A DNA stretch of 35,265 bases from Deltaproteobacteria bacterium (GTDB taxonomy: Bacteria; Myxococcota_C; UBA6777), in assembly GCA_002731275.1 (NCBI GenBank), contig PCBK01000149.1, positions 1 through 35,265 of the forward strand, written 5' to 3'. Positions 1 to 35,265 of this stretch are shown here, piece by piece. The stretch's first letter is position 1. The number at the start of each line of letters is the position of its first letter. Below the pieces are notes generated by a model. The model was not told where the DNA came from. It saw only the letters and a program-made list of their open reading frames with translations, and ran no database searches. Made by a program: the position numbers and the translations under genes.

Positions 1-119
1 TATTTTTGGACCAAAATGCTGCTCTCCATTAGCTCCAAATTTGAGATTCTCAAATCCAACTTTTGGATTCCCATGTCCGAACTTTGGATTCCCATGTGAA
101 AATATTGCAAAAAATCATG
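1..119 (-). repeat. Degenerate 21-bp repeats with an open heptad-like frame, cut by the window edge
   Basis: Read on the minus strand, units beginning ACATGGGAATCCAAA recur at 21-bp spacing (two clear copies, then two diverged ones). The frame stays open from an ATG at about 95 to the edge. It encodes seven-residue units such as MGIQSSD, MGIQKLD and LRISNLE, with aliphatic residues at coiled-coil-like positions. There is no good ribosome binding site. It could be the start of a coiled-coil protein downstream of the terminase, or non-coding repeat. The plus strand is also open here, so the coding direction is not decided. Confidence 0.4.
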
Positions 120-1147
<1,028 letters not shown>

Positions 1148-1159
1148 CTCCTCACCTCG

Positions 1160-1828
1160 CTACAACGGCTCGGATTGTTTTGCTTTCCTTCCGTTCAACA
1201 TCGGAATCATCGTCTTCTCATTGCCTGACAGTGCGGCAAGTTCTTTGACCCGTTGGAGGATTGCAAGACGTAGGGATTCCTTCTCTGGAAGAAATTCTTC
1301 GAGTGCTGTTCCCATTGCACCCACAAATGCCTTCATGCGTTGTTGTATGAAGCGTCTGGCGTCATCTCCAATTTGAACGTTCAGTGTCTCGCCGCTTTCG
1401 ACCTTCTTTCGTTTGTCCGCAATGTCAAAGAACATAGACAGCATCTTCATCAACTTGATACCATCCACTCCCTTCTTACCAAGCTTTTCGGGGTCAAGTT
1501 CTTGCGCGATCAAGGCACGTGCAAGTTGGTACTCTTGTGCAAGATCACGATCGTCCCTTTCGATCATGTTTTCGAGCGCACTGTCCGCAATATTCTGTGC
1601 AGCAACTGTAAAGATATTGTATGTTCTTCCCCTCATATGGACACGACAAGAGTCTTCCCCTTCCATGCATTGGTTTTTACAGCGAAGACGTGGGGTGCCA
1701 CATTGGTCACAAGTTGTTGCCAGTTTCTGATACCGAGTTCCGCACTCCGGACAAAGACTCTTCCAATGAGTGCATTGATTTTCCTTTGTGGGTGGATAAT
1801 CGTCGATCAGGTCTTTGGGGATCTTCAC
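1160..1828 (-). CDS. Zinc-ribbon protein, candidate terminase small subunit
   Basis: About 222 aa. An N-terminal zinc ribbon (CPECG then CDQCG) is followed by a second Cys/His cluster (CKNQC, C, H) near residues 50-65, then a mostly helical region. Its place directly upstream of the large terminase gene fits a DNA-recognition small subunit, but I see no signature specific to that family, so the role is inferred from position. I prefer the GTG at 1828, which has GAGG nine bases upstream; a GTG five codons earlier (1843) is also possible. Confidence 0.55.
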   Translation of the reverse strand: MKIPKDLIDDYPPTKENQCTHWKSLCPECGTRYQKLATTCDQCGTPRLRCKNQCMEGEDSCRVHMRGRTYNIFTVAAQNIADSALENMIERDDRDLAQEYQLARALIAQELDPEKLGKKGVDGIKLMKMLSMFFDIADKRKKVESGETLNVQIGDDARRFIQQRMKAFVGAMGTALEEFLPEKESLRLAILQRVKELAALSGNEKTMIPMLNGRKAKQSEPL

Positions 1829-1889
1829 AGGTATTGTCCTCACCTACCAAAACAAGAGTTGGAGCACTGCACAAACATATGCTGGACGT

Positions 1890-2522
1890 TCAGGTTTTTT
1901 GGCACCTGAAAGCAACAAGTTCCCCCCAAGACGTTGGGATTATTTCAAATCCCAAAATCGGAAGGATATTGATTTTGTCAAATGTGATCATAGATTGCCC
2001 ATGAACATGCATGTTTTCGTAGGGGGTGTAGTCTTTCATTCGACATTGCGGCACGGGACGATAAGGACCACCACCAATGACAAGAACCCTCCGACCATCA
2101 ATGGAACTTTGTCCGTTTCGTGATGTTTCCTCGAAAGGAAGAATCAACAGCTCACTCTCGGTTTCCTTAAGAACAACAGCAATACTGGCAGGAAAATCAG
2201 GCAGAGAATTGTTTACTCTCAAGGCTGTTCCATCGAGATCTTGCGGAGAGCAAGACCAAAAGTATGCAAGACGTTCAAAAGGAATTTGCGAGCTTTGCAA
2301 CTTTCTCAAAAACTCCTGACGCTTAATGTTCTCATCCTGCTGCTTTGTCAGTGTGATGAGACCCAGTTCAAACTTCATCAAAGTCGATTTGAATTGCAAG
2401 CCCTCCGTGATCCACTCTCTTAAGAGGACTTGGTAGGGAATCTGATAATAGTTCGCGATCACGTGCATCTCCTCTAACTGTTCTTCTGGAAAACGAAGTG
2501 AAGTTGTTTTCATAGCCATCAT
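1890..2522 (-). CDS. Ribbon-helix-helix N-terminal DNA-binding protein
   Basis: 210 aa. The first 45 residues (TTSLRFPEEQLEEMHVIAN onward) match the pattern of an RHH/CopG-type DNA-binding domain: one strand, then two helices. The remaining 160 residues are unrecognised; they include a GGGPYRPVP stretch. GGAGG lies 3 bases before the first ATG (2522) and 6 before the second (2519), so the second may be used. A 38-bp perfect palindrome lies just upstream, the natural candidate for an autoregulatory operator. It sits between small phage genes and the terminase genes, so it could control the packaging genes. Confidence 0.6.
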   Translation of the reverse strand: MMAMKTTSLRFPEEQLEEMHVIANYYQIPYQVLLREWITEGLQFKSTLMKFELGLITLTKQQDENIKRQEFLRKLQSSQIPFERLAYFWSCSPQDLDGTALRVNNSLPDFPASIAVVLKETESELLILPFEETSRNGQSSIDGRRVLVIGGGPYRPVPQCRMKDYTPYENMHVHGQSMITFDKINILPILGFEIIPTSWGELVAFRCQKT

Positions 2523-2545
2523 ATTCCTCCTCGGTTGTCTTGCTG

Positions 2546-2583
2546 CTTGTCGATTAAATTAATCGATTAATTTAATCGACAAG
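2546..2583. promoter_or_regulatory. 38-bp perfect palindrome, probable operator
   Basis: Every base of 2546-2583 pairs with its mirror partner about the central ATCGAT (2562-2567). Each arm reads CTTGTCGATTAAATTAATC. TCGATTAA-type half-sites recur inside it. It ends 24 bases upstream of the RHH gene start. Since RHH proteins bind inverted or tandem short repeats, it is probably that protein's operator. No T tract follows, so it is not a simple terminator. Confidence 0.7.
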
Positions 2584-2613
2584 ATAGCCAAGGAAGATCA
2601 AATGTCAAGAAGA

Positions 2614-3246
2614 TCACGAAAATAAAAACGGAATTCGTTGTTTTTCCAACATAAAATCAACACCAAGATCATTTCCACAATGATCACAGACAGCTTCCAG
2701 GAGCATTTCTTCTTGGAGGGAAAGATGTTGTTGTCCACACACTCCACATACAACATCAATGCCTGCACCATGTACAACAAACGAAGAGACAGGGGCATCC
2801 ATCATCGAACGCATGGATTCCTTTGTGTCCCACACAATTCTGTAGGCCACGAACTCTTTCTTCAACCTTTTCTGAACGATCTTGTGCGCTTTATCGGGGA
2901 AAATTCCTTCTTGTGGAATGGGCATATCCAGCGCATCAAACGTGCTTACAAGAGCACTCATCCCTTCAGAAGTGAGGTGAAGACCTTCCAAGTTCTTGAG
3001 CCCAACCCGCCGTACATCATTGCTGTTTGCGATGCCATATTTGGCCAACACGTTGTGGTCTCCAAACGAAAGCCCCTTGACATCGCCAAGGTGGAACAAA
3101 CGCTTTGTTGGGGCCTGTATCCTCTTTGTCGTCTCTGTCGGGGCAACCAAATATTCGCCCTTCGCAAGATCCGCGAGAGGCACATCTGAGGTAAAGCCGG
3201 CTGTCGTCACAACGATCCGGGTTTGCTTGGGTCTTGTGTGGCTCAT
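2614..3246 (-). CDS. Phage protein with helical-hairpin region and C-terminal zinc ribbon
   Basis: 210 aa, function unknown. Residues about 68-105 (LAKYGIANSNDVRRVGLKNL and after) have the spacing of a helix-hairpin-helix module like those in RNA polymerase alpha C-terminal domains. The end carries two knuckles (CGVCG and CDHCG) that should bind zinc. This mix suggests nucleic acid binding, perhaps in phage transcription, but that is inference. AGGAGG lies 8 bases before the ATG. The start overlaps the stop of the preceding gene (ATGA), so translation is probably coupled. Confidence 0.6.
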   Translation of the reverse strand: MSHTRPKQTRIVVTTAGFTSDVPLADLAKGEYLVAPTETTKRIQAPTKRLFHLGDVKGLSFGDHNVLAKYGIANSNDVRRVGLKNLEGLHLTSEGMSALVSTFDALDMPIPQEGIFPDKAHKIVQKRLKKEFVAYRIVWDTKESMRSMMDAPVSSFVVHGAGIDVVCGVCGQQHLSLQEEMLLEAVCDHCGNDLGVDFMLEKQRIPFLFS

Positions 3247-3461
3247 CGCTTTTTCCTCCTACGATTGACACGGCGAGAACGTCGAGCCATCCGCTTTCGA
3301 TTCAGCTTTCTCTTATAACCAGAAGAAGACCTGGCCAGTCTCCTTTCTTCTCGCTGCAGCTGTCTTCGCTTGGCTTCATCCTGGAGCTGGCGATCCTTTG
3401 TGTTTGCATCTTCCATCGCTGCAGCTGCAAGTCTTGCATCTTCATCTTTACACAATGCCAT
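3243..3461 (-). CDS. Small basic coiled-coil-like protein
   Basis: 72 aa. The first half is Ala/Glu/Asp-rich and helical; the last 25 residues are almost all Arg, Lys and Ser (ending NRRRKKR). It is not recognised. The shape suggests a small nucleic-acid-binding or scaffold-type phage protein. GAGGAG lies 6 bases before the ATG, and the stop overlaps the next gene's start as ATGA. Confidence 0.55.
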   Translation of the reverse strand: MALCKDEDARLAAAAMEDANTKDRQLQDEAKRRQLQREERRLARSSSGYKRKLNRKRMARRSRRVNRRRKKR

Positions 3462-3473
3462 AGGACTCTCCTC

Positions 3474-4376
3474 TCAAAGCTGAAACGCAATTGAAGTCGC
3501 TTGTTCAAGGATGGACTCCGTTGAGGGGACAGTGTCCTTCGATCCAGGTCGAAGCCACCAACCCTTCAGCCAATGCAGGAGCTTCCATGTGAAAGGATCG
3601 CTTTCCTTCAAGAGTTCATCAACGCTCGCATCAAGTTTGAGGACACTGGGCTCTGCAATGACAGTCGCCGTCTGACGCAGGGCTTGTGCTTGAAGCTTCG
3701 CAACCTGCTCAAAGTATCCCCAAGCAAAGACACGGCTTGTGGTGGAGGGAGTCAAAGTACCCAACGCAAGCTTTGCAAGTCTGTTGGCTCGCTGGATGAG
3801 GAACGAATCAAAGCGGTTGTGATCGTGGATAAAAATACAGTCGAACTTATCTCGGGTCGATTCGAGGAATTCGAGAGGATCAGTACAGAGGATGTTGTGT
3901 TCAGGAAGATAAGCTCTGGTCAGCTGTACGAGATCTTCATCATCGTCCACTGTCATCACGGACAAAACAGCCTCATTACTTTGGGCAAATTGTTGGAATG
4001 CTCCAATGCCACAACCTATACACAGAACGCGCCCCCAACAATGCCGCGCTGTATGGTGTGTCATGACCAACTCTTGCAGATCATTTGAGCGCACAAGGAT
4101 GGGCTGTGCTGTGCATCCCTCTTCGCGAAGGAACTGGCTCTTCTTTTGGTCAAACCGAAGGCCTTTGGGGACACGAAAGATCGACGTGATCCTTCTCTGA
4201 TTCGGATACTCCTGCTCAAAGAATTGAAGCGAATCAGGAAAGGATTCCAGGACGAGAATGGAATCGACATGCTTTTGACTTCTCGTCTTGGTGAGTGAAG
4301 GGGTTTTGAGCCCGACGAGAGCAGACTCGTCGAAGGATGGATTTCCTGGGTTGGAGATAATGGGGTGGCGCATCAT
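3474..4376 (-). CDS. Methyltransferase-fold protein (class I SAM-like)
   Basis: 300 aa. A Rossmann-type core is visible at residues about 115-190: VLCIGCGIGAF resembles SAM-binding motif I, VMTVDDDEDLV the acidic motif II, and FDCIFIHDH a motif IV-like strand. Substrate and role are unknown; the fold is also used by spermidine synthase-like enzymes. The start is uncertain. The ATG at 4376 has only a weak AGG upstream, and the frame stays open for 15 more codons upstream to a TGA without a normal start codon. A good AAGGAG at 4461-4466 serves a different frame. Another 5' end, or a small frameshift, is possible. Confidence 0.55.
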   Translation of the reverse strand: MMRHPIISNPGNPSFDESALVGLKTPSLTKTRSQKHVDSILVLESFPDSLQFFEQEYPNQRRITSIFRVPKGLRFDQKKSQFLREEGCTAQPILVRSNDLQELVMTHHTARHCWGRVLCIGCGIGAFQQFAQSNEAVLSVMTVDDDEDLVQLTRAYLPEHNILCTDPLEFLESTRDKFDCIFIHDHNRFDSFLIQRANRLAKLALGTLTPSTTSRVFAWGYFEQVAKLQAQALRQTATVIAEPSVLKLDASVDELLKESDPFTWKLLHWLKGWWLRPGSKDTVPSTESILEQATSIAFQL

Positions 4377-4491
4377 GGATGTAACCTGGTCAATGTCGTG
4401 TTCGGTGTTGGAGCCAGCAATTCAGAAGGCTTCTTCGATACCAAGACATACGCAGAAAGGCTCCTTAAAGTTGCCTCACGACAGCTCCCAT

Positions 4492-4812
4492 TCAGGAGTA
4501 ATCCCCCCAGTCTCTCGGAGTATGCCATTCAGGAATCCAGGACACAAACTCTCCAGGATCAAAGCTCTCCTCGCTCAGCTCGATCTTGGAGACACGTTGG
4601 GGGTTGATGGAAAGGGGATGTCCCTTCTTCTCTGGTGTAGGAAAACTCCAGAAGTGGTAAAGGTTTTTCTTGCCCTTGGCGTTTCTCTTTGGACCAAAAT
4701 CAAGAGGAGCACAAAGCCGCGTCACCTCTTCGCCATTCTTCTTCGTGAATGTGACTTCGACCTTCCTTTTGTGGTGAAGAGCTTCAAGGAATACTTCTTT
4801 GTTTGTCTGCAT
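4492..4812 (-). CDS. Small phage protein, possibly WYL/Sm-like fold
   Basis: 106 aa. The pattern KRKVEVTFTKKNGEEV, RLCAPLDFGP, NLYHFWSF, HPLSINPQRV and FDPGEFVSWIPEW is familiar from short phage and mobile-element proteins sometimes described as WYL-like. I am not certain of the family and assign no function. It belongs to the leftward operon of small genes. A purine-rich AGGGAAGAGAG stretch precedes the ATG. Confidence 0.5.
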   Translation of the reverse strand: MQTNKEVFLEALHHKRKVEVTFTKKNGEEVTRLCAPLDFGPKRNAKGKKNLYHFWSFPTPEKKGHPLSINPQRVSKIELSEESFDPGEFVSWIPEWHTPRDWGDYS

Positions 4813-4859
4813 CGTCTCTCTTCCCTTTCAGTCAATTATGCCAAGCCAGACCAACCCCT

Positions 4860-5183
4860 TCACCTGGTATTCAATAGGACTTCTGTCACAAAGATGTATT
4901 CGAACTTCCCAGAAGACACCTTCTCGCGTTGCAGTTGTGGACATCGCAGATACATCCGCGACAAAGCGATTGCGACATCTTCCTTCACTACACCAAGGCT
5001 CTCTGCGATCTGTTTGACAGTCATAGGTTGGTTGGTCCCTGCCAAGAACTCTCGGACATCAACTTGTAGCTTCAGTTGTTCCTTGCACGGCTTGTCTCGG
5101 GTTGCCTTGGCGTTTCTCTTTGGGGCAGATCGTTGTTGTTTTCGGTATGGGGAACAGGGTCTCGATTGTCGTATGCTGTTCAT
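4860..5183 (-). CDS. Winged-helix-like DNA-binding protein
   Basis: 107 aa. A basic N-terminus is followed, at residues about 50-80, by MTVKQIAESLGVVKEDVAIALSRM. This has the helix-turn-helix spacing of winged-helix regulators. The end (KFEYIFVTEVLL) could form the wing. It probably binds DNA; the target is unknown. The start overlaps the stop of the upstream gene (ATGA), so the two are translationally coupled. Confidence 0.5.
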   Translation of the reverse strand: MNSIRQSRPCSPYRKQQRSAPKRNAKATRDKPCKEQLKLQVDVREFLAGTNQPMTVKQIAESLGVVKEDVAIALSRMYLRCPQLQREKVSSGKFEYIFVTEVLLNTR

Positions 5184-5389
5184 GGTCCAGCCCTTGCTAT
5201 AGTGTCAATGTGCTTGGGGAAGTACTGGCTATAAATACACTCTTTATTCGCCGTGCTACCCGGATTGAGCAAAGCGAATCGGTAAGCTTGGTTTGCGTTG
5301 TGGAAGCGCCCAATTGGAACGCCTTGTAAACGCACAACCCATGGCTTGAATTTTCTTGGATCCTCGACCTGTTGGAAATGTAGGTGCAT
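5180..5389 (-). CDS. Small phage protein of unknown function
   Basis: 69 aa. RKFKPWVVRLQGVPIGRF followed by NANQAYRFALL reads like a short beta-beta-beta-helix module of the AP2/integrase-arm type, but this is only a shape match. GGAG lies 8 bases before the ATG and supports the start. The frame also continues upstream through one in-frame TGA (5438-5440) to a GTG at 5515, which I take as chance. Confidence 0.45.
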   Translation of the reverse strand: MHLHFQQVEDPRKFKPWVVRLQGVPIGRFHNANQAYRFALLNPGSTANKECIYSQYFPKHIDTIARAGP

Positions 5390-5518
5390 TGGGTTCTCTC
5401 CAGAACAACGTATTGCCTTTGCAATGCCCCTGCGACTTCAAAAACGAAGGAGCTCGGGAGATGCCTTGGCTCCAACGAAAGGCACTGCAATCATGTGTTC
5501 TTGGGGTACTTCCACACA

Positions 5519-5785
5519 TCATCGTTGTTTCCCCACACAACCATCACTCTCCTCCGCATCTCGTGCGTGGGCAGACGCCCCCATTCGACTCCGCACAACG
5601 TTCCAGATCTGTGCCTTGATGTATGCAGCTCGCTGCCCACTTTGCTTCGAGGGTCTGCACCAAATCTCGGTCTTGTGTCCCTCATCGCTGAGAAGACAAG
5701 AGGCTTTTTGTACGGCCTCTTCGTTCGTATACTCATCGTATAGTTTGCCATCAACGTACAACTGGAAAGGGAATTCAACTTTCAT
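5519..5785 (-). CDS. Small phage protein of unknown function
   Basis: 88 aa from the ATG at 5785 (MKVEFPFQLYVDGKLYDEYT). No family recognised. The start overlaps the TGA of the upstream small membrane protein (TGATG), so translation is probably coupled. The longer open frame upstream is explained by that neighbour read in another frame. Confidence 0.5.
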   Translation of the reverse strand: MKVEFPFQLYVDGKLYDEYTNEEAVQKASCLLSDEGHKTEIWCRPSKQSGQRAAYIKAQIWNVVRSRMGASAHARDAEESDGCVGKQR

Positions 5786-5961
5786 CACAACCATCTCAAC
5801 ACCTGAAATATCCAGTAAAGCGTCCAGACAATCGGAGGTAAGTAGGAGCGAAGATGCGATATCTGAATGGGCCCCAAGTGAAGACGCAAAGCAAGCAACC
5901 CCATTCCTGTCGTGATCAACAACCAAGCAAAAACAAAGCGCGCCTCTCCTTGTGTAAACAT
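5785..5961 (-). CDS. Small two-helix membrane protein
   Basis: 58 aa, below usual gene-calling length. It starts MFTQGEARFVFAWLL and has two hydrophobic stretches (about residues 9-28 and 41-57) joined by a short polar loop, the layout of small holin-like or other phage membrane proteins. A strong GGAGGT lies 4 bases before the ATG and overlaps the stop of the upstream gene. The stop overlaps the next start. The ribosome site and the two couplings make it likely real; the function is not shown, and it is not beside a recognisable endolysin. Confidence 0.6.
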   Translation of the reverse strand: MFTQGEARFVFAWLLITTGMGLLALRLHLGPIQISHLRSYLPPIVWTLYWIFQVLRWL

Positions 5962-5970
5962 TGAGACCTC

Positions 5971-6177
5971 CTACTCGTCTTCTTCTATCGGTGGCAGATA
6001 TCGACGCCCAAAGATGTATTTTGGAGATGTCCTTCCCGTTCGACGTTCGGTTCTTCTCGCGTGATTTCTCCACCACTTACGAGCTCTTGCCACATGTGTT
6101 GAATTGCACCCCTTCCCTGGATTCGCAGACTCCCACCTTGGACCGTTCTCTGTCCTTCGACTCTTTGGACTCATCAT
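5971..6177 (-). CDS. Small basic phage protein
   Basis: 68 aa, rich in Arg, Lys and Trp (ARKWWRNHARRTERRTGR), with an acidic end (PPIEEDE). No family recognised; it looks like a nucleic-acid-binding peptide. It begins 6 bases after the Dam methylase stop and ends inside the ribosome binding site of the next gene, so it sits in the same tight operon. Confidence 0.5.
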   Translation of the reverse strand: MMSPKSRRTENGPRWESANPGKGCNSTHVARARKWWRNHARRTERRTGRTSPKYIFGRRYLPPIEEDE

Positions 6178-6183
6178 GTTCTC

Positions 6184-7026
6184 CTAGTATTGAATCATCT
6201 GAAACAGCGGAAGACGCTCACTCTCCAGAGCCTTCGACGTGTTTGGATTGAGCCAAATCGTCTCGTTTGCCAAACGCTCTCCGACCGTTGTCGACTGCAC
6301 CGAAAAAGACTCCCATTCCCCATACAACTCATTATACAAATCGCTGGGATAGCCGCTGAGCACAACAAATCCCTTTGCTTGATGCAGGACTTCTGCAAGC
6401 GCGCGATGCGCAGCGTTGTCCATCTCGTGCCTGTAGGTATTCGCAGAGGTTCGCTCATCGTGTGTGTATGGAGGATCACAATAGAAGAGGACTTCTGGAG
6501 CGTCGTATTTTTGCAAGAGCTCAAGAGCTGGAAGTTGCTCGATCGAAACATGACGGAGTCGTTTTATGATGGCTTTGAGCTGCTCAGGATATCTCGCCCA
6601 ACTATTGACGTATGAACCTGTCTTTGGGTCGAGCTTCAAAAAGCCACTTCGCGAGGGACGCATCATTGATGAACCAAACCCTTGGAGGGATCGCACAATT
6701 GTGCGTCTAGCCTGTTCAACGGGATCATCATCTGGTTCAAACGAGAGATTGTATTCGTTCCTCGAATACGGTGTGAGTTCGAGTTGATGGATGAGCTTTT
6801 GTGCATCTTCTTGGTTGCGCAGAACTCGGAAAAGATTGACAATCTCTCCATCAAGATCGTTGTATATTTCTCCCCAAGACACTCGCTTTTGCAAAAGTAC
6901 AGAGCCAGCTCCACCAAACGGCTCGACATACATACGATGTTGAGGGAAGTGTGAGATAATCCACTCGGCTAGACGCCACTTGCCACCATGATATCGAAGT
7001 AACGGACGTGTAGGTTTACAACCCAT
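6184..7026 (-). CDS. DNA N6-adenine methyltransferase (D12/Dam class)
   Basis: 280 aa. It transfers methyl from SAM to adenine in DNA. KWRLAEWIISHFP and EPFGGAGSVLL (residues about 15-48) form the SAM-binding half, and CDPPYTH near 183 is the catalytic motif. Length and motif order fit the Dam/D12 family. No restriction nuclease is nearby, so it is probably an orphan phage methylase, protecting phage DNA or marking replication; the target site is not deducible. GGAGG lies 6 bases before the ATG at 7026; a start six codons earlier is less likely. Confidence 0.9.
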   Translation of the reverse strand: MGCKPTRPLLRYHGGKWRLAEWIISHFPQHRMYVEPFGGAGSVLLQKRVSWGEIYNDLDGEIVNLFRVLRNQEDAQKLIHQLELTPYSRNEYNLSFEPDDDPVEQARRTIVRSLQGFGSSMMRPSRSGFLKLDPKTGSYVNSWARYPEQLKAIIKRLRHVSIEQLPALELLQKYDAPEVLFYCDPPYTHDERTSANTYRHEMDNAAHRALAEVLHQAKGFVVLSGYPSDLYNELYGEWESFSVQSTTVGERLANETIWLNPNTSKALESERLPLFQMIQY

Positions 7027-7073
7027 GGAGAACCTCCTCCTCAATCAAGCCTTCTCCGTTGGGGAAATCGAGA

Positions 7074-7451
7074 TCAATTTCCATCAGCGCCCCCTTCCCG
7101 ACCCTCAACACAAGACGTCTCCTGACGACGCCAGAAAGACACCGCAAGTGATGGTTTATTTTCGGACTTTGTGAGTTTGTGTGGTCGCCTTTTTGAAAGG
7201 GGTAAAGGTTCACGCTCTGGAAGTTGAACGTATTCATCAACACCATGTAACAGCGACCAAGCAGGCACATCGAGCACCTTCGCGAGAAGAAGAAGTGACT
7301 CCACAGGGATTGTGCATCTGCCCGACTCCCATCGCTGCACCTGTCTCTTTTGAACCCCCAACCTGTGGGCAACTTCTCTTTGAGACAATCCAGATTTCTT
7401 TCTCTTCGCCCGGACCTTTGCGGACACCAACTCCCAAACATCGGCCTTCAT
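7074..7451 (-). CDS. XRE-family DNA-binding regulator
   Basis: 125 aa. Residues about 10-62 form a canonical HTH_3 domain (GLSQREVAHRLGVQKRQVQR, then ESGRCTIPVESLLLLAKVL). The tail is polar and unstructured. AAAGGAGG lies 4 bases before the ATG, which overlaps the stop of the upstream gene (ATGA). It is a third regulator besides the CI/Cro pair. It lies one gene downstream of the symmetric heptamer array at 8.04-8.30 kb and is one candidate to bind it. Confidence 0.8.
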   Translation of the reverse strand: MKADVWELVSAKVRAKRKKSGLSQREVAHRLGVQKRQVQRWESGRCTIPVESLLLLAKVLDVPAWSLLHGVDEYVQLPEREPLPLSKRRPHKLTKSENKPSLAVSFWRRQETSCVEGREGGADGN

Positions 7452-8008
7452 GACGCCTCCTTTTGGATGACGACATCAGCCTTTTCGTACATAACGAAGA
7501 TGTCGTTGACGAGTCTATTTGAGCATCCCTCTTGATTGCACACACCGAACACTGCTCGGAACTTTCGTGTGGTCTCTCTTGGTACGTCCAATGCTCCCCA
7601 GGAAATGCACACAACACCTTCAGGCATGAATTCGAGTGCATCCCAGGTAAAGACACCTGTTCCCAACAAACAGCTCAGTGTGGGTTTCCAATGGCCGTAT
7701 TTGAGAGCGGTCTCGATCTCTGAGATGTCTGGTGCAACATCCCATCCAAAATGATTCCCCCAGGCCGCGCCCAAGCAGAGTAAAAACTCCCTCGCCCCCT
7801 TCGTTTTTTTCGGCATTTGAGAGGCGTACCGTATCCCATCAAAGAGTTCGTACGGTGTGAGGTGTAAACTAGGCAAGCAAGTGATAGGACAAACCGCGCT
7901 CCCTTCAACCCTAGCAACAGGCTGTGTGACTCTTTTCTGGACTGACGTCGAGGTATCCTTTGCACTTGAAGCAAACAACCCCTTTATAAAATCATGCCTT
8001 GCTTCCAT
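7448..8008 (-). CDS. Phage protein of unknown function beside the candidate origin
   Basis: 186 aa from the ATG at 8008, which has AAGGA 8 bases upstream. Visible: a polar first 55 residues, then a compact region with several Trp and Cys (AAWGNHFGWDVAP, CISWGALDVP). No motif recognised. It is the first gene after the non-coding heptamer array and is coupled to the XRE gene. A replication or array-binding role is possible from position only. Confidence 0.55.
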   Translation of the reverse strand: MEARHDFIKGLFASSAKDTSTSVQKRVTQPVARVEGSAVCPITCLPSLHLTPYELFDGIRYASQMPKKTKGAREFLLCLGAAWGNHFGWDVAPDISEIETALKYGHWKPTLSCLLGTGVFTWDALEFMPEGVVCISWGALDVPRETTRKFRAVFGVCNQEGCSNRLVNDIFVMYEKADVVIQKEAS

Positions 8009-8040
8009 ATCCCTATCCTTTTTTTGTATAGCTTGCACCC

Positions 8041-8299
8041 GGTGCTACACGATGCTACTTGGAACTACAATTGTGTAGCACCAAAATATTTACTCTTTCC
8101 ATATAGTTAAACTTAATAGATATAGGTACTACTCTAAAATAACATTGCTATATACGTGTGTGCGCGTGCCTGTGTGTGCGTGTGTGTAGCGTTTTCAAAA
8201 GAGGCGTAGTACTGCGTAGCACCTGGACCTATCACCTGATTCTAAAATGGAATTATGGTGCTACTATAGGAGTAGCACACCGTAGCATCGTGTAGCACC
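8041..8299. promoter_or_regulatory. Symmetric heptamer (iteron-like) array, candidate replication origin
   Basis: The 300-base gap between the primase gene end and the next gene holds repeats of GTGCTAC or its complement. Left cluster: 8042, 8052 and 8062 (10-bp period), then an inverted copy at 8075. Right cluster: 8258, then inverted copies at 8272, 8282 and 8292 (10-bp period). Inner copies GTACTAC at 8126 and GTAGTAC at 8206 are also mirror partners, with one extra at 8216. The arrangement is symmetric about 8170, within an alternating GT/GC tract (8150-8190). The stretch 8083-8150 is AT-rich. The outer 19 bases (8040-8058 and 8282-8300) are exact inverted repeats. Confidence 0.7.
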
Positions 8300-8310
8300 G
8301 CATGGCGCAA

Positions 8311-11085
8311 TTATGCGTTGTGAAAAAATCCACGCTGTGAAGCAACCTCATCCTCTTCAGGCTCAGATGCCGGCTCTTCAATTTTTTCGTATTGATATGT
8401 TCGATGGTGAAGTCTTTCGTGATCGTCTTCGTCCACCACCCGACTCTCCATGAAACCAGGCTGATCCCAATGCTCCTGGGAGATCTTCTCAGCAAGCTCA
8501 TGTACCTGTTGTGGGCAGTCGGGATGTGTGAGATCCACTCGAATACACGAGCGAGAAGGCTCTCCCTTCCCTCCAAGTCGACGAGGTGCGCGACCACTTG
8601 GAACGTAAGTCGCGTTGGTCAGGTAGCTGCGAATAGTACGCTCTGCAAAAGGAGTCTCCCCAGTGACCTGACGACTAAACAGAGAGAACTCCTGGAAGGC
8701 ACCGGAGAACCAAATCAGTAAGAATCCACCATCCTGGGAGAGACCTACATGCTGGCGATTGATCAACGATCTGTTTTGATTGTAGCGTGCTGTGAGGACG
8801 TTCAAGATATTCCAAAAGCGCAAGAGATGGTCATCGTCTTGACCTTCCAGAATCAAGCGAGAGAACTCTCTCTCAACATAAGCAAGCAGCTCACGAAGTA
8901 CGATCGCCTCTCGACTTCCTTCTTGGGGATTGTTGGTGAGGAGTGCTGTAAACACACCAAGTGGAACAGCATACACCCAGACCAGGCGTTCGTCATTCGC
9001 CTTTGGACGGAGCCTTTCAGCATACTCATGGATACACTGCATGACACTCGGTAACAGTTCATCCCTACGATGAATGATGTTCGACACAAGAGCTGGAAGC
9101 CGAGCCGCGATGGTCCTCGCATCTGCGTATTTCGATACATTGCGTCTGTTTCTGTCCATTGGGATGAAAACAAAACGCGACAATAAAGCTGGATCTGTGG
9201 GATACTCCTCCCCCGAAAGAAGCAAACATCCCCGAATATCCGATCCTGTTGTGCGATTGTCCGCACTGTACTGCGCCATGACACCAGAGCTTCTGTCGTA
9301 GATCGAACGAAGGCTGTGTATGGTCTTCTCGCGCAAGCTGTTTCGGAACTCATCAGCCCATACAGGCATCGATGCGTATTTGGAAAGCGTCCTCTCCAGC
9401 CCCTTCGCTGTCGATCCACCAAGCATAAGGGGGTTTTGGGAGTGAACAGGAAGTCCCCAGGCGGAGGTTAGCCATCTTCCCAGCTGTGTTTTCCCTGACT
9501 TCGCCTCACCGAATATCCCAAGGATCGGATAAAAGCCAAGCTCTGCAAAAATATCATCGGAGAAAACACACCCCAATATCCACCCCAAACCAAGCCCGAC
9601 GGCTGCTGTTCCAATGTTATCACGCCAGACAGAGTATGCCTCGCACAAATCAAGACGATCCTCTCTATCGGTCATCGTCAATTCAGGGATAGGGCAAAGT
9701 CTGTCTTGAAGTGGGATGATACCTGAAAGACTCTGACCCCACACAACACCGTCATCACCCAGAGGATATCGGTGGCCTGATGACATGATGCCATCACCAA
9801 ACACCCACTGGCCATCATCCAGGCGACCAAAACAATCGCTCTCTTTCGCGACCTTTGGAGAGGCCAATACAAACAATCTCCTCGCGAGAACATCGAGATG
9901 TTTCTGATTTCCACTCCAGTGATAGTTGCCTGTATTCAATAGGTTTTGTTTAAACTTTTGGACAGACACAAGCTCGCTTGGCTGTATCGTGATTTCAGAC
10001 TCCTCGCCTTGCTTGTTGAGCGCAACAAAGACACGCTCTAACGTTCCATCAGCACGTCGTGTTTGACGGGTCGGGAGCAGCAAAAAATTGCTCAAGAACT
10101 CAGGTGGTTTGTTTTGGGAGCTCCAGATGTAGATCCCATTTTCTTCCTTCAGCTGAGAGCGCCAAAGCCCATCCTTCGCCTGCTTGTAACCAACGACAAC
10201 GCGCCCCTCGTAGGGAAGTTCTTCTTTGTATTGTATGGGGATCGTCGCCTCTTTGACGACCTTCTGAAGTTCTCCAGGAGTCCTTCCAGCCGCAAGGGCT
10301 GCATCTGGATCGATCTTTCCGTTGATACGCCAATCATCGGGCAGTCGTGCGATCCTCGCCGAGTCGATATTATCTTCAGGAGAATACAGGCTTTGTGCCA
10401 TCCTGATGGCGTAGTAATCGGTGTCCCAACGTTTGAGAGGATCAGCCTTGAAACTTGGAAGCGAAGGGTCGTTCTTGACTTCGTTATCAAAGAGAATCAC
10501 AACTTCGCGGACTCTGTGTTGTCCCAGCAACTCCTTGAGACGATGCAGATACTTTCCCGCAAACGAGCTGATGCCAGGCACAGCAAGAGCTGGAATGCCT
10601 GATTGGATCAACGCAAGCGCTTTGTACTCGCCTTCGGTCAATACAATCTGATCCGTTTGACTTTCCCGCCCCAAGATATGCTGTCCATACACCTGGAGTG
10701 GTACACCCTTGGGACCAAGTTTGTGGGCGCGGATGTACAACACCTTCGTCTTCGAGGCGTTCCAGTATGGGATGATGATTTTTCCAGCAGGTTCGCTTTC
10801 GTCTTCCATCCATCGAAGAGATGGCATACCCCGGTAGGTGATCCCAGCATCTTCCAAATCTCTCTCGGGGAATGTCGCCAGCAAATCTCGCACAACAACA
10901 GCGACCCGCTCTTTGAGACCAGAGACCAGGCCTGCGTCTTTCAGAGTCTCGATGTGAAGTCCACGCTTGCTTTTCAGTTCCTTGACGTGTCGGTGGACAA
11001 GTGAATCACCAGGAAGCTCTTGGAGGCCGTGTATAAAAGCTGTGTAGATGTCCGAAAAATCTTTTCCATCAGAGGGATTTGTCAT
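8311..11085 (-). CDS. TOPRIM primase fused to DUF927-type helicase domain
   Basis: 924 aa phage replication protein. Residues about 100-210 form a TOPRIM fold: IVLTEGEYKALAL carries the catalytic Glu and VVILFDNE the acidic metal-binding motif. Residues about 360-720 match DUF927-type ATPases: Walker A GIFGEAKSGKTQ near 525 and Walker B MPVWADEF near 575. It most likely primes and unwinds DNA during phage or element replication. The start overlaps the RecD2 gene stop (ATGA), so the two are coupled. The tail is Glu-rich. The gene ends 12 bases from the symmetric heptamer array, a natural place for the origin it would act on. Confidence 0.85.
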   Translation of the reverse strand: MTNPSDGKDFSDIYTAFIHGLQELPGDSLVHRHVKELKSKRGLHIETLKDAGLVSGLKERVAVVVRDLLATFPERDLEDAGITYRGMPSLRWMEDESEPAGKIIIPYWNASKTKVLYIRAHKLGPKGVPLQVYGQHILGRESQTDQIVLTEGEYKALALIQSGIPALAVPGISSFAGKYLHRLKELLGQHRVREVVILFDNEVKNDPSLPSFKADPLKRWDTDYYAIRMAQSLYSPEDNIDSARIARLPDDWRINGKIDPDAALAAGRTPGELQKVVKEATIPIQYKEELPYEGRVVVGYKQAKDGLWRSQLKEENGIYIWSSQNKPPEFLSNFLLLPTRQTRRADGTLERVFVALNKQGEESEITIQPSELVSVQKFKQNLLNTGNYHWSGNQKHLDVLARRLFVLASPKVAKESDCFGRLDDGQWVFGDGIMSSGHRYPLGDDGVVWGQSLSGIIPLQDRLCPIPELTMTDREDRLDLCEAYSVWRDNIGTAAVGLGLGWILGCVFSDDIFAELGFYPILGIFGEAKSGKTQLGRWLTSAWGLPVHSQNPLMLGGSTAKGLERTLSKYASMPVWADEFRNSLREKTIHSLRSIYDRSSGVMAQYSADNRTTGSDIRGCLLLSGEEYPTDPALLSRFVFIPMDRNRRNVSKYADARTIAARLPALVSNIIHRRDELLPSVMQCIHEYAERLRPKANDERLVWVYAVPLGVFTALLTNNPQEGSREAIVLRELLAYVEREFSRLILEGQDDDHLLRFWNILNVLTARYNQNRSLINRQHVGLSQDGGFLLIWFSGAFQEFSLFSRQVTGETPFAERTIRSYLTNATYVPSGRAPRRLGGKGEPSRSCIRVDLTHPDCPQQVHELAEKISQEHWDQPGFMESRVVDEDDHERLHHRTYQYEKIEEPASEPEEDEVASQRGFFHNA

Positions 11086-13388
11086 TGGTTTCCCTCTGTC
11101 AAAATGGTCAGCAAACGTGTTTGTCTTTGCGCGTCCTGGATGTTCTTCCTAGCGAGGCGCAGTGCCTTTTGCGTACCAACTAAAACCACGAGTTTCTTCC
11201 CGCGTGTGATGGCGGTGTAGAGGAGCCTACGTGTAAGCATCTTTGCGTGAGAGGTGCTGACTGGAATGATGACACATGGCCATTCCGAACCCTGCGACTT
11301 GTGGACAGTGATGGCATACGCTGTCCGCAAGTGTTGTGTCGCACCTCCAGGGAATCGAACATATCGACCATCATCCATCTTCACAATCGCAGCACCTCTC
11401 TGATTGGATTGTTCAGGATCAGCAGGTTCAATCTCCGTAACAGTTCCCATCTCACCGTTGAAAACAAACAGTTCGTAATCATTCTTGGTTTGGATAACAC
11501 GATCCCCCTCTCGAAGAACGCGCCGTTGTCCTTTGACTTCCAATTCATTTTTGGAAGGGTGAGGTGGATTGAGCAATTCGCGCAGCTCCTTGTTCAGTTG
11601 AAGCGTTCCAATCTCCCCAGCTTTTTGCGGTGAAAGAACCTGTGTCTCTTCGACAGAGAGGCCAAACATTTCACGGGCGGTGGCGTGGGCCCAGATGAGT
11701 TCCTTCGCGATCGCTTCTCTCTCTTCACGTTTGATTTCTCTCTCTTCAACCTCGAAGAATTTGAAGTCTGTAAAACGATTGTTGTTGAGTTGGAGCTCTT
11801 CACCGTGAATCAAAGCGTGGGAATTTCTGGCGATTGCGCTGTCTTCGGCCTGTCTCATGATGCGAGTCAAGCGCACGACGGGAACAGCCTGGGATTCGAT
11901 AAGATCGTGGAGAACCTTGCCAGGACCGACGCTGGGGAGCTGATCCACATCCCCCACGAGAATCAAGCGAGTGTCTCCCATTGGATTGATCGCGCCGAAC
12001 AATTGACCTGCAAGACGGGCATCCAGCATCGAAGCCTCATCACATACGATCATCTTGGCAGGAAGATAATTCCCTGGCCCAAATTCGAACGCATCAACAT
12101 CCCCTTTGTACCGAAGCATATAGTGCAACGTTGAGGCTTCTCTGTTGGTCATCTCTGCCATGCGCCTGGCCGCTTTCCCTGTTGGTGCGCACAGACGCAA
12201 AGGTTGGTCACCCATATAGGCAGGTTGGATCTCTTGGTGAAGGGCTTTCAGGATCGCCTGGAGCGTGTATGTCTTTCCCGTACCTGGGCCCCCTGTGATG
12301 ATCAAAAAGCGACTTGTCTGGGCAAGCCTGACGGCTTCAGCTTGCTCTTTGTTGAGACCATACTCTTGGGTCAAATCGACAAGTTCACACTCCTGAAATA
12401 CATGTGTGAGCTCACGCGCTCGACGAGCTACCATCTTTTCACACGCAGACAAAATGAATGTGCTGAGTTGATGGTCGTGCTTGGAGATGCGTCTTTGTTG
12501 AAGAGAGCGCTCTACCGCGGCTGCCAACTTTCTTTTGTCGATGGACTCCAGCTTTTCTTTTTGTGCCCAATGGGCTGCCTGATCGAGAGATACCCAGGTG
12601 TGTCCTTCTTGCTGGCAGACATGTCCCAATAGATATTCGAGCGCAGCGTCAACACGGCGCTCATCAGATTGTGGGATGCCAACATCCATCGCCGCCCTGT
12701 CTGCACGCTTAAAGCCAACACCACTGATCTCAACAAGCCGATAAGGGTCTTCACGCAGCAGTTCCAACGCCGATTGTTTTGTCTCGGGGGGACCAGGCCA
12801 CCGTTTCAGTGCTTTGTTTACGATCCAGCGAGGCAGGTACTTGAGCAGCTCGATGTCACGCACTGCGAATTGACCGAACGCGCTGGCCTCGATTTCGGCT
12901 GCAATGATGCGGCTACGCTCTACGGACAATCCAGAGATCCTTTTTGCGACCAGCTCGGGCTCGTCCTTGAGAAGACGAATCAGTTCCTTTGGATCTTCTC
13001 CAAATGTTTCGATGATACAAATGGCTCTTTGACGACCGACATGAGGAAGCTCCGAGAGCTTTTCGATAAGTCCTTTGCGTGTTGTTGCTTTCTCGATCTC
13101 GATCTTCTCAGCGTCAAAGATCTCTTCGCCTGGATTGCGATTGTCTTCCACCCACTCCCCTTCGAGCCGGACCTCACATTGGGTAGGGAGAGGTAGAATG
13201 TTTCCTTTGGCCTTGGCTTCTGTGCCATTGGGCCTTTGCAGAAGGATAAGCCCCCACGTACCGCTGGAATAGAGAATTCTTGTAACAGTCCCCTCCAGCA
13301 CTCTTTGCTTCTGTTTTGTGTTCGTTGATGATTCGGCTTCGTGGAGTGAGGATGCTTGGTTTTCGTTCGTCGTCTGTGGTACAAACAT
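11082..13388 (-). CDS. RecD2-like 5'-3' DNA helicase
   Basis: 768 aa superfamily 1B helicase. An N-terminal OB-like region (VLEGTVTRI) and helix-hairpin-helix stretches (ELPHVGRQRA, LVEISGVGFKRADRA; residues about 95-250) precede the motor. Motor motifs: Walker A ITGGPGTGKT near 365, CAPTGKAARRM, Walker B VCDEASMLD, VGDVDQLPSVG, LTRIMRQ, ITVHKSQGSEW, and YTAITRGKK near 730. Domain order and length fit RecD2, which works without RecBC. In a phage it probably serves replication or recombination. I use the ATG at 13388 (GGAG 10 bases upstream) rather than 13454. It is coupled to the primase gene. Confidence 0.9.
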   Translation of the reverse strand: MFVPQTTNENQASSLHEAESSTNTKQKQRVLEGTVTRILYSSGTWGLILLQRPNGTEAKAKGNILPLPTQCEVRLEGEWVEDNRNPGEEIFDAEKIEIEKATTRKGLIEKLSELPHVGRQRAICIIETFGEDPKELIRLLKDEPELVAKRISGLSVERSRIIAAEIEASAFGQFAVRDIELLKYLPRWIVNKALKRWPGPPETKQSALELLREDPYRLVEISGVGFKRADRAAMDVGIPQSDERRVDAALEYLLGHVCQQEGHTWVSLDQAAHWAQKEKLESIDKRKLAAAVERSLQQRRISKHDHQLSTFILSACEKMVARRARELTHVFQECELVDLTQEYGLNKEQAEAVRLAQTSRFLIITGGPGTGKTYTLQAILKALHQEIQPAYMGDQPLRLCAPTGKAARRMAEMTNREASTLHYMLRYKGDVDAFEFGPGNYLPAKMIVCDEASMLDARLAGQLFGAINPMGDTRLILVGDVDQLPSVGPGKVLHDLIESQAVPVVRLTRIMRQAEDSAIARNSHALIHGEELQLNNNRFTDFKFFEVEEREIKREEREAIAKELIWAHATAREMFGLSVEETQVLSPQKAGEIGTLQLNKELRELLNPPHPSKNELEVKGQRRVLREGDRVIQTKNDYELFVFNGEMGTVTEIEPADPEQSNQRGAAIVKMDDGRYVRFPGGATQHLRTAYAITVHKSQGSEWPCVIIPVSTSHAKMLTRRLLYTAITRGKKLVVLVGTQKALRLARKNIQDAQRQTRLLTILTEGNQ

Positions 13389-13469
13389 TTCGTTTTTTCT
13401 CCGTTGAATAAGGAAAAACAAGTGAGAGGAGGAGCGGCCAACTCCTCCCCTCACACTTTCACCAGCAAA

Positions 13470-14411
13470 TTACTTCCCCCAACCAGTGCCTGATGGACTT
13501 GCTTGTTGGTTTTGGGTTGGAGGGGACACAGACGACGTTGCTGGAGAAGGAAACGCAGCTTGTTGGGAGGGTGTTGGGGATTGTAGCTGGGGAGGATTGG
13601 GGTGGGAGCTTGGCAGTCTTTGAACTGTTGCGGCCTCTTCAGGTCCAGTCATGTACTCTTTGAAGAAGAGGTGTTGTTCGTGAAGGGTTTGCATGTGTGC
13701 AGATGGGATGAGTTTGACTTGCTCACTCATTCCCTTTCGGACATCAGGGTATTGCATCACATAGAAGTTCCCCTTGTACCCATCCTTTTTGGTGTTGTAC
13801 TTCAGGGTAATATTCAAGGATACACCGAACAGAGGGAGGCCACGGCAGTTCGTTCGAAATTGTCCGATGTAATCACGTAGAGGGCTGACATTGGCACCGC
13901 GATGGTACATCAGCGCTGTTCTGTCGAATTGGGGATTCATATCAGCGTCGAGGATTGCAACAGCCACAACCCAAATCTCCTCACACTTTGGCCGAATGCG
14001 TTCACCGTTTTGGTTTTGCCACTTGGCCATTGGACAGACAGGGATGGGGCGACGACTCGTTCGAGCATGGCATTGGTGTGCTTGCTTCTCAGGTACGTCT
14101 TGATCGGGGGTCCAGAAGTTACGCGACCAACACACTGATGGTGAGTCGTAGCTGTCACCCTTCTTGAAGGACATCGAACGCTGGAGGTGCAGCATCACGA
14201 TATTGATCTCGTCGCCAAGTTCTTCATCGGTTGAGCTCATGTAGAACACGCCTTTGTTCGGGTGTTCGCTAGTGGGTTGGGCGATATGGATTGTGGGTGG
14301 CTTGAGAAACTCTTGCTCCCCAAAGGAGTCGAATCCTTCCTCGGACCATTGTGCATATTGTTCGAGTTCCGAAGGATCGCCCCATTGGGTCGTTGTGATA
14401 GATTGTGTCAT
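13470..14411 (-). CDS. Phage early protein with Cys/His cluster and Pro/Gln-rich tail
   Basis: 313 aa, no named family recognised. Residues about 90-230 look folded, with SMSFKKGDSYDSPSVCWSR, CHARTSRRPIPVCPMAKW and RPKCEEIWVVAVAIL giving a Cys/His set that may bind zinc. The last 60 residues are Pro, Gln and Ser. Position directly before the helicase and primase, plus a flexible tail, would fit a single-strand DNA-binding or recombination accessory protein; this is inference. AGGAG lies 6 bases before the ATG at 14411. Confidence 0.55.
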   Translation of the reverse strand: MTQSITTTQWGDPSELEQYAQWSEEGFDSFGEQEFLKPPTIHIAQPTSEHPNKGVFYMSSTDEELGDEINIVMLHLQRSMSFKKGDSYDSPSVCWSRNFWTPDQDVPEKQAHQCHARTSRRPIPVCPMAKWQNQNGERIRPKCEEIWVVAVAILDADMNPQFDRTALMYHRGANVSPLRDYIGQFRTNCRGLPLFGVSLNITLKYNTKKDGYKGNFYVMQYPDVRKGMSEQVKLIPSAHMQTLHEQHLFFKEYMTGPEEAATVQRLPSSHPNPPQLQSPTPSQQAAFPSPATSSVSPPTQNQQASPSGTGWGK

Positions 14412-14475
14412 TGTACTCTCCTGCTGTCCGGCTCGATCATCCGGTTTGCTTTGAGTGTGGAGTTCATTCTCCAAA

Positions 14476-14539
14476 GGCAGAAGCAGGAATCGAACCTGCT
14501 GAGGGATGGCGTTTGTGCCTCGCTCTCCAAAGCTCTACC
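14476..14539 (-). other. tRNA-like fragment (T-arm and partial acceptor)
   Basis: On the minus strand a perfect T-arm (stem GCAGG/CCTGC, loop TTCGATT) is followed by TTCTGCC, which can pair with GGTAGAG 58 bases upstream using two G-T pairs. TTGGTAGAGC also resembles the 3' half of a D-arm. I could not fold a normal anticodon arm or full cloverleaf. It looks tRNA-derived or degenerate. A nearby 9-bp hairpin (14554-14575) has loop TGGG. Confidence 0.4.
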
Positions 14540-14660
14540 AAGTGGCCTTGGTTTGGGAACCAAGGCTTGTTAAATCCCAGTGTTCGCATGGCTCTTCGGG
14601 ATAGATAAAAAGAACGACATACATGCAGCCTCACGGAACGGTATCCCTGGTTGTAGTTGT

Positions 14661-14891
14661 TCATGCTTTTTGTGTATGTATGCCATCCCAAAATAGAAAA
14701 CCGTGGTACATGGCCCAAAGACAAGGAAGTCTTTTCGGCTTTGCTGTAGTTATGTTCTCTGGGCCTGTACCACTCTTGACATCGCCGCCCATCTTACAGA
14801 CCGGGTAAAAACCTGTTGTAATCGAGGCAGCCGATAGGGCCGAGCACATAGGAGTGGAAACGAAAAAGGGGATTGTTAAGAACCAATTCAT
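14661..14891 (-). CDS. Possible small exported protein
   Basis: 76 aa (MNWFLTIPFFVSTPM...). A hydrophobic N-terminus could be a signal or membrane segment; no family recognised. An AGGA lies about 12 bases before the ATG, which is weak. It falls between the Cro-like gene and the next early gene. A second frame starts on its stop (ATGA at 14661-14664) but runs through the tRNA-like fragment and reads like a translated tRNA, so I do not call it. Confidence 0.3.
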   Translation of the reverse strand: MNWFLTIPFFVSTPMCSALSAASITTGFYPVCKMGGDVKSGTGPENITTAKPKRLPCLWAMYHGFLFWDGIHTQKA

Positions 14892-14930
14892 TGTTTCGGT
14901 ATTCCTAAGTGCTCGATAAACGTTTTCGCC

Positions 14931-15140
14931 TCAAGCAGCTTCTTTGGCTTTAGAAGCAGGTGCAAGTTCTTCAAAAGAGACTTCGCCCTTTGTGTAATGC
15001 TTTATCTTCAGTGCGAGTTGGAAGCTTGGGGGAGTTTTTCTCAGACAGATGGCACTCAGATGACCCGGTGTAATGTCTAGTTCACCAGCCACATCTATCT
15101 TCTTTTTGCCTTCCTTTGAGATCCATTGTTGTAAGGTCAT
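14931..15140 (-). CDS. Cro/YdaS-like repressor
   Basis: 69 aa. The helix-turn-helix KIDVAGELDITPGHLSAI and the segment SFQLALKIKHYTKGEVSFEEL match small phage Cro-like (YdaS-type) proteins. It is divergent from the CI-like gene across a 157-base control region and is the first gene of the leftward early operon, the expected position for Cro. I use the ATG at 15140, with GAGGA 9 bases upstream; longer upstream frames would run into the promoter. Confidence 0.8.
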   Translation of the reverse strand: MTLQQWISKEGKKKIDVAGELDITPGHLSAICLRKTPPSFQLALKIKHYTKGEVSFEELAPASKAKEAA

Positions 15141-15142
15141 GA

Positions 15143-15232
15143 TCAAAATTCCTCTTGCATGGAATAATTTTGATCTCATCATAATTAAGAGAGCACAATC
15201 CGTCAAGAGAAAATTGTACTCTCATCAAAATT
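15143..15232 (-). promoter_or_regulatory. Leftward early promoter with dyad operators
   Basis: On the minus strand TTGACG (15201-15206), 17 bases, TATGAT (15178-15183) makes a strong sigma-70 promoter for cro. Dyads of the form AATTwTGA-N5-TCAwAATT lie at 15166-15186, over the -10 box, and in a weaker form at 15212-15232, over and upstream of the -35 box. A further half-site is at 15143-15150. Both full sites have the spacer TCTCA. Confidence 0.75.
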
Positions 15233-15297
15233 TGTTGCGCCACGGTATGATGTCCTCTACATTGGCTTTGTACTTGTATAATGAAGGGAGTGAGCTT

Positions 15298-15603
15298 GTG
15301 AAAGTTGGCGAGAAGATCAGGATACTGCGAAAAGCCAAAGGTTGGACGCTAAAAGATTTGGAGAGGGAAACAGGATTATCCTTTTCCTTTTTATCTCAAG
15401 TTGAACGGGGAGACAGTAGTTTCAGCCAAGAAAGCATTGATAAAATAGCTACTTCTTTGGGGGTCTCTTCTGCACTCCTCCAATCAGAAGAGATCTCGGT
15501 AGAGCACCTGGAGAGCCTCTCTCAACTTCTTCCAGTTGCCGCATCCCTTCCTGTTGAAAAGTTGGAGGTTCTTGTCCAGATGGCTCGGGCTTTGAAAGAT
15601 TGA
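15298..15603 (+). CDS. CI-like XRE lysogeny repressor
   Basis: 101 aa from a GTG at 15298 with GGGAG 7 bases upstream. KVGEKIRILRKAKGWTLKDL, then LSFSFLSQVERGDSSFSQES, is a canonical XRE helix-turn-helix. The rest (residues about 65-101) is a short leucine-rich helix, probably for dimerisation. It lacks the LexA-type self-cleavage domain of lambda CI, so induction would need another signal. A TATAAT at 15277-15282 without a good -35 box lies close to the start, which would fit a weak, self-activated maintenance promoter. An ATG at 15252 is an alternative start. Confidence 0.8.
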   Translation: MKVGEKIRILRKAKGWTLKDLERETGLSFSFLSQVERGDSSFSQESIDKIATSLGVSSALLQSEEISVEHLESLSQLLPVAASLPVEKLEVLVQMARALKD

Positions 15604-15730
15604 TGGCCAACCTGTAAAGCTTTTCCACACCTTCCTCATCCAACCCCACCACGATATCCGTCAATTCACTTATCAGCTTGTTTCGGTATTCCATTTTGTT
15701 CCCCAGAACGCTTGCCTGTTCCACAGTCAT
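15449..15730 (-). CDS. Possible small protein convergent with the repressor gene
   Basis: 93 aa. The first 45 residues (MTVEQASVLGNKMEYRNKL, LTDIVVGLDEEGVEKLYRL) read like a helical protein. The last 51 lie antisense to the repressor gene and may be chance. No ribosome site precedes the ATG, and an operator dyad sits immediately upstream. It may be a leaderless gene or a false frame. Confidence 0.3.
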   Translation of the reverse strand: MTVEQASVLGNKMEYRNKLISELTDIVVGLDEEGVEKLYRLAINLSKPEPSGQEPPTFQQEGMRQLEEVERGSPGALPRSLLIGGVQKRPPKK

Positions 15731-15736
15731 CAAAAC

Positions 15737-15793
15737 AAATTATGACGTCATCATAATTTTCTCTTGACATTTTATTTTGATGCTATCATAATT
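15737..15793 (+). promoter_or_regulatory. Rightward promoter with two repressor operators
   Basis: TTGACA (15764-15769), 17 bases, CATAAT (15787-15792) is a near-consensus sigma-70 promoter pointing at the accessory and integrase genes. A perfect 9-bp dyad, AAATTATGA-CGTCA-TCATAATTT, lies at 15737-15759. A second, TATTTTGA-TGCTA-TCATAATT, lies at 15773-15793 across the -10 box. The half-sites are the same as in the leftward promoter, so one repressor should control both. Confidence 0.8.
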
Positions 15794-15853
15794 GCAGTCA
15801 GATCACAATTGATTTTCAAGCGTGATCATAACGGCATGTAAAAGGCTATACAC

Positions 15854-16093
15854 ATGAGCAGTTCAAAGTCAAGCAAACCCTCTGTAGACAAAGACAAGAG
15901 AAGGATAGCAAGAGCACTGCGAACAAGTGTCCTTGGGAGAGTAAGGAGAAATGACACTTGTTCACTACTCCGGTATCAGCTTGTTTTACAAGACAGCCTA
16001 TTTGCAACATACCGAATTACAAGTGGAAAAAAATTTCCATTTTTTTCAAGTAGAGATTTCACGCCGGAAAGAGTATTTCCCCGAGATTTCTGA
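15854..16093 (+). CDS. Possible small basic protein in the rightward leader
   Basis: 79 aa, with AAGG 8 bases before the ATG. The N-terminal half is Ser/Lys/Arg-rich (SVDKDKRRIARALRTS). No family recognised. A competing frame begins at 15951 (MTLVHYSGISLF...) behind TAAGGAG, and its stretch to about 16100 looks equally protein-like. I cannot decide between them; one may be real, or the region may be an untranslated leader. Confidence 0.3.
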   Translation: MSSSKSSKPSVDKDKRRIARALRTSVLGRVRRNDTCSLLRYQLVLQDSLFATYRITSGKKFPFFSSRDFTPERVFPRDF

Positions 16094-16148
16094 GACAAAA
16101 TCCTCCACGGGAGGAAGTAAAACCCCTCGAAGCCTTCGCGTTGAAGGC

Positions 16149-16189
16149 AAAAAAAAAGCGCCTCACAGGGCTGTCACCCTCAGCGCTTT
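16149..16189 (-). terminator. Minus-strand intrinsic terminator-like hairpin
   Basis: Read on the minus strand, AAAGCGC ... GCGCTTT closes a stem that also pairs AGGG with CCCT, and nine T follow. It faces against the plus-strand genes around it, so it would stop antisense transcripts entering the control region. On the plus strand no T tract follows. Confidence 0.6.
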
Positions 16190-16218
16190 CAGGACTTTCT
16201 CAATAATAGGAGTACCAC

Positions 16219-16611
16219 ATGAACAAACTCAAAGCAAGAGAATATTTGAAGCCTTTGCGCCACCCTTACCTCTCTGTCAGAATCGCGGCCGCAAAGCTCG
16301 CAGGCATCGACTCAACAAAGGCTCCCGAAGAAGTTCCCATCCTCGCATGGACGATCTACCAGGAGTGGTCCATCCTGAACGCCATCGAGATCGGCTTGCT
16401 CCCAGATGGCGACGAAACCGAAAGTCAACTCATGCTCGCAGAGCTGTGCCGCGCAATGGTCCGAATCATCCGCTTTGGATACGACATCAGCCCTGTTCTT
16501 TGTGTGATTGATCTTCTCCTTCAGGCCGAAAACCAATCGGTGAAGAACTCAGGAGATTGGGTTCTCAAGAATCTCTACCAAGCGATGAAACCAAAGGAAA
16601 AAGCAGCATGA
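16219..16611 (+). CDS. Phage accessory protein of unknown function
   Basis: 130 aa, mostly helical. The first part (KPLRHPYLSVRIAAAKLAG) resembles one HEAT-type helical pair. No family recognised. TAGGAG lies 6 bases before the ATG. It is the first clear gene of the rightward operon and is coupled to the next by an ATGA overlap. Confidence 0.6.
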   Translation: MNKLKAREYLKPLRHPYLSVRIAAAKLAGIDSTKAPEEVPILAWTIYQEWSILNAIEIGLLPDGDETESQLMLAELCRAMVRIIRFGYDISPVLCVIDLLLQAENQSVKNSGDWVLKNLYQAMKPKEKAA

Positions 16612-17027
16612 CACAGCAAGGGAAAAGAGTTGACTTTCACACAGAGTTCAACAACCAGAAGAGGCGCATCGCCCAACTTGAGCGGAAGCTTGCCGACTTG
16701 GAAGAAGCGAATATTGATCTGGAAGCTCACGTTCATCTATTAGAACGCGAACTTCACACAACAACATCCTTCTACGAGGGCTTTATCCTCCCAGAGCAAA
16801 TCCCCGAGGTATTCGGCATGGACGAGGAAGAGTTCCACAAGCGCCTGGATATCAAAGCAGCAGAAGGTCTTCGATATATCCATCGTGATCAAGAGCTTCC
16901 CATCCCATTACCTCCGCCACTGGATCCAGATTTTCCTTTGGAATTGATCGACGATGTCCAACTTGTCGAATTCCCCAAGCGGCTCACAAAACAGGGAGGC
17001 AAAGATGTTGACATACACACCATCTGA
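16608..17027 (+). CDS. Coiled-coil phage protein
   Basis: 139 aa from the ATG overlapping the previous stop (AAAGGA upstream). Residues about 12-52 (NQKRRIAQLERKLADLEEAN and on) form a strong coiled coil. The C-terminal part is Pro- and acid-rich (LPIPLPPPLDPDFPLELID). Function unknown; it is probably oligomeric. Confidence 0.6.
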   Translation: MTQQGKRVDFHTEFNNQKRRIAQLERKLADLEEANIDLEAHVHLLERELHTTTSFYEGFILPEQIPEVFGMDEEEFHKRLDIKAAEGLRYIHRDQELPIPLPPPLDPDFPLELIDDVQLVEFPKRLTKQGGKDVDIHTI

Positions 17028-17268
17028 AAAAGAACGATTACTCTCGCTGTGTCCTTTCCAGATCGGAGAGAGGGTCAAGTTCAAGAGCGGACATGACCTA
17101 GCGGGAAAGCAAGGCACCATCACACGCATACGCCCCTCACATCTAATTCGCGACAAATTGCTGATCGCTGTGGATGTCGACGATGTCGAAGACGACTTCG
17201 AGAACTTTGGGTACGCAGAACATCTTGACAGGATCGAAAGTAAGCAACCTCCTGTTCAAACCACGTAA
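17005..17268 (+). CDS. Small KOW/SH3-like protein
   Basis: 87 aa. GERVKFKSGHDLAGKQGTI, then TRIRPSHL and LLIAVDVDD, has the pattern of a KOW or other small beta-barrel that often contacts nucleic acid or ribosomes. GGGAGG lies 5 bases before the ATG at 17005; longer starts would overlap the previous gene further. The stop shares a base with the next start (TAATG). Confidence 0.55.
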   Translation: MLTYTPSEKERLLSLCPFQIGERVKFKSGHDLAGKQGTITRIRPSHLIRDKLLIAVDVDDVEDDFENFGYAEHLDRIESKQPPVQTT

Positions 17269-17882
17269 TGAACGACACTTTGGCTTTGGTAGTTGAAGCC
17301 AAAACAACCCCAAAAAGGGACAAAAAAATGCCTATCATCAACATAGCCCAAAGGCAACTCCGGACATTTGTGGAGTTCGAGGACACGTATGGTTCGAAGA
17401 TACGTGTGCAAGCTTCGTCTTCCGCAGAGGGTCCACACTGCTGGGTCTTCGTGGATCACCCAACAGGTAAGGAGCCTGGAAGTGCTGCCCACCTGAGCCC
17501 CGAACAAGCTCAGAAACTTATCTTGGGACTTCAGGAGTTCGTTGGTACAGGATGGAAGAAACCGAGTGAGGCTCTACCTCTCCCCCAAGAGACTGTCATC
17601 GTTTCAGTAAAAGACAAGGAACGCCATTGGCGAGACACTTTGTTGGCAGAGTATGTACCAAGATACTCTTCGGTTGTGGATTGGGACGACTTTGACGGCG
17701 AAGAAGATCAGGTGGATCACAACGAAGAGCAAGACGAATGGTACTGGCCAGAAGGCTGGTACTTTGTCGACACGGTAGATGGGGCAGTAACACCATGCAA
17801 AATCGCAGACCCCTGTATTGAGATAACACATTGGATGCCACTCCCGGCTTTGCCAAAGAAGCAAAACCAAGTGACCAGGTAA
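17268..17882 (+). CDS. DUF551-like phage protein
   Basis: 204 aa. The C-terminal half (SEALPLPQETVIVSVKD ... WRDTLLAEYVP ... ITHWMPLPALP) matches the layout of DUF551, a small domain common in phages with unknown function. The N-terminal 95 residues are not recognised. An alternative start at residue 21 (MPIINIAQ) is possible. The gene's last codons overlap the start of a tRNA-like hairpin. Confidence 0.6.
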   Translation: MNDTLALVVEAKTTPKRDKKMPIINIAQRQLRTFVEFEDTYGSKIRVQASSSAEGPHCWVFVDHPTGKEPGSAAHLSPEQAQKLILGLQEFVGTGWKKPSEALPLPQETVIVSVKDKERHWRDTLLAEYVPRYSSVVDWDDFDGEEDQVDHNEEQDEWYWPEGWYFVDTVDGAVTPCKIADPCIEITHWMPLPALPKKQNQVTR

Positions 17883-17912
17883 GGACAAAGCGGGTTCGAC
17901 TCCCGTGCCTGG
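17875..17912 (+). other. tRNA-like minihelix (T-arm with 5-bp stem)
   Basis: A T-arm (GCGGG-TTCGACT-CCCGT) is enclosed by CCAGG (17875-17879) and CCTGG (17908-17912). The upstream CCAAG...GGTAAGG resembles a tRNA D-arm, but no anticodon arm lies between it and the T-arm. It begins inside the last codons of the DUF551-like gene and ends before the ribosome site of the next gene. Confidence 0.4.
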
Positions 17913-17929
17913 CAAAAAGGAGACAACTC

Positions 17930-18274
17930 ATGATTTTATCGTTCGCCCTTACGACCGAAGAACTTCTCTCTGGTGCAAAAACGGTGACCCGGCGCGATTT
18001 CGCTCCCACACAGCTTGCCAGATGGCAGGCACAATATGACAAGGATCCGGACAAACTCCACCAGGCCTGGGACAAGGTGCCCTTTGCAGGTGGCCAGAGG
18101 ATCGGCGAGTTCCGACTCACCTATCGGCCCTACCTGGAACGGCTCCGAGATATGCCCGTTGAGGACTTAGAAGCAGAAGGTGGAATGGTCGAGACAATCG
18201 AAGAGTTTGCCAAGCTTATTGGCAAAAACCTGGACGACGAAGTGACAGTCATCCGCTTTGAGAAAGTGGATTGA
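17930..18274 (+). CDS. ASCH-like domain protein
   Basis: 114 aa. MILSFALTTEELLSGAKTVTRR has the small-domain signature of ASCH proteins (G-K-TVTRR near residues 16-22), which share a fold with PUA and are thought to bind RNA. The middle (LARWQAQYDKDP) is helical. AAGGAG lies 7 bases before the ATG; that start is preferred over upstream frames, which run through the tRNA-like hairpin. Confidence 0.65.
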   Translation: MILSFALTTEELLSGAKTVTRRDFAPTQLARWQAQYDKDPDKLHQAWDKVPFAGGQRIGEFRLTYRPYLERLRDMPVEDLEAEGGMVETIEEFAKLIGKNLDDEVTVIRFEKVD

Positions 18275-18289
18275 GGTTTGGAGGAAAGG

Positions 18290-18589
18290 ATGGGATCGGG
18301 TACTATCACAGAGCTGGAGTCACGTATTAACAGACTCGAAGCAAAGATCTCTGAAAAACAAATAGATAGCAATTGGATGACATTCAATGAGGTCGTGGTG
18401 TACCTCAAAGCCAAAGAGAGTCATGTAAGGAGTCTGGTCTATCGCAACAAGATCCCATACTCCAAACTTGGCGAGCTGCTTCGATTTCACCGGCCCACCA
18501 TTGACGATTGGCTGCTCACAAGTGCGGAGCCTGACCAGCACGTCAGACCCCGCAAAGGAGCAAAAAGGAAATGTCTATCCAAAAGATAA
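18290..18589 (+). CDS. Excisionase-like helix-turn-helix protein
   Basis: 99 aa. A short N-terminal coiled coil (ITELESRINRLEAKI) is followed by WMTFNEVVVYLKAKESHVRS and LGELLRFHRPTIDDWL, the HTH_17/MerR-like pattern of excisionases. GGAGG lies 5 bases before the ATG at 18290. It overlaps the integrase gene by 19 bases, as recombination directionality factors often do. It probably helps Int excise the element. Confidence 0.7.
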   Translation: MGSGTITELESRINRLEAKISEKQIDSNWMTFNEVVVYLKAKESHVRSLVYRNKIPYSKLGELLRFHRPTIDDWLLTSAEPDQHVRPRKGAKRKCLSKR

Positions 18590-19668
18590 AGCGAAAGTCC
18601 GGCTATGTCTACCGCGCTCGCGTTTATGTGCGCGGAAAACAAGTCAGCTCAACATTCTCTCGCAAGATTGATGCGGAGGAGTGGGAGCGTGATAAGCTTC
18701 GTGAACGCGACAGCCCAAAAGGCTGCCTTCCCGAAATGACTTTCCGCGAACTCTATGACAAATGGGTTCGTAGCACCAAAAATCACCTCGCGAAGAGTAC
18801 AGCACTGCGGTACGAGCAGTTGTTCCGGCTGTACATCCTCCCAGCCTTTGAAGACTGTCTCATCCAGGAAATCCGTACAGAAGACGTTGATGAATGGTTC
18901 AACGAAGTGCAAGACCTTTACGAGCTTGCACCCAAAACGCTGAATCACATCCTCAACGCACTCAAGACCGTCATGCACTTTGCAGTCAGCCGACGACTCC
19001 TCCACTTTACCCCATGCACCCCCATCAAAAGCCTCCCCCTCAACTACGACGATTTCGACTTTTGGTCGCGGGAAGAAATCACGGACTTTCTCCAGAGCGC
19101 CAAAGATGATCCCAACTACGGGATCTATCTATGCGCCCTTAACACCGGGATGAGGTTAGGTGAAATTCTCTCTCTTCAGTGGGACATGGTTGCGCTGGAG
19201 AGAAGGATGATTACCGTGGCGCGGACATGGTGTACTGTCGACAAGCAGATCAAAAACGAAACCAAGGGAAAGCGACGACGTCACGTTCCCATCAATGATC
19301 CATTGATGGGCTGGCTTGTGGAAAATCGCTCTCGTGATGGACTTGTCTTTGGTCGTCGTGGTGTAGTGTTAGACCCAAATCACTTCAACCAAAACCATTT
19401 TCGTCCTGCCTGTGTTCGTTATGGAGTTCGTACCATACGATTCCACGACCTAAGACACACATATGCCTCGCATTACATCATGAATGGTGGCGATCCGCTG
19501 CGACTCCAAAAGATTTTGGGACACCAAGATTTCAAGACAACGCAGCGATACACTCACCTGAGCCCCGATTACCTCCGAGGTGCCGCAGACTTTGTGAATT
19601 TCGAAGCTCCTTCAGAAGAGGAGAATGTATTGTCAATTGCGGAATATCGGGAAGTTGGGAATAAATAG
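18571..19668 (+). CDS. int: Tyrosine integrase
   Basis: 365 aa site-specific recombinase. An N-terminal arm-binding region (SGYVYRARVYVRGKQVSSTF), a SAM-like core-binding domain (about residues 55-150) and the catalytic domain are all present. Catalytic residues: Arg in TGMRLGE (near 194), Lys in the KGKRRRHVPI segment, HDLRH (near 291), His in LGHQ (near 317) and the Tyr nucleophile in TTQRYTH (near 326). The set is complete, so the enzyme should be active. It overlaps the excisionase-like gene and ends 88 bases from a tRNA-Leu gene, the likely target. Confidence 0.95.
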   Translation: MSIQKIKRKSGYVYRARVYVRGKQVSSTFSRKIDAEEWERDKLRERDSPKGCLPEMTFRELYDKWVRSTKNHLAKSTALRYEQLFRLYILPAFEDCLIQEIRTEDVDEWFNEVQDLYELAPKTLNHILNALKTVMHFAVSRRLLHFTPCTPIKSLPLNYDDFDFWSREEITDFLQSAKDDPNYGIYLCALNTGMRLGEILSLQWDMVALERRMITVARTWCTVDKQIKNETKGKRRRHVPINDPLMGWLVENRSRDGLVFGRRGVVLDPNHFNQNHFRPACVRYGVRTIRFHDLRHTYASHYIMNGGDPLRLQKILGHQDFKTTQRYTHLSPDYLRGAADFVNFEAPSEEENVLSIAEYREVGNK

Positions 19669-19756
19669 GAGGGGTTTTGCAATCGCGATCGTACATATTT
19701 CGTACACATAAAAAAAGTTGCGATTGTAAGGTCTCGAAAAGAAAGGAGAAGAACAG
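19669..19756. other. Attachment-site flank between integrase and tRNA
   Basis: A 7-bp inverted repeat (CAATCGC at 19680, GCGATTG at 19720) and a short direct repeat, CGTACA (19690 and 19701), may be integrase arm sites. The crossover itself should lie at the tRNA 3' end, near 19757-19785. Confidence 0.4.
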
Positions 19757-19840
19757 TGACCGGGGAGGGACTTGAACCCTCACGCTCCATCGAGCATCGG
19801 ATTTTAAATCCGAGGTGTCTACCGATTCCACCACCCGGCC
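19757..19840 (-). tRNA. tRNA-Leu (anticodon UAA)
   Basis: An 84-nt type II cloverleaf. Acceptor GGCCGGG pairs with CCCGGTC (one G-U), and the discriminator is A. The D-arm has GTGG ... CAC. The anticodon stem TCGGA/TCCGA carries loop TTTAAAA (anticodon TAA). A long variable arm follows (GCTCGATGGAGC), and the T-arm is GAGGG-TTCAAGT-CCCTC. CCA is not encoded. Its 3' end faces the integrase, so it is the likely insertion target, with the 3' end restored by the element. Confidence 0.95.
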
Positions 19841-20413
19841 GATCAACTTGTTTAAACCCATTTCACACCAATTTGTCAAGCATCTTCTCAAACCCATCCC
19901 CATCAACACACCAAAACCCCCATATTCAAAAGCATATCTCCCCAAAAAATCATTCACCACCACACACAAAACCCTCCCCCAACCCACAAACTCCCAAGTC
20001 CTTTTTCCTCCCCCACGTACCAACCTTCACAAAGCGAACGCAGACACACCACAACCAGCCAAGCAACACACCACAGCCACGCCGAAGGCGTCGAATGCAG
20101 GGTTTGGGGGGCGCTGTCCCCCAAGCGGGTGTGGGTGGCAAACCCACGATACCAAGCGAAGCGCGGCAGCTACAAGGCCAAGCGAAGCGCGGCAGCGACA
20201 AGGCCAAGCAAAGCGCGGCAGCTACAAGGCCAAGCAGAGCGCGGCAGCGACAAAGGCAAGCAAAGCGCGGCAGCCATATGCCGTAAGGGCAAGTGGAAAC
20301 TTGCCCTCCTCTCGGTGGCAACTTGCCCAAAGAGTGGAAACTTGCCCTCCTCTCGGTAACCACTAGCCCAAAGAGTAGCAACTTGCCCTCCCCAAGGACC
20401 CCCAATCAAAAGC
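19841..20413. other. Host intergenic region rich in repeats
   Basis: I see no convincing gene here. The first 200 bases are C/A-rich and of low complexity. Then come a GC-rich inverted repeat (GGGGGGCGCTGTCCCCC), the sequence TGGCAAACCCACGATACCAA at 20136-20155 (found inverted at 26.9 kb), a 26-bp tandem array, and GGGCAAG/CTTGCCC hairpins (first at 20287-20306) with a block repeated at 20295 and 20336. Confidence 0.7.
20154..20275 (+). repeat. 26-bp tandem repeat, about 4.7 copies
   Basis: Units begin AAGCGAAGCGCGGCAGC and end ACAAGGCC, starting at 20154, 20180, 20206, 20232 and 20258 (the last is partial). Copies differ at a few bases (GCGAA, GCAAA, GCAGA). The period is not a multiple of three, so it is not a coding repeat. 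Confidence 0.95.
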
Positions 20414-22414
20414 TCAACGAACAGAATAACAACGACGACGGCAGGAAGCGCGTGGTCGACGACGACGCCATCCCCTGTAGATCCGACCACATCTCCATCG
20501 ACAACTCTTTTGACAGCGACGTTGACAGCGCGTCCTCTGCCCCCCCTTGTACTTGCTCCCACACCACTGACTACAATGCAGCTTCTTTGCGAGCGCCGAA
20601 CACGTCCGACGACAACGACGCCTCGCATAATATCGATACACACTGCACTTCACCTCACAGCGCTCCTTCGTGAACGCACGCTCCTTCGCGTTGATCGCCA
20701 CGAGCTGCTGCTTCACTGAACGCTTCTCCGCCCCCTTTAAATGAGACATCACCTTCTTCGGTAACGTCACATCCGGTGTCTTGTACTTCTTGTCACAACG
20801 ACGCAAACACCAACGCCGCCTCGAACGACGTAAACTCACACACTGCTTGCGACACTGATCTCGTACATCCGCAAACTTATTGCGATACCCCGCGAGCGCC
20901 TTCAAAAATCCCGGAATCGACAAACGAAAGGTCGGATCCAATCGCCATAAACGCCTGTACCTGTCGATCGCCTGCGCAAACTTCCCCTCTTTGTAAGCCT
21001 TGATCGCGACTGTATTCAATGGATACAGGTAGTTGTTGTTGATCTTCAATCGCAACACCTTGATGTCATCATGGGCAAGTGTATCACCAGGGATCTGCTT
21101 CACGATCGCAAGCGCACGCCTCACCTTCCCATTCTTCAATGACAATCTCGCCTTCTCAAGCCTCTCCTGTGCCAACTTCTCCCGTGTCGCACGCTTCAAC
21201 GCGTTCCGCGCACGTGACACAAACGATGAATCCGAAGATATCGTACTCGCTCGCGTCAAATTCTCGATCCCACTCGCCCACTTCCTCTCCCTCAAATCCT
21301 TTAAACCACGCAGATACAACATCTCCGCGCGCTTGTCGTTATTCACGAATACATTCTTGGGCAACCTCTTCACCGGAGCACGTGTGACAATCGCTCCCCT
21401 CCCCTGTGGCACCCGCTTCACCTGCTTGGAGAGCACAAACACATACAACAACACCACAAAGATCCCACCACTCAACATCAAGATCCCAATCAACATCACC
21501 ATCGCAAAAGGTGATAAACCACCAGAATCTTCCTCCTCCTGTGGTGCCGGTGCGAGCTGTGCTGGACGTGGTACACGCAATGAACGCGGTCCCGACGCCT
21601 CATCCAACAACGCCAAACGCGCATTGTGAGGACGCCGAGGCGGTGGACCCGCCGGCTGTGAACGCCAATCCGATGGCATCCCACCCATCGGAGGCGCAAC
21701 CTCACCCTCATCCATCAATGAACGACGTTGTAATTCTCCCGAAAACTCCGGTCCGCGAAATCCACCCTCTCTGCGACGAGGGGGTCCAGACATCGGCTCA
21801 GGGCCACGACGACGCCCCTCCGAATACCCCGGTAAACTCTCCTCATCACCACCATTGGCGCGCGCTCTCACACCACGACGTGGCGGCTGCGCAGGCGGCG
21901 GGGGCGATGGCCGCGCGCCTCGTGGACGACGCGTTTCAGGCAGCGGCTGGTAACGACCCGAACGAAAACTGTTCTCCCCCAAACCCTGTGTCGGCAAATC
22001 GTTGATCTGTTCGAGATTCTCTTCGGGCATCGCAGACGGTAGATCATCCATCGGGACCGTCGCAACTTCAAAGTTATGCAGATCCAACCCCCTCGGCGCT
22101 GTCTCCTCATCCACATGCGCCTGCAACCCTCTCGTAGGAGGCAACCCCGCAGCCTCGTAATCGACAACGACCGAATCCAACGTCTCTTCTTCGACTGTCT
22201 GAGAGACTGGCATGGGCTGGGCGGTCTCAAATGGATTGAACTCTTCCGAAGGATATCCCCCACCATCCCCCTGTACGTAGTCTTCCAAACCCTCAAAGTG
22301 TGCAGGGAGATCATCAAAACTCACAGCCGCAACACGCTCAGGAAGCGCTCCACATGCCGGACACTCTGTCGCATCATCAGCGAACACTGTATGGCAAACC
22401 TGACAGGTGATCAT
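20414..22414 (-). CDS. Zinc-ribbon membrane protein with Cys/Arg-rich CX3C tail
   Basis: 666 aa from the ATG at 22414. A zinc ribbon (CQVCHTVF, CPACG; residues 4-28) is followed by a long Pro/Arg/Gly-rich linker to about 285, one transmembrane helix (FAMVMLIGILMLSGGIFVVL), TPR-like helices (about 340-495), then a basic tail with many paired Cys: CRKQC, CLRRC, CEVKC, CRRTC, CSQWC, CQRRC, CRRRC. With the ribbon inside, the helices and Cys tail would be periplasmic, where the Cys could form disulfides. The ribbon-linker-TM plan is common in Myxococcota-type proteins. Function unknown. Confidence 0.75.
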   Translation of the reverse strand: MITCQVCHTVFADDATECPACGALPERVAAVSFDDLPAHFEGLEDYVQGDGGGYPSEEFNPFETAQPMPVSQTVEEETLDSVVVDYEAAGLPPTRGLQAHVDEETAPRGLDLHNFEVATVPMDDLPSAMPEENLEQINDLPTQGLGENSFRSGRYQPLPETRRPRGARPSPPPPAQPPRRGVRARANGGDEESLPGYSEGRRRGPEPMSGPPRRREGGFRGPEFSGELQRRSLMDEGEVAPPMGGMPSDWRSQPAGPPPRRPHNARLALLDEASGPRSLRVPRPAQLAPAPQEEEDSGGLSPFAMVMLIGILMLSGGIFVVLLYVFVLSKQVKRVPQGRGAIVTRAPVKRLPKNVFVNNDKRAEMLYLRGLKDLRERKWASGIENLTRASTISSDSSFVSRARNALKRATREKLAQERLEKARLSLKNGKVRRALAIVKQIPGDTLAHDDIKVLRLKINNNYLYPLNTVAIKAYKEGKFAQAIDRYRRLWRLDPTFRLSIPGFLKALAGYRNKFADVRDQCRKQCVSLRRSRRRWCLRRCDKKYKTPDVTLPKKVMSHLKGAEKRSVKQQLVAINAKERAFTKERCEVKCSVYRYYARRRCRRTCSALAKKLHCSQWCGSKYKGGQRTRCQRRCQKSCRWRCGRIYRGWRRRRPRASCRRRCYSVR

Positions 22415-22625
22415 CACATCCCTACCCACCACAACAACACAACGGCCTTATGGGGGTATACACTCCCTATATCATGTGCCGCATCGTCCGCGACAAACAG
22501 ATTCCCACAATACACACACCAACCTCAAAAAAAGGCTCGTGGATTCTAGCAAAAGATCAGGCCCACACGCAAGAACACTCACCCCACACCTACCCCAAAG
22601 TCACCACCACGACACAATCACCCCA

Positions 22626-23291
22626 TCACTTCTTCTCAAACGGAAAAGACATCTCCACCCGCTTCACCTCGCCCTCTACCACCTTCAACGGTCCAGCAAG
22701 CTGCTCCAAAAAAGTCTTCAAGATCCTCGCCGTCGCACCCCAGATCTCATACCCCTCACGCCAATCAAACGAAAAGACATGGTGAATATGACGCTCTCCT
22801 ACATGCACACGCATCGTCTTCCTCAACACACCCGGCTCAAGAAGCGCACGAATCGGCACATCAAAGATCTCCTCGATCTCATACTCATTCGGCACAAACG
22901 ACAAGGAAGACGGCAACATCCCCACATAGGGCGCCATCCGAAACCCCGCAATACTCAACGAATCAGGCAATTTTCCCAAGATCTCAATCGACTCATGAGG
23001 CACCCCAATCTCCTCATACGTCTCACGACGTGCCGCATACTCCTCCGACTCATCCGTATCGTCCACACGACCACCAGGAAAGGAGATCTGACCCTTGTGC
23101 GCCGTTACCCGCTGACTACGTCTCGTGAACAACACATGCCAATCCCCTTCTCGTCGAAGCAATGGCAATAACACAGCCGCCGGACGAAGTTCCAAACGCT
23201 CCATCAATGGACCCAATACAGGATCCACCTCCGGCATCACATCAAGTTCACTGCGAATCTCATCAATATCCCATCGACCTTTGACAGACAC
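22626..23291 (-). CDS. Nudix hydrolase, CoA pyrophosphatase-like
   Basis: 221 aa. A Nudix box is clear at residues about 75-98: GGRVDDTDESEEYAARRE then TYEEIGV. The preceding VLFTRRSQRVTAHKGQISFP is the usual NudL/CoaPase signature (LLTKRS, H-G-QISFPGG). Such enzymes split CoA or its derivatives into phosphopantetheine and 3',5'-ADP. The start is GTG at 23291, with AGGAGG 8 bases upstream, rather than the GTG at 23300. It follows the Cys-rich lipoprotein gene by 15 bases and is probably in its operon. Confidence 0.85.
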   Translation of the reverse strand: MSVKGRWDIDEIRSELDVMPEVDPVLGPLMERLELRPAAVLLPLLRREGDWHVLFTRRSQRVTAHKGQISFPGGRVDDTDESEEYAARRETYEEIGVPHESIEILGKLPDSLSIAGFRMAPYVGMLPSSLSFVPNEYEIEEIFDVPIRALLEPGVLRKTMRVHVGERHIHHVFSFDWREGYEIWGATARILKTFLEQLAGPLKVVEGEVKRVEMSFPFEKK

Positions 23292-23306
23292 CTCGATCAC
23301 CTCCTC

Positions 23307-25214
23307 TCAAAAACATCCAAGCCGCTCCTGGATCTTCTGACAAAGGTGGATCTTGTCATCGCAAATGTCACCCTCTTTTTGACATGTTTCGAAACATGCC
23401 GCCCCCTCCTGCAACGTCAGACACACCTGATTCGCCTTACACGTCAAGGCATTATCACACCTTCCACGACATGACCAACGATACGGTGTCACAGGATCAC
23501 CTGCACATAACAGATTCTCCCCACATGGCGATGTATCCGATGAACAAAGCTGCCCCTCCGTCAACATCGTATCCTTCACACAACGCCCCGCCAGAGACGA
23601 GACACGTCTCTGACAACGCAATCCCTGTGCACAATACAAACCCTGACCAAGATCGCAGCCATCCCCTTCCTTGCCGGCCTTGCCACAATACGCATGCCCC
23701 AGTGATGACAACACCAAACAACTCTCCGTCCCACAATCAGGCGCGTTCACATCACATGGCTTCAAACAACGCCACTCACCGTCGAGCTCAGTGCATGTCA
23801 AGCCCTGCTCACAACGCTCCGCCTCAAGCGCCGCAGGGTGGGCCTGACACGCCTCGTTGCGCTTTTTCTTCCCTGTACGTGTCGATGAATCAGGCATACA
23901 CACACCACCACCAACAGCTTCACAAGCAAACGCCGACCACGCACACGTGGCCTTTGGATCGTTACTGTCACAGCCTTCGAGACACAAAGAAGTCTCTTTG
24001 TCCCCAATCTTACCGACCTTATGACAACGCTGTGTGCTCCCACACGTCGACGCATCTGCCGTACAATCCTTCACACAATGACGTGGCTCACCAGCCTTGA
24101 AGGACACACAGCGCAGACCACTCTCACAACGTGTTGGACCATCACAAAGCGCACCTTCTTTGGCAAACGCATAACAAACTTTTCGACCTGACGACAGCTC
24201 TACACATGTCCCACCTGTACCGCAGACCTGCGCGTCTTTTGTACAATCCTTCATACAAACGAGCATCCTCGTCGGCTGCGAGAAGCCTACACAAGCGCTC
24301 CCTCCTTCACACGCAAGGCCTGTCCCACAATGTCCTCCCACAGGAACAACCGGATAACAGGCACTATAGAGGGTATTTCCTTTGCTGTCCTTGGTCGCGA
24401 CACAGGTCTCACCTGTTGGACAGGGACGTTGGTCACACCCCAAACGACAGGTGGGGCGGCTCCCTTCAACACATGTCAAGCCCGAACCACAAAGCACAGG
24501 TCCTACACAGCGAGCCCCTTTGTCGGCCAACAACGCCACACACACCTGCTGCTTGCTGTCCTCAGTGAGGAATGGTTTGGCCTCATCACACCAACCCTTC
24601 CCACCATCACACTCCGAACGATCCTTACAGGTCTTTAAACACACACCATCGTACTTTCCATTGATCGCCGAGCAATAAAATCCATCCTTACAATAGCGAC
24701 CAAATGTACAACGCTCTCCCGCCTCAACGGCAACACCACAGGCATGACCAAGGGCTTTTCCTGTGTCCACAGAATACACAGGACCACATCGCTTCCCTGC
24801 ACCACAAGTCGCAGCGTCGGGCGTACACGACTTCATACAGAGCCCCACACGTCGAAGATATGGCGCGACACACAGCATCCCGTCAGCGCAGCGATCTTGT
24901 GCAATGGCCGTAATTTCCGGGTTACATGTCTCGCCCTCTTTGCGCGTCCCAACAGGCTGCGTGGTCTTCTCGACAAAGCTCTCTGGCCCAGCAAATGAAC
25001 CGTCCTTCCAATCCGTGTCTGGATAAGGTGGGGGTTCACTTGAGGAGGCATCAAGACCACCATCAACCTCTGGAGACACACATTTACCAGCCTGACAGGT
25101 CTGTCCATCACCACAAGAAGTGTCCGCCGTACAGACCGTCTGGCTACACCCCTCTGTAAACAGCAAGGGCAGGCACAGCAGACACGAGAGGGACAGGAGC
25201 AGAGCCCGTATCAT
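23307..25214 (-). CDS. Cys-rich surface lipoprotein
   Basis: 635 aa. The signal peptide MIRALLLSLSCLLCLPLLF precedes a Cys (TEGC) that may be lipidated, although the lipobox is imperfect. The rest carries about a dozen disulfide-type repeats, for example CGDGQTCQAGKCV, CADGMLCV and CGTGLACEGGSACV. They resemble the short Cys modules common on deltaproteobacterial and Myxococcota outer surface proteins. A Ser/Pro-rich spacer lies near residues 60-85. I start at 25214, after the DUF192 gene stop; a longer frame would overlap that gene. The role is unknown, perhaps adhesion. Confidence 0.75.
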   Translation of the reverse strand: MIRALLLSLSCLLCLPLLFTEGCSQTVCTADTSCGDGQTCQAGKCVSPEVDGGLDASSSEPPPYPDTDWKDGSFAGPESFVEKTTQPVGTRKEGETCNPEITAIAQDRCADGMLCVAPYLRRVGLCMKSCTPDAATCGAGKRCGPVYSVDTGKALGHACGVAVEAGERCTFGRYCKDGFYCSAINGKYDGVCLKTCKDRSECDGGKGWCDEAKPFLTEDSKQQVCVALLADKGARCVGPVLCGSGLTCVEGSRPTCRLGCDQRPCPTGETCVATKDSKGNTLYSACYPVVPVGGHCGTGLACEGGSACVGFSQPTRMLVCMKDCTKDAQVCGTGGTCVELSSGRKVCYAFAKEGALCDGPTRCESGLRCVSFKAGEPRHCVKDCTADASTCGSTQRCHKVGKIGDKETSLCLEGCDSNDPKATCAWSAFACEAVGGGVCMPDSSTRTGKKKRNEACQAHPAALEAERCEQGLTCTELDGEWRCLKPCDVNAPDCGTESCLVLSSLGHAYCGKAGKEGDGCDLGQGLYCAQGLRCQRRVSSLAGRCVKDTMLTEGQLCSSDTSPCGENLLCAGDPVTPYRWSCRGRCDNALTCKANQVCLTLQEGAACFETCQKEGDICDDKIHLCQKIQERLGCF

Positions 25215-25230
25215 GTGGCGTCGTGTGTGA

Positions 25231-25758
25231 TTAGAGGGATGTACATTGTTTGGGCAGATCGAGGATCTGCATACGCCAGTAGTTGTAGATTCCATGTTTC
25301 CTCGCAAAAAAAGCGTTGACTTCGAGAACATAGAGGGCCGGAGCGGAGACCTTTCGGGGGGACAGGTCGTGTGGGGTGGCGTTCTCAACGACGCCAACGA
25401 CCTCTTTCTTCTTGTTGATGTGGATCATATCAAGGGGGATATAGGTGTTCTTCATCCAAAAGCTCTGCTCAGATTCGACGGGAAAGACAAACAACATTCC
25501 ATCGAATTCACCAAGCTTTTTTCGATACATCAGCCCTTGTTGGCGATCCTCGTCTGTACAGGCAAGTTCGATGTTGACGGTGACCTTCTTTTTGCCATCA
25601 GGCGAGATCAACACAACGCGCGGACGGGCCTCTTTGAGCGCAGATGGGGTGCAACCTTTGTTACATGTCTGTTGTGTTGTGGTGCATCCAGCGAACCATA
25701 ACAACAAGAGCAAGTGCCCGGCAATACGTCTCCATATGGGCAGATTGTTTGCTGTCAT
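25231..25758 (-). CDS. DUF192 lipoprotein
   Basis: 175 aa. The lipoprotein signal ends in WFAGC (Cys near residue 25). DUF192 follows: VNIELACTDEDRQQGLMYR, MLFVFPVE, SFWMKNTYIPLDMIHI and VLEVNAFFARKHGI. Function of the domain is not established; it is a small periplasmic or outer-membrane fold in many bacteria. AAGGGG lies 5 bases before the ATG at 25758. It is the first gene of an operon with the Cys-rich lipoprotein and the Nudix gene. Confidence 0.9.
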   Translation of the reverse strand: MTANNLPIWRRIAGHLLLLLWFAGCTTTQQTCNKGCTPSALKEARPRVVLISPDGKKKVTVNIELACTDEDRQQGLMYRKKLGEFDGMLFVFPVESEQSFWMKNTYIPLDMIHINKKKEVVGVVENATPHDLSPRKVSAPALYVLEVNAFFARKHGIYNYWRMQILDLPKQCTSL

Positions 25759-25771
25759 CAAAACCCCTTTT

Positions 25772-26722
25772 CTATTTGGAAGGTGGTGTAATCAGAGAGA
25801 TTGGATAATCGTGGAAGCTCGCCGTCCCCTTCAGTTTCGGGAAACGCCAGCGTCCAACAGCTCGTAAAATACAACGGCGAAAACGCGACTTCGCGTGGAT
25901 CGGTGAGACCCAACGAACGGCTTGTGTTTCGCCCTTCACGTTGATCTGCCATGACAGCTTGATCTTGTGGATGTCTGACTGATACACCCCACAAGAACGC
26001 AGCGATTTGTGATTTTGACGAATCACCCAACGCAGCTGCTTGGGGCTCAACAGATTCTCGAACCCCTTCGCCGACTTGGGCGCCTTATTCATCCACCTCG
26101 TGATCAAGACAGGTTTTTTCGACAGCTCAACGGTCTCTTCGTAGTTGTCATTGCTCGGTGAATAGACCAAGCGCACCTGATACGAACCTGCACGCAATTT
26201 GGCCTTCAAAGGTGCTGTCCCGCACAGCTTGCCGTTGAGATAGACATGCGCCCACGGACGCACGCCGATCCACAGCTCAACCCCGCCCGCGTCCTCAAGA
26301 CCTCGACAAGCAGGCTTTAATGTCCCAGCACGTCGCTTCAATTCTTTCTTCCAATACTTTCGACATGAACGAAAAATACGCTTCTTGCGTCGCTTCGCAT
26401 AGCGTCGATAAGAACGGACACGCCGCGTCAGGATTCTTTTGTATCGTTTGGAGATGTCTTCTTGGGGGATTCGTGCTTCGCGCTTGTCCAACCACCTCTC
26501 GTAAGCCTTCATGCGAAAGAATGATACACAAGGTTCACGATACCATCGTTTCTTCGCTTTGTAGTAACGCTTGGAGATGCTCTTGCGGATCGCACGGTAT
26601 GTCTTGTAACTCGCGTGGGCCTCTTTGATTCCCAAAGGCGACCAATCCACTGCCATCCCTGTCCATCCCTGTCCAAGGCCCAAAAAAGCCAACAGCAACC
26701 ATGCTGAAATGTGGCGAAGCAT
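25772..26722 (-). CDS. PEGA domain and AgmX/TonB-like C-terminal protein
   Basis: 316 aa from the ATG at 26722 (GGGAGGAG 5 bases upstream). It has a signal peptide (MLRHISAWLLLAFLGLG), then a very basic, Tyr/Arg/Lys-rich helical region (about 30-145). A PEGA-like domain follows (AHVYLNGKLCGTAPLKAKL, SYQVRLVYS; about 160-220). The C-terminal part (KLSWQINVKGETQAV, FRRCILRAVGRWRFPK) matches the AgmX/PglI end seen in gliding-associated and TonB-like proteins of Myxococcota. It is probably periplasmic; no partner is evident. Confidence 0.75.
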   Translation of the reverse strand: MLRHISAWLLLAFLGLGQGWTGMAVDWSPLGIKEAHASYKTYRAIRKSISKRYYKAKKRWYREPCVSFFRMKAYERWLDKREARIPQEDISKRYKRILTRRVRSYRRYAKRRKKRIFRSCRKYWKKELKRRAGTLKPACRGLEDAGGVELWIGVRPWAHVYLNGKLCGTAPLKAKLRAGSYQVRLVYSPSNDNYEETVELSKKPVLITRWMNKAPKSAKGFENLLSPKQLRWVIRQNHKSLRSCGVYQSDIHKIKLSWQINVKGETQAVRWVSPIHAKSRFRRCILRAVGRWRFPKLKGTASFHDYPISLITPPSK

Positions 26723-26853
26723 TCGTTCTCCTCCCAAACAATATGTTCACATACCCACATCACCAAGACGCAGATATACCCATCGGATGATTTGTACGGG
26801 GCAGTATAACCCGTCTCCCAACGAAAAAATAGGGTGAATCAATATATCCCCTG

Positions 26854-26926
26854 ATTGTCGCACTTTGATTGGTATCGTGGATTTGCCACCCATTGTCGCA
26901 CTTTGATTGGTATCGTGGGTTTGCCA
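26854..26926 (+). repeat. Two 35-base direct repeats, 38-bp period
   Basis: Copies at 26854-26888 and 26892-26926 begin ATTGTCGCACTTTGATTGG and end in TTTGCCA; they differ at one base. The last 20 bases (26907-26926) are the exact complement of 20136-20155. Confidence 0.95.
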
Positions 26927-27212
26927 GGCGTGCGCGTCCCAGGCCACAACTGCTCGGGGTCATCGACCCCGAACCCCACAATGCTATCGCATTGTTTGTG
27001 TTCCGCCTGCGGCGGTGACACCACTTACAGGGCATACTTCCAGTGAGAGGGCAAACTCCCACGGGGTATGCTGTTGCGACCTGTAGGACAGACGACCACT
27101 CCCAGCGGCAAGTGGCTACAGGAAGAGCAAGCGGCTACAGGGAGGGCAAGCTACAGGGAGGGAAGTTGCTTGGGAGAGCAAGCTACAGGGAGAGCAAGTT
27201 GCCGCTCTCTGG

Positions 27213-27288
27213 GGTACACTGTCGCTGGGAGGGCAAGCTGTCGCTGGTAGGGTACACTGTCGCTGGGAGGGCAAGCTGTCGCTCGGAG
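27213..27288 (+). repeat. 38-bp tandem repeat, two copies
   Basis: Units at 27213-27250 and 27251-27288 begin GGTACACTGTCGCTGGGAGG. Each contains two CTGTCGCT words. They differ only near the end. Confidence 0.95.
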
Positions 27289-27305
27289 TGAGGGGCTTCT
27301 TTTGA

Positions 27306-29873
27306 CTAGAGAGAGCGAAGAATCAGACGAACTTCACCAGCATCACGGCCACGGGGGAAGAGTTTGAGATAACGCTGAAGCATTTGACGCGCCTTGCCTT
27401 TTTGACGCATACGTCTGTAAGTCAGGCCCAACCCATAGTATGCTGAACCGTTTCGTTTACTCATGCGCATCGCACGGTCAAAGTAACGCTTCGCGCTCTT
27501 GGAACGCCCCAGATCGAGCAAACACCAACCCATACCAGAGTAGAGACGGCTGGTCTTCTTCAGCTTCATAGCCAGCCTGTAGTAACGCAAGGCTGAACGC
27601 AGACTCTCACGACGTCGCAGCCGCTCTGCACGGCGGAACAGAGATTTGAAGTTGCCTTTGACAGCAGGCTTTGCGGGACGTTTGGTAGGCTGTTTGGCTG
27701 GTGCGCCCTTTTTGGGGGTCTCAGGTGTTGTAGCGGGCTTCGGAGCGACTGGCGCTTCCAGTCGTTTACGCATCCACTTCACGAGTGGGTGGCCTTTTTG
27801 AGCAGACTCAACGGCAGAGAGGATCGTCTTCGCGTCGAGCAACTTGTCCTGGGCGATCAATCCCCACGCACGAAGTAAACGAGGAAGCACCATATCACCG
27901 TGTTCCTTGATACTCTTCTGCAAAAGCGCCTCGCTCTCAACGTATTTTTTACGCCGACTCATCTGTGCACCTTCGTAAAAAGAGACCTTGTCGAGGACAG
28001 CAGGACGATTCTTTTTGAACAACTGTTTGGTCGCATCCATCGAGCGCTTCAACGCTTCGGGGTCTTTGGACAGGCTGATCAAGTGCATCAACGCAAGGCG
28101 CGTGTAGGCATTGGGTTGCTTGATCGATTGCAGCCTGTCGAGCAACATCTTGGCATCTCTTCGATGTTTCTCAACAGCGTCATCAGCCTTCTGGAAGACC
28201 GCCTTGTGATCTTTCAAGGCCTGCAAAATAGGCTGCAATTTGGCCTTTAACTCGGTCTCCTTCTCTTCCTTTTCTTTTTTGGCTTTCTTGCCTTTGGGTT
28301 GCTTGTCTTCGCTGTTGAGCGCCTGGATCTGTTTGATGAGCTCATTGGCTTGTGCTTGTAGACGCTTCATCTTGCGCGTCTCAAAGTTGAGCTTCAACAG
28401 CGCATACTCCGCACGGAACAATGAGAGCTGGGCTTTCGTCGCCTGTTGGGAAGGAAAAGGTTTCCCCTGAATCTCAACAGCCGAGGTCAAAAACGCCCCC
28501 GCTTTGCGAAACGCATCAGGTGTAAAAGGCGCCCATGCAGCGCGTGCTTCTTTGACCTTTTTGAGCGCGTCGGGATGCTCATCAATAAAACCAAGTGACA
28601 ACATCATGCTCGAAAATGTCGCCGGACTGAAAAAGTACATCCCACCGAGAGACAACACACCCAAGAGCAACAAGACACCAAAAATCTTTCCCCAAGGGGT
28701 TGGCTTGTAACCGATGTCGTCGTCCAATCCATCGTACGCATCCATTGTGCGAGATTCACTGTAATCCGTAAAATCTCTCATCTCAGAGGACGCATCAAGT
28801 GACGAAGAGCTCGACGAAAATGACGGACCATATTGTTCATCAGGGAGTGAGTCTGAGGACCCCAAGAACCATTCACCTGAGGAAGAAAGAGGTTTTCCCT
28901 CCGCCCCATTATCTGTGCTTGCGGGCACGCTCACCGCGACAGGAGGCTCAATCGTAATCTGCTGTGGTTCAGCAGCAGCCGCCACCTCGACTTGTGTCAA
29001 CTCCTCACTCTTCACAGGCGCAGGTTCAACAGGTACAGGTTCTGCGACTGGTGCAGGAGCCGTAGCAGGCGCGGGTTCTGCGGCTGGTGTGACCTCGACA
29101 GGTGGCGCGAGCCCAACAGGCTGTACCGGTGCGACGGGGTGGACAGGTTGTGCGGGTTGTTCGACGACAGCAGGAAGCGCAGATTGTGAAGGGGTCGCAT
29201 GAACGGCCGCCTGGAGGCTCGCAATTTGGACCGCGGCGACCTGTCCGGTGGTGGTTTGGACAGGGACGACTTGGGCTGCAGGCAGGTCCGTTGCAGAGAT
29301 GGCTTGGACACTGACAACTTCGCCTGTGGCGGTCTGGACAGGGACAAACAGCGCCTGTGAAGGTGCAGCTTCGACGGCATGTTCAGTCGCCTGAAGTTCC
29401 GTTGCGATAGGATGAGAACCGGCCGGTGTTGCGGTCGCGCTGGTATATCCAAACTCGATCGTGGACTTGGGATTGGCAGACTGTAGTGAGATATTTGCGG
29501 ACTGGGGAGCAGGTGTGGTCAAGTTGGCGGCACCGAGCTTTTCGATCAGCTCAAAGAACGGAACAAAGCTCTCAACGTTCCCTATAAGCTGCCACTGCTT
29601 GCCGTCTTTGGAGATCTCGTCGTCGCGTTTAACTTTGCCGTCGATGATCCAACGCTGAAGAGTCGCCTGATCAGGGACTTGGGCGCTCGCACCGTCTCGA
29701 AAGCGAATATTCCAGTCTTCGAGAACTTCAGCTTTTGGAGAGGGTTCAGGTTCGGACTTGAAGACACGAAAAGTATGACCACAGGTCGAACACTTCACGC
29801 GGACAGATGGTCCCTTGACCTGTGTCAGGTCCAATTCGTAGACAGCACTGCATTTTTCGCAAACGACATCCAT
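27306..29873 (-). CDS. MJ0042-type zinc-ribbon, membrane and TPR protein
   Basis: 855 aa. The zinc ribbon (MDVVCEKCSAVYELD, CSTCGHTF) is of MJ0042 type. A GYF_2-like domain follows (WNIRFRDGASAQVPDQATL, DDEISKDGKQWQLI; about 55-110). Then come a long Ala/Pro/Val/Gln linker with an internal repeat (VPVQTATGEVVSVQA, VPVQTTTGQVAAVQI), one transmembrane helix (IFGVLLLLGVLSLGGMYFF, about 400), a coiled coil, and TPR-like helices at the end (LRYYRLAMKLKKTS, YFDRAMRMSKRNGSAYYGLG). It is common in Myxococcota-type genomes; function unknown. I start at 29873, with AAAGG 7 bases upstream. Confidence 0.8.
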   Translation of the reverse strand: MDVVCEKCSAVYELDLTQVKGPSVRVKCSTCGHTFRVFKSEPEPSPKAEVLEDWNIRFRDGASAQVPDQATLQRWIIDGKVKRDDEISKDGKQWQLIGNVESFVPFFELIEKLGAANLTTPAPQSANISLQSANPKSTIEFGYTSATATPAGSHPIATELQATEHAVEAAPSQALFVPVQTATGEVVSVQAISATDLPAAQVVPVQTTTGQVAAVQIASLQAAVHATPSQSALPAVVEQPAQPVHPVAPVQPVGLAPPVEVTPAAEPAPATAPAPVAEPVPVEPAPVKSEELTQVEVAAAAEPQQITIEPPVAVSVPASTDNGAEGKPLSSSGEWFLGSSDSLPDEQYGPSFSSSSSSLDASSEMRDFTDYSESRTMDAYDGLDDDIGYKPTPWGKIFGVLLLLGVLSLGGMYFFSPATFSSMMLSLGFIDEHPDALKKVKEARAAWAPFTPDAFRKAGAFLTSAVEIQGKPFPSQQATKAQLSLFRAEYALLKLNFETRKMKRLQAQANELIKQIQALNSEDKQPKGKKAKKEKEEKETELKAKLQPILQALKDHKAVFQKADDAVEKHRRDAKMLLDRLQSIKQPNAYTRLALMHLISLSKDPEALKRSMDATKQLFKKNRPAVLDKVSFYEGAQMSRRKKYVESEALLQKSIKEHGDMVLPRLLRAWGLIAQDKLLDAKTILSAVESAQKGHPLVKWMRKRLEAPVAPKPATTPETPKKGAPAKQPTKRPAKPAVKGNFKSLFRRAERLRRRESLRSALRYYRLAMKLKKTSRLYSGMGWCLLDLGRSKSAKRYFDRAMRMSKRNGSAYYGLGLTYRRMRQKGKARQMLQRYLKLFPRGRDAGEVRLILRSL

Positions 29874-30204
29874 CAGATAACCTTTCGTGTGCATAAAGAC
29901 ACCCCGTGATGCCTTCAGCGTGGGTTCATTCATGGGGTAGCGTGACAAAAGAATCGTATCCTAGCAAAAATTGGAAAGGTGTTCAACCAATCCAAGTCTT
30001 TGGGCCCATAACATCGTGCCAGATTGTGTTTGTTGCCGACGTATGGGGAGGCATATGTTAGGAGCCCATTTGAGGTGCAGAAGTTTCATATCACCTACAA
30101 AAAGACACTTTGGGACACATCTCGTTACAGCAGAAAGTCGCCACAAGAGCCGAAAGCTCTCCATTTTCTTTCAATCTTTGGATGGAAACAGGGAGGGAGG
30201 AGAT
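29874..30204. other. Intergenic region upstream of the zinc-ribbon/TPR gene
   Basis: No supported gene. The open frames here lack ribosome sites and family patterns. It should contain the promoter for the zinc-ribbon/TPR gene and the end of the HPr transcript, but I see no clear terminator. Confidence 0.5.
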
Positions 30205-30504
30205 TCATTTTCGCGCTTCGATGATGGCTCCAACAGCGAGGACTGCGGCCTCTGCGTCTTCGCCACTCGCGCGCACCAAGATCTCAGTGTGGGCGGGGGA
30301 TTCGAGCATAAGGATACTCATAGGGCTCTTGCCATTGGCTTCTTTGCCATCTTTGATGAGCGTGATTTTGGATTGGAAGGACTTGGCGATCTGGACGATC
30401 TGCTTGACAGGGCGCAAGTGAAGACCTCGTACCCATCCGACACTAAAAACTTGTTGACAATCAGAGGCGTTGCGATTAGGGGGTTCAGGATCTTCTTCGG
30501 TCAT
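30205..30504 (-). CDS. HPr-like phosphocarrier (nitrogen PTS type)
   Basis: 99 aa. VRGLHLRPVKQIVQIA contains the phospho-accepting His in the GLHxRP motif, and NGKSPMSILML is the region of the regulatory Ser. A 15-residue polar N-terminus precedes the usual HPr fold. Next to rapZ, ptsN and rpoN it is most likely the NPr of the nitrogen-related PTS, passing phosphate to EIIA(Ntr). No enzyme I is in the window. It starts 10 bases after the rapZ stop. Confidence 0.9.
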   Translation of the reverse strand: MTEEDPEPPNRNASDCQQVFSVGWVRGLHLRPVKQIVQIAKSFQSKITLIKDGKEANGKSPMSILMLESPAHTEILVRASGEDAEAAVLAVGAIIEARK

Positions 30505-30514
30505 CGAACATACT

Positions 30515-31447
30515 CTACTTTTTCACGTGTGAGCCTTTGAGAGGCTTGGCACTTGGGATAGATGAAGATGAAGCGGAGACTTGATTGTGATAGCGCGACA
30601 ACTCCCTGTGAGACACGACGACATTGGCGCCGACTTCACGAAGTTTTCTCGCAAAGGTTTCCGAGGCAAATACAGAGCGGTGTTGCCCCCCCGTACAGCC
30701 AAAGGCGACGGTAACAAACGCACGATCGGCCTTTTGAAAACATTCGAGCAAGTGGGTCATCGTCATGACTGTGTTGTCGATAAAGGTGAGCGCTTCGGGC
30801 TGCTTCTCCAAAAATTCGATGACAGGCTGATCGAGACCATTAAAGTGTCGTAGTGACTTGTCCCAGTATGGATTGGGCAGAAATCTCATGTCAAATGTAA
30901 AGTGCGCGTCGAGAGGCGCACCGTACTTGAAGCCAAAGGACATCACATTGACTTGCAGAGGCGCCTGCATCGGTGTGATAGAGAAGTGTTCACGTAGCCG
31001 CTGTCGAAGCTCATGAGGGACGAGCTGGGAGGTATCCACGAGGAGATTGGCCGCGCCACGGAAAGGAGCGAGCAGCTCACGCTCCCGACTGAGTCCTCCG
31101 GCGATCGAACCTTCGCTCAAGGGGTGTGGCCGACGACTCTCTGCATAGCGCCGTGAGAGCGTGTGATCATCACAGTCCAAAAACAGAATCTGAAAGCTCT
31201 GTTCTTGTTTGTTGAGCATTGTAAGGACAGCATCTCCGTCCTCAAAAAATCCCGGCTGGTGTAGCCGCACATCGATCACGACAGCCACCTGCTCGATCTC
31301 TTGCTCTTTGACCAAGGACAAGAACTGTGGGAGCATCACAACAGGGAGGTTATCGACACAAAAGAAACCAAGGTCTTCGAGGGCTTTGACCGCAATACTT
31401 TTTCCCGAGCCACTCATGCCGGTGATGATCAACAAACGTCGAATCAT
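30515..31447 (-). CDS. rapZ: RapZ/YvcJ-type nucleotide-binding adapter
   Basis: 310 aa, full family length. Walker A GMSGSGKS is at residues 10-17, then ALEDLGFFCVDNLP. The C-terminal half has VMSFGFKYGAPLDAH, FDMRFLPNPYW and FGCTGGQHRSV, which in E. coli RapZ binds small RNA and RNase E. Here it probably links cell-wall precursor or PTS signals to RNA control, though that role is shown only in enterobacteria. AAAGGGAG lies 5 bases before the ATG. The last 25 residues are a polar extension. Confidence 0.95.
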   Translation of the reverse strand: MIRRLLIITGMSGSGKSIAVKALEDLGFFCVDNLPVVMLPQFLSLVKEQEIEQVAVVIDVRLHQPGFFEDGDAVLTMLNKQEQSFQILFLDCDDHTLSRRYAESRRPHPLSEGSIAGGLSRERELLAPFRGAANLLVDTSQLVPHELRQRLREHFSITPMQAPLQVNVMSFGFKYGAPLDAHFTFDMRFLPNPYWDKSLRHFNGLDQPVIEFLEKQPEALTFIDNTVMTMTHLLECFQKADRAFVTVAFGCTGGQHRSVFASETFARKLREVGANVVVSHRELSRYHNQVSASSSSIPSAKPLKGSHVKK

Positions 31448-31690
31448 ACTCTCTCCCTTTTAAGAAGTGGGTTTGTCGTCCGTCCTTTTGTCATAATCAA
31501 CACATCTCATTCCATTGTAGATGTCTTCTTTGAAGTGTAGCAGAGAGCTTCCTCTCCTCACAACAAAGGTGCAACTCTTTTTTACGTCAAACTCTCTCAT
31601 CAACTGAAGCATGACGACAAGTTTCACAACTTTTCCCGCAAAAGACAAGAGCCCACAACACCTCTCGGCGAGGTCTTGGTTTCGGACCCT

Positions 31691-32152
31691 TTACAGCTGC
31701 GCATCTTTTTCGGAGAGCGTCTGGTAAATCGCAGAAGAGGTCTCAAGTGTGATCAGTCTCTTCGCCAGATCGGTACCTTTGAGCAATCGGCAGACACGCG
31801 CGAGGGCTTTCAAGTGCGCTCCGACAGGCTTGTGAGGCGCGAGCAAGACGAAGAAGATGTGTGTACGCTCCTCTTCGCTGTCGCCAAATGGGATCCCTTC
31901 AGGCGACAACCCCAACGCACCTTTGACCTTATCAAGGCCATTCACACGACCATGTGGAACAGCGATGCCATCGCCGATACCGGTGCTGTTTAATTTTTCA
32001 CGAGACAACAACACGTCGTAGATATGTTCGGCGTTGAGTTCTTGGTGAACGTTGGCAAGACAAGTGGAGAGTTCTTGAAGGATCTCATCCCGGCTGGTCC
32101 CTTTGAGGGGGGTGATCACGGCATTGGGTTCGAGGATATCGACAACTTTCAT
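31691..32152 (-). CDS. ptsN: PTS IIA-like nitrogen regulatory protein
   Basis: 153 aa EIIA(Ntr). The phosphorylated His is in AVPHGR (near residue 70), preceded by NSTGIGDGI and followed by HIFFVLLAP, all typical. It receives phosphate from HPr-like proteins and regulates potassium, nitrogen and envelope functions by direct contacts. AAGGGG lies 10 bases before the ATG. It follows rpoN by 73 bases. The ribosome hibernation gene hpf, usually between rpoN and ptsN, is absent. The 243-base gap before rapZ holds no supported gene. Confidence 0.95.
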   Translation of the reverse strand: MKVVDILEPNAVITPLKGTSRDEILQELSTCLANVHQELNAEHIYDVLLSREKLNSTGIGDGIAVPHGRVNGLDKVKGALGLSPEGIPFGDSEEERTHIFFVLLAPHKPVGAHLKALARVCRLLKGTDLAKRLITLETSSAIYQTLSEKDAQL

Positions 32153-32225
32153 ACGGGCGGGTCCCCTTCGCGTTCAGCGTAAAAACAGGAAGAGACAAAA
32201 GGTCTCTGATCTTGGTTGGTGTGTA

Positions 32226-33794
32226 TCAATAAAGCTTTTTGCGTCGACTCGAAGACGCCAATCCCAACTGCCCACGGTATTTGGCGACCGTACGTCGCGC
32301 GATTTTGATCCCACTTTTGCCAAGTACATCGACGATCTGTTGATCGGACAGTGGTTTTTTGGGATCTTCTTCGGCGATCATCTGCTTGATCTTCTCTTTG
32401 ACCGTCAGACTCGAAATATCTTCGCCACCATGGGAAGATTTGAGACTCGATGTAAAGAAGAACTTCAGCTCAAACACACCCTGTGGTGTGTGTACATATT
32501 TGTTGGTCGTGACCCGACTGATCGTCGACTCGTGCATCTCAATGTCCCCAGCCACATCGGCGAGGATCATCGGCTTGAGATACTGCAAACCTTTGTCCAA
32601 AAAGTCGCGCTGTCGTTTGATGATCGACTCCGTGACCTTGTGGATCGTGCGTTGCCGCTGGTGGATCGAACGCAGCAACCAAGTCGCGCTGCGTAGCTTC
32701 TCTTGGACAAATTCTTTGCTCGTCGACTTCTCTTTGTCCTTCATGGCCTGTTTGTAAAATTGGCTGATCTTCAGCTTAGGCAATCCGTCATCATTGAGCG
32801 TTACGGTGTACTCATCACCGACCTTTTTGATGTGGATATCAGGCGTGATATAGGATGCAGGTTCGGAGGTAAAGTTTCGCCCGGGGCGGGGATCAAACAT
32901 CCCAAGGACTTGTTCGGCCTCAATGAGTTCTTCGAGTGAGACTTTGATGCGCTTGGCGATCGCGTTGTAGTTGCGACGTTCGAGATTGCGCAGGTGATCC
33001 ATGATCAGCCGCTCGATCAGGTCTGGATCTTTGAGGTGGGTCTGTTGGCGACACTGGATCAGCAAACATTCCTTCAAGGAACGAGCAGCGACACCGATAG
33101 GTTCGAGAGATTGAACAACACGAAGCGCCTCTTCTGCGACCTCACGCCAATGCGCTCGACGTTCTTCGTGGATAGGCATATCGGGGTCTTTCGCGTACTG
33201 CATATGTTCTTGTTCAGTCATATGATCAGCGACAGCGTAGAGGATCTCTTCGGGGGTGGCTTTGGGTTTGTCATCGAGCAGCAAGAAGCCGTCATCATTC
33301 AGGTATCCAACGATCAGCATCGACATTTGGAGTGTGTCGTTGTCGATCCTTCTGAGTTGAAGCTGTGACATGAGGTGTTCACCGAGGGTCTCATCAGCGG
33401 TCAGGCGGGCTTCGATGGGAGGAAGATCGGAGTCATAGACTTCACGGTTGGAGGGCAACGCAGAGCGTGAGAAGTCGACATCTTCAAAGTAGGCCTCCCA
33501 GTCCATGTCTTCGAGCGCGTCTTCTTCGCTCTTCTCTTCGGCAGCATCAGGAGCATCTTCACCGGCAGCCTCGGCCTCAGAAGCCGGTGTCGGCTCCTGT
33601 CTCTCGTCTTGTTCTTCATCACCAGGTTCATCGAGGATAGGGTTCTCCAACAACTCCTCTTGCAGCATCTCAGCGAGCTCAAAGTTGTTGAGCTGTAGCA
33701 GCTTGATGGCCTGTTGAAGCTGTGGTGTAATCACCAACTTCTGCTCCAGACGGACAGTCTGGCGTTGTTCGAGTCCGATCCCAATCCGATTCAT
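32226..33794 (-). CDS. rpoN: RNA polymerase sigma-54 factor
   Basis: 522 aa. Region I is the Gln/Leu-rich start (LEQKLVITPQLQQAIKLLQL), which contacts bacterial enhancer-binding proteins. An acidic region II follows (about 55-105), then the core-binding domain, an HTH, and the C-terminal RpoN box (ARRTVAKYR) that reads the -24 element. All parts are present, so it should be functional. AAAGGA lies 7 bases before the ATG. It heads the rpoN-ptsN-rapZ-HPr cluster. Confidence 0.97.
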   Translation of the reverse strand: MNRIGIGLEQRQTVRLEQKLVITPQLQQAIKLLQLNNFELAEMLQEELLENPILDEPGDEEQDERQEPTPASEAEAAGEDAPDAAEEKSEEDALEDMDWEAYFEDVDFSRSALPSNREVYDSDLPPIEARLTADETLGEHLMSQLQLRRIDNDTLQMSMLIVGYLNDDGFLLLDDKPKATPEEILYAVADHMTEQEHMQYAKDPDMPIHEERRAHWREVAEEALRVVQSLEPIGVAARSLKECLLIQCRQQTHLKDPDLIERLIMDHLRNLERRNYNAIAKRIKVSLEELIEAEQVLGMFDPRPGRNFTSEPASYITPDIHIKKVGDEYTVTLNDDGLPKLKISQFYKQAMKDKEKSTSKEFVQEKLRSATWLLRSIHQRQRTIHKVTESIIKRQRDFLDKGLQYLKPMILADVAGDIEMHESTISRVTTNKYVHTPQGVFELKFFFTSSLKSSHGGEDISSLTVKEKIKQMIAEEDPKKPLSDQQIVDVLGKSGIKIARRTVAKYRGQLGLASSSRRKKLY

Positions 33795-34089
33795 CTGTCT
33801 ATCCTTTTGTTTGGATACCCCAATGTTTTGGTCATAAAGACCTCACCTGTTCTCCTATGATGCAAATATCTTGCCAAAAATGCAAGCCCCCTCTCTGTAT
33901 TTGCGACAGAAGAAGAAAGAACCCCTTGTCACAGTACGTAGCTGAGGACATTGCAAGAAAGTGACTTTTTTGTGCCTCCCAACACAATGTCCCATAGCTC
34001 TTGCTCAGTGTGCACAAAAAAATGAATGATTTTCGAGTCATCTCGTCTACACAGTGTCCACAAAACACTGAAGAGAAAAGGAGAATCTG

Positions 34090-34638
34090 ATGAAACTTTG
34101 GAATATCTGTGTGTTGTTCGCTTTTGGTATGTTGTTGATGCCTATGGACGCGTCCGCCAAAGATGTCTGTGAAGAGGCGAGATTTGTCTGCCGCGCCAAC
34201 GGTGGTAGTATCGGTATTATCGCTGGGATGGAGAGAGAATGTGGTGGTAAGTGTCGCAAAAATTGTCGCCTGAAAAAGAGAGCCTGCAAAAAAGGTTGTG
34301 GTCCGAGCAACTGTCGCACGTACTGCAAGAGAAAACGTCTGAGAGGCAAGCGTCTTCGCACGTGTGCTCGCACCTGTCGAGCCAAACGCACTGTCTGCAA
34401 AAAGAAATGTCGCGCGGTGAAGCGTTCCTGTAAATCCATCTGCCGCAAGTACAACAAAACCTCACAATGCAAACGCGCACGCCGCGCCCTCTTTCCTCAC
34501 CTCCTGCGCGCTGCACAATGTACCATCTCATTCATGAGCCAAAACTACAACGGTGGTATCAACTGCATCAAGAACCGCGCCAAAGACTGGATCAAATGCG
34601 CCAAACTCGCCGCACAATGCCACAAACAAAACAAATAA
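34090..34638 (+). CDS. Secreted basic CX3C-repeat protein
   Basis: 182 aa. The signal peptide (MKLWNICVLFAFGMLLMP ... ASA) has a likely cut after ASA near residue 23. The mature part has at least six C-x3-C pairs: CRKNC, CKKGC, CRTYC, CARTC, CKKKC, CKSIC. They are spaced roughly 7-14 residues apart in Lys/Arg-rich sequence, with more Cys near the end. The pattern suits disulfide-stapled helical hairpins in the periplasm or outside the cell. The same pattern forms the tail of the zinc-ribbon protein at 20.4-22.4 kb. GGAG lies 6 bases before the ATG. No known family recognised. Confidence 0.7.
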   Translation: MKLWNICVLFAFGMLLMPMDASAKDVCEEARFVCRANGGSIGIIAGMERECGGKCRKNCRLKKRACKKGCGPSNCRTYCKRKRLRGKRLRTCARTCRAKRTVCKKKCRAVKRSCKSICRKYNKTSQCKRARRALFPHLLRAAQCTISFMSQNYNGGINCIKNRAKDWIKCAKLAAQCHKQNK

Positions 34639-34667
34639 CACCAAAGACCCGACACTGAAACAGCCAA

Positions 34668-35265
34668 TATACACGGGGGATTCTTAAAATCTTCTCCGGC
34701 GGACGTTGCACCAACGCAGCGCGCTGAACCACATTTGAACCCCTGCGGGGTTGGGGCTTTACTGCCTACAACGACCTTCTTGGAGGGACCAATCTACCGA
34801 TATATACGGGGGATACTAGAATGCTGTTCCGGCGGACGTTGCACTTGTGTCTCCGCAAACTCCCCTGGTTCCACCAAATCATCCCCTTCTTCGAGGCGGA
34901 TATAGCGAGGCCATATCCTTGGATTCCCTTTTGCTTTCGAGCTTTCAGTGGGTTTTTTGCGTCTTCACTTGCAATCATCCGCCTCTACAAACTCTCCACC
35001 CTGTCACTTCGTGACATCCCTCCTCTCAAGCCTTTCGAGAGGAGGGACCATTCATCCGATATATACGAATTTTAGCTATAAAACTGATCCGGCGGACGTT
35101 GCACTTGTGTCTCCGCAAACTCCCCTGAATCCACAAGTTCATCCCCTCCTTTCAGGCGTATGTCGCAGGCGACATCCTTGGATTCCCTTTTGCTTTCGAG
35201 CTTTCAGTGGGTTTTTTGCGTCTTCACTTGCAATCATCCGCCTCTACAAACTCTCCACCCTGTCA
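34668..35265. repeat. Structured repeat, 259-bp tandem unit plus a partial copy
   Basis: Units begin GGAGGGACCA at 34782 and 35041. Bases 34917-35006 and 35176-35265 are identical over 90 bp, and 34829-34867 equals 35089-35127. A partial copy of the 5' module (TATACACGGGGGAT ... CCGGCGGACGTTGCAC) starts near 34670. Hairpins include CCCTCCTCTC/GAGAGGAGGG (35018-35047) and GGATAT/ATATCC in copy 1, which is replaced by ATGTCGC/GCGACAT at the same place in copy 2. The array runs off the window. Confidence 0.9.

Follow-up and report, generated by a model that had tools for sequence, protein, structure and literature searches.

The array of heptamer repeats at positions 8040 to 8300 of the window (the whole stretch of 35,265 nucleotides analysed here, which is an entire contig, G000:C138, of a 10.75-Mb genome) is very probably the site at which an integrated contractile-tailed phage begins to replicate, and the protein encoded by the adjoining gene would recognise it in cis. 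This reading is well supported because initiators of this class bind iterons located 3' of their own gene, because the architecture is kept in relatives, and because the geometry is that of the P4 and Sfi21 origins. A phage replication origin was also the main reading of the initial annotation, and the fold of the initiator, the architecture of the relatives and the Sfi21/P4 geometry all agree with it. Two things stand out: how broad the family is, and that a fixed spacing goes together with free turnover of the repeat sequence.

All eleven GTGCTAC/GTAGCAC-like heptamers described in the initial annotation were found, each at its position and on its strand (Table 1). Six of the 11 are exact (8042, 8075, 8216, 8258, 8272 and 8292), four have one mismatch (8052, 8126, 8206 and 8282) and the site at 8062 (GAACTAC) has two. 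Over the 35-kb window GTAGCAC is matched 53 times with at most one mismatch, and 10 of these 53 matches lie inside the 260 bp of the array, compared with about 0.45 expected there (shuffle mean of 60.6 per window). The 10-bp period described for the outer trios is exact in both. The proposed mirror symmetry about 8169–8170 held as well: the outermost arms of the array (8040–8058 and 8282–8300) form a perfect 19-nucleotide inverted repeat centred on 8170, this is also the exact centre of the mirror partners 8042/8292, 8052/8282 and 8062/8272, and the partners 8075/8258 and 8126/8206 are centred on 8169.5 and 8169, respectively. Permuting gaps and orientations gave p = 0.003 for the dyad symmetry at this locus alone. 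The gaps of the proximal arm are 10, 10, 14 (inverted), 42 and 10; the distal arm has a spacer of 51 bp and one inner copy is missing from it. The site at 8216 had been taken for an extra copy. Because the inner element of the relatives is a pair on each side (see below), it is not surplus; rather, the left, distal side is short of a copy, which is expected around 8116–8118 and is lost or degenerate.

Table 1. Features of the array and of its surroundings (window coordinates).
Feature	Position	Strand	Remark
Whole iteron array, proposed origin of replication	8040..8300		dyad centre 8169–8170; homologous position in ~30 relatives
Outer iteron GTAGCAC, primase-proximal trio 1	8292..8298	+	
Outer iteron GTAGCAT, primase-proximal trio 2	8282..8288	+	
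Outer iteron GTAGCAC, primase-proximal trio 3	8272..8278	+	
Inverted single iteron GTGCTAC, primase-proximal arm	8258..8264	-	42 bp from inner pair
Spacer of proximal half-arm, ~four helical turns	8223..8257		length kept in relatives; weak spacer motif
Inner-pair iteron GTAGCAC, proximal arm	8216..8222	+	
Inner-pair iteron GTAGTAC, proximal arm	8206..8212	+	
Central gap between inner iterons, proposed melting/loading zone	8133..8205		A+T-rich on distal side
Inner iteron GTACTAC, distal arm	8126..8132	-	expected partner near 8116–8118 degenerate or lost
A+T-rich stretch (78%), candidate DNA unwinding element	8083..8150		
Inverted single iteron GTAGCAC, distal arm	8075..8081	+	
Outer iteron GAACTAC, distal trio	8062..8068	-	two mismatches
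Outer iteron ATGCTAC, distal trio	8052..8058	-	
Outer iteron GTGCTAC, distal trio	8042..8048	-	
924-aa initiator, DnaG/TOPRIM primase fused to SaPI-Rep/Cch-like AAA+ helicase	8311..11085	-	AF2 model, structure search, phrog_1139
RecD2-like helicase gene (phrog_4412)	11082..13454	-	directly upstream of initiator gene, overlapping
186-aa protein, first gene after array	7448..8008	-	outside the conserved pairing
Tyrosine integrase, end of prophage	18571..19668	+	

The array had been placed directly after the primase/helicase gene, and it indeed begins 11 bp beyond the stop codon of that gene (8311–8313). Family searches identified the 924-aa product as a DNA primase (phrog_1139; DUF3854), and in a 26-member alignment of the family DUF3854 was found in 24 of 26 proteins, the DnaG zinc finger in 7 and DUF927 in 2. 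An AlphaFold (AF2) model was built on the alignment of 26 relatives (mean pLDDT of 79.7) and submitted to a structure search with VIA-align. Residues 6–300 of the model matched the DnaG RNA-polymerase domain (Z of about 19), residues 307–876 matched SaPIbov1 Rep (8tch, Z of 22.4), and the helicase part matched SCCmec Cch (5dgk, Z of 21.1). The predicted structure shows an initiator composed of a DnaG-like primase and an AAA+ helicase of the SaPI-Rep/Cch fold. Towards the C-terminus, residues 793–851 of the model are arranged as helix-helix-strand-strand, and the alignment with 8tch reaches residue 876; going by the model's secondary structure and the Rep alignment, a winged helix is a candidate for this region. 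Sequence profile comparison with P4 alpha gave a match covering only the ATPase motif. When the similarity of the iterons was compared with that of the initiators domain by domain (Mantel), the correlation was weak: rho ranged from 0.18 to 0.27 (p from 0.014 to 0.057), and no domain, the C-terminal one included, was singled out. The neighbouring RecD2-like helicase gene and the initiator gene are parts of the same replication module. In two relatives, L027 (residue 599) and L041 (residue 643), the primase-helicase frame is broken at the same boundary (after KGYKPR.LTVE), with different stops (TGA, TAA) and Met codons soon after; this is perhaps a natural split between a primase-bearing N-terminal part and an AAA+ helicase part.

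The first 19.7 kb of the window belong to a 74.6-kb viral contig, IMGVR_UViG_3300020386_000437, to which the window is identical across the 14.8 kb compared. By coordinates, the end of the viral contig is the integrase stop at 19668 (IMG/VR provirus cut). A tRNA-Leu(TAA) is located at 19756–19840, 88 bp past the integrase. The integrase/tRNA-Leu region (18571–19840) is a probable attachment site, and the window to the right of about 19.7 kb is probably host chromosome; a search of the opening 4 kb of the viral contig turned up no duplicated attachment core. This contig carries genes for a terminase large subunit (weak match), head morphogenesis, tail sheath, tape measure and baseplate. With terminase, head and tail genes of its own, the element is therefore a contractile-tailed prophage and not a satellite; a satellite (phage-inducible chromosomal island) has no head or tail genes of its own. 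The initial annotation had suggested GC skew as a check. The skew of the 74.6-kb contig does not turn at the array and its minimum lies 5 kb away, the skew in this integrated element tracking gene direction. Elsewhere in the window, a perfect palindrome of 38 nucleotides (2546–2583, containing TTGTCGATTAAATTAATCGATTAATTTAATCGACAA) lies just upstream of a 210-aa gene (1890–2522, minus strand) with a weak CopG-antitoxin match, and is a probable autoregulatory operator or hairpin.

Relatives of the 924-aa protein were found on 29 further viral contigs (26–31% identity, nearly all full length) and similar ones on about 17 genome contigs, several of them in cultured Firmicutes; a scan of genome contigs with the 924-aa protein as single query gave no relatives, and a DNA-level search of phage records with the array region gave no match. 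Prophages of this kind occur in the cultured Moorella stamsii DSM 26217, Pelotomaculum propionicicum MGP and Desulfovirgula thermocuniculi. At least 15 of 27 viral records have a clear large terminase. To look for the array in related prophages was another check proposed at the outset: a clear 8-mer array was present within 350 bp beyond the stop codon of the primase gene in 26 of the 28 viral-contig relatives tested. The 8-mers are lineage-specific (TGTAATAT, TGGGACAG, GTTGCAAA, ACCGGAAC and others), and the arrays score 10 to 26 compared with shuffle means of about 5–7 in most. In a sliding-window test on 47 loci, the segment after the primase scored higher than all other 300-bp segments of the same locus in 33 cases. 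The exceptions were five distant homologues, L038 and L068 (no array), L034 (degenerate), L041 and L071 (array beyond an inserted XRE gene), L019 and L022 (ties), and L032 and L076 (beaten by other tandem repeats). Because several loci are one phage in two collections, independent lineages are nearer 33. No array follows the primase in L038, which is a full-length relative, nor in the more distant homologues L068 and L080–L085, nor was any seen after the gene in Salmonella phage Arash, Vibrio phage D69, Mea-Yong924-1 and vB_BpuM-ZY1, which are distant and have the helicase domain.

Several of these loci have particularities of their own. The densest array is that of L004/L016 (IMGVR_UViG_3300035700_000486), with 17 copies of TGTAATAT and inverted arms of 101 nucleotides that are 78% complementary. 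The XRE-type gene of L041/L071 (Pelotomaculum propionicicum MGP), between primase and array, is convergent. Strong clusters of short repeats (AAGCCGGT, TGCTATTC and CTGCTGCT) lie elsewhere in L032 (stop-4735), L034 (stop+1652) and L076 (stop+2258). In the isolated Flavobacterium phage 23T (L102:4600-4870), a non-coding region with TGTTGAGA repeats and AAAATCAAGGGTTGAGAGGTTGAGAG follows the TOPRIM gene and resembles an incomplete or diverged form of the origin described here.

We compared the geometry of the arrays using site lists from a threshold PWM scan seeded by the best 8-mer of each locus. In 33 loci there were 119 mirrored inverted pairs compared with 71.7±3.1 by permutation (maximum of 83 in 1000), related loci being counted as independent in the permutation tests. 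Related phages that kept the genes and lacked the symmetry would have spoken against an origin according to the initial annotation, and the relatives show the opposite. Their commonest outer part consists of two or three sites 8–12 bp apart, often followed by an inverted site; a spacer of 41–48 bp (second mode, 52–60) then leads from the outer site to an inner pair 8–10 bp apart, and after a central gap of about 70–115 bp the mirror image follows. Gaps of 41–48 bp numbered 45, compared with 22.7±4.5 for randomly placed sites, a twofold excess. Perfect six-pair dyads with unrelated repeat sequences were found in L033, L027 and L070. At the level of sequence, these comparisons show that the relatives keep the spacing and the mirror plan while the repeat sequence is replaced. 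A large dyad in phase with the helix, which had been thought less usual, is thus the rule in this origin class.

The base composition of the array was also examined. The A+T-rich stretch 8083–8150, correctly noted at the outset, contains 78% A+T compared with 49% for the window; the two iteron sets flank a central region and this A+T-rich part is off-centre. The alternating purine/pyrimidine centre is likewise real as sequence: a tract at 8149–8188, in the central gap, is made of the window's two longest alternating runs (21 and 18 nucleotides), broken once. However, a Z-DNA-prone centre, which the initial annotation had seen as a feature of the origin, is not supported as a functional part, the relatives being without such a tract. 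Their central gaps are in most cases A+T-rich (mostly 0.6–0.8 A+T) and their longest alternating runs measure 3–15 nucleotides, mostly 5–8, compared with 21 in the window. Because these runs are short, the alternating centre is treated as a peculiarity of the window copy; if it matters there, it would act as an easily unwound stretch.

The spacers of the relatives were searched for a palindrome, and the score was not significant (6.6 compared with 6.3±0.14; highest shuffle of 6.7). The spacers, about 45 bp long, that separate the outer from the inner sites in L018, L024, L026, L030, L033, L037 and Sfi21 contain a second, weakly conserved word, with the consensus CTG..A.A.CAAGGGTTT.GGG (motif score of 421 compared with about 222 in shuffled spacers). 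This word is common to these six relatives and Sfi21 although their iterons differ, and possibly reflects contact by another protein or common ancestry.

Other roles can be considered for such an array. The initial annotation had offered a looping operator for the downstream operon. In this reading a repressor (the XRE or the 186-aa protein) would bind the mirrored sites, loop the DNA and control the operon. A helically phased dyad would suit looping, the array lies between two genes of the same strand and directly upstream of the second one, and an XRE regulator is encoded at 15073–15603; however, there is no second site cluster near the XRE gene or elsewhere in the 74.6-kb phage contig, promoter matches amount to one that is weak, on the wrong strand and at chance level, and the geometry equals that of known origins. 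In addition, three or more unrelated families are represented by the gene that follows the array in the relatives; in L039 this gene starts 800 bp off, in L020 it lies on the opposite strand, and the inserted gene of L041/L071 parts the primase from the array. We regard an operator as very unlikely, because the array stays with the primase as the downstream gene changes in family, distance and strand.

Harder to exclude than the operator is a binding site of the initiator for copy control or a decoy, strand opening taking place at another site, as the element after the alpha gene of P4 is annotated crr and the P4 origin, with the same repeats, lies 4.5 kb away; the Sfi21 region, too, is annotated "phage inhibitory". 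A second iteron cluster is nevertheless absent from the 74.6-kb contig, and in the window and its relatives, as in the annotated origin of Sfi21, both arms of the dyad are present together with an A+T-rich part, so that we give this role little credence. That the array serves in partition (as a centromere), in recombination or in packaging is scarcely conceivable. Sites of these kinds can be repeat arrays too, but no ParA/ParB-type gene was present among the neighbours scanned, the integrase and tRNA-Leu are more than 10 kb away, the terminase gene is about 8 kb from the array in the viral contig, and in the relatives the position of the array is bound to the primase.

Returning to the origin, we infer its binding, double-hexamer loading, melting and priming from homologues. 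Using its C-terminal domain, the 924-aa initiator would bind the heptamer iterons, in duplex form, on the two half-arms. One helicase hexamer would then be nucleated by each half-arm, with its outer trio, inverted single site, spacer of about four turns and inner pair, and, because the half-arms are mirror images, the two hexamers would be set head to head around the central gap. A+T-rich DNA in and beside this gap may melt, the rings encircling single strands and moving apart, and the fused DnaG-like domain could prime both strands, leading to bidirectional initiation. A broader proposal, for and against which we see the balance as even, is that the half-arm is a rigid nucleoprotein module common to primase-helicase initiators ranging from that of satellite P4 to those of tailed phages in many bacterial phyla, and that two mirrored modules make a head-to-head double-hexamer loader whose letters turn over while its spacing stays fixed. 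If this is true, origins of uncultured phages could be read from geometry alone, and an origin plan credited to PICIs alone (PMC6092414) would be common in complete phages.

These results provide a well-supported origin for an uncultured phage and, beyond it, a whole family of DnaG-Rep fused initiators in which origin spacing is kept and repeat sequence replaced. With them one can test how the geometry of an origin, and not its sequence, is read by a hexameric helicase, as well as initiator-iteron co-evolution and head-to-head loading of two rings on a self-contained origin of a bacterial virus.

Among known systems, SaPI/PICI Rep and SCCmec Cch have a helicase fold like that of the window initiator (8tch and 5dgk, above). 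In SaPI Rep helicases the C-terminal domain recognises iterons that lie just downstream of the gene for the helicase itself, and two hexamers are apparently involved (PMC7581432). PICI origins, located 3' of rep, comprise two iteron sets around an A+T-rich region; for one PICI a pri-ori plasmid was tested, and the plan was said to occur in "no other known bacterial replicon" (PMC6092414). The window has the same arrangement, an iteron origin directly 3' of the initiator gene with two sets flanking an A+T-rich region (PMC6092414, PMC7581432), a likeness of position and layout taken from descriptions, the comparison of spacing covering P4 and Sfi21. In contrast to the SaPI/PICI proteins, the window initiator has a DnaG-like primase fused to the Rep-like part, and it is encoded not by a satellite but by a complete phage, which brings its own terminase, head and tail genes.

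P4 alpha combines a TOPRIM-type primase, a helicase and a C-terminal DNA-binding domain in one protein (PMC4234260; 1ka8); a winged-helix domain at its C-terminus binds the type-1 repeats, after which the protein unwinds the DNA and primes (PMC4234260). In the P4 record (X51522), the annotated type-1 repeats of ori have gaps of 10, 11, 22 (inverted), 43 and 10; crr, located directly after the alpha gene, has gaps of 9, 43, 18 and 14 in both of its halves. The 8-bp iterons of P4 ori thus form a trio, an inverted single, a 43-bp spacer and a pair, with the orientations of the window's proximal arm. The half-arms of P4 are split between ori and the distant crr, the latter consisting of two direct 120-bp copies, whereas those of the window face each other in one dyad. 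The iteron letters differ (GGTGAACA in P4, GTGCTAC in the window), and alpha and the window initiator have no full-length profile match.

Streptococcus phage Sfi21 is a tailed phage whose origin, as in the window, lies 3' of a putative primase gene and has mirrored half-arms. Its record (AF115103) gives, directly after this gene, an "origin of replication, 302 bp non-coding region, phage inhibitory sequence". In Sfi21 the AGTAAC/GTTACT sites form inner pairs with a separation of 8 bp on either side of an A+T-rich centre, and the spacers measure 45 and 47 bp, the dyad centre and the right-hand spacer having been read by hand from the sequence. The Sfi21 iteron AGTAAC is unlike the GTGCTAC of the window, and the Sfi21 initiator, orf382, is shorter, with no relation to the window initiator detected by profile comparison. 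The P4 and Sfi21 origin annotations, which were made independently, reproduce the spacing of the relatives. In its 3' location, two iteron sets, half-arm geometry and initiator fold, the window array is a member of the P4-alpha/PICI-Rep/Sfi21 origin class, and P4 ori/crr, the Sfi21 origin, those of PICIs and those of uncultured phages are joined by one measurable plan.
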